DNA of 64,000 bases. It comes from Mangrovimonas sp. TPBH4. Lineage in GTDB: Bacteria > Bacteroidota > Bacteroidia > Flavobacteriales > Flavobacteriaceae. The position numbers and the translations under genes are program-made. Location of the stretch: the NCBI RefSeq assembly GCF_001280505.1, contig NZ_LBIO01000057.1, positions 1 through 64,000 on the forward strand, written 5' to 3'. A model generated the notes under the pieces. The model was not told the DNA's origin, did not search any database, and was given only the letters and a program-made list of their open reading frames with translations. Of this stretch, positions 1-64,000 are shown piece by piece (position 1 is the first letter of the stretch; every line of letters begins with the position of its first letter).

Positions 1-2
1 AT

Positions 3-2414
3 GAGACCCAGGGGGACGCCGAGAGCGGTGACAACGAGCTCTTGAGCCCCTACGACAATATCGTGGCCAATGCCCAAGTGGTATATGCCAGGGCGGAGAA
101 CATGCTCACGGGCTGCCACAGCGTGGTTGGCCTACAGCTGAACGTGCTGCCATCGCCGGTAGTGCCGACGGCCATCGAGGACTATGTGATCTGCGATACC
201 AATGCGGACGGCTATGCGAGCTTCGACCTTACCGGTATGGATGCGGAGATCCTCGGGGCACAGGACCCGGCGCAGTTCGACCTTAGCTACCACCTTACCA
301 TGGCGGATGCGGAGTCCGGGGCGGCACCGATCGCCAATCCATGGGGCTATGTGAACCAGACCAACCCACAGACCGTATATGTAAGGGTAGAGAGCCTAGA
401 CAACGGCTGTGTGAGCACTGGCGAGTTCGAGATCCGCGTGGAACTGCCGCCGGTAGCGGTACAGCCAACGCCGCTGCAATTGTGCGACGACGAGGTGGCC
501 GATGAGCTGACGGTGTTCGACCTTACCGTTAAGGACGGGGAGATCACGGGCAACGAGGGCAGCTGGAGCGTGAGCTACTACGAGACCCAGGCGGATGCCG
601 ATTCGGGGACCAATGCGATCCCCGACCCAACGGCCTATACCAATACCTCGGTAAATGGAATAGCAGCCAACCCGCAGACCCTATATGTGGTGGTGACCGA
701 TACGGACACGGGCTGTACGGACCAGACGACCCTTACCATCCGCGTACTGCCGAACCCAACGCCCAGCCAGGACCCATCGGATATCGAACTGTGCGACGAC
801 GAGAACACGGGTGACGAGGTGGAGCTGTTCGACCTAACGGAGAACGAGACCTATATCATCAACGGTGAAGCAGGGGTATCTGCCAGCTACCACGAGAGCC
901 TTTTCGATGCCGAACAGGGGACCGGGGCGATCATTGACCCAACGGCCTACGGGAACATTTCCAGCCCACAGACCATCTATGTGCGCGTTGCCAACGACAT
1001 CACGGACTGCTATACGATCGTGACCTTTGAAATTTTGGTGAACCCACTTCCGGAGGCGGTTGCCGTAACGGACATCGTGGCCTGTGAGAACAATACCGAT
1101 GGGGCCTATGCCTTCGACCTTTCGGAGAAGGACGAGGAGGTGCTTAATGGACAGGACCCTTCGCTCTACGGGGTGAGCTACCACGTATCGCAGGTGGATG
1201 CGGACAACGGGGACAACGACCTTGTGATCCCGTTCACCAATACGGTGAACCCACAGCAGATCTTTGTGGCGATCACCAATCTTGAGACAGGCTGTTCGAT
1301 CAGTACCCAGAGCTTCTATGTGGAGGTACAGGAAGCGGCGGAGGCCAACCCTGATATGGAGGCCATCCTCTATGAGCTTTGCGACGACAATATGGAAGTG
1401 GACGGAGACCCGACCAACGACAGCGTACAGTTCGACCTGTCTGTGATGGATGCGGAGCTGTTGGACGGACAGGACCCAGCAAACTATACGGTGAGCTACT
1501 ATGCCAGCGAGGCGGATGCCGAAGCGGGGACAAGCCCATTGCCGACCCTTTATGAGAACGTAACGAACCCACAGGTGATCTATGCCCGTGTGGACAACGA
1601 TACCACACCGGACTCGATCTGCTACGCGGTTGCGGAGCTGACCCTTCAGGTGAACCCACAGCCGGTGTTCGACCTATATGACAGTTATGTGCTGTGTTTG
1701 GATACCAACGGCACCGAGGCGATAGACCCACCGGTACTGGAGACGGGGCTTACCGAGCCTGACTATCTCTTCATCTGGTACTTCAACGGCCAGGAGATCT
1801 CGGGGGCTACCGGAGGCAGCTATGAGCCAACGCAGGCAGGAATCTACAGTGTAACGGTAATCGACGTGTCGACCTCTACGGTGACCATGTGCGAGCGCAC
1901 GGACACCACGGAGGTGATCGAGAGTGCACCGCCGACAATCGTTGCAGAGGTGGTGACCGAGGCTTTTGCTGACAACCACATCGTGGTGGCCACGGCCAAC
2001 GGTGACAGCAGCTATGAGTACAGCCTTGACGATGGACCATGGCAGGATAGCGGTGTGTTCGAGGACGTGCCATGGGGAGAGCATGTGGTAACGGCCCGTG
2101 ATATTTTGGGCTGTGGAGAGGCTAGTACTAGGGTAACGGTGATGGATTACCCATTATACATTACTCCTAATGGTGACGGTTACAACGATACTTGGAATAT
2201 TGTTGGGTTCAGTGACCAGTCGGCGACGAGGATCTTTATCTTTGACAGGCAAGGAAAGCTATTGAAGCAGATCTCGCCATCTGGTGAAGGATGGGATGGA
2301 ACCTACAACGGTGCCGAGATGCCGAGCAGCGACTACTGGTTTGTTGTGGAGTATACTGAGCCGTCAACTGGACAGAGCAAAGAGTTTAGGGCTCACTTTA
2401 CACTGAAGCGCTAG
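3..2414 (+). CDS. Repeat adhesin with gliding/T9SS type-B C-terminal domain (5'-truncated)
   Basis: The reading frame is open from the window edge (first whole codon at base 3), so the N-terminus lies outside the window. What remains is about five copies of a roughly 95-residue module. Each has an LCDD or similar motif, then FDLT, a Y-[HY]-x-[ST]-x-x-[DE]-A-[DE] stretch, and NPQ-[TV]-[IL]-Y-[VA]-R before the next copy. A diverged module and a linker follow. The last ~85 residues, starting at YITPNGDGYNDTW, match the gliding motility-associated (CHU_C-like) T9SS type-B sorting domain. The protein is inferred to be a secreted or surface-anchored adhesin. Bases up to about 2.1 kb are strikingly GC-rich (60-65% in hand-counted 60-base lines), whereas the C-terminal domain is near 40%, like the neighbouring genes. 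Confidence 0.88.
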   Translation, partial: ETQGDAESGDNELLSPYDNIVANAQVVYARAENMLTGCHSVVGLQLNVLPSPVVPTAIEDYVICDTNADGYASFDLTGMDAEILGAQDPAQFDLSYHLTMADAESGAAPIANPWGYVNQTNPQTVYVRVESLDNGCVSTGEFEIRVELPPVAVQPTPLQLCDDEVADELTVFDLTVKDGEITGNEGSWSVSYYETQADADSGTNAIPDPTAYTNTSVNGIAANPQTLYVVVTDTDTGCTDQTTLTIRVLPNPTPSQDPSDIELCDDENTGDEVELFDLTENETYIINGEAGVSASYHESLFDAEQGTGAIIDPTAYGNISSPQTIYVRVANDITDCYTIVTFEILVNPLPEAVAVTDIVACENNTDGAYAFDLSEKDEEVLNGQDPSLYGVSYHVSQVDADNGDNDLVIPFTNTVNPQQIFVAITNLETGCSISTQSFYVEVQEAAEANPDMEAILYELCDDNMEVDGDPTNDSVQFDLSVMDAELLDGQDPANYTVSYYASEADAEAGTSPLPTLYENVTNPQVIYARVDNDTTPDSICYAVAELTLQVNPQPVFDLYDSYVLCLDTNGTEAIDPPVLETGLTEPDYLFIWYFNGQEISGATGGSYEPTQAGIYSVTVIDVSTSTVTMCERTDTTEVIESAPPTIVAEVVTEAFADNHIVVATANGDSSYEYSLDDGPWQDSGVFEDVPWGEHVVTARDILGCGEASTRVTVMDYPLYITPNGDGYNDTWNIVGFSDQSATRIFIFDRQGKLLKQISPSGEGWDGTYNGAEMPSSDYWFVVEYTEPSTGQSKEFRAHFTLKR

Positions 2415-2442
2415 AATCTTAAAATAAACTTGACAATTCAAA

Positions 2443-2476
2443 AAATCCCGAACTATTCAGTTCGGGATTTTTTGTA
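2443..2476 (+). terminator. Rho-independent terminator of the adhesin gene
   Basis: There is an 11-bp perfect stem, AAATCCCGAAC (2443-2453) with GTTCGGGATTT (2460-2470), a 6-base loop and a T-run, 28 bases after the adhesin stop codon. Confidence 0.9.
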
Positions 2477-2726
2477 GGTATGATTATTAAAATAAGTAGG
2501 GGTGCTACTAAGGATGTTTTTTTTTATGCGATTTCGGATTTAAAATAGGAGGTTTTATAGTCTAGAATTGCCAAAATTGGAATTTGCCACTTTGGGGGAG
2601 GATGCCGTAATGGATGTGATCTAGAACTATACTAAATAAATTGGTTCAAACTGCATACAGCTGGCCTATCAAAAGAGGAATAGGGAATGAAAACTTGTGG
2701 TATTGAGGAAGAATAAAAGAGAATTT
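2477..2726. other. Intergenic region without a recognisable gene
   Basis: This is AT-rich sequence between two convergent genes and their terminators. I see no ORF with protein-like composition and no further clear hairpin. Confidence 0.6.
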
Positions 2727-2760
2727 AAACCCCCATTGCACTTATATACAATGGGGGTTT
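2727..2760 (-). terminator. Terminator of the OmpP1-like gene
   Basis: A 12-bp perfect stem (2727-2738 with 2749-2760, AAACCCCCATTG/CAATGGGGGTTT) has a 10-base loop. It lies 9 bases past the stop of the minus-strand porin gene. The T-rich tail is on the minus strand. Confidence 0.85.
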
Positions 2761-2768
2761 GGCATGTC

Positions 2769-4289
2769 TTAAATATTAAAACCTAAAGTGATAACAAAAT
2801 TGCTGACTTTTGAATCGATTAAAGCACTATCCGTAAGGCCAACATTATAAAGCTGGTAGTTGATGTCTTGTTTTGATTGATCAAAGGCTGCGTCTAATTT
2901 GAAGTTTCCAAAATTATAACCAATTCCGAAGGAATAACCGTTTAGGTCACCATATAAGTCGTTGTTTTTATATGGGCTTTCTTCGAATCTATAACCAGCT
3001 CTCAAACTAACGCGTTGTATACGATATTCACCACCAAATCTGTAACTTGAAGTTGTGGAAAGCGTGTTTCTAATCAATGAATTTTGGCTAGAAAAATACG
3101 CATCGGTTTTGGGTCTAAATTTGGTATTAGAATAATCCTTTATGGAATAATCAAAACTCAACAATCCTCTATCGCCAAAAACATAAGCTAAACTCCCAGT
3201 GAATTTGCCAGGGGTTTGCAATCTGTAATCAGGGAAAATATTAATGATATTTGGATTGATGATTTGAGCAATTTCCTGTCCGCCTTCTGTTCTGTAGGTT
3301 TCTAAATATTGTGTCGTTTCTTCGGCAATTGTATACCAGGTAGGAGAGGTATAAGTGAGTCCCAATCTAAGGGATTCGGTTAATTTGCCTATAGCACCAA
3401 GTTGGAAAGAAAATCCTGTTCCAATGGTATAAAGTCCATTTTCAAATCCTACTTCTTGGACCAATGATCCCGTATTATTATTGGATTCATTTAAATAGGT
3501 GTAGCGTTCATAATTAATGAAATGGGTATTCAAATTAAGGCCTAAATATAGCTTGTCCTTAAATTGAGAAGACATATTAAAGGCCAATTTGCCGTTGTAA
3601 CCCCTGGCAGTATAATAATAATGTTGTTTGTAAGATCCAGGTGCAATATTGGATATATAGGCTGTATTGTTGTCTAAGTCATCCTCAGGGTCGATGATAT
3701 AGGATTCGTAACCCAAGAAGGCTTGTTGATTATTGTAGCCATAGGCCGAGCCAATGGCAGAATAGGCTTCGGAGTAGGATTCTCCAGGAAAAGCGGAGAT
3801 TTCATCTAGTCTCAAGCCTTGGGCATAGCCAGTAAAGTAAGAAGCAATGGAGTTGTTGGGGTTGGTGCCAGAAGCAGTCCAATCATTTTCAAAATTGGAT
3901 ACCTTATCATAGTTCACTCCTAGTACAAATTTTTTCCATGAAGAATTACTATTGGAATTGGTAAACACAAATGCGCCTCCAATTTGGTTTAAATCAAATT
4001 TAGACTCAGAAGAAGATCTGTGGCCTCCAAAGTAGTTTACATCGTTATTGATGGTTTGGACAGACAGGGAAAACGTAGCATGGCTACGTGTAAAAACAGA
4101 TGAACCAGCAGGGTTGATACTGATAGCTGAAAGGTCTCCCCCCAAAGCTCCAAAAGCTCCGGACATAGATCTAAATCTAGCTGTACCTAGAATATCTTCG
4201 GATGAATACCTCAGAGCATCGGAAATGTCCTGAGCTATAAGTTGGGACATGGAAAGTACACCCACTATAAGGAAACTTAACTTTTTCAT
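2769..4289 (-). CDS. OmpP1/FadL/TodX-family outer membrane protein
   Basis: This 506-residue protein has a signal peptide (residues 1-20, ending LIAQ). The N-terminal motif at about 43-66 (SGAFGALGGDLSAISINPAG) is characteristic of the FadL/OmpP1 hatch and first strands, with an NPAG signature. The rest is rich in alternating aromatic and polar strands and ends in a hydrophobic-terminated strand (VITLGFNI), as expected of an outer membrane beta-barrel. The family moves hydrophobic molecules across the outer membrane, and Bacteroidota members are often annotated as hemin receptors. The substrate cannot be read here. It is 41 bases downstream of the lipoprotein gene on the same strand and probably cotranscribed with it. 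Confidence 0.88.
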   Translation of the reverse strand: MKKLSFLIVGVLSMSQLIAQDISDALRYSSEDILGTARFRSMSGAFGALGGDLSAISINPAGSSVFTRSHATFSLSVQTINNDVNYFGGHRSSSESKFDLNQIGGAFVFTNSNSNSSWKKFVLGVNYDKVSNFENDWTASGTNPNNSIASYFTGYAQGLRLDEISAFPGESYSEAYSAIGSAYGYNNQQAFLGYESYIIDPEDDLDNNTAYISNIAPGSYKQHYYYTARGYNGKLAFNMSSQFKDKLYLGLNLNTHFINYERYTYLNESNNNTGSLVQEVGFENGLYTIGTGFSFQLGAIGKLTESLRLGLTYTSPTWYTIAEETTQYLETYRTEGGQEIAQIINPNIINIFPDYRLQTPGKFTGSLAYVFGDRGLLSFDYSIKDYSNTKFRPKTDAYFSSQNSLIRNTLSTTSSYRFGGEYRIQRVSLRAGYRFEESPYKNNDLYGDLNGYSFGIGYNFGNFKLDAAFDQSKQDINYQLYNVGLTDSALIDSKVSNFVITLGFNI

Positions 4290-4330
4290 ACAAATTGGTT
4301 ATTGGGTTATAAATTGATTGAGGCTAGCAT

Positions 4331-5299
4331 TTAGCGTCTTCTACCTGAAGAAGAACGCGACCCTCCACCTCTTGTTCCCATGGAAGAACTTCTTGAAGAA
4401 CCACCACTGCGCATACTAGGAGTACTGCTTCTACTCGGAGTAGAATAGTTCCTTGTTCTTACATTTGAATTATTGGTTCTTCGTGAAAAATTTGAATTAT
4501 TGCTTCTAACCGTGTTTGAAGACCTGTTATTTTGCAGTGTGGATGACCTATTACTTGACCTAGTTAGTGTATTGGTACTTCTTCTAACAGAGGACCTATA
4601 ATCTCTGGTTAAAGTAGAATTTTGTCTACTGCGATTAACCGCAACTCTTCCTCCTATATTGTTATTGTAAGTAGGATATCCTCGTCTTCCGGCATTGTAA
4701 GATGCATAAGGTCTTCTATAGTTCGGGTATGCGTAATATGGGTAGCCGTAGTAACCTCCGTAATAGCCTCCGTAATAGCCTGGAGGATATAAAATATTAC
4801 AGCCCCATCCCCAGCCGTAATTCCACCCAATATTCCAATAAGGGTAATAATTCCATGCTCTCCAAGAATAAGGATTGTATCCCCAATAGTTATAGCCCCA
4901 AAAGCCATAGCCAAAATTGTTGTAATAGTTAATGGAAACTTCAGTACTATTGTCTCCCCATCCGGCATATCCTTGATAAGGATCTGCTACTTGAGTGGAG
5001 TCTTGCTCAGTGTAATAATTCCCTTCATAAGATTCAATATCAGTAAAGATGATCTCTTCAGATTGAGGAATTTCTTCATATTGTTGTGATTTTTCTGTAA
5101 AATAGGCTTTGTAGTAGCCGCTATTGTTTGCCGAAGTTTCTACTCGAGGGGCATCTTCATAAACAACACCATTTGAGTTATATATACCATCGTTATCATA
5201 ACCTGCATATTGGTAGGAACCGCAAGAAGCTAACAGGAATACAAAACCCAGTACAACAAATAATGGCAATTTTGATTTTACGTAGCTATTAAAGTGCAT
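4331..5299 (-). CDS. Low-complexity Gly/Tyr/Trp- and Ser/Arg/Asn-rich lipoprotein
   Basis: This is a 322-residue protein of unknown function. A lipoprotein signal ends in LASC with Cys26 as the lipidation site. Residues ~30-120 are acidic. Residues ~125-205 are dominated by Tyr, Gly, Trp and Asn (YYGGYYGYPYY-like). Residues ~210-322 are Ser/Arg/Asn/Thr-rich, with many NRSS and RRST repeats, and the protein ends in SSSGRRR. The composition suggests a flexible, possibly aggregating or surface-coating region rather than an enzyme. It lies between the porin and the divergent proS. Related sequences in flavobacteria carry no solid functional name that I know of. Confidence 0.75.
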   Translation of the reverse strand: MHFNSYVKSKLPLFVVLGFVFLLASCGSYQYAGYDNDGIYNSNGVVYEDAPRVETSANNSGYYKAYFTEKSQQYEEIPQSEEIIFTDIESYEGNYYTEQDSTQVADPYQGYAGWGDNSTEVSINYYNNFGYGFWGYNYWGYNPYSWRAWNYYPYWNIGWNYGWGWGCNILYPPGYYGGYYGGYYGYPYYAYPNYRRPYASYNAGRRGYPTYNNNIGGRVAVNRSRQNSTLTRDYRSSVRRSTNTLTRSSNRSSTLQNNRSSNTVRSNNSNFSRRTNNSNVRTRNYSTPSRSSTPSMRSGGSSRSSSMGTRGGGSRSSSGRRR

Positions 5300-5399
5300 A
5301 TCTCTTTAATTTTATTGTTGAACATTACAAAAATAGTTAGTTTTGCCGAACTATTCTTGTATTTAACATAAGCGCAATTTTTGTGCCAAAACACTTACG

Positions 5400-6878
5400 A
5401 TGAGCAAAAATCTTACGAGCAGAGCCGAAGACTATTCAAAATGGTATAATGAATTGGTTGTAAAGGCTGATATGGCTGAGAATTCAGCCGTTAGAGGATG
5501 TATGGTAATTAAGCCATATGGATACGCAATTTGGGAAAAAATGCAGGCCGAGTTGGACAGAATGTTCAAGGAAACAGGACATCAAAATGCATATTTTCCG
5601 CTTTTTGTTCCGAAAAGTTTGTTTGAGGCGGAAGAAAAAAATGCAGAAGGATTTGCTAAGGAATGTGCTGTAGTAACCCATTACAGGCTACAGAATGACC
5701 CTGACAATGCGGGTAAATTAAGAGTAGACCCCGAAGCTAGACTTGAAGAAGAATTAGTAGTAAGACCGACAAGTGAAGCCATTATTTGGAATACCTATAG
5801 AGGTTGGATTCAAAGTTATAGGGACTTACCAATTTTGATCAATCAATGGGCTAACGTAGTACGCTGGGAAATGCGTACCAGATTGTTTTTGAGAACTGCG
5901 GAGTTTTTATGGCAAGAAGGGCATACAGCCCATGCAACCAAGGAAGAAGCATTGGCAGAAACAGAGCAGATGAATAAAATCTATGCCAATTTTGCAGAAA
6001 ACTTTATGGCTATTCCGGTTATAGAAGGCGTGAAAACAGAAAGTGAGCGTTTTGCTGGTGCGGTTGAGACTTACTGTATAGAAGCCTTAATGCAAGATGG
6101 AAAAGCGCTTCAAGCGGGAACTTCCCATTTCCTAGGGCAAAATTTCGCCAAGGCATTTGATGTGAAGTTTACCAATAAAGAAGGGAAATTGGATCATGTT
6201 TGGGCAACTTCTTGGGGGGTTTCCACAAGGCTTATGGGAGCATTGATCATGACGCACAGTGATGATAACGGATTGGTTTTGCCTCCAAACTTAGCGCCAA
6301 TACAAGTGGTAATTGTTCCTATATATAAAAGTGAAGAACAACTGGAAGCTGTTTCGGCAAAGGCACACTCTATTATGGAGCAATTGCGGAAAATTGGTAT
6401 TAGTTGTAAATACGATGATAGAACCACACATCGTCCAGGAGCCAAATTTGCACAATACGAGTTACAAGGAGTACCTTTGCGCATTGCGATAGGCCCAAAG
6501 GATTTAGAAAATAAAACGGTTGAATTAGCTAGAAGAGATACACTTTCCAAGCAATCTGTAGCCATGGATGATTTGGTAGCGGTTGTAGAAAGTTTGATGA
6601 CAGAAATCCAGAATTCTTTATTTAATAAAGCGCTAGACTTTAGAAATACCCATATCACAAAGGTAGATTCGTTTGAAGAGTTTAAGGATGTATTGGAAAA
6701 CAAAACCGGCTTTATATCCGCGCATTGGGATGGAACCCCTGAAACAGAACAGCAAATCAAAGAATTGACAAAAGCTACCATTCGTTGTATTCCATTGGAT
6801 AGGGAAGAGGAGGAAGGTGTTTGTGTATATTCTGGTAAGCCTTCAAAAGGGAGAGTATTGTTTGCAAAAGCCTACTAG
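5400..6878 (+). CDS. proS: Prolyl-tRNA synthetase (archaeal/eukaryote-like type)
   Basis: This class II aminoacyl-tRNA synthetase charges tRNA-Pro. It is 492 residues, the usual length for the short type lacking the bacterial editing insertion. Visible class II elements are RPTSE (122-126), motif 2 around [15 protein letters not shown] (165-179), the [14 protein letters not shown] block (240-253) and motif 3 within [11 protein letters not shown] (270-280). The anticodon-binding domain follows from about residue 300, and the C-terminus ends in the FAKAY tail typical of this type. ATG at 5400 gives the conserved [17 protein letters not shown]-terminus. Confidence 0.97.
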
Positions 6879-6910
6879 GAAATTTTTTTTCAAAAAAGTT
6901 GAATTAGGTA

Positions 6911-6940
6911 TTGCAGCATTTAAAAATAGTTGTATTTTTG
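6911..6940 (+). promoter_or_regulatory. Promoter of the first tRNA-Glu gene
   Basis: TTG at 6911-6913 is separated by 19 bases from a perfect Bacteroidota -7 box TAttTTTG at 6933-6940. This implies transcription from about 6946, roughly 80 bases before the tRNA. Confidence 0.7.
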
Positions 6941-7024
6941 CAACCGCAATTGAGAAATTGCTCGTTATTTGAAACGTATTGCAAAGTTGAAATGTAAAGT
7001 TTTTACAGATTCAATAAATACAAT

Positions 7025-7096
7025 GGCCCGTTCGTCTATCGGCTAGGACGCCAGGTTTTCATCCTGGTAAGAGGGGTTCGATTCCCCTACGGGCTA
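7025..7096 (+). tRNA. tRNA-Glu (anticodon TTC), copy 1
   Basis: This is a 72-base cloverleaf. The acceptor strands are GGCCCGT and ACGGGCT (G-T at the first pair), the D-arm contains GTCT...AGGAC, the anticodon stem is CCAGG/CCTGG with loop TTTTCAT (anticodon TTC), and the T-arm is AGGGGTTCGATTCCCCT. CCA is not encoded as such. It is identical to the copy 158 bases downstream. Confidence 0.96.
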
Positions 7097-7127
7097 CAAA
7101 GAAAGTACATTAATTTACTGAGAGTTG

Positions 7128-7158
7128 TTGTAAGTGTAATAAATATGTTTTACATTTG
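7128..7158 (+). promoter_or_regulatory. Promoter of the second tRNA-Glu / rpsT
   Basis: TTG (7128-7130), 20 bases, then TAcaTTTG (7151-7158) form a good -33/-7 pair between the two tRNA copies. Each tRNA therefore seems to have its own promoter, and rpsT may be read from this one. Confidence 0.65.
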
Positions 7159-7182
7159 CGCTCTCGAAAACGAAACATTAAT

Positions 7183-7254
7183 GGCCCGTTCGTCTATCGG
7201 CTAGGACGCCAGGTTTTCATCCTGGTAAGAGGGGTTCGATTCCCCTACGGGCTA
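7183..7254 (+). tRNA. tRNA-Glu (anticodon TTC), copy 2
   Basis: This is base-for-base identical to the 7025-7096 copy, with the same 72-base cloverleaf and TTC anticodon. It lies 23 bases upstream of rpsT. Confidence 0.96.
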
Positions 7255-7277
7255 CAATTTTTTAATATAGAAAGAAA

Positions 7278-7529
7278 ATGGCAAATCATAAGTCAGCATT
7301 AAAAAGAATAAGAAGTAACGAAGCTAAGCGTTTAACTAACAGATATCAGCACAAGACTACTCGTAATGCTATCAAAAAGTTACGTGGAATGGAAGTGGCT
7401 AAAGAGGCTCAGGAATTTTTGCCATCTGTTGTATCTATGATTGATAAGTTAGCTAAGAAGAATGTAATTCATTCTAACAAAGCTGCTAACTTGAAGTCAA
7501 GTTTAACTAAGCATGTAGCTTCTTTGTAA
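7278..7529 (+). CDS. rpsT: 30S ribosomal protein S20
   Basis: This 83-residue, strongly basic, all-helical protein begins MANHKSALKRIRSNEAKR and carries the S20 signature region (NRYQHKTTRNAIKKLR). S20 binds 16S rRNA in the body of the 30S subunit. The length fits the family. It follows the second tRNA-Glu closely and has its own terminator. Confidence 0.97.
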   Translation: MANHKSALKRIRSNEAKRLTNRYQHKTTRNAIKKLRGMEVAKEAQEFLPSVVSMIDKLAKKNVIHSNKAANLKSSLTKHVASL

Positions 7530-7554
7530 GAAGAAGAAAAAGATAGATTAGAAG

Positions 7555-7588
7555 AAAGTCTTTCCTTAATGGAGAGACTTTTTTTTTG
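7555..7588 (+). terminator. Terminator of rpsT
   Basis: AAAGTCTTTCC (7555-7565) pairs with GGAGAGACTTT (7571-7581), with one G-T pair and a 5-base loop. A run of T follows. Confidence 0.85.
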
Positions 7589-7706
7589 CTTCAAATTTAA
7601 ATACTTTGCAGTAATACAAACTCCTAGGATTAAAGGATAATCCACATTCATTAAAGAGGTTGATAAAAGACTCAATTTGATTAGGAATCAAAATTGGTAG
7701 GCGGTT

Positions 7707-8681
7707 TTAAAGCAGAAGATTGAACAAAAAACCTGAAACTACAATGAATAGTGTTACCACCCCAAAATAAATGGTGATGAGTTTTGTGGTCATCACTTTT
7801 TTGAGCAATGTAGCCTCGGGGATGGAGAGGCCAATAGTGCCCATCATAAAGGCTATTGCAGTGCCCAACGGGATGCCTTTGGCAACGAATACTTGTATGA
7901 CCGGTACAATTCCAGCAGCGTTGGCATACATGGGTACAGCGAGTATTACGGCCAAGGGGACTGTCCACCATTGTGAGCCTGCCAAATACTGTTCAAAAAA
8001 GTTTTCAGGGACATAGCCATGCATAACTGCGCCAATGGCAATGCCTAAAATAACATATGGACTCACACTTTTTACAATCTGCCAAGCATCTCTTGTAATA
8101 TTAGGTAAACGTTGTTTGAAACTCGAAGTTTCCTCTGTGTATTGGAGGTGTTGTTGTTTGCTTTCCAGTAGTTTTTTTACCCAATCTGTAAGCAAGGGCT
8201 CTAGGTTGAATTTCCCTAATACCCAGCCTCCAATGGAGCCCAATAAGATTCCTGAAAATACATAAATGATAGTGGTTTTTAGGCCAAATAAACCAAGAAA
8301 CAATGCTATGGCCACCTCATTAACCAGTGGGGAAGTGATGAGAAAGGCCAAGGTAACGCTTAAGGGAATCCCTCCCTGTACAAACCCGATGAACAAAGGC
8401 ACAGAAGAACAGGAGCAAAATGGAGTGATGGCACCAAAAAAAGAAGCGAAGACATATTCCAGTCCAAATAGTTTTTTTCTGGCTAGGTAATTTTTAAGGC
8501 GCTCCACAGGGAAGTAGGTATTCACGATTCCCATTAGGAGCACCATAAAAAATAGCAGTAACCATATTTTTAAGCTGTCGTAGACAAAGAAATTGAGCGC
8601 TTTTGCCAAATGGGTTTCTGGTGTTAAGTCAAAAACGCTATAAATAAGCCAATCCGCAAACTGTTGTATCCAATTGAACAT
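7707..8681 (-). CDS. ArsP-like / DUF318 family permease
   Basis: This 324-residue integral membrane protein has about eight hydrophobic segments. The ITPFCSCSSVPLF segment (Cys89, Cys91) and the second ITSPLVNE/GTIGLSIPEA half match the ArsP/DUF318 (PF03773) permease family, some members of which export organoarsenicals. It is the last gene of a minus-strand cluster, arsR-thioredoxin-permease, a common grouping. The redox protein may act on the permease or its cysteine-reactive substrate. The substrate is not readable from sequence; arsenic or another thiophilic compound is inferred from the neighbours. Confidence 0.85.
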   Translation of the reverse strand: MFNWIQQFADWLIYSVFDLTPETHLAKALNFFVYDSLKIWLLLFFMVLLMGIVNTYFPVERLKNYLARKKLFGLEYVFASFFGAITPFCSCSSVPLFIGFVQGGIPLSVTLAFLITSPLVNEVAIALFLGLFGLKTTIIYVFSGILLGSIGGWVLGKFNLEPLLTDWVKKLLESKQQHLQYTEETSSFKQRLPNITRDAWQIVKSVSPYVILGIAIGAVMHGYVPENFFEQYLAGSQWWTVPLAVILAVPMYANAAGIVPVIQVFVAKGIPLGTAIAFMMGTIGLSIPEATLLKKVMTTKLITIYFGVVTLFIVVSGFLFNLLL

Positions 8682-8753
8682 AGATCAAGTTTTGGAGTCT
8701 TCTCTATCCGGACGGAAGTCAATTATTTCCTGTTATCCTCTAGTAAGAGATAA

Positions 8754-8990
8754 TTAGTTTTTCAAGATCTCTACTATCTCACTTGTCTGTGGCACTCTGC
8801 CTTTAACTTTAATCTCACCGTTAATCACCAATGCTGGTGTGGTCATTATATTGTATTTTAACAGTGTTTCAATGTCTTCAATTTTTTCTACCTGAGCATC
8901 TTGATGGGTTTGCTTTAGTGCTTCCATGACATTATTGTAGGTGATTTTGCATTTGGCGCAACCTGGACCTAAGACTTTTATCTGTGTCAT
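8754..8990 (-). CDS. Small thioredoxin-like redox protein (CxxC)
   Basis: This 78-residue glutaredoxin/thioredoxin-fold protein has the active-site motif CAKC (Cys11, Cys14) after the first strand and the cis-proline motif TTPAL (Pro52). It belongs to the 'redox-active disulfide protein 2' type often found beside ArsP-like permeases. The short form lacks the usual N-terminal thioredoxin extension. It lies 72 bases upstream of the permease gene. Two palindromic operators sit directly upstream of its start. Confidence 0.88.
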   Translation of the reverse strand: MTQIKVLGPGCAKCKITYNNVMEALKQTHQDAQVEKIEDIETLLKYNIMTTPALVINGEIKVKGRVPQTSEIVEILKN

Positions 8991-9010
8991 TTTCTATAAG
9001 AATTATTCTA

Positions 9011-9054
9011 TTCGTAAAGATACGAACATATCTTTTAATTCGTAATATCACGAA
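9011..9054 (-). promoter_or_regulatory. Two palindromic ArsR-type operators
   Basis: There are two perfect inverted repeats TTCGT-N6-ACGAA, at 9011-9026 and 9039-9054, with centres 28 bases apart. They lie between the arsR stop and the thioredoxin start. A degenerate third copy is at 9398-9413. The likely ligand is the adjacent ArsR repressor (inference). Confidence 0.7.
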
Positions 9055-9074
9055 CAATATTTTTAAAGAAAACT

Positions 9075-9380
9075 TTAGTCAAATATTTTGTTAAGGAGAG
9101 ATTTGGCGTGGGCAAAATTTTCTTTGTGAATACAGTACTTTGTGGTTGGAGGAGTGATGTCTCCCTGAATAAGCCCCGCTTCTTTGAGTTCCTTTAAGTG
9201 TTGAGAAAGTGTTGATTTGGCGATAGGAAGCTCTTCTGCCATATCGCCGTGGTAGCAGCAGGCTTGGGAATGTAATAAGTCTAAAATAGCAATTCTTACG
9301 GGGTGTGCCAAGGCCTTGGCAAATCTTGCCGTGAGCTCTTGTTCTTTTGTGAAATATTCACTTTTTGGAATGTTGGGCAT
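9075..9380 (-). CDS. ArsR-family winged-helix repressor
   Basis: This 101-residue protein has the ArsR fold: an N-terminal helix, ALAHPVRIAILDLL, then the recognition helix region IAKSTLSQHLKELKEAGL (53-70) and a wing. Vicinal Cys41-Cys42, with a following His44 and Asp46, lie just before the recognition helix and are plausible metal or metalloid ligands. The gene leads the thioredoxin/permease cluster and probably represses it until a thiophilic ligand binds. Confidence 0.9.
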   Translation of the reverse strand: MPNIPKSEYFTKEQELTARFAKALAHPVRIAILDLLHSQACCYHGDMAEELPIAKSTLSQHLKELKEAGLIQGDITPPTTKYCIHKENFAHAKSLLNKIFD

Positions 9381-9397
9381 GTTTGTAATAATTACTA

Positions 9398-9413
9398 TTC
9401 GCTAATATACGCA
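9398..9413 (-). promoter_or_regulatory. Degenerate operator upstream of arsR
   Basis: TTCGC-TAATAT-ACGCA resembles the two TTCGT-N6-ACGAA sites but is not a perfect palindrome. It lies 17 bases ahead of the arsR start codon, a position suited to autoregulation. Confidence 0.45.
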
Positions 9414-9442
9414 CAATGGAGCAGAATTTATTGGGTAAAATA

Positions 9443-9476
9443 AAATAACCCCATAAACAATGCTATGGGGTTATTT
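9443..9476 (-). terminator. Terminator of rho
   Basis: A 13-bp perfect stem, AAATAACCCCATA (9443-9455) with TATGGGGTTATTT (9464-9476), has an 8-base loop and lies just downstream of the rho stop on the minus strand. Confidence 0.85.
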
Positions 9477-9504
9477 GATATACAATGTTTAAATGTTCAA
9501 TTTG

Positions 9505-11160
9505 CTATCCATTCATGGAAATTAGGAACTCTTCGTTGTTTCTGGTTTGTTTAAAACGATCGTTAATAAACTCCATAGCTTCTACAGGGTTCATATCGGC
9601 AAGATACTTTCTCATTACCCACATTCTTTGAATGGTATTGTCGTCCAACAACAAGTCGTCTCTACGTGTACTTGAAGAGGTAAGATCGATAGCAGGGAAA
9701 ATTCTACGGTTAGAAATTTTTCTATCCAACTGAAGTTCCATATTACCTGTTCCCTTAAATTCTTCGAAGATTACTTCGTCCATTTTAGAACCAGTCTCGG
9801 TCAGGGCTGTTGCAATGATAGTAAGAGAACCTCCATTTTCTATATTACGTGCAGCACCAAAGAAACGTTTTGGTTTGTGAAGCGCATTGGCGTCAACACC
9901 ACCACTTAATATTTTTCCAGAGGCAGGTTGAACAGTGTTGTAGGCTCTAGCCAACCTTGTGATGGAATCCAAAAGGATTACCACATCGTGACCACATTCT
10001 ACAAGGCGTTTAGCTTTTTCCAATACAATGTTGGCAATTTTTACGTGTTCGTGAGCTTCTTTGTCAAATGTAGAAGCAATAACCTCACCACGTACGTTTC
10101 GCTGCATGTCGGTTACCTCTTCAGGGCGCTCGTCAATTAGCAAAATCATTTGGTAAACTTCCGGGTGGTTAGCAGCAATAGCGTTGGCAACATCCTTAAG
10201 AAGCATGGTTTTACCAGTTTTTGGTTGCGAAACAATCATTCCACGTTGTCCCTTCCCGATAGGAGAGAACAAATCCATAATTCTAGTTGAAATAGTGGCT
10301 TGTTTTTCTGCAATGTTGAATTTTTCCTGCGGGAACAAAGGTGTTAAGTGTTCAAAAGACACACGGTCTCTTACCACTTCTGGTTTTTGCCCATTGATTT
10401 TACTTACTTTAATCAAAGGGAAATATTTTTCTCCTTCTTTTGGCGGACGTACATGTCCTAAAACGGTATCTCCGGTTTTTAAACCAAATAATCTAATTTG
10501 AGATTGAGATACATAAATATCATCAGGAGAAGATAAATAATTGTAATCTGAAGAGCGAAGGAAGCCGTAACCATCTTGCATAATGTCCAAGACCCCTTCA
10601 CTTTTTATAATGGCATCGAATTCGTAATCAGGTTCACGGTAGCGGTTTCTGGTATCCTTGTTACCATTGTTTCCTTGATGGTCGTTTTTATTGTCGCGAG
10701 TATTCTGTTTGTTGTCGTTGCGTTGTTTTTTGTCAGAATCTTTAGGACGTTGTTTGGTGTTTTTCTCGTTGGTTTTCTTTGGTTCTGGAGGAGTAGCGGG
10801 AGCGTTGGTTTCAGCAGGTTTTTGCTCTTTAGCTGCAGGCGTGGAATCTTTTTTTCCTTCTGCAAATTCCATTTTCTGTTGTTCTTTGTTCTGTCCAACA
10901 GGCTTTTTTATACGCTCTCTTTTTTTTCTCGGCGGTTTTTGAGTTTGGGCCGTTTCTTTTTTTTCGGCTTGGGCTGGGGTGCTGCTGGCTTGGGTAATGA
11001 TTTCCTTTTTTACAGCATCTGGATTGGCCGCTTGGTGGTCCAAAATTTGATATACCAAATCCAGTTTTTTTAGGGTGCGGAATTTAGGCACTTCCAATTG
11101 TTTAGCGATTTCCTGTAACTCGGAAAGCTTTTTTTCCTTTAATTGCGAAATTTCAAACAT
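9505..11160 (-). CDS. rho: Transcription termination factor Rho (with large basic insertion)
   Basis: This hexameric RNA-dependent ATPase ends transcription. It is 551 residues against about 420 in E. coli. The N-terminal Rho domain (1-50) is followed by a Lys/Asn/Gln/Pro-rich, low-complexity insertion (~55-178). Then come the cold-shock-like RNA-binding domain (~185-255), Walker A QPKTGKT (312-318), Walker [11 protein letters not shown] (393-402) and the Q/R-loop regions. The insertion is of the kind seen in other Bacteroidota and may add RNA contacts. The gene is divergent from the DUF4293 gene. Confidence 0.97.
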
Positions 11161-11352
11161 GTATATTAATAAAAAATAATGTAATATTTACTGAATTGAT
11201 TTGATTCGAAGTTTTCTGAAATTGAAATAAATGGGAAAAACTAGAAAAAAATCTGAAGATTTAATAGGCTGTAAACCTTTTGGCTAGCAGCTTACTTATG
11301 CAATAATACAATTTTATTTTATATTTTGATATATCTTTTGAAAAGAAACTCT

Positions 11353-11372
11353 TAGTTTTGTGGCTAAATTTG
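11353..11372 (+). promoter_or_regulatory. -7 boxes upstream of the DUF4293 gene
   Basis: Two boxes fit TAnnTTTG, TAgtTTTG (11353-11360) and TAaaTTTG (11365-11372), close upstream of the ATG at 11382. No convincing -33 element was found at the usual spacing. Confidence 0.45.
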
Positions 11373-11381
11373 AAAAAATAG

Positions 11382-11792
11382 ATGTTACAGCGTATTCAAA
11401 CTGTTTATTTATTGATTGCTACTGGTATTTCGGCCGGTTTAAGTTTTGTATTCCATTTATGGACTACCTCCGAAGGGACACCTTTTTATGCAAAAGACAA
11501 TATATTGTATTTAGGTTTGTTTTTATTGTCAGCAATATTATCTTTGGTGTCGATATTTAGATATAACAATAGGAAGTCACAATTTGTATTGGGGCGACTT
11601 AACATCATATTGAACTTTATTTTATTAGGATTATTTGTATATCAATCTCTAAATTTATCTGGAGAAGCAGATGTTTCTGAGAAAGGTATTGGGATTCTTC
11701 TTCCTATCTTTTCTATCGTATTTTTGGTTTTAGCCAATAAAGCCATCAAAAAGGATGAAGATCTTGTAAAATCTGTAGATCGATTACGATAA
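11382..11792 (+). CDS. DUF4293 family membrane protein
   Basis: This 136-residue protein has four predicted membrane segments (about 6-25, 42-62, 70-90, 103-120). It begins MLQRIQTVYL, the start typical of DUF4293, a family that often neighbours rho in flavobacteria. Its function is unknown. It is divergent from rho and followed by a strong terminator. Confidence 0.85.
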   Translation: MLQRIQTVYLLIATGISAGLSFVFHLWTTSEGTPFYAKDNILYLGLFLLSAILSLVSIFRYNNRKSQFVLGRLNIILNFILLGLFVYQSLNLSGEADVSEKGIGILLPIFSIVFLVLANKAIKKDEDLVKSVDRLR

Positions 11793-11821
11793 AACCTTAT
11801 ATCTTAATTATTTTAGTGCGT

Positions 11822-11853
11822 AAAAAACCCAGAACCTTTGTTCTGGGTTTTTT
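11822..11853. terminator. Bidirectional terminator between convergent genes
   Basis: A 14-bp perfect stem, AAAAAACCCAGAAC / GTTCTGGGTTTTTT, has a 4-base loop (11836-11839). It has A- and T-tracts on both sides and serves the DUF4293 and phosphodiesterase genes. Confidence 0.9.
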
Positions 11854-11874
11854 TATTGGATATGTTGAAGCCCC

Positions 11875-12366
11875 TTATCGTTTGAACTCGATGACTTCCA
11901 AATTGTCAATTTTGGAGCCATCGATGGTAAAACGCAACATGGTCCTTACTTTATGGAACCCATGAGTACCCACTGCACCTGGATTCATATGAATTAAATT
12001 CAATTTTTTATCAGGCATAACCTTTAGGATATGTGAGTGCCCACAGATGAATAACCTTGGTGGATTCTCGTAAATATCAGGTTTTACCCTAGGGTTGTAC
12101 CTTGGGGGATACCCGCCAATATGTGTAATCCATACGTCAATATCCTCACACATAAAACGGTTGTGTTCTGGAAATTCAGTTCTAACCTTAGTGTCATCAA
12201 TATTTCCGTAAACGGCGCGCAGTGGTTTTAATTTCTTTATGGCATCTGTTACTTTTAAGTCACCAATGTCGCCGGCATGCCATACTTCATCAGCTTGTTT
12301 GACATACTTTAGAATCTTGCTGTCGATATAACTATGGGTGTCTGAAAGTAATAATATTCGTGTCAT
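11875..12366 (-). CDS. YfcE/MJ0936-family metallophosphodiesterase
   Basis: This 163-residue calcineurin-like phosphoesterase carries all the metal-ligand motifs: DTH (Asp9, His11), GD in AGDIGD (Asp33), GN in YGNIDD (Asn55), His82 in ITHIGG, and GHSH (His110, His112). The family hydrolyses phosphodiester or phosphomonoester substrates with Mn or another divalent metal. The physiological substrate is unknown. The length is normal. Confidence 0.9.
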   Translation of the reverse strand: MTRILLLSDTHSYIDSKILKYVKQADEVWHAGDIGDLKVTDAIKKLKPLRAVYGNIDDTKVRTEFPEHNRFMCEDIDVWITHIGGYPPRYNPRVKPDIYENPPRLFICGHSHILKVMPDKKLNLIHMNPGAVGTHGFHKVRTMLRFTIDGSKIDNLEVIEFKR

Positions 12367-12474
12367 GACTGGAGTGCAGGGAAACCGATGTTCCTTTTTT
12401 TTAAATATTAGATTCCTGCCTTAGCGGGAATAACTTTATCTTTGTGGGTTCATAAGCAAAATTAAGATTTTCGA

Positions 12475-13218
12475 TTGAGATATTTTATTGAATTGTCATA
12501 CAACGGCAAGGCCTACCATGGTTGGCAAAACCAACCCAACGCCATTTCGGTACAGGAAGTTTTGGAAAAGACACTGTCCATGTTGTTGCAGGAGGACATA
12601 GCGATTGTGGGAGCCGGGAGAACGGATACTGGGGTGCATGCCTCACAGATGTTTGCCCATTTTGATACTGAAAAAGAGGTGGAGGACCTTAACTTGTTGT
12701 ACAGACTGAATTCGTTTCTACCAAAAGATGTCGCTATCCATGATATTTTTAGGGTAAAGGAAGATGCGCATGCGCGTTTTGATGCTACCGGAAGGACTTA
12801 TCACTATAAAGTGTCCAATCGAAAAAATGTATTTTCTTTTGATTATGCTTATTTAATGACCGTTTCTTTAGATGTGGAAAAGATGAATGAAGCCTGTGAG
12901 ATATTGAAACAGTATAAGGACTTTCAGTGCTTCTCGAAGAGCAACACAGATGTAAAGACATATATTTGTGATATTAAGGATGCAAAGTGGATGGAAGCCA
13001 ATGGAGAACTAACCTTTATCATTACCGCCGACAGGTTTTTACGGAATATGGTAAGAGCCATTGTAGGTACTATGGTGAACATAGGCTTAGGAAAAACTTC
13101 TTTGGAAGATCTACATCAAATTATCGCTTCTAAAAGTAGAAGTGAAGCCGGTTTTTCCGTTCCTGCTCACGGGCTTTACCTTACGGAAGTGGTCTATCCT
13201 AAATCAATAAAACTATAA
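12475..13218 (+). CDS. truA: tRNA pseudouridine(38-40) synthase
   Basis: TruA isomerises uridines 38-40 in the anticodon arm. The catalytic Asp is in GRTDTGVHA (Asp51), and the RYFIELSYNGKAYHGWQ N-terminus is the family start. To keep that N-terminus the gene must start at a TTG codon (12475), since no in-frame ATG lies nearby. The following ABC exporter gene begins 8 bases after the stop, so the two are probably cotranscribed. Confidence 0.95.
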   Translation: MRYFIELSYNGKAYHGWQNQPNAISVQEVLEKTLSMLLQEDIAIVGAGRTDTGVHASQMFAHFDTEKEVEDLNLLYRLNSFLPKDVAIHDIFRVKEDAHARFDATGRTYHYKVSNRKNVFSFDYAYLMTVSLDVEKMNEACEILKQYKDFQCFSKSNTDVKTYICDIKDAKWMEANGELTFIITADRFLRNMVRAIVGTMVNIGLGKTSLEDLHQIIASKSRSEAGFSVPAHGLYLTEVVYPKSIKL

Positions 13219-13226
13219 AGTAAGTT

Positions 13227-14993
13227 ATGTCCAAGAAAGGAAATGTTTTTGATGTCAGCTTGTTCAAGCGCTTAATGAAATATATTGGGCCTTACAAATT
13301 TGTGTTTGTAGGCACCTTGTGTTTTGTTATTGGCTTGGCAGTTTTTGGGGCATTGCGACCAAAAATTCTACAATTGGCCATAGATACTAAAATAGCCCAA
13401 CAAGAATATGAAGGCTTTTTGAACTACATTATATTAATGGTAGTTCTTTTGGTTTTAGAGGTAGTCTGCCAATTATTGTTCATTTATTATGCTAGCTGGT
13501 TGGGGCAATCTGTAGTCAAGGATATTCGGGTGAAACTTTTTAAACATATGCTAAGTTTCAAAATGAAGTATTTTGATAATTCCTCAGTAGGTATCTTGAT
13601 TACACGAGCCGTAACCGATATGGAGCGTATTGCCGATATTTTCGGGGAGGGGCTCTTTATGATTTTTAGTGATGTATTAAAAATGCTCGCGGTGGGAGCT
13701 ATGATGTTCTATATGAACTGGAAGTTGACATTGATTGTTTTTACCACTTTGCCAATTGTTTTGTTTGCAACTAGGATTTTCCAAAAATATATGAAAGCGG
13801 CCTTTCAGGATGTAAGAACTGAAGTGTCCAACCTAAACAGTTTTGTTCAGGAACGTGTTACGGGAATGAAAATTTTACAGTTGTTTACCCGTGAAGATAT
13901 AGAGTATAAAAACTTTATGGCCATTAATGAACGCCATAAAAAAGGTTGGCTAAAAACAGTATGGTATAACTCTATTTTCTTTCCGGTTGCGGAATTTTTA
14001 TCCTCTATTACTTTAGGACTTGTGGTTTGGTATGGAGGGTTACATGTCATAAAAGACAGTACCGCTTCTTTGGGGGAATTGACAGCTTTTATCATGATGA
14101 TTCCTATGTTGTTTAGACCTTTGAACCAGATCGCCAATAAGTTCAATACCTTACAAATGGGGATGGTGGCGGCCGATAGGGTATTTAAGGTGTTGGATAC
14201 AACCTCTCAAATTGATGATACAGGCACTTTGGAAGCTGAACATTTTAGGGGAGATATTTCCTTTAAGGATGTGCGTTTTTCTTATGTGGAAAATGAAGAA
14301 GTGTTAAAAGGGGTGTCGTTTGAGGTAAAAGCGGGGCAAACTGTGGCCATTGTTGGGGCTACCGGTGCAGGAAAATCTACCATTATCAACTTGTTGAACC
14401 GTTTTTATGACATTAAAAGCGGACATATTTTAATTGACGGCATCGATATCAAGGATATGACGCTTAAATCATTAAGGGCTCAGATTGCCGTGGTATTGCA
14501 AAATGTGTTTTTGTTTGCCGATACAATTTTTAACAATATCACTTTAAACGATCCCAACATTACACAGGAAGAGGTAGAGACTGCAGCCAAGAATATTGGG
14601 ATTCATGATTTTATCATGAGTTTGCCTAACGGTTACCAATATAATGTTAAGGAGCGAGGTGTCATGCTGTCCTCAGGGCAACGTCAGTTGATTTCCTTTT
14701 TAAGAGCCTATGTTACCAATCCAAGTGTATTGGTGTTGGATGAGGCAACGTCCTCGGTCGATTCACATTCCGAGCAATTGATTCAGGATGCTACCGATAA
14801 AATCACCAAAGGTCGAACTTCCATTGTCATTGCTCACAGATTGGCAACCATTAAAAAAGCCGATATGATTTTGGTGATGGATGCCGGGAAAATAGTGGAG
14901 CAGGGAACCCATAAAGAGTTGCTCAAGAAAACAGATGGCTACTACAAAAACCTGTACGAAGTACAATTCATGAAAGAGGAAGTGGCCTCATAG
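13227..14993 (+). CDS. ABC exporter, fused membrane and ATPase domains
   Basis: This 588-residue half-transporter of the MsbA/LmrA type has six membrane segments in residues ~20-310. The nucleotide-binding domain has Walker A GATGAGKST (~376-384), signature LSSGQRQ (~481), Walker B with VLDEATSSVD (~503-512) and the switch His in IAHRLAT. It works as a dimer in the inner membrane. The substrate, lipid or drug, cannot be assigned. It follows truA with an 8-base gap. Confidence 0.92.
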   Translation: MSKKGNVFDVSLFKRLMKYIGPYKFVFVGTLCFVIGLAVFGALRPKILQLAIDTKIAQQEYEGFLNYIILMVVLLVLEVVCQLLFIYYASWLGQSVVKDIRVKLFKHMLSFKMKYFDNSSVGILITRAVTDMERIADIFGEGLFMIFSDVLKMLAVGAMMFYMNWKLTLIVFTTLPIVLFATRIFQKYMKAAFQDVRTEVSNLNSFVQERVTGMKILQLFTREDIEYKNFMAINERHKKGWLKTVWYNSIFFPVAEFLSSITLGLVVWYGGLHVIKDSTASLGELTAFIMMIPMLFRPLNQIANKFNTLQMGMVAADRVFKVLDTTSQIDDTGTLEAEHFRGDISFKDVRFSYVENEEVLKGVSFEVKAGQTVAIVGATGAGKSTIINLLNRFYDIKSGHILIDGIDIKDMTLKSLRAQIAVVLQNVFLFADTIFNNITLNDPNITQEEVETAAKNIGIHDFIMSLPNGYQYNVKERGVMLSSGQRQLISFLRAYVTNPSVLVLDEATSSVDSHSEQLIQDATDKITKGRTSIVIAHRLATIKKADMILVMDAGKIVEQGTHKELLKKTDGYYKNLYEVQFMKEEVAS

Positions 14994-15080
14994 AAGTTGT
15001 AGTTTGGACATTATTTGGAGTAGGAAATTGAGTTTAAAGCAAGACCCTTGGAATAATTGAATTCAGGAAAAAGGAGTGTC

Positions 15081-15126
15081 ATTACGGAATTCCGTAAAGG
15101 TTTTTAAAAGTAAAGTCCTACTATTG
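15081..15126 (+). promoter_or_regulatory. 18-bp palindrome plus -7 box, site A of module 1
   Basis: ATTACG-GAATTC-CGTAAA (15081-15098) is an 18-bp palindrome with 6-bp arms and a 6-bp spacer. Its centre lies 29.5 bases before a -7 box TACTATTG (15119-15126, one mismatch to TAnnTTTG). There is no good -33 element, so the palindrome likely binds an activator. The twin site at 17559 has the same sequence plan and spacing. Confidence 0.7.
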
Positions 15127-15131
15127 TATTC

Positions 15132-15204
15132 CCAATAGTTATTTGAGAACAAATAACCAACCAAACCTGATTTAAGACATGCCTTTTTGGGCGTGTCTTT
15201 TTTT
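15132..15204 (+). ncRNA. Candidate ~70-nt two-hairpin small RNA
   Basis: The segment between the palindrome-linked -7 box and a terminator contains no ATG. It folds into hairpin GTTATTTG-AGAA-CAAATAAC (15138-15157), then terminator stem AAGACATGCC (15174-15183) with GGCGTGTCTT (15190-15199) and T7. It could also be an attenuated leader of the downstream kinase gene. Confidence 0.5.
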
Positions 15205-15259
15205 GTTCTTCCGAGGGAAATAAAGGCTGAGCTGCTTTTTTTATTGTTATTTTAGGGGC

Positions 15260-16876
15260 ATGAAACCAACCGTATATATTCTATTTATATGCCTTTTTGG
15301 GGTGGCCCTGCATATTAGGGCACAACATAAAGTTGATAGCTTGACGTATTACTACCAAGTCGTTGGTCACCCAGAATCGAATTCGCAATTGGCCAAAGCC
15401 TATAATTTTTTTAAGCAGCACAAAAATCAGAGCCTTCAGAAAAAAGACATTGAAAAAGCCGTGTTCGATTTAAGATTGTTGGCAAGTATCGAAAAAAAAA
15501 TGGGCTTGCTGTCGGACAGTGAAATTTCTAGCGTGGAGGCCTTGGAGTTGTTGGGGCAGATGGAGGATTCTGAAAAAATAAAGGAAAACAGAATTGGCAT
15601 TTATAACCATTTGGGAATCGTTTACCGAAGTTTGGATAATCCTTCAAAGGCCTTGGAGTTTTACAATAAGAGCTTGGAATTGGTTGAAGATGAGAGTAGC
15701 AGAGCAACCTTATTGAATAATATTGGGAATTTGTATTTGGATAAAAACGAATACACCAAGGCCTTGATGTATTTTGAAGAAGCATATGATAAATCGCCTT
15801 ATTTAAGCCTTAAGATGAAGGCGCGAGTATTGGACAATCTAGGGGTGGCACAATCCAAACTAAACTTGCCAGAAGCGCTCCCCAATTTATTGGAAGCCTT
15901 GTCCATAAAGGAAAATAGCAATTATGTTCCGGGAATCATCACAAGTTATAGTCACTTGTCAGATTATTATTTGGACATAGGGGATAAAGAAGTTGCCAGG
16001 GATTATGGTTATAAGGCTTTGGATTTGGCAAAAATTCTCAATAATCCACAATATTTAGAAAGTGCCTTGTCTACATTGATGCTTTTAAACGGTACTCCGG
16101 AAGTGGTTCAGTATAAAAAGCTGAAGGATAGTTTGGAAAAGGCCAGAAGAAATGCCAAGGATAATTTTGAATATTATAGGTATCAGTTCAGTGAGCAGCA
16201 ACGTTTGTTTGAGGAAAGTGAGTTTAAACGCCAAAAACTCTTTATGTTGCTGGTGTTGGTTGTATTGGTGTTTATAGCTGTTTATTTCGTAGGAAGAATA
16301 AAGCATAATAAAGAGAAGCTTCAAAAAGTATTTGAAACTGAAACGCGTATTTCCAAAAAAGTACACGATGAGGTGGCCAATGATGTGTATCAAATCATGA
16401 CCAAATTACAGTCCAGTAAAGAAACTGAAGAGGTGTTGGACCACCTGGAAGCTGTTTATCGGAAAACACGGGATATTTCTAAGGAAAATAGTGAAATTGA
16501 TGTGGGAAGTAATTTTGGTGAAACCTTGATGGAATTGTTGAAAGGCTTCCATACAGAAGATGTTAGGGTGCTTGTGCAAAATATTTCCAAGGTGGAATGG
16601 AAGTTATTTTCAAATTTACAAAAGGCTACTATTTATAGGGTATTGCAGGAATTGATGGTGAATATGCGAAAGCACAGTAAGGCTACGTATGTAGTTTTAA
16701 AATTCAAACAAAATGGAAAGCGATTTCAAATTCAATATACCGATAATGGGGTTGGAACAGAGCTCTGTAAGAAAAATGGACTTCAAAATACGGAAAACCG
16801 TATCAAATCCATTAAAGGTTCCATTACCTTTGAAACTGATAATGGCGCTGGATTTAAGGCGTTGATAAGAATTTGA
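15260..16876 (+). CDS. TPR-containing sensor histidine kinase
   Basis: This 538-residue protein has a signal peptide (1-21, ending IRAQ), a periplasmic TPR array (~60-290) and a coiled-coil. One membrane helix (~327-346) follows, then a cytoplasmic kinase with the phospho-acceptor motif KKVHDEVANDVYQ (His369), and a HATPase domain with the N-box near residue 466 (LMVNMRKHS) and G-box DNGVG. This is the HisKA_3-like arrangement that pairs with NarL-type regulators. Its response regulator follows 4 bases downstream. The signal sensed is unknown. Confidence 0.92.
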   Translation: MKPTVYILFICLFGVALHIRAQHKVDSLTYYYQVVGHPESNSQLAKAYNFFKQHKNQSLQKKDIEKAVFDLRLLASIEKKMGLLSDSEISSVEALELLGQMEDSEKIKENRIGIYNHLGIVYRSLDNPSKALEFYNKSLELVEDESSRATLLNNIGNLYLDKNEYTKALMYFEEAYDKSPYLSLKMKARVLDNLGVAQSKLNLPEALPNLLEALSIKENSNYVPGIITSYSHLSDYYLDIGDKEVARDYGYKALDLAKILNNPQYLESALSTLMLLNGTPEVVQYKKLKDSLEKARRNAKDNFEYYRYQFSEQQRLFEESEFKRQKLFMLLVLVVLVFIAVYFVGRIKHNKEKLQKVFETETRISKKVHDEVANDVYQIMTKLQSSKETEEVLDHLEAVYRKTRDISKENSEIDVGSNFGETLMELLKGFHTEDVRVLVQNISKVEWKLFSNLQKATIYRVLQELMVNMRKHSKATYVVLKFKQNGKRFQIQYTDNGVGTELCKKNGLQNTENRIKSIKGSITFETDNGAGFKALIRI

Positions 16877-16880
16877 AACT

Positions 16881-17543
16881 ATGTTCAGCAAAGTATTAAT
16901 AGTCGACGATTTAGGAAGTATCAATCAAGGGGTGGCCTCGGTATTGCAAACTTTAAAGGTTTCTACCGTAGTTCAAGCCCAATATTGTGATGAGGCGTAT
17001 CTAAAACTTAAAAAGGCCAAAATGGATGGTGAGCCCTTTGAATTGTTGATCACCGATTTGTCTTTTAAGGCAGACCATAGGGAGCAGGAGTTTACTTCGG
17101 GGGAAAGTTTGGTGAAGGCCATTCATCAGGATTTTCCAGAACTAAAAATTATTGTCTATTCCATAGAAGACAGGTTGCAAACAGTAAGGCTGTTGCTGGA
17201 ATATGGTATTGATGCCTATGTATGTAAAGGGCGCAGAGGTTTACTGGAGTTGCAGCAGGCCTTGAACAAGGTTGTTAACGGAGGGCAATTCCTTTCCCAA
17301 GAGATTTCGCATGCCTTAAGTCAAAAATCAGAAATGGAGATTGAAGATTTCGATATTGAGTTGATGCGGCAGTTGTCCTTGGGGTATTCGCAGGATCAAA
17401 TCAGTAAGTTTTTAAAAGAAGCCAAAATGTATCCAAATAGTTTGAGTTCTATTGAAAAAAGACTCAATAGACTTCGTCTTCAATTTAATGCCAACAATGC
17501 CATTCATTTGGTGTCTATAGTGAAGGACTTAGGCTTAATTTAA
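16881..17543 (+). CDS. Response regulator, partner of the upstream kinase
   Basis: This 220-residue protein has a receiver domain with acidic pair Asp9-Asp10, phospho-acceptor Asp59 (LLITDLSF) and conserved Lys116 (YVCKG). The C-terminal ~60 residues form a diverged helix-turn-helix (GYSQDQISKFLKE...SLSSIEKRLNRLR) rather than a canonical LuxR motif. It is translated right after the kinase (4-base gap). Its probable targets are the two near-identical palindromes that bracket the operon (inference). Confidence 0.88.
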   Translation: MFSKVLIVDDLGSINQGVASVLQTLKVSTVVQAQYCDEAYLKLKKAKMDGEPFELLITDLSFKADHREQEFTSGESLVKAIHQDFPELKIIVYSIEDRLQTVRLLLEYGIDAYVCKGRRGLLELQQALNKVVNGGQFLSQEISHALSQKSEMEIEDFDIELMRQLSLGYSQDQISKFLKEAKMYPNSLSSIEKRLNRLRLQFNANNAIHLVSIVKDLGLI

Positions 17544-17558
17544 AATAAAAACACTCAT

Positions 17559-17604
17559 ATTACGGGTATCCGTAAAAGATATTTTATGGCATGGCTTATT
17601 TTTG
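17559..17604 (+). promoter_or_regulatory. 18-bp palindrome plus -7 box, site B of module 1
   Basis: ATTACG-GGTATC-CGTAAA (17559-17576) differs from site A only in the central bases. A perfect -7 box TAttTTTG (17597-17604) begins 29.5 bases from its centre, exactly as at site A. It lies 15 bases after the response-regulator stop. Confidence 0.72.
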
Positions 17605-17609
17605 ACATG

Positions 17610-17675
17610 CTATTAGTTAATTGCATTTAGGGAATTTTTTACTGAAGGCGCATTCTTAGGGATGTGCCTTTTTTC
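17610..17675 (+). ncRNA. Candidate short terminated transcript
   Basis: The segment downstream of site B ends in stem AAGGCGCAT (17645-17653) with ATGTGCCTT (17662-17670) and a T-run. It holds only a 7-codon ORF (MLLVNCI), so a noncoding product of ~65 nt is more likely. Confidence 0.45.
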
Positions 17676-17727
17676 TTTTTCGTTTTTAAGCGGAAAAGAA
17701 TCAAGGAGAATTTTGAAAATAGGAAAC

Positions 17728-17973
17728 TTAAAACTTCACTGTTTCCATAGCACAGGTGCCCCAAGGTCCAAAAGATATCTTTTGTTTTATTTGGTCAACT
17801 TCTACTAGCAAGGTTTTAAGGGTGTTGTTAGTATCCCAATAGGTTAATTGATAGCTATGCAGGCGATCATTACTTTCTTCGGGTAGAAAGTTTAGATTGT
17901 CAAGGACTTGATAATCGTCAAGTTTGGAGCGAAAAGTTGTCAATAGTTGCTCGGCATCTAAATCTTGTACCAT
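17728..17973 (-). CDS. Small hypothetical protein
   Basis: This 81-residue protein begins MVQDLDAEQLLTTFRSK, with no signal peptide or membrane segment and two Trp. An in-frame GTG at 17997 is rejected as the start because a good promoter overlaps it: -7 box TAATTTTG at 18004-17997 on the minus strand, with TTG 20 bases upstream. The real start is therefore the ATG at 17973. I do not recognise the family. Confidence 0.6.
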   Translation of the reverse strand: MVQDLDAEQLLTTFRSKLDDYQVLDNLNFLPEESNDRLHSYQLTYWDTNNTLKTLLVEVDQIKQKISFGPWGTCAMETVKF

Positions 17974-18100
17974 AGACTGAAGTGTTAAGATGAACACAAA
18001 ATTAATCTATGATTTATTGTTGGACAACTTTAAATGCCACTTTCAATGTTAAGTTTTAATGGAATTGTTTCATTTTACTTTAACTGTTTGACACATATAA

Positions 18101-18128
18101 AAAAAGCACCCTCCGGAGGGTGCTTTTT
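18101..18128 (-). terminator. Terminator of the 1406-residue protein gene
   Basis: A 28-base perfect palindrome, AAAAAGCACCCTCC / GGAGGGTGCTTTTT, lies just downstream of the minus-strand gene ending at 18146. Confidence 0.88.
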
Positions 18129-18145
18129 AAATGTTATGTCATTAA

Positions 18146-21100
18146 TTAATGCTGTACATAGAATTTTCCGGTATAATTACCTGCTTTTACAAAATAAAGC
18201 CCTTCTGGGTAATTAGTCACATCGATTGTTTTGCCCTTTCCTTTATGTACTTGATTTCCAAATTCGTTGAATATAAAGATATTCCCAGGATGATCTGTTT
18301 CCAAGGTTACATATTCGCTGGTTGGGTTAGGGTAGCATTTTACCGTATTTTGGGTGCCAAAAGCACTTACTTGGGGAGCCACCGTTGATGGAGCTACACA
18401 ATCAAAGCTAAATTCAAAGATTGAATCTGAACCTATATTTTGTTGCTTTTCTTGAGATGTACCACCATCATTGGTTGCTTTTACTTTGGTGTTTACAGGT
18501 AGCAGCTCTTCTCCATTAGGGTTAAATTCCATATAAGGTCCGTATCCGTAACGGTATACATATGTGCCGGATGTCCCACCGCATAAATTTGCAGTAGCTA
18601 ACACAGTTTGGAAGTCAAAACTAGAATCAGCGCCAGTGTTTTGCTGCATCTCTTTAGAGGTACCTTTGTAAGAAACCTGCACTTTGGTGTTTCCTGCCAA
18701 TAACTCTTCTCCTTCTATAGGGTTGAAAGATGTGAATGGGCCATAGCCAAATCTGTAATGAAAGGTAGCCTCCCCTGTAATATCTGCAGAAAGAGAAGTC
18801 GCAAGGTTTGCAGTTACATTTACAGTATTAAAGTCAAAAATTGCATCAACACCAGTGTTTTGTTGAATTTCCTTAGAAGTTCCTTTATGAGAAACTTTCA
18901 CTTTGGTATTTCCTGGTAATAACTCTACTCCGTAATCAGTCTCTAAAGTTGTGTAAGGACCATAACCAAATCTGTATTCAAAAATAGCATCTTCAGTAAT
19001 ATTAGTGGTAAGATTAGATTCAAATAGGCTAGCATTCACATATACAGTGCTGAAATCAAAATGAGAAGTCGCACCAGTATTTTGCTGCATTTCTTTAGAA
19101 GTTCCTTTATGAGAAACTTTTACCTTAGTATTTCCAGGTAACAATTCTTCTCCTGCCACAGGGTCGAAAGATGTGTAAGGGCCATACCCAAATCTGTATT
19201 CCCAATTATCAGCAGTGTTAGTGATATCGGAAGAAAGGGAAGTTTCAAGGTCTGCTGTCACATTTACCGTGTTAAAAATAAACATAGGGTTACTTTGAAT
19301 ATTTTGCTGGATCTCTTTAGAGGAACCTTTATAGCTAACTTTTACTTTAGTATTACTTGGGTTACCATCGATAAAGAACCAAATACCGTTCCCTGTGTTA
19401 TCTGTTCCTATTTCAGTATAGTTTCCATATCCAAAACGATAATGGAAGGTTCCATTGGTCAATCCAATGTCATCACTATCCTGAAGTTGAACAAAAATAG
19501 GCGCTTGTTCTTGGGCGCAACCATCAATGGCTACAGAGGTTTCCAAGTCAAGGTTCCCATCGTTATAGAATCTGAAATCATAGGTTCCTGGGAACATATA
19601 GGTGTTGCATGGTAAAGTCATCCAATGTGTACCGTAGTCATTGTACTTAACCAAATCATAATTGAAACATACACGAGTTGGATTGAATACAACCGTAGTA
19701 GACGGATCAACAGAAGGATCAGCCAATACAATAGATTTTGTTTGGTAGGTATAGATGTTTTTAGCTCTAAGGTCATAAGTTCCTGGGAACAATTCAATAG
19801 AAGCATTACCATCCACTCCTGTAGATTGTGGATCTAAATCTATCCAATGCGTACCGTAATCATTGTATTCTACTTGGATACCTTCAATAGGCATGTTGGT
19901 ATCACAATCTTCTAGATGAGCAACGGCCAAAGCTGTTTGGAATTCTACCATACCATCGGTAGCATCGTCTCCAGATTCGGTCAACTCTAGTGTGCCTTCC
20001 TGAACAGAATAGTTTTTAATTGATCTGAAGGTGTATTCGCCTGGAAATAATTCGATAGTGGCTTTACCATCTGTTCCTGTATACTGGGGATCTAAATCGA
20101 TCCAATGATTGCCATAATCGTTGTATTCGGTAGCAATACCTTCGAAGTCATCGCCATTAGAATCGGTTACGTGGGCTGTAAACGTAGCGGTTTGGAATTC
20201 TACTGTACCATCGTCTCCAGATGTAGTCACCTCTAGGTCTTTGGTTTGCGAAGAGTAATTTTTTGTAGCTCTAAAACTGTAGGTCCCAGGGAACAATTCG
20301 ATAGAGGCTTCTCCATTGGCATCGGTAAGATTTCCATTAGCATCATCAGATTGTGGATGTAAGTCAATCCAATGGTTGCCATAATCGTTATATTCGGTGG
20401 CAATACCTTCAAAAGGATCTCCATTGGTGTGTTTTACAAGAGCCGTAAAGGTCGTCGTTTGGAAGTCTACTGTTCCGGTATTTCCGGATGAGGCTATTTC
20501 CAAAGATTTTTCCAAAACAGAATAGTTCTTGATTGCTCTAAAGTTGTAATTTCCAGGGAACAATTCAATAGAGGCGTTACCAAAAGCATCTGTATATTGA
20601 GGATCCAAGTCTATCCAGTGGTTTCCATAGTCGTTGTATTTCGTAGCAATTCCTTCAAAGTCAGATCCGTCGGTATGCTCAACATGGGCCACATATTTGG
20701 AAGTTTGGAAGGTGATATAGTCTGGTCCAGTAGTAATATACTGGTTGGAGTAGTTCTTACTCGCACGGAATTTCCAAGAGCCTTCAAAGTCGGCATTCCA
20801 AAGGTAAAGTTCGCCATTGGCATCGGTGTTTCCTACCGTAACATAATTATTGCCGTAGTTGTTGCGCTTAATTGGGATATTAGGTAGTGGGCTACCATCT
20901 GCTTTTACGGTTTTAAAAAGGTAAACATTGCCAAAGTCTTCCGCCATATCGCAGGATACGGTAAGTGGCATGCTTAGAATGCCAAATTTAAAGTTATAAT
21001 CTCCAGTTAAAAGATAGCTAGGATTAGTGTAAGTGCCCCATCCATTTTGATAGAATTTTACCAGGCCGTCAAAATTGATGTTCAATTCAACAGCGGTAAA

Positions 21101-22366
21101 AGTTGGGCTGTTGTTTGAGGTTATATCAACACCACTTTGTGATTCAATGCCGTGGTTAAAATAGGTTCTAAAAGTATAGGTTCCAGGTAGTAGCTCTGTA
21201 GAAGAGTTGTTAGGGTAAAGTCCAGACCATCCGTTTTGGTAATGTTTTACTTGGCCCCCTTCTACCGCAGTGGTGCCATCGCAAGCCAATAACTTAGGGG
21301 TTACAGTTATGGTTTCAAAAAGTATTTCTTGATAGCCATCAGAAACATTGCCCTCATCAATTATCACACCGGACACACTTTGAACTCCTTTGTTGTAGTA
21401 AGTTCTAAAAGTATAATTTCCAGGCAATAATTCTTGAGGAGTTTCAGTATCATTGGAGTCATATAAGCCGGACCATCCATTTTGATAGTGTTTTGCTTGG
21501 CCACCTGTTAACTCTTCTCCGTTGGAATTCTTAAGTGTAGGTGCTACGCTAACAGTAACAAAAGGAACCTCTTGAGCAGTTCCGGCAATTGTTACACCAG
21601 ACAAGCTTTGTACCCCTTTGTTGTAATAAGTTGTAAAGGTATAATTTCCAGGTAGTAATTCTTGAGGAGCTTCAGGATCATTGGAGTCATACAAGCTAGA
21701 CCATCCGTTTTGATAATGTTTTACTTCTCCACCTGTTAACGCTCCTCCATCAGAGTTCTTAAGGGTTGGTGTTACGCTAACAGTAACAAAAGGAACCTCT
21801 TGAGCATTACCGGCAATTGCTACTCCAGACATGCTTTGCACCCCTTTGTTATAGTAAGTTCTAAAAGTGTAATTCCCTGGTAGTAATTCTTGAGAAGTGT
21901 TGGAATCATAAAGGCCAGACCATCCGTTTTGATAGTGTTTTACTTGGCCTTCTTCTAACTCTACATTGCTAGAATTTTTAAGAGCAGGAGTTACGGTTAC
22001 AGTACTAAAAATAACCTCTTGCGAAGCACCCGTAACAGCGGTATTGATGGATTGCACTCCCTTGTTGTAGTACATTTTAAAAGTAACATTTGTGGAAGAC
22101 GTTGTATAGCTAAATTCTCCACTTCCGTTGTTGGTAAGTGTCGACCAGCCAGAGTCGTATACTTTTAGGATTGCGGATCCAGCATTTGGAACTGCGGAGA
22201 CGTTGTCACTTTTTAATAATTTAATTGTGATGTCAGTTTGTGCCATTAATGCCGTGGCAGACGTTAAAAGCCAAATAAAGAGCATGTAGGGGAGTGAACG
22301 GTAAATAGATTTGGGGGTTTTGGTTGGCGGTTGGTTTAAGACGCCATGCGTAATGGATTTGTCCAT
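18146..22366 (-). CDS. Large secreted repeat protein with T9SS type-A sorting domain
   Basis: This 1406-residue protein begins with a basic N-terminal extension and signal peptide (cleavage after ATALMAQ, ~44). Three repeat families follow in order. The first is six copies around YQNGW plus ELLPGNYTFRTYYNKGVQS (~65-460). The second is six copies around YNDYGNHWIDLDPQ plus SIELFPGNYNFRAIKNYS (~495-920). The third is five copies around YRFGYGPYTSF plus LLPGNTKVKVSHKGTSKE (~970-1300). The C-terminal ~70 residues (CYPNPTSEYVTLE... ending GKFYVQH) are a T9SS type-A sorting domain. All three families share an aromatic-Gly core then a 'LxPGxYxFR' strand pair, suggesting one beta-sandwich fold. The function is unknown; adhesion or glycan binding is possible. 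Confidence 0.85.
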   Translation of the reverse strand: MDKSITHGVLNQPPTKTPKSIYRSLPYMLFIWLLTSATALMAQTDITIKLLKSDNVSAVPNAGSAILKVYDSGWSTLTNNGSGEFSYTTSSTNVTFKMYYNKGVQSINTAVTGASQEVIFSTVTVTPALKNSSNVELEEGQVKHYQNGWSGLYDSNTSQELLPGNYTFRTYYNKGVQSMSGVAIAGNAQEVPFVTVSVTPTLKNSDGGALTGGEVKHYQNGWSSLYDSNDPEAPQELLPGNYTFTTYYNKGVQSLSGVTIAGTAQEVPFVTVSVAPTLKNSNGEELTGGQAKHYQNGWSGLYDSNDTETPQELLPGNYTFRTYYNKGVQSVSGVIIDEGNVSDGYQEILFETITVTPKLLACDGTTAVEGGQVKHYQNGWSGLYPNNSSTELLPGTYTFRTYFNHGIESQSGVDITSNNSPTFTAVELNINFDGLVKFYQNGWGTYTNPSYLLTGDYNFKFGILSMPLTVSCDMAEDFGNVYLFKTVKADGSPLPNIPIKRNNYGNNYVTVGNTDANGELYLWNADFEGSWKFRASKNYSNQYITTGPDYITFQTSKYVAHVEHTDGSDFEGIATKYNDYGNHWIDLDPQYTDAFGNASIELFPGNYNFRAIKNYSVLEKSLEIASSGNTGTVDFQTTTFTALVKHTNGDPFEGIATEYNDYGNHWIDLHPQSDDANGNLTDANGEASIELFPGTYSFRATKNYSSQTKDLEVTTSGDDGTVEFQTATFTAHVTDSNGDDFEGIATEYNDYGNHWIDLDPQYTGTDGKATIELFPGEYTFRSIKNYSVQEGTLELTESGDDATDGMVEFQTALAVAHLEDCDTNMPIEGIQVEYNDYGTHWIDLDPQSTGVDGNASIELFPGTYDLRAKNIYTYQTKSIVLADPSVDPSTTVVFNPTRVCFNYDLVKYNDYGTHWMTLPCNTYMFPGTYDFRFYNDGNLDLETSVAIDGCAQEQAPIFVQLQDSDDIGLTNGTFHYRFGYGNYTEIGTDNTGNGIWFFIDGNPSNTKVKVSYKGSSKEIQQNIQSNPMFIFNTVNVTADLETSLSSDITNTADNWEYRFGYGPYTSFDPVAGEELLPGNTKVKVSHKGTSKEMQQNTGATSHFDFSTVYVNASLFESNLTTNITEDAIFEYRFGYGPYTTLETDYGVELLPGNTKVKVSHKGTSKEIQQNTGVDAIFDFNTVNVTANLATSLSADITGEATFHYRFGYGPFTSFNPIEGEELLAGNTKVQVSYKGTSKEMQQNTGADSSFDFQTVLATANLCGGTSGTYVYRYGYGPYMEFNPNGEELLPVNTKVKATNDGGTSQEKQQNIGSDSIFEFSFDCVAPSTVAPQVSAFGTQNTVKCYPNPTSEYVTLETDHPGNIFIFNEFGNQVHKGKGKTIDVTNYPEGLYFVKAGNYTGKFYVQH

Positions 22367-23524
22367 GAATAAATAATTAAGGATTAATAAATGAATCGAT
22401 AGCCATAGTTATATAGGGTCACTACAACATGGAAGTATAGAAAATGGCGGATTCAGGGCAAGAATCGTTACCTAATTAAAGTAGGGTGTGTAGGTGGTTT
22501 GGGGTAAGTGTTTTATTTACAGATTTTTATGTTTTTTAGGGGAAACAATAAACCTCTTGTGTAAATAAAATCAATAATTAAATACGATATGTCTTACAAA
22601 AGTTAAATAAAGGTTAATTGAGTTTTATCTCACAGTTTGTATAAAACTACGTTTCTGAGATATTAGAAAATATACCCATTACTAGGTATTTGTTTGCTTG
22701 ATTAAAAGAGAATGGATTGTATTAAAATTGAAGTGTAAGTTATTGGTTGTTAGTGTTTTTTTTTTTTTTTTGTGTGTAAATGGTGTATTGGAAAAGAAAA
22801 AATAGTAATTCTTAATAGGTTTTAAAAACGTCAGAAAGATCAGTTCAACGCATTTTTTGTGATGTAAGCGCGCCAACCTATAATAGCCAATTGAAGTTTG
22901 TTGGCTTTACTTAGGTCTAGTTGCTGTTTGCTAAAACTTGGAAGTAAGAGTTTATTCATTTTTGCGAGGCCCTTAAAAAGTTGTTTTTTCATTCCGCTAA
23001 GATATTTAGAACTTAAAAATAGTAAAACTTATTCTAGAACTAAGTTTCACTTAAAAGGTTCAAAATGGTTATTTGATAGAGAATATTATATCAATTAATA
23101 TTTTAGCAAGAGTGATCATAATGTTATGGTTTTAAGGGTTAATAAATAGATTAAATTCTTGATTGTTTTTTAAAGATATTAGATTGAATAAGTGATTTCC
23201 AAGCATTTTTAAGGAAATTAATGAAATTGACTTCTAATTTATAAGTGAAAAAATAGTATGTATTCCAAATTGAAATACTTATCTCTTCGAATATGTTTTT
23301 AAATGTAAGTCTCAATAGTTTTTTTATTATAAATTGTAATAATTCTAGGGGTTTTTTGAGGGGTTTTTTGAAATCCGAGAGGAGTTAAGTGTCAAAAAGG
23401 GTATTTTTTTAAGGATTTCATCTTTTTGGATACATGAAACGATGAAATCCTAGCCTTGAAAGAAGAGTTGATTTTGGAGAATGATAGTATGCTTTTAGAT
23501 GGTTTAAGAGAGGAAGGGTGAAGT
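22367..23524. other. Long intergenic region without a convincing gene
   Basis: About 1.15 kb of AT-rich DNA lies upstream of the repeat-protein gene. It contains a 16-T homopolymer (22756-22771) and a 10-bp perfect inverted repeat GGATTTCATC / GATGAAATCC (23413-23422, 23441-23450) with an 18-base loop. Two ORFs of 64-66 codons are low-complexity and not credible. Regulatory sequence for the 18146-22366 gene probably lies here. Confidence 0.6.
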
Positions 23525-23558
23525 AAAAAAAATCCCCAACAATTGTTGGGGATTTTTT
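23525..23558 (-). terminator. Terminator of the BlaR1-like gene
   Basis: A 34-base perfect palindrome, AAAAAAATCCCCAAC...GTTGGGGATTTTTTT, directly follows the stop at 23561 on the minus strand. Confidence 0.88.
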
Positions 23559-23560
23559 TG

Positions 23561-25537
23561 TTAGTGGCCAGATTTTACGAAAAGATTGTCTTTTTGTTTT
23601 CCGAATACAATGTTGGGGATGCCATCGGAATCTTCAAAAGTGGCAGTGGATTTTTTATTGTCTTTATCGGTTAAAGATATTTTTAGTTTAATGATGTCTC
23701 CAAATTTATTGCGCTTCAGTTTGGAGTATTTTACATTCACGTCTTCTTGTGCCAAGGCTTCCTTGTGAGACTCTAAAGTTTTATCTGTAGTGGATTTTGA
23801 AATCCCAAAAGAAGTGTAGGCTTCCTCACTTATGAATTCATAGGTATTCTTGCCAGCAGTATCTTTAATAATTATGGTTTCACCTCCATCTGTAGTCCAA
23901 GTGTTGCTATCTTTAGTTTTAATGACAATGACACCATCTTTGCCTTCCGCTCCATATAGGTTAACCGCTTGATCACCTTTGTAGACACTTACAGATTGTA
24001 TGGTGTTGGGGGCGATTTCCTGGGCTGCTGTAGCAGTAGTCTTTTTGTCGTCAACAATAAAAAGTATATTTTCAGAGTTTTGAAGGGTCTTTGCTTTGGC
24101 TGTATGGTCATTTTGATAAGCATAAATGTCCACAGTTTTTCCGTCTTCAATGGTCCAGCTTGTTTTGGGAGTTTTCTTTACTATGAAAATGGAGTCAGTT
24201 CCTTCTGGTGAAAAAAATACGTTGTTATCTGAATTGGAATTCCTACTTACTATAATTTCGGTTTTGGTCCCTTTTTTTAAAGAGTCTTTGGAAATAACAT
24301 AAATGTTTTGGTTCTCTTCAGAGGTGTTCTGCGCTTGAATTTTGAAGTGACTTGTAGACACTGGTCCAAAGCTAAAAAGAGCATCACTATAATTAAAAAC
24401 AAAAGGCTGGATGGGATTGGAGCCATGAAGATTGAAGTTGCTTGATCCGTTTTTCGTTTTGGCTTCTGCGGAAATGGCAATGATTTCTCCTTTGTCATTG
24501 CGCTTGATGTTAGTAAAGCTAAGTGTGACCCCTTCTTTTTTGGCAATAGCTATGATGTTTTCAAATTCTTTTTCAGAGAAATCTTTGTTAATGATAATTT
24601 TTAGTTCGGTAGTTTCCGGAGCTCCATTCAAAGTAGTTGCGCTTGCTGAAACATTAGGGAGCAGATCATTGTTTGCGTTGGCTTCAATAAGCACGGTCTT
24701 GGTGTGGAAGCTCATTAAAAACCAGGCCAAGGCAGGCAGGATCAAACTGTACTTCCAAGCTTTTAATCTGTGTGATTTGGATTTGTGTAACATAACGATT
24801 CGTTTTTTGATTAATGATGTATAAAAATTATTGGCCAAGGCCAATTGATGATTCGCAGTTGAGGTTTTTAGCAAAACCATTTGGTAACTCTTTCCGCAAT
24901 CTGTACGGTGCTGAGCGTTCCCATCGGCAATAAATTCAAGGTTTTGGCAAAGTTCTTTTTTATATAACCAGATAAACGGATTAAACCAAAGTAAGGCCGT
25001 AGCTAATTGAATGAGTAATACATCTATAGAATGCAATTGCTGGGCATGGACCTTTTCGTGGTTGATGATATGTTGGAGTTCACTTTTGGTAAATTGGGCG
25101 GGGTTGTAAACAATACGGTTGAAAAAGGAAAAAGGCGATAGATTTTTGTTCGTTTCAATAAAGGTGTATTTGCCAATAGATTGTTTTGGCTGCTTTTTTA
25201 AAAGGAATAGGAGGGAGGTGATTTCAAACAAGAGTTTGGATAAGAAAAACGTTGCTCCAAGTCCATATATCCAAGGTAATACATCAGATGGTTCCCAAGG
25301 ATTTTTCATTTCAGTTTGGGGCATCTGCTCGAAATTAAAATTGGTTGTTATAGGTTGTGATGTGTATTCCACATAAATGGGAATCACAATTAAGGGAAAT
25401 ACAGTAGCCATTAATAATCCCAGAATTAAGAATGCACGGTTGGATTGGAAGAAGGTTTCCTTCTGCAAAAACAATTTATAGCAACCGTAGAATAGGATAA
25501 TGATAGCGGATGATTTCAATAAATATTCCATGGTCAT
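23561..25537 (-). CDS. BlaR1/MecR1-like M56 metallopeptidase receptor
   Basis: This 658-residue protein has several N-terminal membrane segments, then the zinc peptidase motif HEKVH (160-164, HExxH) in a cytosolic loop, a distal Glu in NLEFIADG (~200), and another membrane segment at ~275. The remaining ~370 residues are exported. They carry two segments like the plug region of TonB-dependent receptors (for example QSVSVYKGDQAVNLYGAEG) rather than a penicillin-binding sensor. It overlaps blaI by 4 bases (ATGA). It likely cleaves or inactivates the BlaI-type repressor on sensing a periplasmic signal. Confidence 0.88.
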   Translation of the reverse strand: MTMEYLLKSSAIIILFYGCYKLFLQKETFFQSNRAFLILGLLMATVFPLIVIPIYVEYTSQPITTNFNFEQMPQTEMKNPWEPSDVLPWIYGLGATFFLSKLLFEITSLLFLLKKQPKQSIGKYTFIETNKNLSPFSFFNRIVYNPAQFTKSELQHIINHEKVHAQQLHSIDVLLIQLATALLWFNPFIWLYKKELCQNLEFIADGNAQHRTDCGKSYQMVLLKTSTANHQLALANNFYTSLIKKRIVMLHKSKSHRLKAWKYSLILPALAWFLMSFHTKTVLIEANANNDLLPNVSASATTLNGAPETTELKIIINKDFSEKEFENIIAIAKKEGVTLSFTNIKRNDKGEIIAISAEAKTKNGSSNFNLHGSNPIQPFVFNYSDALFSFGPVSTSHFKIQAQNTSEENQNIYVISKDSLKKGTKTEIIVSRNSNSDNNVFFSPEGTDSIFIVKKTPKTSWTIEDGKTVDIYAYQNDHTAKAKTLQNSENILFIVDDKKTTATAAQEIAPNTIQSVSVYKGDQAVNLYGAEGKDGVIVIKTKDSNTWTTDGGETIIIKDTAGKNTYEFISEEAYTSFGISKSTTDKTLESHKEALAQEDVNVKYSKLKRNKFGDIIKLKISLTDKDNKKSTATFEDSDGIPNIVFGKQKDNLFVKSGH

Positions 25538-25893
25538 GATTTGTTTTCAATTAAGGAAATAATTTCTTTGAGTTCTGCCACACTAATTTTTTCTTCTTTG
25601 GCAAAAAACGACACGACATTTTTATAAGAATTGTTGAAATAGTTTTCAATAGCCGTATTCATAAACTTCTTTTTGTAATCTTCTTTGCTTACAATAGGGA
25701 AGTATTGGTGGGTTTTACCATAGGCTTGATAGCTAACATAGCCCTTATCTTCTAGATTTCTAATAATCGTTGAAAGCGTGTTGTAGTGTGGTTTGTCGTC
25801 CTTTATTTGGGCCAATACATCTTTTACAAAAGCTTTTTCTAGCTTCCATAGAATGTGCATGATCTCTTCTTCCTTGTTTGTTAACTTTTGCAT
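25534..25893 (-). CDS. BlaI/MecI/CopY-type repressor
   Basis: This 119-residue winged-helix repressor has the N-terminal DNA-binding domain LTNKEEEIMHILWKLEKAFVKDV with recognition helix NTLSTIIRNLEDKGYV. The C-terminal helices serve dimerisation. The family is cleaved by its M56 partner, encoded immediately downstream with a 4-base overlap. It probably binds the three operators just upstream of its own start. Confidence 0.93.
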   Translation of the reverse strand: MQKLTNKEEEIMHILWKLEKAFVKDVLAQIKDDKPHYNTLSTIIRNLEDKGYVSYQAYGKTHQYFPIVSKEDYKKKFMNTAIENYFNNSYKNVVSFFAKEEKISVAELKEIISLIENKS

Positions 25894-25924
25894 GATAAGG
25901 GAATTATAGGTTGTTCAAACTTAT

Positions 25925-25980
25925 AACTATTTTTATAGTTATACAACTATGTTAGTAGTTTTTTAACGTATTTTATAGTT
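25925..25980 (-). promoter_or_regulatory. Three phased BlaI-type operators
   Basis: The three sites are AACTAT-TTTT-ATAGTT (25925-25940, perfect), AACTAT-GTTA-GTAGTT (25945-25960) and AACGTA-TTTT-ATAGTT (25965-25980). These 16-bp inverted repeats recur every 20 bases, so all face the same side of the helix. They lie 32-87 bases upstream of the blaI-like start codon. Confidence 0.75.
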
Positions 25981-26133
25981 GAGGTCCTTAGGTTTGCCCA
26001 ATGTAAAGGAAATGTCTAGGTAATTGATTGAGGAGGTTTTGGAGGGCCTATAATTTATTGCAGACATAGCAATTGCAAATAAAATAGAAGGTTTATCTAT
26101 TAATTGTTGGCTATATTCGCAAAAAAATAATTT

Positions 26134-27087
26134 ATGATGAGCATTCTTTGGGTGGTATTGGGATTGGTGTTACTGGTGATAGGAGGAGAGTTTTTGGTAA
26201 GATCCTCAGTGGCTTTGTCCTTTAAATTGAAGTTGTCAAAACTGGTAATAGGTATGACCGTGGTATCCTTTGCGACTTCTGCACCTGAGCTGTTGGTGAG
26301 TTTGCAGGCTGCTTTGGAAGGTTCTTCGGATATTTCCCTTGGAAACGTGATTGGTTCTAATATTGCCAACATAGGTTTGGTGCTTGGGATCACCGCTATT
26401 ATCTCCCCGTTGATTGTAGATAGGGACTTCTATAGACTTAATTGGCCCATGATGATGATCCTGTCCATGCTTTTGTATGCATTTTTAAAGCAAGATATGC
26501 TTTTGAGTGTTTGGGAAGGTGTATTTTTTATGGTGGCCTTGACTGTTTTTTTGGTGATCATGATCAGGGATTCTCGAAAAAAACTAAAAGTAAATCTTGA
26601 GGAAGTTGACGATGCGCTTCAGGAAACCTCAAATTTTAAAATCTTTATCTGGCTTTTGATTGGTGCTGCGGCACTTTATTTTGGTAGTGAATGGCTTGTG
26701 AAGGGAGCTAAGGAGTTGGCTTTAGCTGTTGGAGTAAGTGAATATGCTATTTCAGTTACGGTTATAGCTATTGGTACCAGTGTACCCGAATTGGCGGCCT
26801 CGGTAATTGCTGCTTTGAAGAAAGAAAAGGCTATTTCTTTGGGGAATTTAATAGGGTCTAACATATTCAATATCGCTTCGGTTTTGGGGCTGACCGCTAT
26901 TATTAAGCCGATTGCTGTAAATCCTGAAACCCCTGAAATATTGTCTACCAATATTTTTTGGATGATTGGTTTCGCGGCTATTTTAATTCCTATGGTATTT
27001 GCTCCAAAACGATTTGAAATAGGAAGGTTGAAAGGCTTGCTTTTGTTTGTGTCGTATTTGGTATTTGTTTATTTGTCGGTTGCATAA
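26134..27087 (+). CDS. CaCA-family sodium/calcium-type exchanger (YrbG-like)
   Basis: This 317-residue protein has about ten membrane helices in two inverted halves. Each half carries the alpha-repeat: TSAPELLVSLQAAL...GNVIGSNIANIGLVLG (~48-85) and TSVPELAASVIAAL...GNLIGSNIFNIASVLG (~214-252). These contain the paired Glu/Asn ion-binding residues. It exchanges Ca2+ or another divalent ion for Na+ or K+ across the inner membrane. Confidence 0.93.
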   Translation: MMSILWVVLGLVLLVIGGEFLVRSSVALSFKLKLSKLVIGMTVVSFATSAPELLVSLQAALEGSSDISLGNVIGSNIANIGLVLGITAIISPLIVDRDFYRLNWPMMMILSMLLYAFLKQDMLLSVWEGVFFMVALTVFLVIMIRDSRKKLKVNLEEVDDALQETSNFKIFIWLLIGAAALYFGSEWLVKGAKELALAVGVSEYAISVTVIAIGTSVPELAASVIAALKKEKAISLGNLIGSNIFNIASVLGLTAIIKPIAVNPETPEILSTNIFWMIGFAAILIPMVFAPKRFEIGRLKGLLLFVSYLVFVYLSVA

Positions 27088-27091
27088 AAAA

Positions 27092-27121
27092 CAAAAGCTT
27101 ACAAATTAATGTAAGCTTTTG
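27092..27121. terminator. Bidirectional terminator between exchanger and GSII
   Basis: A 12-bp perfect stem, CAAAAGCTTACA / TGTAAGCTTTTG, has a 6-base loop between the two convergent genes. The better T-run is on the minus strand. Confidence 0.8.
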
Positions 27122-27146
27122 ATCATTTATGTGATTATGAACAAAT

Positions 27147-28160
27147 TTAATCCAATACTACAGACTTTACTGTTTTCACAATTCTTCCAGCAATCTTGTA
27201 TGGGTCTCCGTTAGAAGCTGGACGACGATCTTCCAACCATCCTTTCCAACCTTTCTCAACAGTGATAATTGGAATTCTGATAGAAGCTCCTCTATCTGAG
27301 ATTCCGTAGCTGAAGTCATTGATAGAAGCAGTTTCGTGTAAACCTGTTAAACGCTCGTCGTTAAACTCTCCGTAAACTTCGATGTGTTCTTTAACAACTG
27401 GACGGAACGCTTCACAAATTTTCATATAAGTTTCTTTGTCTCCACAAGTTCTCAAAACAGAGTTAGAGAAGTTTGCGTGCATACCAGATCCGTTCCAGTC
27501 TCCTTTAATTGGTTTTGGATGGTATTCAATATAGTAACCATATTTCTCAGTCAAACGATCCAATAGATAACGAGCTACCCAGATTTCATCACCTGCTTTC
27601 TTAGCGCCTTTGGCAAACAATTGGAATTCCCATTGACCACAAGCAACTTCTTGATTGATTCCTTCAAAGTTCAATCCAGCAGCAATACATTGGTCAGCAT
27701 GCTCTTCAACGATATCTCTTCCGTGTGTGTTTCTTCCACCAACAGAACAGTAGTACATTCCTTGAGGACCAGGGTAACCTCCAATAGGGAATCCTAATGG
27801 CAATTGAGTATGAGTGTCCATGATGAAGTATTCTTGCTCGAACCCGAACCAGAAATCGTTGTCATCATCATCAATGGTAGCTCTTCCGTTTGATTCGTGA
27901 GGAGTTCCATCAGCATTTAAAACCTCAGTCATTACCAAGTACCCGTCTTTTCTTGCAGGGTCAGGGTAAATAGCAACCGGCTTTAAAAGGCAGTCAGAAG
28001 ATCCACCTTCAGCTTGTTTTGTTGAACTTCCATCAAAAGACCAAACAGGACAGTCTTCTAATTTACCACTAAAATCTTCTTCGATTTTAGTTTTACTTCT
28101 CATGTTTTGAGTAGGGTAATAACCATCTAGCCAAATGTACTCAAGTTTAGATTTTGCCAT
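27147..28160 (-). CDS. Glutamine synthetase, type II (eukaryote-like)
   Basis: This 337-residue protein makes glutamine from glutamate, ammonia and ATP. The beta-grasp domain includes WSFDGSSTKQAEG. The catalytic half has FGFEQEYF (metal-binding Glu), the GINQEVACGQWEFQ block, and the ATP/ammonia motif around GDWNGSGMHANFS. The short length and these motifs fit GSII, not the ~470-residue GSI. It is divergent from a GSIII gene across a 240-base regulatory gap. Confidence 0.95.
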   Translation of the reverse strand: MAKSKLEYIWLDGYYPTQNMRSKTKIEEDFSGKLEDCPVWSFDGSSTKQAEGGSSDCLLKPVAIYPDPARKDGYLVMTEVLNADGTPHESNGRATIDDDDNDFWFGFEQEYFIMDTHTQLPLGFPIGGYPGPQGMYYCSVGGRNTHGRDIVEEHADQCIAAGLNFEGINQEVACGQWEFQLFAKGAKKAGDEIWVARYLLDRLTEKYGYYIEYHPKPIKGDWNGSGMHANFSNSVLRTCGDKETYMKICEAFRPVVKEHIEVYGEFNDERLTGLHETASINDFSYGISDRGASIRIPIITVEKGWKGWLEDRRPASNGDPYKIAGRIVKTVKSVVLD

Positions 28161-28217
28161 TGTATAAAAATATTTTCAATTAATAGGGCAAATATAAATG
28201 ATTTGATATTAACTACC

Positions 28218-28312
28218 TTTTTTTGGGGGTGATTTTATTAACAGCTCGACTTTTTTTTAGTTATGCCCCGTTTTTTTTAGGGTTATTTTTAAAACGGTCT
28301 GTTTTTTAGGGG
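28218..28312. promoter_or_regulatory. T-tract repeats between the divergent glutamine synthetases
   Basis: There are four runs of six to eight T, three of them followed closely by G-runs: TTTTTTTGGGGGT (28218), TTTTTTTTAGTTAT (28251), TTTTTTTTAGGGTTA (28271) and TTTTTTAGGGGTAA (28302). They may be regulator-binding or curved-DNA elements shared by both genes. No binding protein is suggested by the sequence. Confidence 0.4.
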
Positions 28313-28374
28313 TAAAAATGCGATATTGTTAATAATTAAGGTAAAATTGCTTTTATTGAGAAGTCCCTACAAAC

Positions 28375-28382
28375 TATTTTTG
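28375..28382 (+). promoter_or_regulatory. -7 box of the GSIII gene
   Basis: TAttTTTG matches the Bacteroidota -7 consensus. Transcription would start at about 28388, which rules out the upstream in-frame ATG at 28326 and fixes the start at 28401. Confidence 0.65.
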
Positions 28383-28400
28383 TGGTCTAAATATTTAAAT

Positions 28401-30587
28401 ATGTCAACATTACGATTTCATGCCGTCAAGGAGTCCTTTGATAGGGGGCCTTTGAAAATTGATTTTAAAGAGCGTCGCTCTGCTATTTTTGGTTCAAAGG
28501 TTTTTAATGAAATGGCCATGCGCCAATATTTAACGAAGGAAGCCTGTAATAGTGTGATGGATGCCAATAGGTTTGGCTTTAAAATCGATAGAACTATTGC
28601 AGACCATATTGCAGCAGGGATGAAGGAGTGGGCTATTTCTAAAGGAGCTACTCATTATACGCATTGGTTCCAACCCTTAACCGGAGCGACCGCAGAAAAG
28701 CATGATGCATTTTTTGAGCCAGTAGGTGGGGGTGTTGCCATTGAAAAATTCGATGGTGGGCAGTTAGTTCAACAGGAACCTGATGCTTCCAGTTTTCCGC
28801 ATGGAGGCATTAGAAACACTTTTGAAGCTCGAGGTTATACCGCTTGGGATCCAACATCTCCAGCCTTTATTTATGAAACAACTTTATGCATCCCTACGGT
28901 ATTTGTGGCCTATACAGGGGAAGCCTTGGATTATAAAACGCCGTTGCTACGAGCCTTGCAGGCCGTGGACAATGCTGCGGTGGCAGTGTGCAAATACTTT
29001 GATAAGAATGTAAGGAAGGTAAACGCTTCCTTAGGATGGGAGCAGGAGTACTTTTTAGTTGACAGCGGATTGGTAGCTTCAAGGCCGGATATTGTGCTTA
29101 CGGGAAGGACTTTGTTGGGGCATTCGGCGGCCAAGGGGCAGCAGTTGGATGATCACTATTTTGGTACCATTCCCAACAGGGCTATGGCCTATATGAGGGA
29201 TTTGGAAAATGAATGTATGCTATTGGGAATTCCGGTAAAGACACGTCATAATGAGGTGGCTCCAAACCAATTTGAATTGGCCCCGATATTTGATGAGGCC
29301 AATTTAGCTGTGGATCATAACTCCTTATTAATGGATGTTATGAGCAAGGTGGCCGAACGACACCATTTTAAAGTATTGTTTCACGAAAAGCCTTTTAAGG
29401 GAGTAAATGGGTCTGGAAAACACAACAATTGGAGTTTAGGAACAGATACAGGCGTGAATTTGTTGAGCCCGGGCAAAACACCCATGAGCAATCTTCAGTT
29501 TTTAACGTTTTTCATCAATACCATAAAAGCGGTGCATGATAATGAGGAATTGTTACGTGCAGCTGTAGCTTCGGCGAGTAATGACCATAGGTTGGGAGCA
29601 AACGAAGCTCCTCCAGCAATCATGTCGGTGTTTATTGGGCAGCAATTGAGCAGTGTGCTGAATGAATTGGAGAATGTAACAGATGGGAAATTGTCACCAG
29701 CAGAAAAAACCGATTTAAAGTTGAATGTGGTTGGGAAAATTCCTGAGATTCTATTGGATAATACCGACAGGAACAGAACGTCTCCTTTTGCCTTTACAGG
29801 AAATAAATTTGAATTTAGGGCAGTGGGGTCAAAGGCCAACTGTGCCAATCCTATGACGGTATTGAATACCATTGTTGCAAAGCAATTAATGGATTTCAAG
29901 GAGGAGGTCGATGTGTTGATAGAGAAAAAGAAGCTTAAGAAAGATGAGGCCATTTTCAATGTGTTGCGGGAATATATCAAAATTTCGAAGTCCATTTTGT
30001 TTGAAGGTAATGGGTATAGCGAAGCTTGGGAAAAGGAAGCAAAAAAACGAAAATTAAGTAACAATAAAACCACTCCAGAAGCCCTGAAGGTAAAAGTGTC
30101 ACCCAAAGTGCTTGAATTATTTGAAAATTTAGGGGTGATGAATAAGATTGAATCGCAAGCCCGTTATGAAATTGAGATGGAGGATTACATCCATCGCATT
30201 CAAATAGAAGGTAGGGTTTTGGGGGATATTGCAAGAAACCATGTGGTTCCTACCGCGGTTCGTTATCAAAACAGATTGATCGAAAATGTAAAAGGGCTAA
30301 AGGAGATTTTTGGAACGGAGTTTAAAGAGTTGGCAAAAGAACAGCTAAACCTAATTAAGGAAATTTCGAGTCATATAGAATCCATCAATTCCAATGTAAC
30401 CAAAATGATCCAGGTGAGAAAGGAAGCCAATAAAATTGAAAAGGTGGATAAAAAAGCGATGGCCTACTGTAATACGGTAAAACCATTGTTTGATGAGATC
30501 AGGTATCATTGTGATAAGTTGGAACTCTTGGTGGATGACGAATTATGGCCTTTAACAAAATACCGAGAGTTGTTGTTTGTTAAGTAG
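28401..30587 (+). CDS. glnN: Glutamine synthetase, type III
   Basis: This is a 728-residue GSIII, the long family typical of Bacteroidota and cyanobacteria. Recognisable blocks are FTHWFQPLTG-like THYTHWFQPLTGATAEKHD, the GWEQEYF-type SLGWEQEYFLVD, KTRHNEVAPNQFE and HEKPFKGVNGSGKHNNWS. The frame is open back to 28326, but the 25 upstream residues are hydrophobic and unconserved and overlap the promoter, so MSTLRFHAVKES at 28401 is taken as the start. It acts in nitrogen assimilation alongside the divergent GSII. Confidence 0.95.
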   Translation: MSTLRFHAVKESFDRGPLKIDFKERRSAIFGSKVFNEMAMRQYLTKEACNSVMDANRFGFKIDRTIADHIAAGMKEWAISKGATHYTHWFQPLTGATAEKHDAFFEPVGGGVAIEKFDGGQLVQQEPDASSFPHGGIRNTFEARGYTAWDPTSPAFIYETTLCIPTVFVAYTGEALDYKTPLLRALQAVDNAAVAVCKYFDKNVRKVNASLGWEQEYFLVDSGLVASRPDIVLTGRTLLGHSAAKGQQLDDHYFGTIPNRAMAYMRDLENECMLLGIPVKTRHNEVAPNQFELAPIFDEANLAVDHNSLLMDVMSKVAERHHFKVLFHEKPFKGVNGSGKHNNWSLGTDTGVNLLSPGKTPMSNLQFLTFFINTIKAVHDNEELLRAAVASASNDHRLGANEAPPAIMSVFIGQQLSSVLNELENVTDGKLSPAEKTDLKLNVVGKIPEILLDNTDRNRTSPFAFTGNKFEFRAVGSKANCANPMTVLNTIVAKQLMDFKEEVDVLIEKKKLKKDEAIFNVLREYIKISKSILFEGNGYSEAWEKEAKKRKLSNNKTTPEALKVKVSPKVLELFENLGVMNKIESQARYEIEMEDYIHRIQIEGRVLGDIARNHVVPTAVRYQNRLIENVKGLKEIFGTEFKELAKEQLNLIKEISSHIESINSNVTKMIQVRKEANKIEKVDKKAMAYCNTVKPLFDEIRYHCDKLELLVDDELWPLTKYRELLFVK

Positions 30588-30637
30588 TTGAAAATCAATT
30601 TCTTTCTACTGGTCTTTTTCTGCCCGTTTTTTTGTGT

Positions 30638-30655
30638 ACGTAATACTACGTACTT
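30638..30655. promoter_or_regulatory. 18-bp palindrome upstream of a small secreted peptide gene
   Basis: GTACGT-AATACT-ACGTAC has the same 6-N6-6 plan as the palindromes near the two kinase operons, and its spacer AATACT is identical to that at 52713. It lies 145 bases before the 48-codon ORF. No -7 box is found at the spacing seen elsewhere. Confidence 0.45.
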
Positions 30656-30799
30656 AAAAGCTGATGAAAATGCATTTCGTCTTAGTATTTTACGAATTAT
30701 CGAAATTATAGGTTTATAGCCTTAAAAAAGTAGCAAAACATTTATAAGTGGCGACATTATTTGTTACTTTTATAGTGCTATTAATCAATTATTTGTAAA

Positions 30800-30946
30800 A
30801 TGAAGAAGTTACTGCTAAGCGTAGCTGTACTCATGTTTGCTACATTGTTGTTTTCTCAGGAGGATTCCGAAGATAAGAAAGACGATTTGAAAAAAACGGA
30901 CAATATAGTTTCGGTACAGAAAGGGAAACCGGCAACGGATATGTGA
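30800..30946 (+). CDS. 48-residue secreted peptide
   Basis: This short ORF, under the usual length cut-off, has a clean signal peptide (MKKLLLSVAVLMFATLLFSQ, cleavage near residue 19-20). A charged 28-residue mature part follows, EDSEDKKDD...GKPATDM. A possible -7 box TActTTTA (30765-30772) precedes it, and a strong terminator follows at 31009. The complete transcription unit makes it credible. The function is unknown. Confidence 0.6.
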   Translation: MKKLLLSVAVLMFATLLFSQEDSEDKKDDLKKTDNIVSVQKGKPATDM

Positions 30947-31008
30947 CATTCTTTTACAGCTACAAGATGTATTTAAAACTTTAGTTTTTAGTTTAATGTT
31001 TTAGTACG

Positions 31009-31052
31009 AAAAAGACAAGTAAATTAGTTCTTAATTTATTTGTCTTTTTTTT
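31009..31052 (+). terminator. Terminator of the small peptide gene
   Basis: An 18-bp stem (31009-31026 with 31032-31049) has one G-T pair and a 5-base loop, followed by T-rich sequence. Confidence 0.88.
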
Positions 31053-31106
31053 CTGTTAAAAGCCATAAGTAAGTCTGGATTCCTCTGAAAAATAAATTAC
31101 AATCCT

Positions 31107-31114
31107 TATTTTTG
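31107..31114 (+). promoter_or_regulatory. -7 box of purM
   Basis: TAttTTTG lies 17 bases ahead of the purM ATG. No clear -33 TTG stands at standard spacing. Confidence 0.5.
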
Positions 31115-31131
31115 TGCCATAATTTGATTTC

Positions 31132-32310
31132 ATGAGCCAAGATATAAGTAAAAGATACGCGCAAAGGGGTGTTTCTGCCTCCAAAGAAGATGTTCACAAC
31201 GCAATAAAGAATATTGACAAAGGGTTGTTTCCTAAAGCCTTTTGTAAGATTGTGCCTGATTTTCTTACCAACGATGAAGATTATTGTTTAATAATGCATG
31301 CTGATGGTGCTGGAACCAAAAGTTCCCTGGCTTATATGTATTGGAAGGAAACGGGAGATGTGTCTGTTTGGAAGGGAATTGCGCAGGATGCCTTGATCAT
31401 GAATATTGATGATCTTTTGTGTGTAGGTGCTACAGATAATATCATGTTGTCCTCTACAATTGGAAGAAACAAAAACTTGATTCCGGGAGAAGTTATTTCG
31501 GCCATCATTAATGGTACCGAAGAATTGATTTCAGAATTGAAGGATTTCGGCGTGACCATTCATTCAACAGGAGGTGAAACTGCCGATGTAGGAGATTTGG
31601 TACGTACCATTATCGTAGATTCTACAGTTACGGCCAGAATGAAACGTAGTGATGTTATTGACAACGCCAATATCAAGGCAGGAGATGTTATTGTTGGACT
31701 GTCGTCTTCTGGTCAGGCTAGTTATGAGAAAGAATATAATGGAGGTATGGGAAGTAATGGACTAACTTCTGCTCGCCATGATGTATTCCATAAATATCTG
31801 GCAGAGAAGTTTCCAGAGAGCTTTGATGCTTCGGTTCCCGATGAATTGGTATATTCTGGTCAAGTACAATTAACCGATGCTGTTGAAGACGCTCCTTTGG
31901 ATGCCGGAAAATTGGTGTTGTCTCCAACCAGAACCTATGCCCCAATTATAAAACGAATCTTATCAAAATATACAAGTGCGGACATTCATGGAATGGTGCA
32001 CTGTTCAGGTGGTGCACAAACCAAAGTGTTACACTTTGTAGATGCTTTACATGTTATCAAGGATAATTTATTCCCAGTACCACCTTTGTTCAAGCTCATC
32101 CAAGAACAATCTAAGACGGATTGGAAAGAAATGTACCAAGTGTTTAACTGTGGTCATAGAATGGAACTGTATGTATCTCCTGAAATTGCAGAGGATATCA
32201 TAGCCATTTCTAAATCCTTCAATGTCGATGCACAAATTGTTGGAAGGGTAGAGGCTTCTGAAAATAAAAAACTTACAATAGAAAGTGAATTTGGAACGTT
32301 CAACTATTAA
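31132..32310 (+). CDS. purM: Phosphoribosylformylglycinamidine cyclo-ligase (AIR synthase)
   Basis: The enzyme closes the imidazole ring in purine synthesis (FGAM + ATP to AIR). The 392-residue Bacteroidota form is somewhat longer than E. coli PurM (~345). AIRS-type motifs visible are KRYAQRGVSASKEDV near the N-terminus, the HADGAGTKSSLAY phosphate loop, NIDDLLCVGAT and STGGETADVGDLV. The C-terminal half carries VGLSSSGQASYE and GMVHCSGGAQTK. It is followed by a DUF3078 gene with a short gap. Confidence 0.93.
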   Translation: MSQDISKRYAQRGVSASKEDVHNAIKNIDKGLFPKAFCKIVPDFLTNDEDYCLIMHADGAGTKSSLAYMYWKETGDVSVWKGIAQDALIMNIDDLLCVGATDNIMLSSTIGRNKNLIPGEVISAIINGTEELISELKDFGVTIHSTGGETADVGDLVRTIIVDSTVTARMKRSDVIDNANIKAGDVIVGLSSSGQASYEKEYNGGMGSNGLTSARHDVFHKYLAEKFPESFDASVPDELVYSGQVQLTDAVEDAPLDAGKLVLSPTRTYAPIIKRILSKYTSADIHGMVHCSGGAQTKVLHFVDALHVIKDNLFPVPPLFKLIQEQSKTDWKEMYQVFNCGHRMELYVSPEIAEDIIAISKSFNVDAQIVGRVEASENKKLTIESEFGTFNY

Positions 32311-32343
32311 TGAAATTTAATCTATTATAAGTTTTTGGGGTTG

Positions 32344-33303
32344 ATGAAAAATGTTTTTGTTCTTCTATTTATACTGAGTGTGCAATGTGTCTTGGCCCAG
32401 CCGGATTCCTTATTTGTAAAAAAAGCGATTAAGCATGAGATCAAGCCAAAATGGACCCAAAGCAATAAACTTGGTTTTGACCTTAGTGAGGTAGCATTCG
32501 TCAATTGGAACTCGGGGGGTAGTAACTCTATTTCGGCATTGTTGGGACTGGTATCTAACCTAGGGTACAAGTATAAAAACTTTTCATGGCAATCGGTTGG
32601 TACCTTGCGTTACGGAATCAATAAACAGCAGGGACAGGAGGTGAGAAAAACGGACGATGTAATCGAGTTGGTCTCTAATTTGGGATACCGAAAGGATACC
32701 CTCACCAATTGGTTCTACTCGGCTCGTTTCAATTTTAAAACTCAGCTTACCAACGGTTATAAATATCCAGAAACAAGTAAACCTATTTCTCAGTTTATGG
32801 CTCCCGGTTATCTATTTTTAGGGGGTGGGGTAGAATATGGTAAAAATATCGAAAAGCTTTCCTTTTATTTTTCACCAATGACCTTCAAGTCAACTTTTGT
32901 ATTGGACGAAGCTTTGTCCAATGCAGGGTCTTTTGGGGTTACCCCAGCTGTTTTGGATGCCGATGGCAACGTAATTGTTTCAGGACAGCGGGTGCGGACA
33001 GAAATGGGGATTTTGTTCACCAATTCCTATGAGACACCCGTTTATGAAAACATCAATTTGATCAATCGAATTAGCTTGTATACCGATTACATTAACAGTT
33101 TTGGAAATATTGATGTAGATTGGGAAGTCCTCCTGAATTTTAAGGTGAATAAATATGTCAAGACCAGTTTTGGTTCTCACCTTATTTATGATAACGACGT
33201 TAAAAATCTGGAAGCCACAGAAGTTGAAGGGGAATTTGAAAAAAAAGGCGCCCGTATTCAATGGAAACAACTTTTGGGAATTGGTGTTGTGGTTGGTTTT
33301 TAG
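32344..33303 (+). CDS. DUF3078 family outer membrane-like protein
   Basis: This 319-residue protein has a signal peptide (MKNVFVLLFILSVQCVLAQ). An upstream in-frame TTG at 32335 would add three residues and is less likely than the ATG at 32344. The core motif NKLGFDLSEVAFVNWNSGGSN is diagnostic of DUF3078. The rest has alternating beta strands with aromatic girdles, consistent with a barrel, and ends in GIGVVVGF. Its function is unknown. Confidence 0.85.
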   Translation: MKNVFVLLFILSVQCVLAQPDSLFVKKAIKHEIKPKWTQSNKLGFDLSEVAFVNWNSGGSNSISALLGLVSNLGYKYKNFSWQSVGTLRYGINKQQGQEVRKTDDVIELVSNLGYRKDTLTNWFYSARFNFKTQLTNGYKYPETSKPISQFMAPGYLFLGGGVEYGKNIEKLSFYFSPMTFKSTFVLDEALSNAGSFGVTPAVLDADGNVIVSGQRVRTEMGILFTNSYETPVYENINLINRISLYTDYINSFGNIDVDWEVLLNFKVNKYVKTSFGSHLIYDNDVKNLEATEVEGEFEKKGARIQWKQLLGIGVVVGF

Positions 33304-33521
33304 TGCCCAAATTGTTATTCTGACAAAAACAAGTCGTTTTTATTATTTGCAAACTTTTTAAAATTTTTCATTTTTTAACTAATTGAATGTCAATAAATTA
33401 ACAAGTGTTTATTGATAACTTTATTTTTACAGACGTAATCTGTGTTTTAAAATCATCTACTTTTACGTCTAGAAAATCATTCCGATTTAAATAACCTTTT
33501 CTAATAAAAAACTCAGCTATT

Positions 33522-36074
33522 ATGAAAGTCGATACTTCTCCAGTGTCCAAAAGAATTTATACTCAAGAAGAAGCGTTTCAAGCTTCATTAGACTATTTTA
33601 AGGGTGATGATTTAGCCGCTCGCGTGTGGGTAAATAAGTATGCTTTGAAAGATTCAGATGGGAATATTTATGAGCTTACTCCAGATGATATGCACAGGCG
33701 AATCGCTAGTGAAATAGCAAGGATAGAAGCCCGTTATCCTAATGCTATGAGCGAAGATGAAATTTTTGATTTAATCAAGGATTTTAAGTACATCGTGCCA
33801 CAGGGAAGCCCTATGGCAGGAATTGGAAATAAATACCAGGTAGGATCTTTGTCTAACTGTTTTGTAATTGGTAACGAAGGAGATTCTGATTCCTATGGAG
33901 GGATCATGAAAGTAGACCAGGAGCAAGTTCAGTTAATGAAGCGTCGTGGTGGTGTTGGACATGATTTGTCCCACATCCGTCCTAAAGGGAGTGACGTTAA
34001 GAACTCGGCCTTGACTTCTACGGGAATTGTTCCTTTTATGGAGCGCTATTCCAACTCAACAAGAGAGGTGGCGCAGGATGGACGTCGTGGTGCCTTGATG
34101 TTGTCTATTTCTGTAAACCATCCAGATTCCGAAGCTTTCGTAGATGCTAAATTGGAGCAGGGAAAGGTAACTGGAGCTAATGTTTCGGTAAGAATTGACG
34201 ATCAGTTCATGAAAGCGGTTAAGGAAGGTTCTGAGTACAAACAAACGTATCCTATTTTTAGCGATAATCCACAGGCAAGCAAGACAATAGATGCAACAGG
34301 CCTTTGGAAGAAAATCGTTCACAATGCATGGAAATCAGCTGAGCCAGGAATTTTATTCTGGGATACCATTGCAAGAGAATCCATTCCGGATTGTTATGCC
34401 GAGTTTGGTTATAAAACAGTATCAACAAATCCATGTGGGGAGATTCCATTATGTCCTTATGATTCTTGTCGTTTGTTGGCGATCAACTTATTTTCATACG
34501 TAGAAAACCCATTTACAGATAAAGCCTCTTTCAATTTTGAATTGTTCAAGAAACACGTGGCCTATGCGCAGCGTATGATGGATGATATCATCGATCTTGA
34601 ATTGGAAAAAATTGATGTGATTTTGGCAAAAATTGATGCCGATCCAGAATCTGATGAAATCAAGGCTATCGAAAGAAACCTTTGGTTGAACATTCGCCAA
34701 AAAGCTTACGAAGGACGTCGTACAGGAATCGGTATCACTGCCGAAGGAGATATGTTGGCGGCTTTAGGTATTCAATATGGTTCGGAAGAAGGAAATGCAT
34801 TTTCTGTTGAAGTTCATAAAACATTGGCTATTGCAGCCTATAGAGGATCTGTTTACACGGCTAAAGAGCGTGGAGCCTTTACCATTTATGATGCTGAACT
34901 TGAGAAGGACAATCCATTCATTTTAAGATTGAAGGATGCCGATGAAAAGCTGTATTATGAAATGATGGAGTACGGGCGTCGTAACATCGCCTTGTTGACC
35001 ATTGCGCCAACAGGTACCACAAGTTTGATGACCCAAACATCTTCAGGAATTGAGCCTGTTTTCTTGCCAGTTTACAAGCGTCGTAGAAAAGTGAATCCTA
35101 ACGATAAGGAAGCTCGTGTAGACTTTGTTGATGAAGTTGGTGATTCTTGGGAAGAGTATGTGGTATTCCACCACCGCTTTAAGCAATGGATGGAAGTAAA
35201 TGGTTATGATATCACTAAAAATTACTCGCAAGAGGAATTGGATGAATTGGTAAAAGAGTCTCCATATTATAAAGCGACTTCCAACGATGTGAACTGGTTG
35301 AGCAAAGTGAGCATGCAGGGATCTGTTCAAAAATGGGTAGACCACTCTATTAGTGTGACTATCAACTTGCCAAGTAATGTTTCAGAAGAATTGGTAGGTG
35401 AACTGTATTTGAAAGCTTGGGAAGTAGGTTGTAAAGGTGTAACTGTTTATAGAGATGGCTCTCGTTCTGGTGTGTTGATTTCTAACAGCGAAAAGAAGGA
35501 GGAAGAAAACAATGAAACACTAACGGCCTTCCCAACAAAGCGTCCGCAAGTATTGGAAGCCGATGTAGTAAGATTCCAAAACAACAAGGAAAAATGGATT
35601 GCTTTTATTGGATTGATAGAAGACCAGCCATATGAAATCTTTACTGGTTTGGCAGATGATGAAGACGGAATCTTAATTCCAAGATGGGTTACCGATGGGG
35701 TAATTATTAAAAATAGAAATGAAGACGGAACTTCTCGTTACGATTTCCAATATCAAAACAAGAGAGGTTATAAAACTACCATCGAAGGCTTGTCTCATAA
35801 ATTCAACCCAGAGTTCTGGAACTACGCTAAATTGATTTCTAGTACCTTGCGTCACGGTATGCCAATTGAGAAAATTGTTGATTTGATTAACAGTTTGCAG
35901 TTGGACGGTGAGTCTATTAGTACTTGGAAGAATGGAGTTGTAAGAGCCATTAAGCGTTACGTAGAAGACGGGACCAAAGCAAAAGGAAAATGTTCTAACT
36001 GTAATTCGGATAATTTGATCTATCAAGAAGGTTGTTTGACCTGTACAGATTGTGGGTCCTCCAAATGTGGATAG
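33522..36074 (+). CDS. nrdJ: Adenosylcobalamin-dependent ribonucleotide reductase (class II)
   Basis: NrdJ reduces ribonucleotides to deoxyribonucleotides using a B12-derived thiyl radical. It is 850 residues. Active-site elements are SNCFVIGN (Cys113), the NPCGEIPLCPYDSC block (Cys305 with Glu307) and the PTGTTSLM loop. The C-terminus carries a zinc-ribbon-like CSNC...CLTCTDCGSSKCG (824-849) that also provides redox cysteines. No cobalamin riboswitch is visible upstream. With icmF and the BtuF-like gene nearby it implies use of cobalamin. Confidence 0.95.
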   Translation: MKVDTSPVSKRIYTQEEAFQASLDYFKGDDLAARVWVNKYALKDSDGNIYELTPDDMHRRIASEIARIEARYPNAMSEDEIFDLIKDFKYIVPQGSPMAGIGNKYQVGSLSNCFVIGNEGDSDSYGGIMKVDQEQVQLMKRRGGVGHDLSHIRPKGSDVKNSALTSTGIVPFMERYSNSTREVAQDGRRGALMLSISVNHPDSEAFVDAKLEQGKVTGANVSVRIDDQFMKAVKEGSEYKQTYPIFSDNPQASKTIDATGLWKKIVHNAWKSAEPGILFWDTIARESIPDCYAEFGYKTVSTNPCGEIPLCPYDSCRLLAINLFSYVENPFTDKASFNFELFKKHVAYAQRMMDDIIDLELEKIDVILAKIDADPESDEIKAIERNLWLNIRQKAYEGRRTGIGITAEGDMLAALGIQYGSEEGNAFSVEVHKTLAIAAYRGSVYTAKERGAFTIYDAELEKDNPFILRLKDADEKLYYEMMEYGRRNIALLTIAPTGTTSLMTQTSSGIEPVFLPVYKRRRKVNPNDKEARVDFVDEVGDSWEEYVVFHHRFKQWMEVNGYDITKNYSQEELDELVKESPYYKATSNDVNWLSKVSMQGSVQKWVDHSISVTINLPSNVSEELVGELYLKAWEVGCKGVTVYRDGSRSGVLISNSEKKEEENNETLTAFPTKRPQVLEADVVRFQNNKEKWIAFIGLIEDQPYEIFTGLADDEDGILIPRWVTDGVIIKNRNEDGTSRYDFQYQNKRGYKTTIEGLSHKFNPEFWNYAKLISSTLRHGMPIEKIVDLINSLQLDGESISTWKNGVVRAIKRYVEDGTKAKGKCSNCNSDNLIYQEGCLTCTDCGSSKCG

Positions 36075-36101
36075 ATTTCAAAATATAATTTAAATGAAGA
36101 G

Positions 36102-36130
36102 AGAGCACCTTTAAGAGGTGCTCTTTTTTA
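36102..36130 (+). terminator. Terminator of nrdJ
   Basis: AGAGCACCT (36102-36110) pairs with AGGTGCTCT (36116-36124), with a 5-base loop followed by T6. Confidence 0.9.
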
Positions 36131-36203
36131 TTCAGGAGAATTTTGACCTGCGTAGCAAATGTTATTTGTGGATATTATCAATTCAACAATTCATAAATTA
36201 TCG

Positions 36204-36211
36204 TATTTTTG
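36204..36211 (+). promoter_or_regulatory. -7 box of prfA
   Basis: TAttTTTG. Its final TTG is the longest in-frame start, which is therefore excluded. The ATG at 36233 lies about 15 bases after the expected transcription start. Confidence 0.65.
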
Positions 36212-36232
36212 CGGCACAATTTAAATAGGCAA

Positions 36233-37309
36233 ATGTTAGATAAGTTAGATATAGTAAAACAGCGTTTCGATGAGGTGAGCGATTTGATAATCCAACCAGA
36301 TATCATTGCAGACCAGAAGCGTTATGTACAATTAAACAAGGAATACAAGGACCTTAAGTTATTGGTTGATAAGCGTGAGGAATACAAGACGCTTTTGGAT
36401 AATCTTAAGGAGGCTGAAGAGATTCTTGCCGATGGGAGCGATCCAGAAATGGTTGAAATGGCCAAAATGCAGATGGATGAAGCCAAAGGAAGCATTCCAA
36501 AAATGGAAGACGAAATCAAGTTCCTTTTGATTCCTAAGGATCCTGAGGACGCCAAAAACGCCGTAATGGAACTTCGTGCAGGAACAGGAGGTGATGAGGC
36601 CAGTATTTTTGCAGGAGATTTGTTTAGAATGTATACCAAATATTGCGAAAGCAAAGGTTGGAAGGTTGATGTTGTAGATTACAGTGAAGGAACCAGTGGA
36701 GGTTTTAAGGAAATCCAATTTGAGGTTTCTGGTGAAGATGTTTACGGTACCTTGAAGTTTGAGGCGGGCGTACACCGCGTACAACGAGTCCCCCAAACAG
36801 AAACCCAAGGGCGCGTTCATACAAGTGCAGCTACGGTGATGGTATTCCCGGAAGCTGAGGAATTTGATGTACAAATCGATCCTAAGGATGTAAGAATTGA
36901 TTATTTCTGTTCCTCTGGTCCTGGAGGACAGTCCGTTAATACTACCTATTCTGCGGTGCGTTTAACACACGTTCCAACTGGTTTGGTGGCGCAGTGTCAG
37001 GATCAAAAATCGCAGCACAAGAACAAGGAGAAGGCCTTTAAGGTATTGCGTTCTCGTTTGTATGATCTTGAATTGGCTAAGAAGCAGGAGGAAGATGCGG
37101 CAAAACGAGGAAGCATGGTGTCTTCTGGAGACCGTAGTGCCAAAATTAGAACCTACAATTATCCGCAAGGTCGTGTAACAGACCACAGAATTGGCTTGAC
37201 GCTTTACGATTTATCCAATATTGTAAATGGGGATATCCAAAAAATTATTGATGAATTGATGCTTGCCGAAAACACTGAAAAATTGAAAGCAGGTGACGAT
37301 GTCATCTAA
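36233..37309 (+). CDS. prfA: Peptide chain release factor 1
   Basis: RF1 recognises UAA and UAG stops and triggers peptide release. It is 358 residues, a normal length. The catalytic GGQ is at 231-233 in [20 protein letters not shown]. The coiled-coil N-terminal domain and the [23 protein letters not shown] block are family-typical. The start is ATG at 36233 ([12 protein letters not shown]); the longer TTG form overlaps the promoter. Confidence 0.96.
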
Positions 37310-37321
37310 ACCCTAACAATT

Positions 37322-37344
37322 AGCCTCATTTTGAGGCTTTTTTG
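37322..37344 (+). terminator. Terminator of prfA
   Basis: A short stem, AGCCTC (37322-37327) with GAGGCT (37333-37338), is followed by T6. Confidence 0.75.
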
Positions 37345-37386
37345 TTTCTTTAATTTAATTCAAAATAACGCTATAAATAAAGTATT

Positions 37387-38196
37387 GTGACCACAGAACA
37401 ACTTGTAGAACAGATAAAACTTAAAAACTCTTTCCTTTGTGTAGGCTTGGATGTAGACCTTAATAAAATTCCACCTCATTTGCTCAAAGAAGAGGACCCT
37501 ATATTTGCCTTTAACAAAGCTATCATTGATGCAACGCATGATTTGTGTGTGGCCTATAAACCTAATATTGCGTTTTTTGAAGCCTATGGTTTGAAAGGTT
37601 GGCAAGCTTTGGAAAAAACCATTTCCTATATCAATGAAAACTACCCTGAAATTTTTACCATAGCAGATGCCAAACGTGGAGATATTGGTAATACAAGTAC
37701 TATGTATGCCAAGGCTTTTTTTGAGGATTTGGCCTTTGACAGTGTTACCATAGCGCCTTATATGGGAAAGGATTCAGTAGAGCCGTTTTTAGCGTTCAAC
37801 GATAAACATACAATACTGCTTGCTTTGACTTCCAACCAAGGAGCGTTTGATTTTCAAACAAAGCTTATTGAAGGGAAGGAATTGTACAAACACGTTTTGG
37901 AAACTTCCAAAACCTATCAAAATTCAGAAAATTTGATGTATGTGGTAGGAGCTACCAAGGCCGAGTATCTTGCTGAAATCAGGACTATTGTCCCTGATAG
38001 TTTCTTGTTGGTGCCAGGAGTTGGTGCTCAGGGAGGTAACTTGCAGGAAGTGTGCAAATATGGTATGAATGATCAAGTTGGATTGTTGATCAACTCTTCA
38101 CGAGGAATCATTTATGCGTCCCAAGGTGAGGATTTTGCCGAAGCGGCAGCTAAGGAAGCGAAAGTGCTTCAAGAGCAAATGAAAGCGCTTCTATAG
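37387..38196 (+). CDS. pyrF: Orotidine 5'-phosphate decarboxylase (type 2)
   Basis: The enzyme decarboxylates OMP to UMP, the last step of de novo pyrimidine synthesis. It is 269 residues, the longer type-2 family. The active-site motif [11 protein letters not shown] holds Asp94, Lys96 and Asp99; [13 protein letters not shown] binds the N-terminal barrel strand, and VPGVGAQGG is the phosphate loop. It begins with GTG at 37387. The BtuF-like gene follows by 35 bases. Confidence 0.95.
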
Positions 38197-38231
38197 CCCT
38201 AAAGTGTTACAATTTATTTTCTAAGCTATAA

Positions 38232-39029
38232 ATGAAAGTCCACAAAGATCAGCTTTATAGGTCGGTTGTGTTACACAATACACCAAGACGTATTGTGTCT
38301 CTCGTACCCAGTCAAACGGAGCTTTTGTGCGATTTGGGCTTGAAAGACTGTTTGGTGGGTGTTACCAAGTTTTGTGTGCATCCTGAGAATATCAGAGAAG
38401 AAGTGGTAGTAGTAGGAGGGACCAAACAAATTCATATAGATAAAATAAAAGCCCTGCAGCCAGATATTATTCTGTGTAATAAGGAAGAAAACACTTTAGA
38501 GATTGTGAGGGATTGTGTTGGGATAGCTCCTGTGCATATTAGCGATGTGTTGGGGTTTTCGGATTGTTTAGAGCTTATTGGTATGTATGGAGAAATCTTC
38601 GGCTTAGAAATACGTGCCACAGAATTAAAGGAGAGTCTGCAGGCCAAACTTCAAGATTTTAAAGACTTTATTGAGGGGCGCCCACGGTATAGAACTGCCT
38701 ATTTTATTTGGAAATCACCTTGGATGGTAGCTGCCAATGATAGTTTTATAAATTATGTAATGGGAGTTCAGGGCTTTGACAATCATTTTGGACATTTGTC
38801 AAGGTATCCTGAAATTCAGGTTGATGGGACTGCTCTGGAAGGGGTAGAGCTTATTCTGCTTTCCAGTGAGCCTTATCCGTTTAAAGTTGATGATACAAAC
38901 ATCTTAAAGGACATTGCACCCACTGCCAAAATCCTATTAGTAGATGGTGAAATGTTCTCTTGGTACGGTTCAAGGCTCACCCGAGCATTTGAGTACTTCA
39001 AAAGGCTGCATCAAGAGCACTTGAGCTAA
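38232..39029 (+). CDS. BtuF/helical-backbone metal receptor-like protein, no signal peptide
   Basis: This 265-residue protein resembles periplasmic-binding proteins of the cobalamin/iron-siderophore class. It has RRIVSLVPSQTELLCDLGL at the start of the first lobe, LQPDIILCNKEEN, a long backbone helix, and SRYPEIQ...LILLSSEPYPF in the second lobe. It lacks a signal peptide or lipobox, so as annotated it would remain in the cytoplasm. Possible ligands are cobalamin or another chelate (inference from family and from nrdJ and icmF nearby). Its 3' end overlaps the convergent small gene by 32 bases. Confidence 0.8.
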   Translation: MKVHKDQLYRSVVLHNTPRRIVSLVPSQTELLCDLGLKDCLVGVTKFCVHPENIREEVVVVGGTKQIHIDKIKALQPDIILCNKEENTLEIVRDCVGIAPVHISDVLGFSDCLELIGMYGEIFGLEIRATELKESLQAKLQDFKDFIEGRPRYRTAYFIWKSPWMVAANDSFINYVMGVQGFDNHFGHLSRYPEIQVDGTALEGVELILLSSEPYPFKVDDTNILKDIAPTAKILLVDGEMFSWYGSRLTRAFEYFKRLHQEHLS

Positions 39030-39225
39030 TTCCTTTAAGGCGCGTAATTCTTCTTTTTAGTTTTGAAGCTTCATGGTATAATACGTCACTTAAACCTGAA
39101 TCGGTTTGAGTTAAGTTGTACGCTTCTTCAATGAAATTGGAATGTTTTTTTTCCAAATCGTTCAGACTTGAAACCTTCTCAAGGTTTGGTCTGATGGTTC
39201 CTACTTTACAGAAATGTTTGTTCAT
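38998..39225 (-). CDS. Small helical protein, paralogue of the next gene
   Basis: This 75-residue protein carries a core EEAYNLTQTDSGLSDVLYHEASKLKRRI that is plainly homologous to the 72-residue protein encoded 81 bases upstream. The [EQ]AYNL-x-QTDS-x-LSD pattern resembles the small Lacal_2735-type proteins of flavobacteria (recollection, unverified). Its last 32 bases overlap the end of the convergent BtuF-like gene. Its function is unknown. Confidence 0.65.
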   Translation of the reverse strand: MNKHFCKVGTIRPNLEKVSSLNDLEKKHSNFIEEAYNLTQTDSGLSDVLYHEASKLKRRITRLKGISSSALDAAF

Positions 39226-39306
39226 AAACTTGTTGCTTTAATATACTATAAATACGCCTAAGTGAGAGGTTTAGACGTGTTATGTGCGTTAAAAAAATGT
39301 AAAATT

Positions 39307-39525
39307 TCAGTTTAGTGGTGCCGGAGGTGTTGCCTGGGGCCATTCCCTTTCTCTATTAAGGTATTTGAGGCGGTTAAGTTTGTTGAGTAATTTAATGGCT
39401 TTGTATTCCGAAATGTCACTGAGGGCCGAATCTGTTTGGCGTAAATTGTAAGCTTGCTCAACGAGTTCTTTATACTTCAAAAGGAGCTTTTGTTGGTAGC
39501 TTTTTAGTTCGGACGAAGTTTTCAT
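39307..39525 (-). CDS. Small helical protein, paralogue of the preceding gene
   Basis: This 72-residue protein with core EQAYNLRQTDSALSDISEYKAIKLLNKL aligns with its neighbour over ~40 residues, so the pair is a tandem duplication. A proline-rich tail (ATPPAPLN) ends it. There is no signal peptide or membrane helix. Its function is unknown. Confidence 0.65.
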   Translation of the reverse strand: MKTSSELKSYQQKLLLKYKELVEQAYNLRQTDSALSDISEYKAIKLLNKLNRLKYLNREREWPQATPPAPLN

Positions 39526-39598
39526 TTCTACGACAATTAAGGAATTTAAATATATTTAAAATATTGTTAATCAACAAGTTAAAAGATTGCTTTGTTCA

Positions 39599-39684
39599 TA
39601 AAAAAATCGGCCCCGATGATAAGGCCGATTTAAAACTAACTTACTAATTCTAATTTTGTGAAGAAACTTTCATTTTTTTGCTAA
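39599..39684 (-). ncRNA. Candidate short terminated transcript with 7-codon ORF
   Basis: On the minus strand a near -7 box CATCTTTG (39697-39690) is followed by a leader with a tiny ORF MKVSSQN (39673-39650). Then comes a 9-bp hairpin AAATCGGCC / GGCCGATTT (39623-39631 with 39604-39612) with T7. It does not immediately follow any coding gene; the nearest upstream stop is over 200 bases away. Confidence 0.4.
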
Positions 39685-39843
39685 CACTACAAAGATGGGG
39701 TATTTTACAAAAACTAATGTTATGTAAATATTAGCTTTGGATTAACTTTCATTTAATAACTTAAAGATAATGAGTTGATTAAAATTGAAATGTTAGCAGA
39801 AACATCCAAAATATTGAAGTTAGACCAAGCTTAGACTTTACAT

Positions 39844-40554
39844 TTAGTCTTGCATGGCAAAAACATCCTGTAGTAAATCTGTTGTACGGGAGGAAATATC
39901 GGTTCTAATCTTTGTTTCCTCAACAGCAATCATGGTGAAAACTCCTTCCAAAGCTTCCTCTGTAACATAATCTGTAAGGTCTGGATTGACATCTTTGGTG
40001 AAAGGAAGGTTGTTATATTGACTAATTAAAGCTTCCCAAATTTTATCGGCTCCAACCTTTTTGAAAGAGGCATTGATAACAGGATGGAATTTTTGATAAA
40101 GATCTGTTTGTGTTTTGTCGGTAAGATATAAGGTCGCCGCATTGTCTTCTCCCATCAAGATATTTTTGGCGTCATTAAATGTAATTTCCTTAACAGCATT
40201 TATAAAAATAGGTGTGGCTTCGCTTACGGCATCTTCGGCCGCTCTGTTGAGCACTTTAATACCTTCGTCTGCAAGATGCCCCAATCCTACATTACGTAGT
40301 GCTTTGTCAACCTTTTGAATGTCTTCAGGGAACAATATTTTCACAAGGTCATTTTTATAAAAACCATCTGTTTGGGTGAGTTTGTCCACTTGTTTTTCAA
40401 TACCTTGATCCAATGCCTGTCTCAGGGCTTCGGCGATATCGGCATTACCTATAACCTCTTCGGTATTGATTGGTAGTTTGTTCAATAGTTCTTTAAACTG
40501 GGCTTGGGTGCTTAGGGAGATGAAGCAGATAAGTATTGTAATAAGTGTTTTCAT
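39844..40554 (-). CDS. DUF4197 family secreted protein
   Basis: This 236-residue protein starts at MKTLITILICFISLSTQAQ, a signal peptide. A further in-frame ATG nine codons upstream would put a charged stretch ahead of the signal and is disfavoured. The helical body with ADIAEALRQALDQGIEKQVDKL and NNLPFTKDVNPDLTDYVTEEAL is typical of DUF4197, an uncharacterised periplasmic family. Confidence 0.85.
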   Translation of the reverse strand: MKTLITILICFISLSTQAQFKELLNKLPINTEEVIGNADIAEALRQALDQGIEKQVDKLTQTDGFYKNDLVKILFPEDIQKVDKALRNVGLGHLADEGIKVLNRAAEDAVSEATPIFINAVKEITFNDAKNILMGEDNAATLYLTDKTQTDLYQKFHPVINASFKKVGADKIWEALISQYNNLPFTKDVNPDLTDYVTEEALEGVFTMIAVEETKIRTDISSRTTDLLQDVFAMQD

Positions 40555-40754
40555 AGGGCTCTTGATTTTTAATGGTTTCAAAAATACAAAAGTGGTGCCA
40601 TAAATATTGAATAGGAAAAGTTTATGTTTTGATTGATATTATAAATGAGTAAAATTTGAATAAATACTATTAATTGTTAAATTTATGAGGGTAAAAATTA
40701 TTGATATGATAATTTGAGCGGTTTTGAATTATTGAATGTGTAATTTGGCTTTAT

Positions 40755-41339
40755 ATGGAAACTCCTGAATTAAAGGTGGTAAGTGTTTATAGCAAAGGGT
40801 ATAAGAAGCAATTGCTTATTTCCAACTCTGAGGTGGCAACCTTGTGTTCTTTTCTAAAAGGAGTTATAAAAAATGAAGTGTTGGTAATCAATACCAATCT
40901 TGGAGTAGATATTTATTATTATGCTTTGGTAGACCATACCAATTTAATTGTCGATGCGTTTTTACTGCTTAAAACCTGTAATGGACAACATCGTGAGGAG
41001 TTCATTATTAAATCGCTTAACGACCAAAAAGCCATATTGGAAGAGACTCAAAAATTCTTTGCTAAGCTCATCAAAAACCCTTTATTGTTTAAGAATTATT
41101 CCAAAAGTTTGTCCCATCAAATAAAAAACAATTACAGCGCGTCCTCAAAATTGGTCAATGAATTATTAAACTTATGGAAAAGGGAACTTTTAAAAGTGCC
41201 TCATAGTAATGCTGTTGAAAGCACGAGTAATCTTTTACCTTTAATTATGTCGCTTACCGCTTCCAATATAGAGGAAGATAGTCAACCTGTTGTCGAAGCC
41301 TTGATTCGTGAGGCAATGAGCATGAGGAATAGTAATTGA
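40755..41339 (+). CDS. Hypothetical protein
   Basis: This 194-residue soluble protein has no signal peptide, a beta-rich N-terminal half (KVVSVYSKGYKKQLLIS...VLVINTNLG) and a helical C-terminal half. It is not recognised. Composition and codon use match the neighbouring genes, so it is probably real. It is followed by a 314-base gap before icmF. Confidence 0.6.
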   Translation: METPELKVVSVYSKGYKKQLLISNSEVATLCSFLKGVIKNEVLVINTNLGVDIYYYALVDHTNLIVDAFLLLKTCNGQHREEFIIKSLNDQKAILEETQKFFAKLIKNPLLFKNYSKSLSHQIKNNYSASSKLVNELLNLWKRELLKVPHSNAVESTSNLLPLIMSLTASNIEEDSQPVVEALIREAMSMRNSN

Positions 41340-41653
41340 TTTCTTTGAAAGACTAACAGTTTTGTAATTTATACATCTCCTTTTTACTACGCAGATGATA
41401 GCCGTGAAAAACACAATCCCTGAAACATCTGTGGTAAGAAAATTAGTTGAAAACCATAAATGGCTCTGTTCTTCTCAAACGTTTTAGATAATTTAAGATA
41501 AACCGGTTATTTTTTTGAATAATCCTTAAATTTGCCATTCGAAAATCAGGGATGATTGTCAAAGAATCATTAGGTCAAGGGATCGTATTAAAGTTGAAAC
41601 TTTCTTAGGTTCTTGGTTTTCAGTTTAAAAACTAATTCAATAGCTTACTATAG
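41340..41653. other. Intergenic region upstream of icmF
   Basis: There is no convincing gene here. A -7 box TAaaTTTG at 41527-41534 probably serves icmF with a ~110-base leader. A 30-codon ORF (41398 onward) looks accidental. I see no cobalamin-riboswitch-like pattern, though I cannot exclude one by eye. Confidence 0.5.
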
Positions 41654-44600
41654 ATGAAACAGATAGCACCTTACAAACCTAAACATAAAGTAAGAATCGT
41701 GACTGCCGCCTCGCTTTTTGACGGCCACGACGCTGCCATTAATATCATGCGTCGAATCATTCAGGCCACAGGCGTGGAAGTAATCCATTTGGGTCACGAC
41801 CGCAGTGTGGAAGAAGTGGTGAACACGGCCATTCAGGAAGATGCCAATGCCATTGCCATGACCTCTTATCAAGGAGGACACAATGAGTATTTTAAATACA
41901 TGTACGATTTATTGAAGGAGAAAGGGGCCGAGCACATCAAGATTTTTGGTGGAGGTGGTGGAGTAATCCTTCCGGAAGAAATTCAGGAATTGATGGATTA
42001 CGGAATTACCCGAATCTATTCGCCTGACGATGGTCGTGAAATGGGCCTTCAAGGAATGATAAATGATTTGGTAATGTTATCCGATTTTGCCATTGGGGAT
42101 TCCTTGAATGGAGAGGTAAACCAATTGGCTGAAAAAAATCCAAAAGCTATTGCGAGAGTGATTTCTTCGGCTGAAAATTTCCCTGAAGTCGCTAAGGCAA
42201 CCTTAGAAGATATTCATGCAAAAAATAAAAACAGCCATACCCCAGTACTTGGAATTACAGGAACTGGTGGAGCTGGAAAATCTTCCTTGGTGGATGAATT
42301 GGTAAGACGTTTTTTAATTGATTTTCCAGAGAAAACAGTTGGGATTATTTCTGTAGACCCTTCCAAAAGAAAGACGGGAGGCGCTTTATTGGGGGATAGA
42401 ATTCGTATGAATGCCATTAACAACCCAAGAGTGTACATGCGCAGTTTGGCAACACGTCAATCTAATTTGGCATTGTCAAAATACGTTAATGAAGCTGTGG
42501 AAGTTTTAAAAGCTGCCGAGTACGATTTGATTATTTTGGAAACTTCCGGAATTGGTCAGTCTGATACAGAAATTTTGGAGCACAGTGATGTGTCTTTATA
42601 TGTAATGACTCCTGAATTTGGGGCTGCAACGCAGTTGGAAAAAATCGATATGCTGGATTTTGCCGATTTGGTAGCGATTAACAAATTTGACAAACGTGGC
42701 GCTTTGGATGCCTTACGTGATGTAAAGAAGCAGTATATGCGTAACCACAATCTTTGGCATGCCAACCCAGATGATATGCCGGTATTTGGAACGATTGCAT
42801 CGCAGTTCAACGATCCAGGAATGAACTCGTTGTACAAAGCCATTATGGATACTTTGGTTGAAAAGTCGGAGAGTGATTTAAAGTCGACTTTTGAAATCAC
42901 CAAGGAGATGAGTGAGAAGATTTTTGTGATTCCACCGGCTAGAACACGTTACCTTTCTGAAATCGCAGAAAACAATCGAGCCTACGATACTACTGCTACA
43001 GCTCAAGTAGAGGTAGCTCAAAAGCTGTATGGAATTTATAAAACCATTGAAACGGTTGTGGGCTCAGCGCCGGTATTAACGCGTTCTGGAGTGGATACTG
43101 AAACGTTGGAAGTTTCAGAAGAGAACAAGTTATTATTGGAACTTCTAATTAAGGAGTTCGACAGAATGAAAATGAACCTTGATCCATACAACTGGGAAGT
43201 AATTACCGGTTGGGATGAAAAGGTTAACAGATATAAAAATCCAATCTATTCTTTTAAGGTAAGAGACCGTGAGATAAAGATTGAAACGCATACAGAATCT
43301 CTGTCGCACACACAGATTCCTAAAGTGGCCCTTCCAAAGTACCAAGCTTGGGGGGATATTTTAAGATGGTGCTTGCAGGAGAATGTGCCAGGTGAATTTC
43401 CATATACTTCAGGACTGTATCCGTTTAAAAGAACGGGTGAAGATCCAACACGTATGTTTGCTGGAGAAGGTGGGCCAGAGCGTACCAACCGTCGTTTCCA
43501 CTACGTAAGTTTAGGAATGCCTGCCAAACGTTTGTCAACAGCATTTGATTCGGTGACGCTTTATGGAAACGATCCAGACCATCGTCCTGATATCTACGGA
43601 AAGATTGGAAATGCAGGAGTTTCTATTTGCTGTTTGGATGATGCCAAGAAATTGTATTCAGGGTTCAATCTTGCCGATGCCATGACTTCGGTAAGTATGA
43701 CCATCAATGGTCCTGCACCAATGTTGCTGGGATTCTTTATGAATGCGGCGATCGATCAACAATGTGAGATTTACATTAAAGAGAATGGTCTTGAAAAAGA
43801 GGTAGCCGCAAAAATTGCTGAAATCTATAAAGGAAAAGAGCGTCCAAAATATAATGGTGAATTACCTGAAGGAAATGACGGCTTAGGATTGATGCTGTTG
43901 GGGGTTACAGGAGACCAAGTGTTGCCTGCCGATGTCTATGCCGATATCAAAGCTAAAACCATCGCTCAGGTGCGCGGAACGGTTCAGGCGGATATTCTTA
44001 AGGAAGACCAAGCGCAAAACACTTGTATTTTCTCTACGGAATTCGCTTTGCGATTGATGGGGGATGTTCAGGAGTACTTTATCGATAACAATGTTCGTAA
44101 CTTCTATTCGGTATCTATTTCTGGGTACCATATTGCAGAGGCAGGAGCCAATCCAATTACCCAATTGGCATTGACTCTGGCCAATGGGTTTACCTATGTG
44201 GAGTATTATTTGTCACGACAAATGGATATCAATAAGTTTGGACCAAACTTGTCGTTCTTCTTCTCCAACGGTATCGATCCTGAATATGCGGTTATTGGTC
44301 GTGTAGCCCGCAGAATTTGGGCCAAGGCCTTAAAGCATAAATACGGAGCCAATCCAAGAGCACAGATGTTGAAATACCATATTCAAACATCAGGACGTAG
44401 CTTGCATGCCCAAGAGATTGACTTTAATGATATCCGTACAACGTTACAGGCGCTTTATGCTATTTATGACAACTGTAACTCGTTGCACACAAATGCTTAT
44501 GATGAGGCTATCACAACGCCAACGGAAGAGTCGGTACGTCGTGCTATGGCCATTCAGTTGATTATCAATAAAGAGTTAGGATTAGCTAAAAATGAGAATC

Positions 44601-45073
44601 CTATTCAAGGATCCTTTATCATTGAAGAATTAACCGATTTGGTTGAGGAAGCGGTGTTGTCAGAGTTTGATAGAATTACAGAACGCGGCGGTGTTCTTGG
44701 AGCTATGGAAACCATGTACCAACGTTCTAAAATTCAAGAGGAAAGTTTGTATTACGAAACCTTAAAGCACAATGGGCAATTTCCAATTATTGGGGTGAAT
44801 ACCTTCTTGAGCAGTAAGGGCTCTCCAACGGTAATTCCTGCGGAAGTGATTCGTGCGACGGAAGACGAAAAGCAATTCCAAATAACAACTTTGGAAAACC
44901 TTCACGAACATTATGCTAAAGAAGTTGCAGAACAGTTAAAAGGGATTCAGCATGCTGCTGTCAATAACCAAAACATTTTTGAAGAGTTGATGGAAGCTAC
45001 AAAATTCTGTTCCCTTGGGCAAATTACCAAGGCATTGTTTGAAGTGGGAGGACAGTATAGACGGAATATGTAG
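41654..45073 (+). CDS. icmF: Fused isobutyryl-CoA mutase (B12-binding + MeaB GTPase + mutase)
   Basis: This 1139-residue B12 mutase has three parts in IcmF order. The B12-binding domain (~10-145) has the DGHDAA motif (His25 as cobalt ligand). A MeaB-like G-protein chaperone domain has P-loop GTGGAGKSS (~203-211) and Asn-Lys-x-Asp in INKFD. The C-terminal mutase barrel (~560-1139) contains [18 protein letters not shown]. IcmF interconverts isobutyryl-CoA and n-butyryl-CoA and reactivates itself using GTP. It is a single-gene alternative to mutA/mutB plus meaB. Confidence 0.95.
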
Positions 45074-45097
45074 ATATAAAATATAGCTTATTAATTA

Positions 45098-45128
45098 AAT
45101 CCTGAGAAGTGACTTCTCGGGATTTTTT
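45098..45128 (+). terminator. Terminator of icmF
   Basis: AATCCTGAGAAGT pairs with ACTTCTCGGGATT (one G-T), followed by T-rich sequence, just after the stop at 45073. Confidence 0.85.
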
Positions 45129-45253
45129 TATGGGATTTTCAAAAGAAAGGTTTCTTATGGATTAGGATTTTGAAATTATTCAATTGATTTTGTTGTGATT
45201 AAAGTCTTAGTTTTCAGTATTTTTTAAGACCTTAGAAAGACCAAACTTTCAAC

Positions 45254-46552
45254 ATGAAGAAAAATAGATTAGGAAACCTGTCTTTGGCCTTGGCTGTGTG
45301 CTTCATGACCATAGGCCTTGTCTTTAAGAAGTTGCATATCTACGAAGGTGATCTTTTAGAGATTTTGTTGGCAGGTTTTGAGGCCGCGGTTGTGGGTGGC
45401 GTCGCCGACTGGTTTGCGGTAAGGGCTTTGTTTCAGGAAATTCCCATTCCCTATGTGAAGCGCCATACCAATATCATAGTGAAAAGCAGGGAGAAGTTAT
45501 CCGCCGGCATTGTGGATTTGGTCAATAATGAATGGCTATCCAAAGACATGCTTAGGGATAAAATTGAAGGAGTCTCCTTAGCAAAACCCATCGTTGAATA
45601 TTTATTGAATAAGGACAATCAAGACGCTATACAACGCACTTTACAACCGGAATTGGAAGCCTTGTTACAACAATTGGATGCTCCCAATGTGGTGACCAGT
45701 TTAGAGGATTTGTTGCGTCCGGCTTGTAAAGGAAATAATGTAGCGGAGCCATTAGGTCGGTTTTTAAAGCAGGTGGTTGAGCATAAAGAGCATTACAGGA
45801 TGCTCAGGGTGTTTTTGGAGGTACTCAAGGAAAAAATTGCAGAACCGGCCACGTTGGAATTTTTAACAACCGAGGTAGAGTTGCAAGTAAAAAATCAAAA
45901 GAAGAAAGGCTCTGTACTTAAAGGAGTTTTGGTTGGAGCTGGCCAGATATTGGGAGCCATAAAGCCTTCTAAAATAGCCAAAGGTATTCAAGAGCAGTTG
46001 TATGAACTTTCGGAGGAAATGCAGGAGGCACCTGAGGGGCATAAAATTATTCAAGCATTGGATAGGCAGCTCTATGAGTATGGAGATCGATTGACCTTAG
46101 AAGACGATCCTGCTATTGAAACCATCAATGCCTTTGGGGAGCAATTTTTGTTGCGTTTAATTGATTCTGGGATGGTGAAACAGGCCTTGACAAAAATTAA
46201 AGGCATTATCCATGAGCAGGTCTTTCAAGGGGAAACTGAACATACCTTGCTTTTGAAGGAGAAAGTTAATAGAATGCTACATGATTTTTACAATGATGTT
46301 TCAAAATTGGAACGTACAGATGCTTGGTTAAAAAGTACCTTATTGGAATTAATTGACAAACACCATCACCGAATTGGAGAATTGGTTGGAGAAAGTTTAG
46401 CAAAACTTTCCAACGTAGAGCTGGTAAAGCAAATAGAGGAAAAGGTTGGTGAGGATTTGCAATATATTAGGCTTAATGGAGCTTTGGTGGGAGGACTTGT
46501 GGGAATGGTAATTATGGTATTTAAAATTTATGTGTTGGATGTACATCCATAG
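45254..46552 (+). CDS. DUF445 family membrane protein (YjiN-like)
   Basis: This 432-residue protein has membrane segments near the N-terminus (~9-30) and a final one at ~412-430. The conserved GFEAAVVGGVADWFAVRALF block after the first helix defines DUF445, and a long helical cytoplasmic region lies between. The function is unknown. It is a single-gene unit. Confidence 0.88.
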   Translation: MKKNRLGNLSLALAVCFMTIGLVFKKLHIYEGDLLEILLAGFEAAVVGGVADWFAVRALFQEIPIPYVKRHTNIIVKSREKLSAGIVDLVNNEWLSKDMLRDKIEGVSLAKPIVEYLLNKDNQDAIQRTLQPELEALLQQLDAPNVVTSLEDLLRPACKGNNVAEPLGRFLKQVVEHKEHYRMLRVFLEVLKEKIAEPATLEFLTTEVELQVKNQKKKGSVLKGVLVGAGQILGAIKPSKIAKGIQEQLYELSEEMQEAPEGHKIIQALDRQLYEYGDRLTLEDDPAIETINAFGEQFLLRLIDSGMVKQALTKIKGIIHEQVFQGETEHTLLLKEKVNRMLHDFYNDVSKLERTDAWLKSTLLELIDKHHHRIGELVGESLAKLSNVELVKQIEEKVGEDLQYIRLNGALVGGLVGMVIMVFKIYVLDVHP

Positions 46553-46612
46553 GAGTTACGTTTAATTGGTTGTGGAAGTGATTGCCAATAACCCTTATAA
46601 ATTCAAATAAAA

Positions 46613-46666
46613 AAAAGCCTTTCCTGTATAATTAAAAACAAACCAACTTTTTTAGGAAAGGCTTTT
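46613..46666 (+). terminator. Terminator of the DUF445 gene, with an unusually long loop
   Basis: AAAAGCCTTTCCT (46613-46625) pairs perfectly with AGGAAAGGCTTTT (46654-46666). The loop is 28 bases, longer than normal. Confidence 0.6.
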
Positions 46667-46763
46667 GTAGTAAAAAGTTCTTAGAGACAGTTACAAGATA
46701 CTAATAAGAGTTTGTCATTTAGTTAGTTGTAAGTTTAGTTATACACAAAGTTTTTAACAAAAA

Positions 46764-46786
46764 AAGGAAGCCTGTTGGACTTCCTT
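46764..46786 (-). terminator. Terminator of the four-helix protein gene
   Basis: AAGGAAG pairs with CTTCCTT across a 9-base loop, with T7 on the minus strand, 38 bases past the stop at 46824. Confidence 0.65.
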
Positions 46787-46823
46787 GTATTGCGTTTAGA
46801 GTTTCTTTAGTCTTTTAAAATAC

Positions 46824-47219
46824 TTAAAGCGTAAGCATCCAAGAGTGCTGTAGCCTTTTAAAAGTCTTTAGTTCGCGTCTTAACAAAGGGATATAATCCT
46901 TGCCGTTGCTGTTGCATTTTTCCAATCTGCGGCAATTTCTATAAAGCCTATTGGTCATTCTTCTCAGCGCAGCAATATGTTTATGCCGTCTTTCCGAATA
47001 GCGTTCCATTTCAGCCTTGACAATTTCTGGAGCCAAGGATGCTGATTGTTGTACAAGGTCTCCAGTGAAATAAATATGATGGTCTTCGGTGCCATCTTCA
47101 CGGAGGTAATTTAGATCCTGATTTAAGTATGTCGAAATGCTTCTAGATAATATAATGATATCTATAGCTTTTTGATACACAGGGAGTTCTGAAAAATGGT
47201 GTGGCAAATGAGGTAACAT
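46824..47219 (-). CDS. Four-helix-bundle protein (S23/IVP-like)
   Basis: This 131-residue, His- and Arg-rich all-helical protein has a FSELPVYQKAIDIIILSRSI opening that resembles the four-helix-bundle family found in 23S rRNA intervening sequences (S23-like) and in retroelement accessory proteins. It is neither inside an rRNA nor next to a reverse transcriptase here, so a cellular role is more likely. It is divergent from the Lrp-family gene. Confidence 0.6.
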   Translation of the reverse strand: MLPHLPHHFSELPVYQKAIDIIILSRSISTYLNQDLNYLREDGTEDHHIYFTGDLVQQSASLAPEIVKAEMERYSERRHKHIAALRRMTNRLYRNCRRLEKCNSNGKDYIPLLRRELKTFKRLQHSWMLTL

Positions 47220-47291
47220 AGTTTAATAGCAATTTATATCAAAATTAAGGACAAGATTTCAGATTCAGCTTTAATAATTAAAGTAAAAATG

Positions 47292-47299
47292 TATATTTG
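47292..47299 (+). promoter_or_regulatory. -7 box of the Lrp/AsnC-family gene
   Basis: TAtaTTTG lies 38 bases ahead of the ATG at 47338. No clear -33 TTG. Confidence 0.5.
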
Positions 47300-47337
47300 G
47301 TTTAATAATTATCTTTTTTATTAAAAAAACTTTAAAA

Positions 47338-47781
47338 ATGAGTATTGATACTTTGAATTGGAAAATATTGAAATGTTTACAGCAAAATGCACGACAATCC
47401 AATGCTCAAATTGGAAGGCAAGTTGGCATTAGTTCACCCGCGGTTTCCGAGCGTATCAAAAAAATGGAAGATTCTGGGATTATTGAAGACTATCATACTA
47501 CGGTTTCCTATTTTGAGGCTGGTTACCAACTTAAGGCTATTATTACCCTTCGTGCTTTTATGGGCAAACTCAAGCCTTTTTTGGAAAAGGTAAAAACCTA
47601 TGATGAGGTATTAAACTGTTATAGGATTACCGGTAATGAAAATATCGTGATGGTAGTCATCCTTAAACACCAAAAACATTTAGAAGCTTTTATAGATCAG
47701 CTTATCGTGTATGGAGAGAGTAAAACTCAAATTGTTTTATCCGATGTGGTTAAGAATGGCTATATCAAACCTCTTAAATAG
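47338..47781 (+). CDS. Lrp/AsnC-family transcriptional regulator
   Basis: This 147-residue protein has an N-terminal winged helix (DTLNWKILKCLQQNARQSNAQIGRQVGISSPAVSERIKKMEDSGII) and a C-terminal RAM domain for effector binding and multimerisation (ITGNENIVMVVILKHQKHLEAFI). Targets may include the convergent or divergent neighbours. It ends 4 bases from the convergent YpdA-type gene. Confidence 0.93.
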   Translation: MSIDTLNWKILKCLQQNARQSNAQIGRQVGISSPAVSERIKKMEDSGIIEDYHTTVSYFEAGYQLKAIITLRAFMGKLKPFLEKVKTYDEVLNCYRITGNENIVMVVILKHQKHLEAFIDQLIVYGESKTQIVLSDVVKNGYIKPLK

Positions 47782-47784
47782 GCC

Positions 47785-48753
47785 TTAGAGTGTCTTAGAG
47801 ATGTGTTCTGCAATTTGTTGGGCGTGAATACGGGAATTTTCTATAAACCATTTATGGGTCTCCATGCCCCCGCAAATCACGCCTGCTAGATAGAGCCCTG
47901 GAATGTTGGTTTCCATGGTATCTGGATTATAGGTAGGAATATGTCTCTCATCATCGCTAAAGGTAACATTTGCACTTTCCAATAACTTAAAATTAGGTTG
48001 ATATCCCGTAAGCGCAACTACATGATCATTAGGGATGGTTATAATGCCCTCAGGAGTTTTAATTATGACTTCCTCCTGTTTGATTTCCTGAATTTCGGAA
48101 TTAAAATAGGCCTTTATATTGCCTTCTTCAATACGGTTTAGGATATCGGGGCGTACCCAGTATTTCACTCGCTCTCCAACGTCTTTACCTCGTATCACCA
48201 TAGTGACGTCTCCACCTTTTCGCCAAATTTCCAAAGCAGCATCTACAGAAGAATTACTGGCTCCTACCACAATTACCTTTTGCATGGTGTAAGGGTGTGC
48301 CTCTTTATAGTAATGGGTGACTTTTGGGAGCTGTTCTCCGGGAACATTCAATAATTTTGGAATGTCATAAAAGCCAGTGGCAATGATTACTCTTTTGGCC
48401 TTGTAATTTTGCTTCTCCGAAGTGACTATAAATTGTCCATTTTGCTTAAGGATACCTAAAACCTCTTCGTATAAATTAATATGCAATTGATTGGAAGTAG
48501 CCACTCGCCTGTAATATTCCAAAGCTTCGTCCCGGTTCGGTTTTGGATTGTTGCTGATAAAAGGAACATCGTTGATTTCCAATCGTTCCGAAGTAGAGAA
48601 AAAGGTCATGTTCAGAGGGTAGTTGAAAAGGGAGTTGGTGAGTGCTCCCTTTTCCAAAATCACATAGTTAAATTCTCTTTTTTTACATTCAAGGGCACAG
48701 GCAATACCAATGGGGCCTGCACCTATAATAACGATGTCTTTTTCTAAATTCAA
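47785..48753 (-). CDS. YpdA-type FAD/NAD(P)-dependent disulfide reductase
   Basis: This 322-residue flavoprotein has the FAD dinucleotide fold IVIIGAGPIGIACALE (~8-23) and a second nucleotide-binding GxGxxx motif in VIVVGASNSSVDAALE (~160). There is no redox CxxC, which fits YpdA (bacillithiol disulfide reductase, Bdr) rather than thioredoxin reductase. VALTGYQPNF and NIPGLYLAG are family-typical. Whether this organism makes bacillithiol cannot be seen here. Confidence 0.85.
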   Translation of the reverse strand: MNLEKDIVIIGAGPIGIACALECKKREFNYVILEKGALTNSLFNYPLNMTFFSTSERLEINDVPFISNNPKPNRDEALEYYRRVATSNQLHINLYEEVLGILKQNGQFIVTSEKQNYKAKRVIIATGFYDIPKLLNVPGEQLPKVTHYYKEAHPYTMQKVIVVGASNSSVDAALEIWRKGGDVTMVIRGKDVGERVKYWVRPDILNRIEEGNIKAYFNSEIQEIKQEEVIIKTPEGIITIPNDHVVALTGYQPNFKLLESANVTFSDDERHIPTYNPDTMETNIPGLYLAGVICGGMETHKWFIENSRIHAQQIAEHISKTL

Positions 48754-48764
48754 AATACTAAATA

Positions 48765-49982
48765 TCAGTGTTGTTGACTTATGTTTTGATAGGCCATTTT
48801 ACGCTTTAAAAATACTAATAGTAGCACACAAATCAACATAATAGCAATGATAATGTACCAAGTGCTTTCAAAACCAACCTGTTCAATAAGTTGCATTCCG
48901 GTATTGTGGCCAAAAATATGGGCAATGGCAAATGCCATACTGTAAAGTGCCATATATTCCCCTTGATTGCCTCTTGTGGCTCGTTTTAGGGCAAAGGCAT
49001 TGGAGAAGGGAAAGGCTATCATTTCTCCTAGGGTCATAAATAACATGCCAATAACCAAAATACCTGTCCAAGAGCTAAGATTAAGTACAAAAAAGCTGAG
49101 AGCAGTAAGCATTGCTCCACCAATTATAAGCCCTGTTTTGGTATATTTTAGATCTTCTAGCCACTTTATAAGAGGCATTTCAAATAAAGCAATAAGTAGG
49201 CCATTCATTCCCATGAGGAGTCCAATTTCAAACTCCGAAAGTAAGCGTTCCTTTTCATAATAAAGGGGCATGGTAGAAAAGTATTGCAAAAATACAATAC
49301 TGAACAATACCATGGCTACCAAAAATATAATATAGGGTCCATCTTTATAAGCCGATTTTGGGTCAGGAACTGTAATGTCATCCTGAACCCTTGCTGTTTT
49401 GGGATTCAGCACATTTAGCAACAAAATACCAGCGACAATACAAGTAATACCATCTACCCAAAAAAGGCCTGCATATCCTAGAGTTAGAATGATCATGCCT
49501 CCAATAGCAGGTCCTGCCGAAAAGCCTAGATTTATGGCCAAGCGGATTAGGGTTACGGATCTAGTTTTGTTTACGGGTTTGCTGTAAGCGCTTAGGGCTA
49601 CAAACATCGCAGGTCGGAACATGTCGGCTACTGCCATTAACAGTCCAACACCTAAGATCATTCCTGTATAACTATTGATAAATTGTAGTGCGATAAATAG
49701 TAGTCCAGAGGCCACTAAACTTATAACCATGACTTTGTAATAGCCAATTTTGTCAGTCCATTTACCGCCCCACCAAGACCCTAATACCGAACCCGCACCA
49801 AAAGCAGACATGATCCACCCCACATCACTTAACGAAAAGTTGAGGCTTTTTGTTAGGTAAAGCGATAAAAATGGAACTACCATGGTTCCGGCCCTGTTAA
49901 TGAGCGTAATCAATGCTAGCCACCAAACTTCCTTAGAGAGCCCTTTAAAGGTATTGATGTAATTATTAAAAAGTCGTTTCAT
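48765..49982 (-). CDS. MFS transporter
   Basis: This 405-residue protein has 12 membrane segments. The MFS signature between helices 2 and 3 is WWGGKWTDKIGYYK, and the layout suits a drug/proton antiporter. I place the start at MKRLFNNYIN (49982): the longer in-frame form (from 50027) would be translated through a terminator hairpin at 50011-50039. A leader peptide ORF and this hairpin sit directly upstream, arguing for attenuation control. It follows the YpdA gene on the same strand. Confidence 0.88.
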   Translation of the reverse strand: MKRLFNNYINTFKGLSKEVWWLALITLINRAGTMVVPFLSLYLTKSLNFSLSDVGWIMSAFGAGSVLGSWWGGKWTDKIGYYKVMVISLVASGLLFIALQFINSYTGMILGVGLLMAVADMFRPAMFVALSAYSKPVNKTRSVTLIRLAINLGFSAGPAIGGMIILTLGYAGLFWVDGITCIVAGILLLNVLNPKTARVQDDITVPDPKSAYKDGPYIIFLVAMVLFSIVFLQYFSTMPLYYEKERLLSEFEIGLLMGMNGLLIALFEMPLIKWLEDLKYTKTGLIIGGAMLTALSFFVLNLSSWTGILVIGMLFMTLGEMIAFPFSNAFALKRATRGNQGEYMALYSMAFAIAHIFGHNTGMQLIEQVGFESTWYIIIAIMLICVLLLVFLKRKMAYQNISQQH

Positions 49983-50010
49983 GTTTGATTGATGTAAAAT
50001 TGATGTAACA

Positions 50011-50039
50011 AAAAAAACGTCCGACATAAGCCGGACGTT
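50011..50039 (-). terminator. Leader terminator (attenuator) of the MFS gene
   Basis: AACGTCCG (50016-50023) pairs with CGGACGTT (50032-50039) across an 8-base loop, followed by T8 on the minus strand, only 29 bases before the MFS start codon. A competing partner, TTGGACG (50089-50083), lies inside the upstream leader ORF. Confidence 0.7.
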
Positions 50040-50064
50040 CTACAGATATATTGTTTGGTAACAA

Positions 50065-50142
50065 TCAACACAATCTTATAAGCGTCCAACTTCTTTGTGA
50101 AGCGGTATAGGTTTGCTTATTTCTTGTGATGACTGAAATCAT
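50065..50142 (-). CDS. 25-residue leader peptide ORF of the MFS gene
   Basis: ATG at 50142 opens a 25-codon ORF (MISVITRNKQTYTASQRSWT then LIRLC and TGA at 50067-50065). The promoter is a perfect -7 box TATCTTTG (50173-50166, minus). The anti-terminator strand TTGGACG lies in the ORF near codons 18-20, so ribosome position could decide which hairpin forms. Confidence 0.5.
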   Translation of the reverse strand: MISVITRNKQTYTASQRSWTLIRLC

Positions 50143-50165
50143 GATTTTTTTAATTCTTTGAATTT

Positions 50166-50173
50166 CAAAGATA
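50166..50173 (-). promoter_or_regulatory. -7 box of the MFS leader transcript
   Basis: TAtcTTTG on the minus strand gives a start at about 50160, 18 bases before the leader ATG. Confidence 0.6.
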
Positions 50174-50193
50174 TGTGAAAAAAGTTTAAGTTG

Positions 50194-50201
50194 TATTTTT
50201 G
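50194..50201 (+). promoter_or_regulatory. -7 box of the DUF1684 gene
   Basis: TAttTTTG lies 14 bases before the ATG at 50216 and is divergent from the MFS leader promoter. Confidence 0.55.
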
Positions 50202-50215
50202 ATGTCGAAAAAAAA

Positions 50216-50824
50216 ATGTCAATGAGATTCTTAATTTTTTTATTTCTAGGGGTTCTCGGTTTAAGCTGCACCCAAGAGAAGCAACCCTTGTTGGGGAAAT
50301 CAGCCTTTCAAAAAAAGTTAAATGCCGAATTTAGGGATGCTACGAAGTCGCCTTTAACGGATGAAGATCGGAAGGAGTTTAAAGGCTTGTCGTTTTTTGA
50401 AGTGGACTCTGCATACGTTGTGGAGGCTGCTTTACTTCGTACGCCCGATTCGCCATGGTTTTTAATGAAAACTACCACAGATAGAGAGTCCAAAGAACGA
50501 GTGTATGGGATATTGAAATTCCAGTTAAAGGACGTTTCTTATGCATTGAATGTCTATCAAGGAGAAGATTTAATGGACCAAGATGACTTTAAAGATTATT
50601 TGTTTTTACCTTTCTTGGACAACACGAATGGAGGAGAAAGCTATGGGGGAGGTCGCTATATCGATTTGAAAATTCCAGAAGGAGACAGTATTACCATAGA
50701 CTTCAATAAATCATATAATCCTTACTGTGCATACAACGAACGCTATTCATGCCCAATTGTACCAAGAGATAACTACCTGAATACAGAAATTAGGGCAGGC
50801 GTAAAAGCCTATAAAAAGAAATAG
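50216..50824 (+). CDS. DUF1684 family lipoprotein
   Basis: This 202-residue protein has a lipoprotein signal peptide ending LGLSC (Cys18). FLPFLDNTNGGESYGGGRYIDL, then DFNKSYNPYCAYNERYSCPIVP, is the DUF1684 hallmark. The function is unknown. A second ATG two codons in (50222) is an equally possible start. It converges on crcB, which ends 16 bases away on the other strand. Confidence 0.88.
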   Translation: MSMRFLIFLFLGVLGLSCTQEKQPLLGKSAFQKKLNAEFRDATKSPLTDEDRKEFKGLSFFEVDSAYVVEAALLRTPDSPWFLMKTTTDRESKERVYGILKFQLKDVSYALNVYQGEDLMDQDDFKDYLFLPFLDNTNGGESYGGGRYIDLKIPEGDSITIDFNKSYNPYCAYNERYSCPIVPRDNYLNTEIRAGVKAYKKK

Positions 50825-50839
50825 TTGCTACTAGCTAGG

Positions 50840-51205
50840 TTATTTTACCAAAAACATTCCTAAAAACACGGCCAGAAATCCTAGGATAAAACTTGCTATG
50901 GTATAGATTGCAAAGCTTGTGAAATCTCCAGACCTTAAAAATACATGATTTTCATAGGCAAAGGTTGAAAAAGTAGTGAAGCCACCACAAAAACCCGTTG
51001 CCAAAAACAGTGTTTGGCTTTGGGAGAGCGTATCGTTTTTTGCCGCTAATCCCAAGATAATTCCAATAAGCAAGCTACCCAAAATGTTGGCAGCAAAGGT
51101 ACCGTATGGAATGCCTGTTTCGTGACTGTTCCAAAGTTTTCCAATTCCAAAACGCAGCACACTTCCAAAGCCTCCCCCTAGAAATACAAGTAATAAATGC
51201 TTCAT
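50840..51205 (-). CDS. crcB: Fluoride efflux channel
   Basis: This 121-residue Fluc-type protein with four membrane helices assembles as a dual-topology dimer to export fluoride. GGGFGSVLRFGIG and the GFCGGFTTFSTFAYE motif (~72-86) are diagnostic. The start is 5 bases downstream of the SRPBCC-type gene's stop, so the two are cotranscribed. No fluoride riboswitch is evident. Confidence 0.93.
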   Translation of the reverse strand: MKHLLLVFLGGGFGSVLRFGIGKLWNSHETGIPYGTFAANILGSLLIGIILGLAAKNDTLSQSQTLFLATGFCGGFTTFSTFAYENHVFLRSGDFTSFAIYTIASFILGFLAVFLGMFLVK

Positions 51206-51210
51206 GAATA

Positions 51211-52272
51211 TTAAAGGCTCGTGGTTTCTAGAGTTTGGGGATTGCTGTCGTCTTCAATAGCAATATAGATTTTAGTTACCCAATTGGCCGGATTAGGGGT
51301 TTGAATTGGATCTGTGAGATAGGTTTCCAACATAGGGCCATTTTCCTTGAATTTATATCCGTTTTCAGGTATATACTTCATGGCAATTTCCCAGGCTTCT
51401 TTTAGATTGTTATAATCTCCGGTAAGTGTAGTTTCCACAGCTTTAAAGGCATCCATGTACCCCGTAAGGATGTCGCTGCCATCTGGGGTAATTACTTGGG
51501 AGGTAGTAGGGACACAGCAAGAAAAAATGGTTGCGTTATTGGCTTCATCCCATTTCAGATAGCTAATATAAGGAGCTCCAGCCATGGCAATATTGTTCGA
51601 GGAGGTGTATTGAACCACTTTAGGAAGCATTTCTTGCATTTTTTCTTTTACTTCAGAAATTTTACAGGAAGTGGTATTGTAGAGGTAAAAGCCTCCGCTA
51701 TGCTGGGTTATTCCGTTAACTTTAATGTTATAAACCTTCATGGACTCCTGTAATACGCTATCTAGCTTTGTTAGACCACGCTCAAAGTCGGGACCAACCA
51801 TATTGTCGAAGCCTCCATTGGCCAAGGCATATGCTTTGAACATAAAAGGAATTTTGTCGGCCTTCATAGTCCACGTTACTTTAGTTTTGGAAGGATCTAA
51901 AGCTTCAAATTTCCAATTGACATTGGAAGGTTCGTAATTATCAAATTGCAGCTCCTGATGGATCGAAGTGTTGTCAACGGCGTCTTTGGTTTTCATCGAT
52001 CCTTTACCGTGGGAGTCGGTCCAGGAGTAATTTCCTCCTACGCCAAGAGTTGTTTCCCCTAGAGTTATTGCTGTATTGGGATCTTTTTCTACCCACGGAG
52101 ACCATGCTTCCCAATTTTTGAGGTCTACAACATTATTGTAGGCTACAGAAGCCGGGGCCTCAATGATACGTTCGCGACTAACTTCATAGGAATTTGGCTG
52201 TACTGCGATGTAGATCGCTAAGGCAATACAGGCAATTAAACACAGAAATAGAAAGTATTTAAAAAATTTCAT
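51211..52272 (-). CDS. SRPBCC + GyrI-like ligand-binding protein
   Basis: This 353-residue protein has an N-terminal membrane anchor (~5-25, FLFLCLIACIALAIYIAV). A polyketide-cyclase-like SRPBCC domain follows (IIEAPASVAYNNVVDLKNWEAWSPW, ~38-160), then a GyrI/AraC effector-binding-like domain (~185-345). It is probably a periplasm-facing small-molecule binding protein, with no catalytic motif to name a reaction. It is the first gene of an operon with crcB. A perfect palindrome lies ~95 bases upstream of its start. Confidence 0.75.
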   Translation of the reverse strand: MKFFKYFLFLCLIACIALAIYIAVQPNSYEVSRERIIEAPASVAYNNVVDLKNWEAWSPWVEKDPNTAITLGETTLGVGGNYSWTDSHGKGSMKTKDAVDNTSIHQELQFDNYEPSNVNWKFEALDPSKTKVTWTMKADKIPFMFKAYALANGGFDNMVGPDFERGLTKLDSVLQESMKVYNIKVNGITQHSGGFYLYNTTSCKISEVKEKMQEMLPKVVQYTSSNNIAMAGAPYISYLKWDEANNATIFSCCVPTTSQVITPDGSDILTGYMDAFKAVETTLTGDYNNLKEAWEIAMKYIPENGYKFKENGPMLETYLTDPIQTPNPANWVTKIYIAIEDDSNPQTLETTSL

Positions 52273-52365
52273 TTTTATTGCTTTGATGTTCTATCAAAGG
52301 TAATCAATTTTAAAGAAATTAAATTTGATTGTAAGCAATATTGTAGGTGTTTTATTATGCAAAAA

Positions 52366-52383
52366 ATCCCCGAGATCGGGGAT
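52366..52383. promoter_or_regulatory. 18-bp palindrome, module 2 (also a possible terminator)
   Basis: ATCCCC-GAGATC-GGGGAT fits the 6-N6-6 pattern of module 2. On the minus strand it is followed by T6, so it could also terminate the transcript coming from 52508. Confidence 0.55.
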
Positions 52384-52417
52384 TTAATTAGCTAAAAACA
52401 ATTGAATGTATAAAAAT

Positions 52418-52501
52418 TTATACTGCTACCACACTACAGGTTAATGGAGAAGGGGTCTTTAGCATTTGGTTGGTTGTTAAAGATCTTACTGCGATTAGCA
52501 T
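52418..52501 (-). CDS. Possible 27-codon ORF on a palindrome-controlled transcript
   Basis: ATG at 52501 is only ~7 bases from the expected start of the short minus-strand transcript. The ORF (MLIAVRSLTTNQMLK...) may be chance, in which case the ~125-base transcript (about 52508 to 52366) is noncoding. I do not recognise the peptide. Confidence 0.3.
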   Translation of the reverse strand: MLIAVRSLTTNQMLKTPSPLTCSVVAV

Positions 52502-52513
52502 TTAAGAACAATG

Positions 52514-52561
52514 TAAAGATACTTGTACATGTTGTATTAAAAAATCCCCTATATAGGGGAT
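52514..52561 (-). promoter_or_regulatory. 18-bp palindrome plus -7 box, site B of module 2
   Basis: ATCCCC-TATATA-GGGGAT (52544-52561) is perfect. On the minus strand a -7-like box TATCTTTA (52521-52514) begins 31.5 bases from its centre, the same distance as at site A. It may double as the terminator of the RNA coming from 52677. Confidence 0.6.
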
Positions 52562-52677
52562 TTTTGATAGTTGAAAGCGTAAAATATTCCCTTCAATCTA
52601 AACGATGTTTCAACTAAAGTGCTCAAAAATATATTTTGAGCGAGTTTAGATTGACCCGAAGGCATTGTTCTAAATAG
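52539..52677 (-). ncRNA. Candidate pseudoknotted small RNA
   Basis: This minus-strand transcript would start ~6 bases after the box at 52690-52683. P1 is TCAATCTAAAC (52654-52644) with GTTTAGATTGA (52603-52593). P2 is GCTCAAAA (52641-52634) with TTTTGAGC (52628-52621). P3 is TAGTTGAAA (52616-52608), inside the P1 loop, pairing perfectly with TTTCAACTA (52576-52568) outside it, a pseudoknot. It ends in the stem ATCCCC/GGGGAT and a T-run. A 38-codon ORF (52665-52549) also crosses it. Confidence 0.5.
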
Positions 52678-52682
52678 CGAAG

Positions 52683-52730
52683 TAAAACTAGCAAACGCCA
52701 CTATGTAAAACCATCCGTAATACTGGGGAT
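52683..52730 (-). promoter_or_regulatory. 18-bp palindrome plus -7 box, site A of module 2
   Basis: ATCCGT-AATACT-GGGGAT (52713-52730), one imperfect arm, lies 3 bases from the response-regulator stop. The box TAGTTTTA (52690-52683, minus) begins 31.5 bases from its centre. Confidence 0.55.
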
Positions 52731-52733
52731 ATT

Positions 52734-53357
52734 TTAAAAGCGGTATTTTTTTTCAAGTGCATAGCGCATCAATTCCCCTTTGCCCTGAAGCCCTAGAATC
52801 TTGATCATATTTTTACGATGGGTTTCCACAGTACGCACTCCTATAAAGAGTTCTTCTGCAATTTCTCTGGAGGTTTTACCTTGTGCAACGAGTTCCAAGA
52901 TTTCTATTTGCCGCTTGGTAAGGATGCCTTTTTTTGATGGACTTTGAGATGAATTTAAGGCATTGGTATTGATGTTGGCATCAAAATAATTGTTGCCTTC
53001 GGCTACGGATCTAATTGCCGATAGCACCTCGGTAAGTGGGGAGTTTTTTAGAAGATAACCAGAAGCTCCCGCTTCTAACATTTGTGAGATGGCTTCAGTT
53101 TGATCAAACATGGAAAAAGCCAGGATGTTGGTGTCTGGATATTGAGTTTTTATCTGTTTGGTAGCTTCAATACCGTCCATTATGGGCATTCTAATGTCTG
53201 TTAGAATTACGTTTGGATGTTTGCTATGCACAATTTCCAAAAGCTTTTCGCCGTCATTGGCGGTACCAACTACAACAATGTCTTTTTCAAATTCCAAAAG
53301 TAATTGTATGCCATCTATCAGGGACTGGTGGTCTTCTGCAATTGCTAATCGTATCAT
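52734..53357 (-). CDS. NarL/LuxR-type response regulator
   Basis: This 207-residue protein has a receiver with Glu8-Asp9, phospho-acceptor Asp54 (LTDIRMP), a conserved Ser/Thr in LAFSMFD, and Lys104 (YLLKNSP). The LuxR-type HTH (~145-205) has TKRQIEILELVAQGKTSREIAEELFIGVRTVETHRKNM. It overlaps the kinase gene by 4 bases. Likely targets are the 18-bp ATCCCC-N6-GGGGAT sites around the operon (inference from position). Confidence 0.95.
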   Translation of the reverse strand: MIRLAIAEDHQSLIDGIQLLLEFEKDIVVVGTANDGEKLLEIVHSKHPNVILTDIRMPIMDGIEATKQIKTQYPDTNILAFSMFDQTEAISQMLEAGASGYLLKNSPLTEVLSAIRSVAEGNNYFDANINTNALNSSQSPSKKGILTKRQIEILELVAQGKTSREIAEELFIGVRTVETHRKNMIKILGLQGKGELMRYALEKKYRF

Positions 53358-55129
53358 AGGGGAATATCAATAATTATGGTGGTTCCTTTTTTTGGTTCAG
53401 ATTCTATGGCCATGGAGCCATGGAGGTGGTCTACGCGCTTATCGATGCTGCCAAGTCCCATGCCATCGCTCTTTGAAGTAATTTTGGTAGGGTTGAAACC
53501 TTTTCCGTTGTCTTCAACCATGATGTTCAAGCTGTCATCGTGGTTGGTTAAATGGATTGTGATTTCGGAGGCTTCAGCGTGTTTGATGACGTTGGTTGTC
53601 AATTCCTGGATGATTCTAAAAATGGTAAGTTCCAAACTGTTTTCCAGTCTATTTTCCAAACCATGGTCGATGACTTCTATAGAAATTTTATTGGCATAAG
53701 ATATTTTGTCTGCCATTTGCTGAACGGCCTTGAGAAGCCCTTGCTTGGCTATAACTCCAGAATTTTTGGCATGGGCAATAGAGCGAACCTTGTTATAAGC
53801 TTCATCGATTAGCGTATTGGTCCTTTCAAAGAGTTCTTGGTTTTGGTGACCATTTAAGCTATTAAAATGCAGTTTTACGTTGGCCATTAGTCCGCCAAGA
53901 TCATCATGCAGATCGTTGGCAATACGCAAGCGCTCTTTTTCTTGGCCTTCAATCATGGCGTCAATAGCTTTGAGTTCCTGCTCCTTTAAAACAGTTGCCA
54001 ATTTTTGTGTTTGCAGTTCCTTTTCATTTTCCGCCAACTTTTGCTTTCTACGTGTATTTTTTTGAATCAGGAAGGATACGATAGCCACTGAAATTAAAAG
54101 TACGGTAGCTAGAATTGATAAATTTCGGTTTCGTTTTCTCGCTGCTTCCGCTTCTAGATTATCGGCTCGTAATTTTTCATTTTCGTAGCGTGCTTCTACT
54201 TCAGTAATAGAGGCATTTTGGTCTTTAAGGTTGATGACTTTCTCAATAGAGTCTGATTTGGAAAAGTACTTATGGGCATTTTTGAAGTCGTTCAATTCAA
54301 CGTAAGTAGAATCAATATTTTTATAGAGTGTAAGGTAGTATTTATGGGCTTGCTTGGATAAGTCCATATTTTCTGCCATCCTGTAATACTCTAATGCTTT
54401 TGGGTAATTTTCGGCACGACGATAATAATTTCCCAAATTATTACAAAAGGCGAATCTGTAATTTAAATTTTTCTTTCCTGTGGGGTCTTGATCCAAAAGT
54501 TTTAGGGCCGCTTTGGTTATAATTATTGCCGAATCCTGATCCTTGTAAACCTTACCGTGTATGGCAGCTAAATTGGACAAAATCCCAATTTGTATTTTAG
54601 TACTATCCATATCTCTGAAGTAGGAAAGGGCTTTGTTATAATAATGCTTTGCAGAGTCTACTTCTTGAGCATTGTGAAATGAGATGGCTTTTTGATTGGC
54701 AATAGCTCCAAGCCATTTATCGCTTTTATGTTCTTGGGCGTATTCTATCAGGTTGTTGAGATACATCTCTTTATTGGACTCCAAATTTTTTTGAGAATCC
54801 AATAAGGAATAAATTTCATAATTGGTTTCGGCAATTCTCTCTTCTTGTTGATGGAGGGTAAAGGATTTTAATGCTTTTTTAAAATATAAAAAAGCAGAAT
54901 CTTCTTTATTGGAGTTATTATAAGCTTTTGCTAAAGCTAATTGGTAGCTCCCTTTAGCTGGAGATTTGCTAGGGATGTTATCAATGGTTTTACGGTATTG
55001 TATAATGGCCTCGTAATTCTCATTCTTCTTTAAGGAATCAAGGGTATGTAATAAATTTTGCTCCTGGCCAAAACATAGGGCGGTCAGGAGCAAAAACAAC
55101 AAAGTTGTGGAACTGAAAATTTTGTTCAT
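53354..55129 (-). CDS. TPR-containing sensor histidine kinase
   Basis: This 591-residue protein has a signal peptide (to ~21, CFGQ), a periplasmic TPR array (~40-300), and a membrane helix (~339-355) followed by a coiled-coil. The HisKA_3 domain has acceptor LHDDLGG (His408), and the HATPase_c domain has N-box TTNVIKHAEA, G-box DNGKGF and GMGLGSI. It pairs with the overlapping LuxR-type regulator. Its start codon overlaps the stop of the upstream gene (TAATG), so translation is coupled. Confidence 0.94.
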   Translation of the reverse strand: MNKIFSSTTLLFLLLTALCFGQEQNLLHTLDSLKKNENYEAIIQYRKTIDNIPSKSPAKGSYQLALAKAYNNSNKEDSAFLYFKKALKSFTLHQQEERIAETNYEIYSLLDSQKNLESNKEMYLNNLIEYAQEHKSDKWLGAIANQKAISFHNAQEVDSAKHYYNKALSYFRDMDSTKIQIGILSNLAAIHGKVYKDQDSAIIITKAALKLLDQDPTGKKNLNYRFAFCNNLGNYYRRAENYPKALEYYRMAENMDLSKQAHKYYLTLYKNIDSTYVELNDFKNAHKYFSKSDSIEKVINLKDQNASITEVEARYENEKLRADNLEAEAARKRNRNLSILATVLLISVAIVSFLIQKNTRRKQKLAENEKELQTQKLATVLKEQELKAIDAMIEGQEKERLRIANDLHDDLGGLMANVKLHFNSLNGHQNQELFERTNTLIDEAYNKVRSIAHAKNSGVIAKQGLLKAVQQMADKISYANKISIEVIDHGLENRLENSLELTIFRIIQELTTNVIKHAEASEITIHLTNHDDSLNIMVEDNGKGFNPTKITSKSDGMGLGSIDKRVDHLHGSMAIESEPKKGTTIIIDIPL

Positions 55130-55569
55130 TAAGCGTATTGAATAATAATATCTCCATCAATTTCTTTAACACCATTAGGCATTGGAAGGGGAGATGGATA
55201 GTTGCTTCCAAAAGAAGCAACTTGGTTTTTTAGGGTTGATATTGCAGAGCTAGAATTTGGATCTAGAAAAACATATACAATTAATTTGTCACGAAGGTTA
55301 GATATCGGAAAACCTGAAACAGAACTTAAATCAATTTCCATTTCAATAAGTCCAACCATGGGAGAAGTTGGAGTAGAAGTGGCTCCTGTTATTTCAATTG
55401 CAAGCGCGCAAAGGCTTGTACTAGAAATATTAGTTTCTGCAGCCGAAAGTCCTCTGTCCGTAACTGGGATTTGTAGAAATAATTTTTTTGATGAAGAATC
55501 AAAATAGTTCGTTGGTGTAATTCCGTAACGTTTGATGTCGCTTAAGGGAATAAATCTTTGGGTAGCCAT
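55129..55569 (-). CDS. Unknown protein coupled to the kinase operon
   Basis: This 146-residue protein has no signal peptide or membrane helix and is beta-strand-rich, beginning MATQRFIPLSDIKRYGITPTNYFD. There is a Pro/Ser/Thr loop near the middle and a terminal DGDIIIQYA. It is not recognised. It shares the TAATG stop/start overlap with the histidine kinase and is the first gene of the operon, so it probably works with the kinase. It is preceded by an 18-bp palindrome. Confidence 0.75.
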   Translation of the reverse strand: MATQRFIPLSDIKRYGITPTNYFDSSSKKLFLQIPVTDRGLSAAETNISSTSLCALAIEITGATSTPTSPMVGLIEMEIDLSSVSGFPISNLRDKLIVYVFLDPNSSSAISTLKNQVASFGSNYPSPLPMPNGVKEIDGDIIIQYA

Positions 55570-55633
55570 AAAAAGTTGGTTTTAGTTAAGTTAAACAATA
55601 TTGCGAAATAACACCATACTACAATGTCAAACC

Positions 55634-55651
55634 ATCCCCGATACTAGGGAT
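55634..55651 (-). promoter_or_regulatory. 18-bp palindrome upstream of the kinase operon
   Basis: ATCCCC-GATACT-AGGGAT (one imperfect base pair) lies 65 bases upstream of the first gene. This is consistent with autoregulation by the LuxR-type regulator. The -7 box here is weak (TATTTCGC). Confidence 0.55.
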
Positions 55652-55711
55652 TTTTATTGTTGAAAATGGTAAGTATGATATTTCAATAAAAAACTAAAAC
55701 TAAGTTTTTTA

Positions 55712-55897
55712 CTACATAAAAACAAACTTAATGGCTGCGATAAATAAGATGAAGGCAATAAAGCCAATAAGAATCCAAACGGTGCCTTTGTAGTACTTCC
55801 GGTGAAGTTTTAAATCCTTTCTGTAGGTATAGGTGATTACGGCAATAAATGCGATGGCAAATAAAATCCCGAAAATCCATTGACCTTTTGTAAACAT
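55712..55897 (-). CDS. Small two-helix membrane protein
   Basis: This 61-residue protein (MFTKGQWIFGILFAIAF...) has two membrane helices separated by a basic loop (TYRKDLKLHRKYYKG). The ORF extends to a TTG at 55915, but that TTG is the end of a -7 box TATTTTTG (55920-55913, minus), so the ATG at 55897 is chosen. The function is unknown; it is a common small gene of this lineage. Confidence 0.7.
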   Translation of the reverse strand: MFTKGQWIFGILFAIAFIAVITYTYRKDLKLHRKYYKGTVWILIGFIAFILFIAAIKFVFM

Positions 55898-55974
55898 ATG
55901 GCTAATTTTAGGCAAAAATACACAAACGAGCTATAAACAATTCAAAAATATATATTAAAAATAGGATTACTGTA

Positions 55975-56361
55975 ATGAAGAAACACATAGAGGCTGTGAA
56001 AGCATTTCATACAGCATTTAAGATAGGCCATAGAGAAACACCTCAGGCCGATTTGGGGCATGATAAAAATCTTCTTCGCTATAAATTGATGCGCGAAGAA
56101 AACGAGGAATATTTGGAAGCTGCCAATAACGGCGACTTAGTTGAGGTGGCTGATGCCTTGGGGGATATGCTCTATATTTTATGTGGTACCATTATAGAGC
56201 ATGGTTTACAGCATAAAATAGAAACGGTATTTGAAGAAATTCAGAGGAGCAATATGAGTAAATTGGGTGACGATGGTGAACCTATTTATAGGGAGGATGG
56301 AAAGGTGTTGAAAGGGCCCAACTATTTCAAGCCAGATATTGCAACAATTCTAGAGGAATAA
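55975..56361 (+). CDS. MazG-like nucleotide pyrophosphohydrolase
   Basis: This 128-residue all-alpha NTP-PPase has metal-binding EExxE (Glu41-Glu45) and ExxD (Glu57-Asp60). The C-terminal DGKVLKGPNYFKPDI motif is seen in single-domain MazG-like/HisE-like enzymes. It probably hydrolyses a nucleoside triphosphate in house-cleaning. It is convergent with ilvE. Confidence 0.88.
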   Translation: MKKHIEAVKAFHTAFKIGHRETPQADLGHDKNLLRYKLMREENEEYLEAANNGDLVEVADALGDMLYILCGTIIEHGLQHKIETVFEEIQRSNMSKLGDDGEPIYREDGKVLKGPNYFKPDIATILEE

Positions 56362-56362
56362 A

Positions 56363-56390
56363 AAAAGAGAAGCAAAACTGCTTCTCTTTT
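56363..56390. terminator. Bidirectional terminator between mazG-like gene and ilvE
   Basis: AAAAGAGAAGCA pairs with TGCTTCTCTTTT, with a 4-base loop and A/T flanks. Confidence 0.9.
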
Positions 56391-56399
56391 TATTGTTGT

Positions 56400-57470
56400 T
56401 TATATTTTAACACGCCATCCAAAAGAATCTTCAGCTCTGTTGTATTGAATGTCCGTAATTCGTTTTTTCAAAAGGGAGGCATAGCTGTTTTCCAATTGCG
56501 GTAGGTCATAGTCATTGTCCTTGTAGCCAAAAGATGCAATAGGAGAGATTACGGCTGCCGTACCAGAACCAAACATTTCCATCAAGTCACCATTTTTGGC
56601 CGCTTCTACCACTTCATGTACCGATAGTGGACGTACTTCTACATTAATTCCTTCAGCCTTGGCGATTTCGATAATACTTTTTCGTGTGATACCGTCCAAA
56701 ATACGATCGCTTGTTGGGGCGGTGATTAAGGTGTCTTTAATTCTTATAAAGATATTCATGGCACCCGCTTCCTCAATAAATTCATGGGTGCTGTCATCGG
56801 TCCAGATAACTTGGTTGTAACCTTTTTCAATAGCCAATTGTGTAGGGTAGAACTGTCCTGCGTAATTTCCTCCAGCCTTGGCGTATCCAACTCCTCCATT
56901 GGCAGAGCGCGAATAAGTTTGCTCAATCAAAACGCTAACTTTTCCTGAGAAATATGGTCCAGAAGGCGCTGTTGCAATAATGAACTTGTAATTGTTGGCA
57001 GGTGAAGCATGGAAGCCTTCTCCAGAAGCAAAAATAAATGGACGAATGTACAACGAACCTTGCTCTGCACTTGGAATCCATTGGTCGTCTACTTCCAATA
57101 AGGCTTTTAGGCCCTCCATAAAGTAATTTTCAGGAACTTCAGGTATAGCCAATCGCTTGGCTGAAATGTTCAGACGTTTGCAATTGTCTAGAGGGCGAAA
57201 TAAAAAGGTTTCGTTATTAGCATCTTTGTAGGCTTTCATTCCTTCAAAAACCGATTGTCCATAATGCAATATTTTGGCAGAAGGTGCCAAATTGATGTTT
57301 TGATAAGGGACAACCTTAGGGGCTTCCCATGCTCCGTCCTTATAATCACACACTAACATGTGGTCTGAAAACACACTTCCAAAAGCCAAATTGTCAAAGT
57401 CAATTTCGTTTATTTTGCTGTTTTCACATTTAGTGATTTCTATATCTTGTTTGTATGTTGTATTCTGCAT
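56400..57470 (-). CDS. ilvE: Branched-chain amino acid aminotransferase
   Basis: This 356-residue fold-type IV PLP enzyme transfers amino groups between branched-chain amino acids and 2-oxoglutarate. It is the longer (type II-like) BCAT. The GGVGYAKAGGNYAGQF segment contains the likely PLP Lys, the ILHYGQSVFEGMKAYK block is substrate-binding, and MEMFGSGTAAVISPIA closes the site. It is divergent from the DUF4920 gene. Confidence 0.95.
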   Translation of the reverse strand: MQNTTYKQDIEITKCENSKINEIDFDNLAFGSVFSDHMLVCDYKDGAWEAPKVVPYQNINLAPSAKILHYGQSVFEGMKAYKDANNETFLFRPLDNCKRLNISAKRLAIPEVPENYFMEGLKALLEVDDQWIPSAEQGSLYIRPFIFASGEGFHASPANNYKFIIATAPSGPYFSGKVSVLIEQTYSRSANGGVGYAKAGGNYAGQFYPTQLAIEKGYNQVIWTDDSTHEFIEEAGAMNIFIRIKDTLITAPTSDRILDGITRKSIIEIAKAEGINVEVRPLSVHEVVEAAKNGDLMEMFGSGTAAVISPIASFGYKDNDYDLPQLENSYASLLKKRITDIQYNRAEDSFGWRVKI

Positions 57471-57582
57471 AGTAGTGTTTTTGGTATGCTTACAAAATTA
57501 TGAAATTTATAGAGATTTGAAATCATTAAATTCTCTAATAAAAGAAGTATCTTAGTAGCCAGATTCATAAATAATTAAACAC

Positions 57583-58086
57583 ATGAAAGCATTTTTCTCC
57601 TTATTTACCCTAGCATTGTTATTGGTATCCTGTAAAAACGAATCCAAAGAATTGGCACAACAAGACACTCAAAAAGAAGTGGCTTATGTGTCGTTTGGAG
57701 CTTCTTTGAAAGCTGATGATGCCATAATGGCTTCTGCATTAGCCAGTCAATTTGAGTCCTTACAGGCAGGTGATAGTTTGTCAACCAAAGTTGTGGCAAA
57801 AGTTGATGAAGTATGCCAAGCCAAGGGGTGTTGGATGAAATTGGATTTGGGAGATGAAAAACAGGTAATGGTGAAATTTAAGGATTACGGTTTTTTTGTG
57901 CCCAAAAATATAGCTGGAAAAGAAGTTATTGTTAACGGGATGGCTTATGTGTCTGAAACTTCGGTAGCCGAATTGCGCCATTATGCCCAAGATGCAGGCC
58001 AGAGTGAAGAAGAAATAGCCAAAATTACCGATCCAGAACGTACCTATACGTTTATGGCTGATGGCGTATTGCTGAAAGAAGAGTAG
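57583..58086 (+). CDS. DUF4920 family lipoprotein
   Basis: This 167-residue protein has a lipobox LLVSC (Cys17). The motif CQAKGCWMKLDLGDEKQVMVKFKDYGFFVPKNI is the DUF4920 core; the two cysteines flanking AKG may bind metal. The order DUF4920, the next small gene, and mnmD is tight (1- and 4-base gaps), so the three are probably one operon. The function is unknown. Confidence 0.88.
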   Translation: MKAFFSLFTLALLLVSCKNESKELAQQDTQKEVAYVSFGASLKADDAIMASALASQFESLQAGDSLSTKVVAKVDEVCQAKGCWMKLDLGDEKQVMVKFKDYGFFVPKNIAGKEVIVNGMAYVSETSVAELRHYAQDAGQSEEEIAKITDPERTYTFMADGVLLKEE

Positions 58087-58087
58087 C

Positions 58088-58525
58088 ATGATGCGTTTTG
58101 CAATTTTATTGTTTCTAACTGTTTTGTACAGCTGTGGAGAACAGCCTAAAGAAGCGGTAGTAGAAACAGAAGTGCCTATCAAGTACGATATGTACGTACC
58201 TTCGGAAATGGCCAATCTCATGAACGAGATGTACAATTATAAAGCGGAATTGAAGCAGGGTATACTTTCGGGGGAAACACCGTCTAGATTCCCTGAACAG
58301 ATTTTAAAGATCCATACCGCAGAACTTTCGGACTTTAAAGACCGTACCGAAGCATTTGAAGCGATGTCTAAAGCCTTTATTGAAGCTGAACAACGTCTAT
58401 TCGATTCTACTTCAACGGAATCCTTGAAAACGCGTTTCAATGCGACCGTGAATCTTTGCATTTCCTGTCACAATATGGGGTGTACAGGACCAATTCCTAG
58501 AATTCAAAAACTTTTGATTAAGTAA
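58088..58525 (+). CDS. Lipoprotein with a cytochrome-c-type CxxCH motif
   Basis: This 145-residue protein has lipobox LYSC (Cys16), a helical body and a near-C-terminal CISCH (Cys124-His128), the haem c attachment motif. HNMGCTGPIPRIQKL follows, suggestive of a further Cys and Met. A covalently bound haem in the periplasm is likely (inference). It sits between a DUF4920 lipoprotein and mnmD, 1 base after the former's stop. Confidence 0.75.
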   Translation: MMRFAILLFLTVLYSCGEQPKEAVVETEVPIKYDMYVPSEMANLMNEMYNYKAELKQGILSGETPSRFPEQILKIHTAELSDFKDRTEAFEAMSKAFIEAEQRLFDSTSTESLKTRFNATVNLCISCHNMGCTGPIPRIQKLLIK

Positions 58526-58529
58526 TTCA

Positions 58530-59216
58530 GTGAAACGAAAAATCATTACCACTGGAGATGGTTCCAAAACCATCCAAATTGAAGATTGGGACGAGCAGTA
58601 CCATTCGAAGCATGGGGCCATTCAAGAGGCGCAGCATGTGTTTATCAAACATGGTCTTCATTATAAGATTGAAAATTTTTTAGGTTACCAATCGGAACCG
58701 CTTAGTATTTTGGAAATAGGCTTCGGAACTGGTTTGAACGCGTTTTTAACCTTATTAGAAGCCGAGAAATTAAATTGTTCTATCACTTATGTTGGTGTGG
58801 AAGCGTTTCCTGTAAAGCCCGAAGAACTTCAATTATTAAATTATCCAGAACAACTTTTAAAAGAAGATCGAACGCTTCAATTTGAAGCTTTGCATGAGGT
58901 GGATTGGAAGGCAGATCACGAAATAACGTCTTTGTTTACTCTTCATAAACAACAAAAGGAATTCAAGGACATTGATGAGGTTAATTCCTTTGATCTTATT
59001 TATTTTGATGCCTTTGGGGCCAGAGTTCAGCCAGAACTATGGACTGAGGATATTTTTAAAATTATGTTTGAGGCTTTAAGGCCAAATGGGGTTTTGGTGA
59101 CATATTCTGCCAAAGGAAGTGTACGTCGTGCCATGTTGGCGGTTGGGTTTAAGGTAGATAAACTACCTGGACCTCCAGGTAAACGTGAAATGTTACGCGC
59201 TTATAAACCTGCTTAA
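58530..59216 (+). CDS. mnmD: MnmD-like tRNA (mnm5s2U34) methyltransferase
   Basis: This 228-residue AdoMet-dependent enzyme methylates nm5(s2)U34 in tRNA. ILEIGFGTGLNAF is the AdoMet-binding loop and DLIYFDAFGARVQPELW the catalytic DxFxPxxNPELW-type block. It matches the stand-alone MnmD rather than the MnmC fusion. It starts with GTG at 58530, 4 bases after the previous stop. Confidence 0.93.
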   Translation: MKRKIITTGDGSKTIQIEDWDEQYHSKHGAIQEAQHVFIKHGLHYKIENFLGYQSEPLSILEIGFGTGLNAFLTLLEAEKLNCSITYVGVEAFPVKPEELQLLNYPEQLLKEDRTLQFEALHEVDWKADHEITSLFTLHKQQKEFKDIDEVNSFDLIYFDAFGARVQPELWTEDIFKIMFEALRPNGVLVTYSAKGSVRRAMLAVGFKVDKLPGPPGKREMLRAYKPA

Positions 59217-59339
59217 GATTTTTTGACGTCTCTTTCCCTATGTGTTACAAATCATTTGTTTGTAAGAAATTTTTGTTAAACCTTAATTAAAAGAAGGTGG
59301 AATGCCGTTGGCTTTTCCTAACTTTATAAAAAAGGTTAC

Positions 59340-60242
59340 ATGAGAATTTTAATTACAGGTGCTACTGGACTTGTGGGGAAGGCAATTGTTGCCCAATGTC
59401 CTAAAAAGGACATTGTAGTACACTATTTAACAACTTCCACGCACAAGCTCGAAAACCAACCTCATTACAAAGGGTTTTACTGGAATCCTATGAATGGGGA
59501 AATTGATGTGGCCTGTTTTGATGGTGTCGATGGTATTATAAATTTAGCAGGGTCTCCAATTTCAAAACGCTGGACCCGAAGTTATAAAAAGACCATTTTG
59601 GAGAGTAGGGTATCCTCTTTAAATCTTTTGCGGGAGAGTATTTCCAAAAATAACATGTCGGTCAAGAAGCTTATTAGTGCCAGTGCCATTGGGATTTATC
59701 CTGATTCCCTTACCCGATATTATGAAGAATGTATGGAGGAGGTGTCTCCTTCGTTTTTGGGAACTGTTACAGAACAATGGGAAACCGCTGCCGATGCTTT
59801 TTCAGAATTGGGAATTGAGGTATCCAAAATTAGAATTGGTTTGGTTTTGGATAAAAGTGAAGGCGCCATGCCAAAATTGGTGCACCCTGTTCGTTATGGG
59901 ATGGGGGCTACCTTTGGCGATGGTAGCCAATGGCAATCTTGGATTCACGTCAAGGATTTAGCCAGATTGTTTTTGTATGTTCTTACAAGTGAAATCTCAG
60001 GGATCTTTAATGGTGTGGCACCCAATCCTGTAACCAATAAGGAAATGCTTCATATCATTGCCAAACATTTGCATAAGCCCTTAATCATGCCAAATATTCC
60101 TAAAAGTTTTATGAAATTGGTTTTGGGAGACATGCACCAACTGTTGTATGAGAGTCAATTGGTATGTAGTAAAAAAGTGGAAGCCATGGGGTTTTCATTT
60201 GAATATCCCAAACTAGAGATGGCTTTAAAGGATTTATTATAA
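59340..60242 (+). CDS. TIGR01777-family NAD(P)-dependent epimerase (YfcH/SDR39U1-like)
   Basis: This 300-residue extended SDR has the nucleotide motif ITGATGLVGKAIV at residues 3-16 and the catalytic-type ASAIGIY region in place of a full YxxxK. The C-terminal domain is typical of TIGR01777 (WIHVKDLARLFLY). The substrate is unknown. It ends in a clear terminator. Confidence 0.93.
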   Translation: MRILITGATGLVGKAIVAQCPKKDIVVHYLTTSTHKLENQPHYKGFYWNPMNGEIDVACFDGVDGIINLAGSPISKRWTRSYKKTILESRVSSLNLLRESISKNNMSVKKLISASAIGIYPDSLTRYYEECMEEVSPSFLGTVTEQWETAADAFSELGIEVSKIRIGLVLDKSEGAMPKLVHPVRYGMGATFGDGSQWQSWIHVKDLARLFLYVLTSEISGIFNGVAPNPVTNKEMLHIIAKHLHKPLIMPNIPKSFMKLVLGDMHQLLYESQLVCSKKVEAMGFSFEYPKLEMALKDLL

Positions 60243-60261
60243 TTCACTATCTATAAAATTA

Positions 60262-60292
60262 AAAAAGGTTGTCCATTACAGACAACCTTTTT
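60262..60292. terminator. Bidirectional terminator
   Basis: AAAAAGGTTGTC pairs with GACAACCTTTTT across a 7-base loop, between the epimerase and pckA (convergent). Confidence 0.9.
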
Positions 60293-60314
60293 CAAGTTAA
60301 ACAATCAAATAAAC

Positions 60315-61949
60315 TTAAAAAGTATCACCTAAAGTGTGATGAGTATCAATTAGTGGTCCTCCTTGTACAATTTCTTCGGAAGCTTGGTTGGCAAACTTGT
60401 CGAAGTTAATATGGAAGGAATGCGCCAATTGAATGGATTTACTGATATACACGCCTTTTTGTAGCCAAGTATTGATTGGATCCAAAATTTCGGTTGGCAC
60501 ACCTGGGCAGTATTCTGGCATGAACAATCCGAAGATTGGGTGCGATTTGAATGGTACATTTTCCAACTCACCTTTCAAGATCGCAGAAATCATGGCACGT
60601 GTGTATTTTAGTTTTATTCTTGAACCAACCCCGTAAGGGCCACCGCTCCAACCTGTGTTGATCAACCAAACATTTACGCCTGCTTCTTGCATTTTATCGC
60701 TTAACATTTCTGCATATACAGCTGGGTGCAATGGCATAAATGGTTCTCCAAAACAAGCTGAGAAAGATGGAACTGGCTCAGTGATTCCTGCTTCTGTTCC
60801 TGCTACTTTTGCAGTATACCCAGAGATGAAGTGGTAAGCCGCTTGACCAGGCGTTAATTTGGAAACTGGAGGCAACACACCAAAAGCATCACAAGTTAAG
60901 AAAAAGATGTTTTTTGGGTTGGTTGCATATGATGGTTGCTGGATGTTGTCAATATGATCTATTGGGTAGCTTACACGTGTATTTTGAGTAATAGAACTAT
61001 CTGCAAAATCTACTTCTTTAGTCCCTTGTTTAAAGACGATGTTTTCTAATAAGGCACCTGGACGAATAGCTCTAAAAATGTCTGGTTCTTTTTCTTCGGT
61101 AAGGTCAATTACTTTAGCGTAGCAACCGCCTTCAAAGTTGAAAATGATATTTTCTTTGGTCCATCCGTGCTCATCATCTCCAATTAATTTTCTGTCAGGA
61201 TCGGCAGATAGGGTAGTTTTCCCTGTTCCTGAAAGTCCAAAGAATATGGCGGTGTCTCCATCTTCTCCAACATTGGCAGAACAGTGCATTGGTAACACAT
61301 CCTTTTCAATTGGTAAAATAAGGTTTAGGGCAGAGAATATTCCTTTTTTCATTTCACCTGTATAGGCAGATCCCCCAACTAAGGCGATTTTTTTGGTAAA
61401 ATTCAAAATAGAGAAGTTACCATCAAGTAATCCCATTTCTTTAGGGTTTGGTGCAGAGTACCCAGGGGCACATACCACCAACCATTCTTCTTCAAAGTTT
61501 TTAAGTTCGGCTTCATCAAAACGAAGGAACATATTTTTAACAAAGTAGTTAGACCAAGGGAATTCTGTAATGGTTCTAACGTTCATTTGGTATTCTGGGT
61601 GCGCACACACATAGCCATCACGAACATATACGTCTTTGCCAGAAAGATAATTGGTTACTTCGTCATATAAAACATCAAATTGTTCAGGAGCAATAGGTTT
61701 GTTAATTCTTCCCCACCATACTTTATCTTTGGTGTAGTTATCTTTAACCAAAAAGCGGTCTTTTGGCGATCGTCCTGTAAACTTACCGGTGTTTACACAA
61801 AGCGTTCCGTTTTCGGTTTCCGTCCCCATGCCTTTTTCAATAGTGATTCTTTGGAGCTCCTCAGGAGATAAATTCCAGTGGGCTGTAACATCTTTTAAAC
61901 CATATTGGTTTAAATCTTGGTCTTGAGCTTGATTTACTACTGCTTCCAT
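60315..61949 (-). CDS. pckA: Phosphoenolpyruvate carboxykinase (ATP)
   Basis: The 544-residue enzyme of gluconeogenesis converts oxaloacetate plus ATP to PEP. The kinase-1a P-loop GLSGTGKTTLS is at ~235-245, followed by the kinase-2 and metal-binding DEHGW and the C-terminal NTGWSGGPYGVGSRIKLKYTR block. The length is usual. Confidence 0.96.
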   Translation of the reverse strand: MEAVVNQAQDQDLNQYGLKDVTAHWNLSPEELQRITIEKGMGTETENGTLCVNTGKFTGRSPKDRFLVKDNYTKDKVWWGRINKPIAPEQFDVLYDEVTNYLSGKDVYVRDGYVCAHPEYQMNVRTITEFPWSNYFVKNMFLRFDEAELKNFEEEWLVVCAPGYSAPNPKEMGLLDGNFSILNFTKKIALVGGSAYTGEMKKGIFSALNLILPIEKDVLPMHCSANVGEDGDTAIFFGLSGTGKTTLSADPDRKLIGDDEHGWTKENIIFNFEGGCYAKVIDLTEEKEPDIFRAIRPGALLENIVFKQGTKEVDFADSSITQNTRVSYPIDHIDNIQQPSYATNPKNIFFLTCDAFGVLPPVSKLTPGQAAYHFISGYTAKVAGTEAGITEPVPSFSACFGEPFMPLHPAVYAEMLSDKMQEAGVNVWLINTGWSGGPYGVGSRIKLKYTRAMISAILKGELENVPFKSHPIFGLFMPEYCPGVPTEILDPINTWLQKGVYISKSIQLAHSFHINFDKFANQASEEIVQGGPLIDTHHTLGDTF

Positions 61950-61991
61950 GACTTTTTCGTTTTAGGTTAATTTTTGTTTGTTTGTTAAATT

Positions 61992-63830
61992 TTATAAAGG
62001 CCATACCAGAGGTATGATTATGACTGATATTATTAAGGTTATTAGTAAAAGAGGGGTTCCCACTTTTAGGTAATCCATGAATTTGTAACCACCCGCTCCC
62101 ATTACCATGGCATTGGTGGTGGTTCCCATGGGGGTCATATAGGCGGTAGAGGCACTTGCTGCCACCGTCATAAGGAATGGGTAAGGAGATACGCCAATCC
62201 CAACGGCAGCCATATAGGCTATAGGAGACATGAGTACCGCTGTTGCCGAGTTGTTGATTGTTTGACTGAAAAGTGTCGTGATAAGAAATATTCCAGTCAT
62301 TAATATAATTGGGTTAGACTGTCCCAAAGTTTCAATTAGTAGGTTTGAGATAGCTTCGGCAGCTCCTGTTTTTTGAAGGGCTATGCCCATAGGGATCATA
62401 CCTGCAATCATTACCACGCTAATCCAACTAATGTTTTTATAAGCTTTGTGGAGCGGTACACAACCAGTGAACATCATAATTCCTGCACAAATCAAAACAG
62501 CAATGGCCCCAGGCAAGATTTTAAAAGCCAATAAAACAATCATTAAAATCATTACACCCAAGGCAATGTAGGAACGTGGAGTAAGGACGTCTACATTTTT
62601 TGCCATGGCCTCGGGGCTTCCAATTATCACCAAGTTTTCATACATGGATTTTAATTGTTCTATCTTCTCCCAGCTTCCACGGATGATAAATGAATCTCCT
62701 GCTTTTATGGTGATGTTTACACCGTTAACAGGCTGCCCGTTTCTTGAGACTCCCAATAACTGAATTCCCTGTTGATTGAGATAGCGTCCAAGAGGCATGG
62801 TTCTACCTACGAAGAATGAGGAATTTGTTACAATCACCTCTACCAATCCAACTTCTTGGTTGATCAGTTCTTTTTTGAGTTCAGACTTTTTGAATTCTTG
62901 AGGTATAAGTCCAAGTTTAAAGTCTAAAATAAATCTGTCTACATCCTTTGGGGCTCCTTTTATCGTAATGATATCATGGTATTTCATTTCAGTGTCTCCT
63001 TCCGGGAATTCCACAAATGCAGGTTGCCCTTTTAGTCTGTTAACATGTCTGCGTCTCAGTCTTACAATGTTGATGTTGTACTTAGCCTGCAGATCCCATT
63101 CATTTATTTTGGTATCAATCATTGGGGACATGGAGCGGATACGTAATCGGTACATATTATCGCCAATACTAAAGTTTTCTAACCATTTCCCCATTTCAGA
63201 ATCCAGATCTATAGGTCTATTATCGGTATCGATATTTGGCAAAAGTTTCATTCCGAAAAACTTAAAGTAAAGGATGGCAATGAGCAACAAAGGGACACCA
63301 ATCAGGCCGAATTCAAAAAATGAAAACCCATTTAAATTGTTGGACACCAAATGGTCACTAACAATAATGTTTGTTGGTGTCCCTGTTAAGGTTAATAGTC
63401 CCCCAGCATTCGATCCAAAGGCTACGGGCATTAGTAGTTTTGAAGGCAGCATCCCAGCGGTCCAAGCGGCCGAAATAGATACTGGCAGTAAGGTGGCTAC
63501 GGTCCCGGTGTTACTAACAAATCCTGATAATAACCCAGACCCCAGTGTTACAATTACCAAAAGTTTCGACTTGCTCTTTCCGGCTAGTTTTACAAACTTT
63601 TGACCTGCCAAGGCTGTCCAACCCGTTCTTGCCAGCCCTTCACCCACAATAAAGAGGCCGGCAATCATAATTACGGTAGGGTTGCTGAACCCGCTTAAGG
63701 TTTCGGTTAAATCTAGAATTCCTGAGAGATATAGGGCTAGCATGGAAATCATGGCGACGATGTCTGGGGAAAATTTTCCCCAAATAAAGAGGGCGATGGT
63801 TATTGCTAATATTATTCCTAGAGTTACCAT
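61992..63830 (-). CDS. SLC13/DASS-type permease with two RCK-C domains
   Basis: This 612-residue protein has N-terminal membrane helices with SGFVSNTGTVATLLP and GGLLTLTGTPTNIIVS, the DASS/ArsB-fold re-entrant loops. Two tandem TrkA-C (RCK_C) domains follow (~215-400), then the second membrane half with QTINNSATAVLMSPIAYM and MTPMGTTTNAMVMG. The likely substrate is an anion such as sulfate or a dicarboxylate; which one cannot be read. A universal stress protein gene precedes it on the same strand. Confidence 0.88.
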   Translation of the reverse strand: MVTLGIILAITIALFIWGKFSPDIVAMISMLALYLSGILDLTETLSGFSNPTVIMIAGLFIVGEGLARTGWTALAGQKFVKLAGKSKSKLLVIVTLGSGLLSGFVSNTGTVATLLPVSISAAWTAGMLPSKLLMPVAFGSNAGGLLTLTGTPTNIIVSDHLVSNNLNGFSFFEFGLIGVPLLLIAILYFKFFGMKLLPNIDTDNRPIDLDSEMGKWLENFSIGDNMYRLRIRSMSPMIDTKINEWDLQAKYNINIVRLRRRHVNRLKGQPAFVEFPEGDTEMKYHDIITIKGAPKDVDRFILDFKLGLIPQEFKKSELKKELINQEVGLVEVIVTNSSFFVGRTMPLGRYLNQQGIQLLGVSRNGQPVNGVNITIKAGDSFIIRGSWEKIEQLKSMYENLVIIGSPEAMAKNVDVLTPRSYIALGVMILMIVLLAFKILPGAIAVLICAGIMMFTGCVPLHKAYKNISWISVVMIAGMIPMGIALQKTGAAEAISNLLIETLGQSNPIILMTGIFLITTLFSQTINNSATAVLMSPIAYMAAVGIGVSPYPFLMTVAASASTAYMTPMGTTTNAMVMGAGGYKFMDYLKVGTPLLLITLIISVIIIPLVWPL

Positions 63831-63856
63831 ATTAATAAAACGGGTTTAAAGTGGTA

Positions 63857-64000
63857 TTAAAATTCAATAGCCAATAAAGGAACTTTTGATTGCTGGGTAA
63901 GTGCTTTGGTCAATTTTCCTTCTGATGCTATTGGTTTTATTGCGTGATTTTTTGGCAAAATTGCTATAAGGTCAATGTTGTTGTGATCTACATAAGAAAA
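63857..64000 (-). CDS. Universal stress protein, C-terminal fragment (5'-truncated)
   Basis: The last 47 residues (FSYVDHNNIDLIAILPKNHA...KALTQQSKVPLLAIEF) are visible before the window edge. The DLIAI...H...LTK...KVPLLAI ending is that of the UspA fold, with a nucleotide-binding or dimerisation role. It lies 26 bases upstream of the SLC13 gene. Confidence 0.7.
   Translation of the reverse strand, partial: FSYVDHNNIDLIAILPKNHAIKPIASEGKLTKALTQQSKVPLLAIEF

Follow-up and report, generated by a model that had tools for sequence, protein, structure and literature searches.

To our knowledge, few control circuits built on small RNAs are known in Bacteroidota. Among the response regulators nearest in fold to the one described here, RcsB activates a small RNA gene, rprA, and LiaR, VraR and spr1814, which share the NarL-family fold, are as far as we know Firmicute regulators unlinked to small RNA genes of such a kind. 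In the GacA/Rsm pathway, a FixJ/NarL-class two-component regulator acts on small RNA genes through a palindrome, the upstream activating sequence TGTAAG-N6-CTTACA, at about -75/-196 (PMC4950607). Flavobacteria have small regulatory RNAs as well, Rfp18 and others having been described in Flavobacterium psychrophilum, where TAnnTTTG is the main promoter box; in the sections of that report that were consulted, neither two-component control of these RNAs nor a palindrome of the present type is described (PMC9723704).

A single 2.6-kb locus of Mangrovimonas sp. TPBH4, contained in the 64,000-nucleotide stretch that was analysed (the window), brings together a regulator with its probable binding site, promoters of exact geometry, a conserved family of RNAs and a candidate feedback promoter. 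The features of the locus are as follows.

15082..15097, no strand assigned: site A, TTACGGAATTCCGTAA, upstream of RNA1; conserved in genomes G001 and G002
15119..15126, plus strand: -7 box TACTATTG of the RNA1 promoter, 21 bp past site A (alignment A4)
15131..15207, plus strand: RNA1, about 70-77 nt from a predicted start, a hairpin and an intrinsic terminator (hairpin 15174-15199), from its fold and its presence in three Mangrovimonas genomes
15248..15255, plus strand: TATTTTAG, candidate separate promoter box of the kinase gene, conserved in three genomes past the terminator of RNA1 and ahead of the ATG
15260..16876, plus strand: sensor histidine kinase with TPRs and an HATPase domain (Pfam); phospho-acceptor His in KVHDEV
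16788..16803, no strand assigned: site B, ATACGGAAAACCGTAT, within the kinase gene, codons N-T-E-N-R-I
16825..16832, plus strand: -7 box TACCTTTG, 21 bp past site B; the codons I-T-F at the box are locked too
16881..17543, plus strand: response regulator with a receiver domain (PF00072) and a DUF5932 domain (Pfam; AlphaFold2 pLDDT 90.8)
17560..17575, no strand assigned: site C, TTACGGGTATCCGTAA, upstream of RNA2; orthologous site past the regulator gene in most relatives
17597..17604, plus strand: -7 box TATTTTTG of the RNA2 promoter, 21 bp past site C
17609..17674, plus strand: RNA2, about 66 nt from a predicted start, with 5' GCUAUUA (17609-17615), an unpaired AGGGA (17629-17633) and a terminator hairpin (17644-17671)

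On the strength of sequence comparisons, we give a probability of roughly 0.85 to the reading that the RcsB/NarL-type regulator activates RNA1, RNA2 and its own internal promoter, and that the RNAs act in trans. The operon would encode two proteins, a sensor kinase with TPRs and a response regulator of the RcsB/NarL type; phosphorylated in answer to a presumed signal, the regulator would bind TTACGG-N4-CCGTAA centred at -41.5 and activate the housekeeping RNA polymerase in the manner of a class II activator. It would have three targets: RNA1 ahead of the operon, RNA2 directly past the regulator gene, and an internal promoter at the kinase gene's 3' end, from which the regulator would be re-expressed in a positive feedback. 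RNA1 and RNA2 would be stand-alone non-coding RNAs with intrinsic terminators, and RNA2 would exert its effect in trans via GCUAUUA and GGGA.

A preliminary description of this DNA had called the layout GacA-like. The analogy stands, in that a two-component system would act through a palindrome on small RNAs, one of which carries a GGA-type motif, whereas membership in the GacA system does not. The window site is TTACGG-N4-CCGTAA at -41.5 rather than the GacA element, with other half-sites, the kinase is a simple TPR protein rather than a hybrid such as GacS, the regulator model is nearest to RcsB, and the RNAs and the regulator are neighbours. Several exposed GGA motifs would be expected, whereas RNA2 has its one unpaired AGGGA and RNA1 has none. 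None of the 60 genomes searched had a CsrA/RsmA (PF02599) match above the cut-off, and the controls were positive.

The kinase has a signal-like N-terminal stretch and one apparent membrane span, the latter read by eye; Pfam found TPR and HATPase domains only, with no receiver domain, and the column of the phospho-acceptor is His in 26 of 26 aligned kinases. The receiver of the regulator is canonical, with PF00072 over cut-off and D10, D59 and K116 invariant in 24 sequences, and the protein is 92% identical in a genome of the same genus (G002). Pfam matched the C-terminal part to DUF5932 instead of GerE, for which there was no match in the regulator, and the model places four helices between residues 156 and 216, with mean pLDDT of 85-95 per block from 161. 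RcsB is the nearest fold and the closest full-length match (Z 21.1, 196 residues, 3.2 A), with LiaR, VraR and spr1814 giving near-equal structural scores. Because the model matches RcsB over its length, DUF5932 is here most likely a DNA-binding HTH domain of the LuxR/FixJ type. The likeness to the Rcs system does not extend to the sequences, RcsB being about 24% identical to the window regulator with a different half-site, or to the sensor, a single simple kinase standing in place of RcsC and RcsD.

Two 18-bp palindromes of a 6-N6-6 plan had been reported to bracket the operon. The sequences are where they were said to be, but ATTACG-N6-CGTAAA is not palindromic, its outer bases (A/A) being unpaired, and the inverted repeat in the window is the 16-bp TTACGG-N4-CCGTAA, a 6-N4-6 form. 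Nor is the layout a twin one, since a third site, inside the kinase gene, had been overlooked. Site A is fully palindromic and site C pairs at 12 of 16 positions. Exact copies occur only twice in the 4.15-Mb genome, as sites A and C flanking the operon, against about 0.17 expected from the base composition of the window, and a reversed control pattern gave 0 matches in the same genome. A relaxed search recovered sites A, B and C and one more match, ahead of an ORF (contig C61:122655-122698; L186, L187), which was rejected as a fourth site because it falls within chance expectation.

Each flanking box had been said to be followed by a terminator, with no credible ORF in the resulting transcript, and both statements agree with what was found: terminator hairpins lie past both boxes, the predicted RNAs fold below shuffles (z = -4.48 for RNA1 and -3.0 for RNA2), and neither of them showed a credible ORF. 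An Rfam search of the window returned two tRNAs only at the gathering score, and weak sub-threshold matches only at relaxed thresholds. Only three Mangrovimonas genomes were found to have RNA1, which is without GGA and without the GGGA motif shared by the RNA2 family. RNA2 itself belongs to a family present in about 30 other loci and typically composed of 5' GCUAUUA, the GGGA motif and a terminator; among 80 named loci, the unit past the regulator gene runs straight into a terminator in about 30. Post-regulator units and others added by hand from other loci made up a set of 41, in which a few come from identical or almost identical genomes; 34 of the 41 have GGGA (shuffle mean 4, maximum 10) and 21 have GCTATTA (shuffle mean 0.2), and CTATTA is invariant in 19 aligned units that were chosen for resemblance. 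As the -7 box spans -12 to -5 in Flavobacterium (PMC9723704), CTATTA begins at the expected start site; 5' GCUAUUA may in part reflect a preference for such a sequence at the start of transcription, given that some of the protein genes among the targets likewise start near TATTA. Ten RNAs yield a terminator stem of 13 pairs, 10 of them with compensatory changes, and across the family the terminators are too varied in sequence to align. Both GCUAUUA and GGGA are single-stranded in RNA2 of the window. A hairpin closing on GGGA was considered as a universal feature and rejected, a per-sequence test finding it clear in some RNAs but not in others, including that of the window, and so the motif alone is claimed.

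The mode of action of such RNAs is the part of this reading held with the least confidence. For RNA2, base-pairing with mRNAs is the most likely mode, at about even odds. A different account, which contests this last step only, is that the RNAs sequester a hypothetical RNA-binding protein other than CsrA, such as an RbpB-like RRM protein, through GGGA, which is the element most widely shared among these otherwise differing RNAs; Maribacter-type loci, in which a longer hairpin carries GGGGGA at its tip in 11 of 11 cases, are in keeping with this account. Against sequestration stand the absence of CsrA from the 60 genomes and the number of GGA motifs, one per RNA being insufficient for titration of the Rsm type in Pseudomonas (PMC2375449); sequestration is judged a less likely alternative to base-pairing. 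It is tentatively suggested that the locus represents an undescribed Bacteroidota pathway, in a lineage without CsrA, in which an RcsB-like DUF5932 regulator would control a GGGA small RNA family and feed back on itself via a promoter in kinase codons, the RNAs acting through a GGGA-binding partner.

The boxes past sites A and C are of the TAnnTTTG type, the -7 box of Bacteroidota, and start at 15119 and 17597, 29.5 bases from the palindrome centres as originally claimed, the spacing from site to box being exactly 21 bp at all three window sites. When the 10-35 bp following exact palindromes were scanned in related loci, 62 of 64 TANNTTTG boxes lay at 21 bp (p ~1e-85, assuming uniform and independent offsets), with one of the remaining two at 22 bp, the other at 34 bp and no other offset filled; among whole-genome matches the N21 spacing was present in 22 of 24, with control matches at zero. 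Promoters at a fixed spacing from the palindromes, as first proposed, are thus borne out and conserved in relatives. With the -7 box positioned as in Flavobacterium, the 21-bp spacing centres the palindrome at -41.5 at all three sites. Because class II activators usually bind there, we infer that RNA1, RNA2 and the regulator would be activated. The regulator could instead be a repressor that blocks polymerase, so that the RNAs and the internal promoter would be on when it is unphosphorylated, and a palindrome centred at -41.5 would indeed adjoin or overlap the -33 region. Repressor sites, however, usually vary more in spacing than class II activator sites, and a single 21-bp spacing shared by almost every site is what class II activation typically shows; the spacer at the place of the would-be -33 element is also unconserved (alignment A2), as expected for activator-dependent promoters, and repression is accordingly judged improbable.

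A further alternative is that the short transcripts are leaders or attenuators of the genes that follow them, not independent RNAs. RNA1 ends about 55 bp upstream of the kinase gene, as a leader might, but a conserved, separate promoter-like box, TATTTTAG, lies directly ahead of the ATG at 15260 and is a probable promoter box of the kinase gene; RNA2 is followed in the window by a converging ORF, and its counterpart in several relatives by a second palindrome and promoter unit, all of which makes leaders or attenuators a distinctly improbable reading.

The proposed feedback promoter lies in coding sequence, with site B 93 nt ahead of the regulator ATG and a predicted start of transcription at 16837, 44 nt upstream of that ATG. 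Site B is kept in 100 of 101 loci, exactly or with 1-3 changes that fall mostly in its left half, and across the 101 loci its codons are locked while the amino acids vary: Thr is encoded by ACG in 41 of 43 cases, as against 13% usage, Ala appears as GCG and Val as GTG, and Arg is CGT or CGC in all 101. When 102 kinases were aligned by codon, synonymous constraint in the last 230 codons was strongest in the block formed by the palindrome and next-strongest in that of the box codons I-T-F, the codons between the two blocks being ordinary. A promoter kept within kinase codons over about 100 loci would be an unusually clean case of overlapping coding and regulatory information.

The operon was found in about 25 of 60 relatives, with a site directly past the regulator gene in most of those, and of 80 named loci, 57 have the site no more than 1 kb past this gene. 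The preliminary description had named in advance a lack of conservation of palindromes and spacings, in relatives carrying the operon, as grounds for abandoning its proposal; both are conserved, and a two-component operon with palindromes linked to its regulator is supported. Of 296 genomes of the order, 71 have a strong orthologue of the regulator (E <= 1e-60); the palindrome and promoter unit, counted by hand at up to one mismatch, occurs in 68 of these 71, as against 3 of the 225 others (Fisher p ~3e-59, a value that counts genomes rather than independent events and ignores phylogeny). Three genomes have the regulator and lack the unit, and two of the three unit-bearing genomes without a strong orthologue belong to a genus whose other members have the regulator. 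It is very probable from this co-occurrence that the regulator binds the conserved palindrome before the short RNA genes and within its own operon; that the palindrome belongs to another DNA-binding protein, merely near the operon, is scarcely credible, given that presence of the regulator predicts the unit across the 296 genomes and that sites recur within and beside the regulator's own operon. As the same site is found at an identical promoter distance in scores of related bacteria, the arrangement looks like a real, previously undescribed regulatory circuit and not a chance pattern. A search of the open-access literature, judged by title and abstract, gave no match for DUF5932 and turned up nothing of relevance to the motif or to small RNAs of these genera. 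The motif is recognisable and can now be used to read the regulon in many flavobacterial genomes.

Sites in relatives also precede small protein genes, namely those for DUF1508 (YegP-like), DUF2188, an HNH protein and small exported proteins, and in two related loci a site stands ahead of the regulator gene. Outside the marine genera, many relatives have the site ahead of protein genes, not RNAs. Because of these protein genes, an output consisting of small RNAs only may be specific to this genus at most.

In L085, L092, L139 and about 30 other loci, a gene for a small lipoprotein (MKKIYxIMFTVFLN..FFSCTPE..CCGDDGDIPPPPPPGG) stands ahead of the kinase gene, in a position that loosely recalls RcsF, and its product could be an envelope partner of the sensor. 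It is absent upstream of the window's kinase, a further difference from Rcs, and an uninformative search of the Mangrovimonas genome gave no match. Minus-strand site-like matches about 2.5 kb upstream of the regulator end in relatives were discarded, as they fall in the start of this lipoprotein gene. The FTVFLN codons of the gene keep a site-like TTACGGTTTTCCTCAA (ACG in 13 of 16) in L089, L090, L139, L140 and others, with TCATTTTG on the opposite strand at a distance of 21 bp, and this may be either a further overlapping site or a coincidence.

Repeated small RNA units occur in L033 (genome G007) and L039 (genome G031), and the kinase/regulator operon is duplicated in G007. Downstream of RNA2, on the minus strand at 18146-22366 of the window, is a gene for a 1406-aa protein built of many short repeats, HYQNGWSGLYDSN-like and then YGNHWIDL-like.

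Follow-up and report, generated by a model that had tools for sequence, protein, structure and literature searches.

A sensor kinase and a NarL/LuxR-type response regulator in a flavobacterial genome are surrounded by four palindromes of one form, which raises the question of what the regulator could control through them, and whether the same sites could also end transcripts. The 4.15-Mb genome (G000) is that of a bacterium near Psychroserpens and other Flavobacteriaceae. The locus was analysed within a stretch of 64,000 nucleotides, referred to here as the window, and was compared with the related species G001 and G002 as well as with other genera of the family.

The operon and its palindromes

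The operon (Table 1) begins with a gene for a 146-aa protein that has no Pfam or NCBIfam match and the homologues of which are rare, occurring in 4 of 299 family genomes. In some other genera these homologues are lipoproteins; in this genus the N-terminus carries no lipoprotein signal. The predicted fold is of moderate quality (pLDDT 71) and gave no significant match in the PDB. The kinase has the make-up of a HisKA_3 sensor kinase, with the HisKA_3 dimerisation domain and HATPase_c in Pfam, and the regulator that of the NarL/FixJ type (PF00072, 94 bits; PF00196, 60 bits), with orthologues of 54-77% identity in named Flavobacteriaceae. A TPR sensor kinase is likewise combined with a LuxR-type regulator in FimS/FimR of Porphyromonas gingivalis, also of the Bacteroidota, but the present kinase is not a FimS orthologue (34.8 bits against a FimS cut-off of 600). 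Between the regulator and a SRPBCC/GyrI-like gene downstream lie approximately 460 bases without a convincing protein gene.

Table 1. Positions of the operon genes, putative regulatory sites and predicted small RNAs in the window
Feature	Position	Strand	Remarks
146-aa protein, operon gene 1	55129..55569	-	alignment with lipoproteins of L011 and L069
TPR sensor histidine kinase	53354..55129	-	Pfam: HisKA_3 and HATPase_c
NarL/LuxR-type response regulator	52734..53357	-	Pfam: Response_reg and GerE
Putative operator of operon promoter (autoregulation)	55634..55651		position upstream of the operon and layout shared with G001 and orthologous loci
Weak -7 box TTATTTCG	55604..55611	-	22 nt after the 55634 operator; TTAATTCG in G001
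Putative operator of sRNA1 promoter	52713..52730		conserved in G001
-7 box TAGTTTTA of putative sRNA1 promoter	52683..52690	-	
Predicted sRNA1, ~140 nt	52539..52678	-	start inferred from -7 box at -12 to -5; fold z-score -4.5
Predicted sRNA1 intrinsic terminator and probable sRNA2 operator	52544..52561		A-tract, 18-bp palindrome, T-tract
-7 box TATCTTTA of putative sRNA2 promoter	52514..52521	-	three species: TATCTTTA / TATCTTTA / TATATTTA
Predicted sRNA2, ~149 nt	52361..52509	-	fold z-score -3.6
Predicted sRNA2 intrinsic terminator	52366..52383		T-tract; no conserved -7 box at 22 nt
Candidate distant target, ATACCTAGTAATGGGTAT + 22 nt + TAGTTTTA	22672..22689	-	276 nt before secreted-protein gene

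The preliminary description had placed four sites of the type ATCCCC-N6-GGGGAT around the module, and all four are present, with 0 mismatches at 52366 and 52544, 1 at 55634 and 2 at 52713. The window contains two exact palindromes, compared to 0 in 40 shuffled windows, which rules out a chance origin of this pair. At up to one mismatch there are three (shuffle mean 0.12) and at up to two mismatches four (shuffle mean 1.85); the imperfect sites at 52713 and 55634 are thus significant only by position and conservation, not by the motif alone. The relaxed form ATCCSYN6RSGGAT is found at 5 places in the 4.15-Mb genome, 4 of which are these module sites. A TAnnTTTA box starting 31.5 bases from the palindrome centre on the minus strand, as also described, is found at 52544 (TATCTTTA after 22 nt) and at 52713 (TAGTTTTA after 22 nt). 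The combination of palindrome, 22 nt and TAnnTTTR occurs three times in the window, the third at 22672, and 0 times in the 40 shuffles. In flavobacteria the -7 box lies at -12 to -5 (PMC9723704), so that the operator centre would lie at approximately -43.5.

An E. coli-type promoter scan is ill-suited to flavobacterial -33/-7 promoters. Neither 52544 nor 52366 was picked up by the terminator scan, the probable reason being that the A/T tracts of these sites base-pair as part of the stem. The open-access literature gave no report of this palindrome site or of merged operator-terminators in flavobacteria.

The half-site is, as the preliminary description held, unlike that of a further module in the window (module 1), which reads TTACGG. 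The module 1 palindromes TTACGGAATTCCGTAA (15082-15097) and TTACGGGTATCCGTAA (17560-17575), of the form TTACGG-N4-CCGTAA, flank a TPR-kinase/DUF5932-regulator pair, one before and one after. Behind each of them lies a short segment that is devoid of ORFs and has a hairpin resembling a terminator. Elsewhere in the genome, a paralogous NarL-type regulator (G000:C36, ~154797-155194; L173 and L176, also L178 and L186) has two palindromes ATACGTAGnnCTACGTAT directly downstream, each 22 nt before a box. These two units lead to two 33-aa membrane micro-ORFs (MKSKFTFVNL..., MKNSYEHQHK...), which are conserved in three species and are probably unannotated. Since the paralogue shares the 22-nt spacing, this spacing seems to be general for such regulators here.

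Two conserved short segments downstream of the regulator

Short transcripts of ~125-140 bases had been proposed for the region behind the regulator. Conservation supports the two transcripts, though their predicted lengths (~140 and ~149 nt) are slightly greater. The whole arrangement is present in synteny in G001, where the sRNA1 body is 95.7% and sRNA2 86% identical to G000, compared to 45% at the fourfold sites of seven genes. In G002, 115 of 123 bases of sRNA2 are identical, against 36% at the fourfold sites of the neighbouring gene. Such identity, far above that of fourfold sites, indicates that both short segments are under strong selection, and judged by this conservation they are real genes, from which both transcripts would be produced. 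Each has its own promoter-like box, a terminator, no conserved reading frame and a sequence that by comparison is under selection. The spacer before the sRNA2 box, by contrast, is at neutral level (47% identity between G000 and G001) with its length kept.

Neither segment belongs to a known RNA family, as no family in Rfam 15 reached its gathering score in the region, and a conserved micro-protein was rejected for both as no reading frame is conserved. Among the 299 family genomes, both sRNAs are confined to this genus, with the other matches being short terminator or composition hits. A conserved long-range helix in sRNA2 (GCUAAA/UUUAGC) surrounds C-rich unpaired bases, while sRNA1 has a hairpin with a loop of varying length and can form two competing, crossing helices of nearly equal energy (-36.2 and -38.3 kcal/mol). 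That these compete is speculation without covariation support. The case for sRNA1 draws on two species only, with no compensatory changes between them, and this counts against the model proposed below. As a default guess, the sRNAs would probably act by pairing with mRNAs. Like them, Rfp18 of Flavobacterium psychrophilum is an independent, structured and conserved flavobacterial sRNA, a likeness in these general traits, but the excerpted part of PMC9723704 mentions no dedicated regulator next to it.

The motif AACCAACCA occurs both in sRNA2 (52467-52475) and in a module 1 short segment (15155-15163), and a related AC-rich stretch precedes the terminator of the first micro-ORF transcript of the paralogous regulator. 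It is perhaps a shared RNA-binding site, with weak statistics (4 in the window, 1.3 expected).

The sister species G002 is without the operon and without the greater, 5' part of sRNA1. The loss is clean, between conserved neighbours (L035, 1420-1760), and a search of the rest of G002 gave nothing close to the regulator, the best match being 40% identical. Still present in G002 are the sRNA1 end, including the terminator formed by the 52544 palindrome, as well as sRNA2 and its box TATATTTA. Hence sRNA2 cannot strictly need this regulator, and in G002 it would either be expressed without it or have escaped its control.

Probable operators and terminators in the orthologous loci

The comparison was extended to 17 loci outside the genus, comprising regulator orthologues from named genomes and the distant locus L011. 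These contain 39 palindromes ATMCC-N8-GGKAT, of which 27 are followed by a box NAnnTTTR after exactly 22 nt and 33 after 21-23 nt. Other offsets gave 0 or 1 box and the opposite-strand control 0-2 per offset (binomial probability of the 27 of 39 ~3e-48, ignoring the kinship of the loci). In 15 whole genomes the full pattern matched 47 times, compared to once for the reversed pattern. Nearly all orthologous loci have a putative operator ahead of the operon, and such sites are also found at the junctions before downstream genes. The box of the first gene is in many cases CAnnTTTG instead of TAnnTTTG. At home, the 52713 palindrome starts 3 nt past the stop codon of the regulator, and a similar palindrome takes the same place in L063, L065, L066, L067, L072, L073 and L074. 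The genes after the regulator vary between genomes and mostly encode secreted proteins or lipoproteins: several encode a type IX sorting domain, one is trypsin-like, and others resemble lipoproteins or outer-membrane proteins.

The recurrence of the box-at-22 unit in 17 orthologous loci, before both the operon and its cargo genes, makes 55634 and 52713 very probable operators of the NarL-type regulator. The comparison thus favours the fixed promoter spacing and the autoregulation site upstream of the first gene that had been suggested from the window.

That the regulator reads a half-site of its own, another earlier suggestion, is supported by a correlated change in site and protein. Other genera have A at position 3 in 39 of 42 half-sites, whereas this genus has C there in 7 of 8 (P 3e-6, with kinship ignored and only sites without T-tracts taken from the other genera). 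The recognition helix reads HTVDTHRKN in most other regulators, STVDTHRKN or TTVDTHRKN in the most distant ones and RTVETHRKN here, so that the A-to-C change is accompanied by H-to-R and D-to-E. Since site and protein have changed together, the regulator is likely to be the one that reads these sites. The half-site at 22672 is of the ATACC form seen in other genera instead of the ATCCC form that this genus has; the gene near it (18146-22366) codes for a repeat protein of 1406 aa that carries a type IX sorting tail, and the site is a possible distant target of this regulator.

On the minus strand, 52544 and 52366 have G+C stems with TTTTTT tails, which are kept in G001 and G002. Flanked by A- and T-tracts, the two palindromes would make strong terminators, 52544 for sRNA1 and 52366 for sRNA2. 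The idea that palindromes double as operator and terminator probably holds for one of the two. At 52366, an operator function was rejected: the position 22 nt further on shows no conserved box, and a separate box, TACCTTTG, conserved in three species, serves the gene that follows, which leaves this site as a terminator only. At 52544, a box lies 22 nt beyond the palindrome in G000, G001 and G002, and the merger is repeated in the orthologous loci: among T-tailed palindromes, 12 of 19 in these loci have a box at exactly 22 nt, compared to 0 of 29 elsewhere in the genomes (P 7e-7; the 29 counted by eye). Just as 52544 lies between two RNAs, many of the merged sites are located between two genes, a short distance past the stop codon of the first, and they support 52544 as an operator-terminator. 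Its geometry and this recurrence thus speak for an operator, while its retention with box and sRNA2 in the species without the regulator speaks against; on balance, 52544 is probably the operator for sRNA2 as well as the terminator of sRNA1. The T-tract in some merged sites may merely be a T-rich -33 element.

Proposed mode of action and competing readings

The best explanation, which we consider fairly probable, is a NarL-type module that regulates itself and has a slot for exchangeable cargo, which here would hold small RNAs, with 52544 as a merged site. The TPR kinase would phosphorylate the regulator, a dimer of which would bind the 18-bp palindrome 22 nt before the -7 box, centred at approximately -43.5 and against the -33 region, and would activate transcription, activation rather than repression being what we infer. 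It would act on its own operon through 55634 and on the genes directly downstream. Thereby sRNA1 would be driven from 52713 and end at 52544, which would probably also serve as operator for sRNA2, the latter ending at the plain terminator 52366. Anatomy, spacing, conservation and family-wide recurrence are seen in the sequence, and binding by the regulator is proposed. The weak -7 box of the operon's own promoter counts against the model. In domain make-up, dimer-type palindromic operator and activator-like position near -43, the module resembles NarL/FixJ two-component systems with HisKA_3 kinases, from which it would differ in having two sRNA genes among its outputs and operators at terminators between tandem genes.

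A substantial possibility, though one we lean against, is that only 55634 and 52713 are operators, with 52544 and 52366 as ordinary terminators, a constitutive sRNA2 promoter and an accidental spacing. This would suit the retention of terminator, box and sRNA2 in G002, the variable centre of 52544 (TATATA, TTTTTT and TATAAA in the three species) and the plain ATCCC terminators found elsewhere in genomes. It does not account for a 22-nt spacing that is free of indels in three species although the spacer is neutral, nor for the restriction of T-tailed palindromes with a box at 22 nt to the loci of this regulator. The regulator could also be a repressor that covers the -33 region and blocks RNA polymerase until a signal arrives or leaves, as the 3' half of the palindrome adjoins that region and both sRNA promoter boxes are near consensus. 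Sequence alone does not distinguish activation from repression, but the latter seems unlikely given the fixed one-register spacing across many genera, which is activator-like, the poor -7 box of the autoregulated promoter and the CAnnTTTG boxes of many first genes. One-register spacing is typical of activators that touch the polymerase (class II activation).

The nature of the short segments can also be read differently. That sRNA1 is a messenger for a micro-protein would agree with its first 13 codons MPSGQSKLAQNIF, common to both species, and with the two conserved 33-aa membrane micro-proteins that the paralogous regulator would drive from the same kind of promoter. This appears improbable, however, since a 2-nt difference in hairpin-loop length shifts the frame (38 codons in G000, 17 in G001) while the bases beyond stay conserved. 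Finally, the segments could be remnants of cargo genes rather than functional RNAs, as the same slot in other genera is occupied by protein genes, a different set in each genome, but the excess of their identity over fourfold sites and the survival of sRNA2 in G002 despite the loss of the operon make this highly implausible.

What would set the activating module apart are its sRNA outputs and those palindromes at which one transcript stops and the next is probably switched on. The analysis yields a regulator with a proposed operator, the geometry of which can be tested, and two new sRNA genes, in a family of environmental bacteria in which few regulators have known sites. The merged terminator-operator is directly testable, and G002, in which the regulator is gone and sRNA2 kept, is a natural control. 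More tentatively, and a little short of an even chance in our view, the arrangement may be a family-wide cassette, in which a single palindrome serves one gene as its intrinsic terminator and the following gene as its activator site. Genera would then swap the cargo, but keep the regulator, its genomic location and the 22-nt geometry. If so, any gene or sRNA inserted at a junction would be insulated from its neighbour and placed under the same two-component system, and binding of the regulator could also alter terminator read-through.
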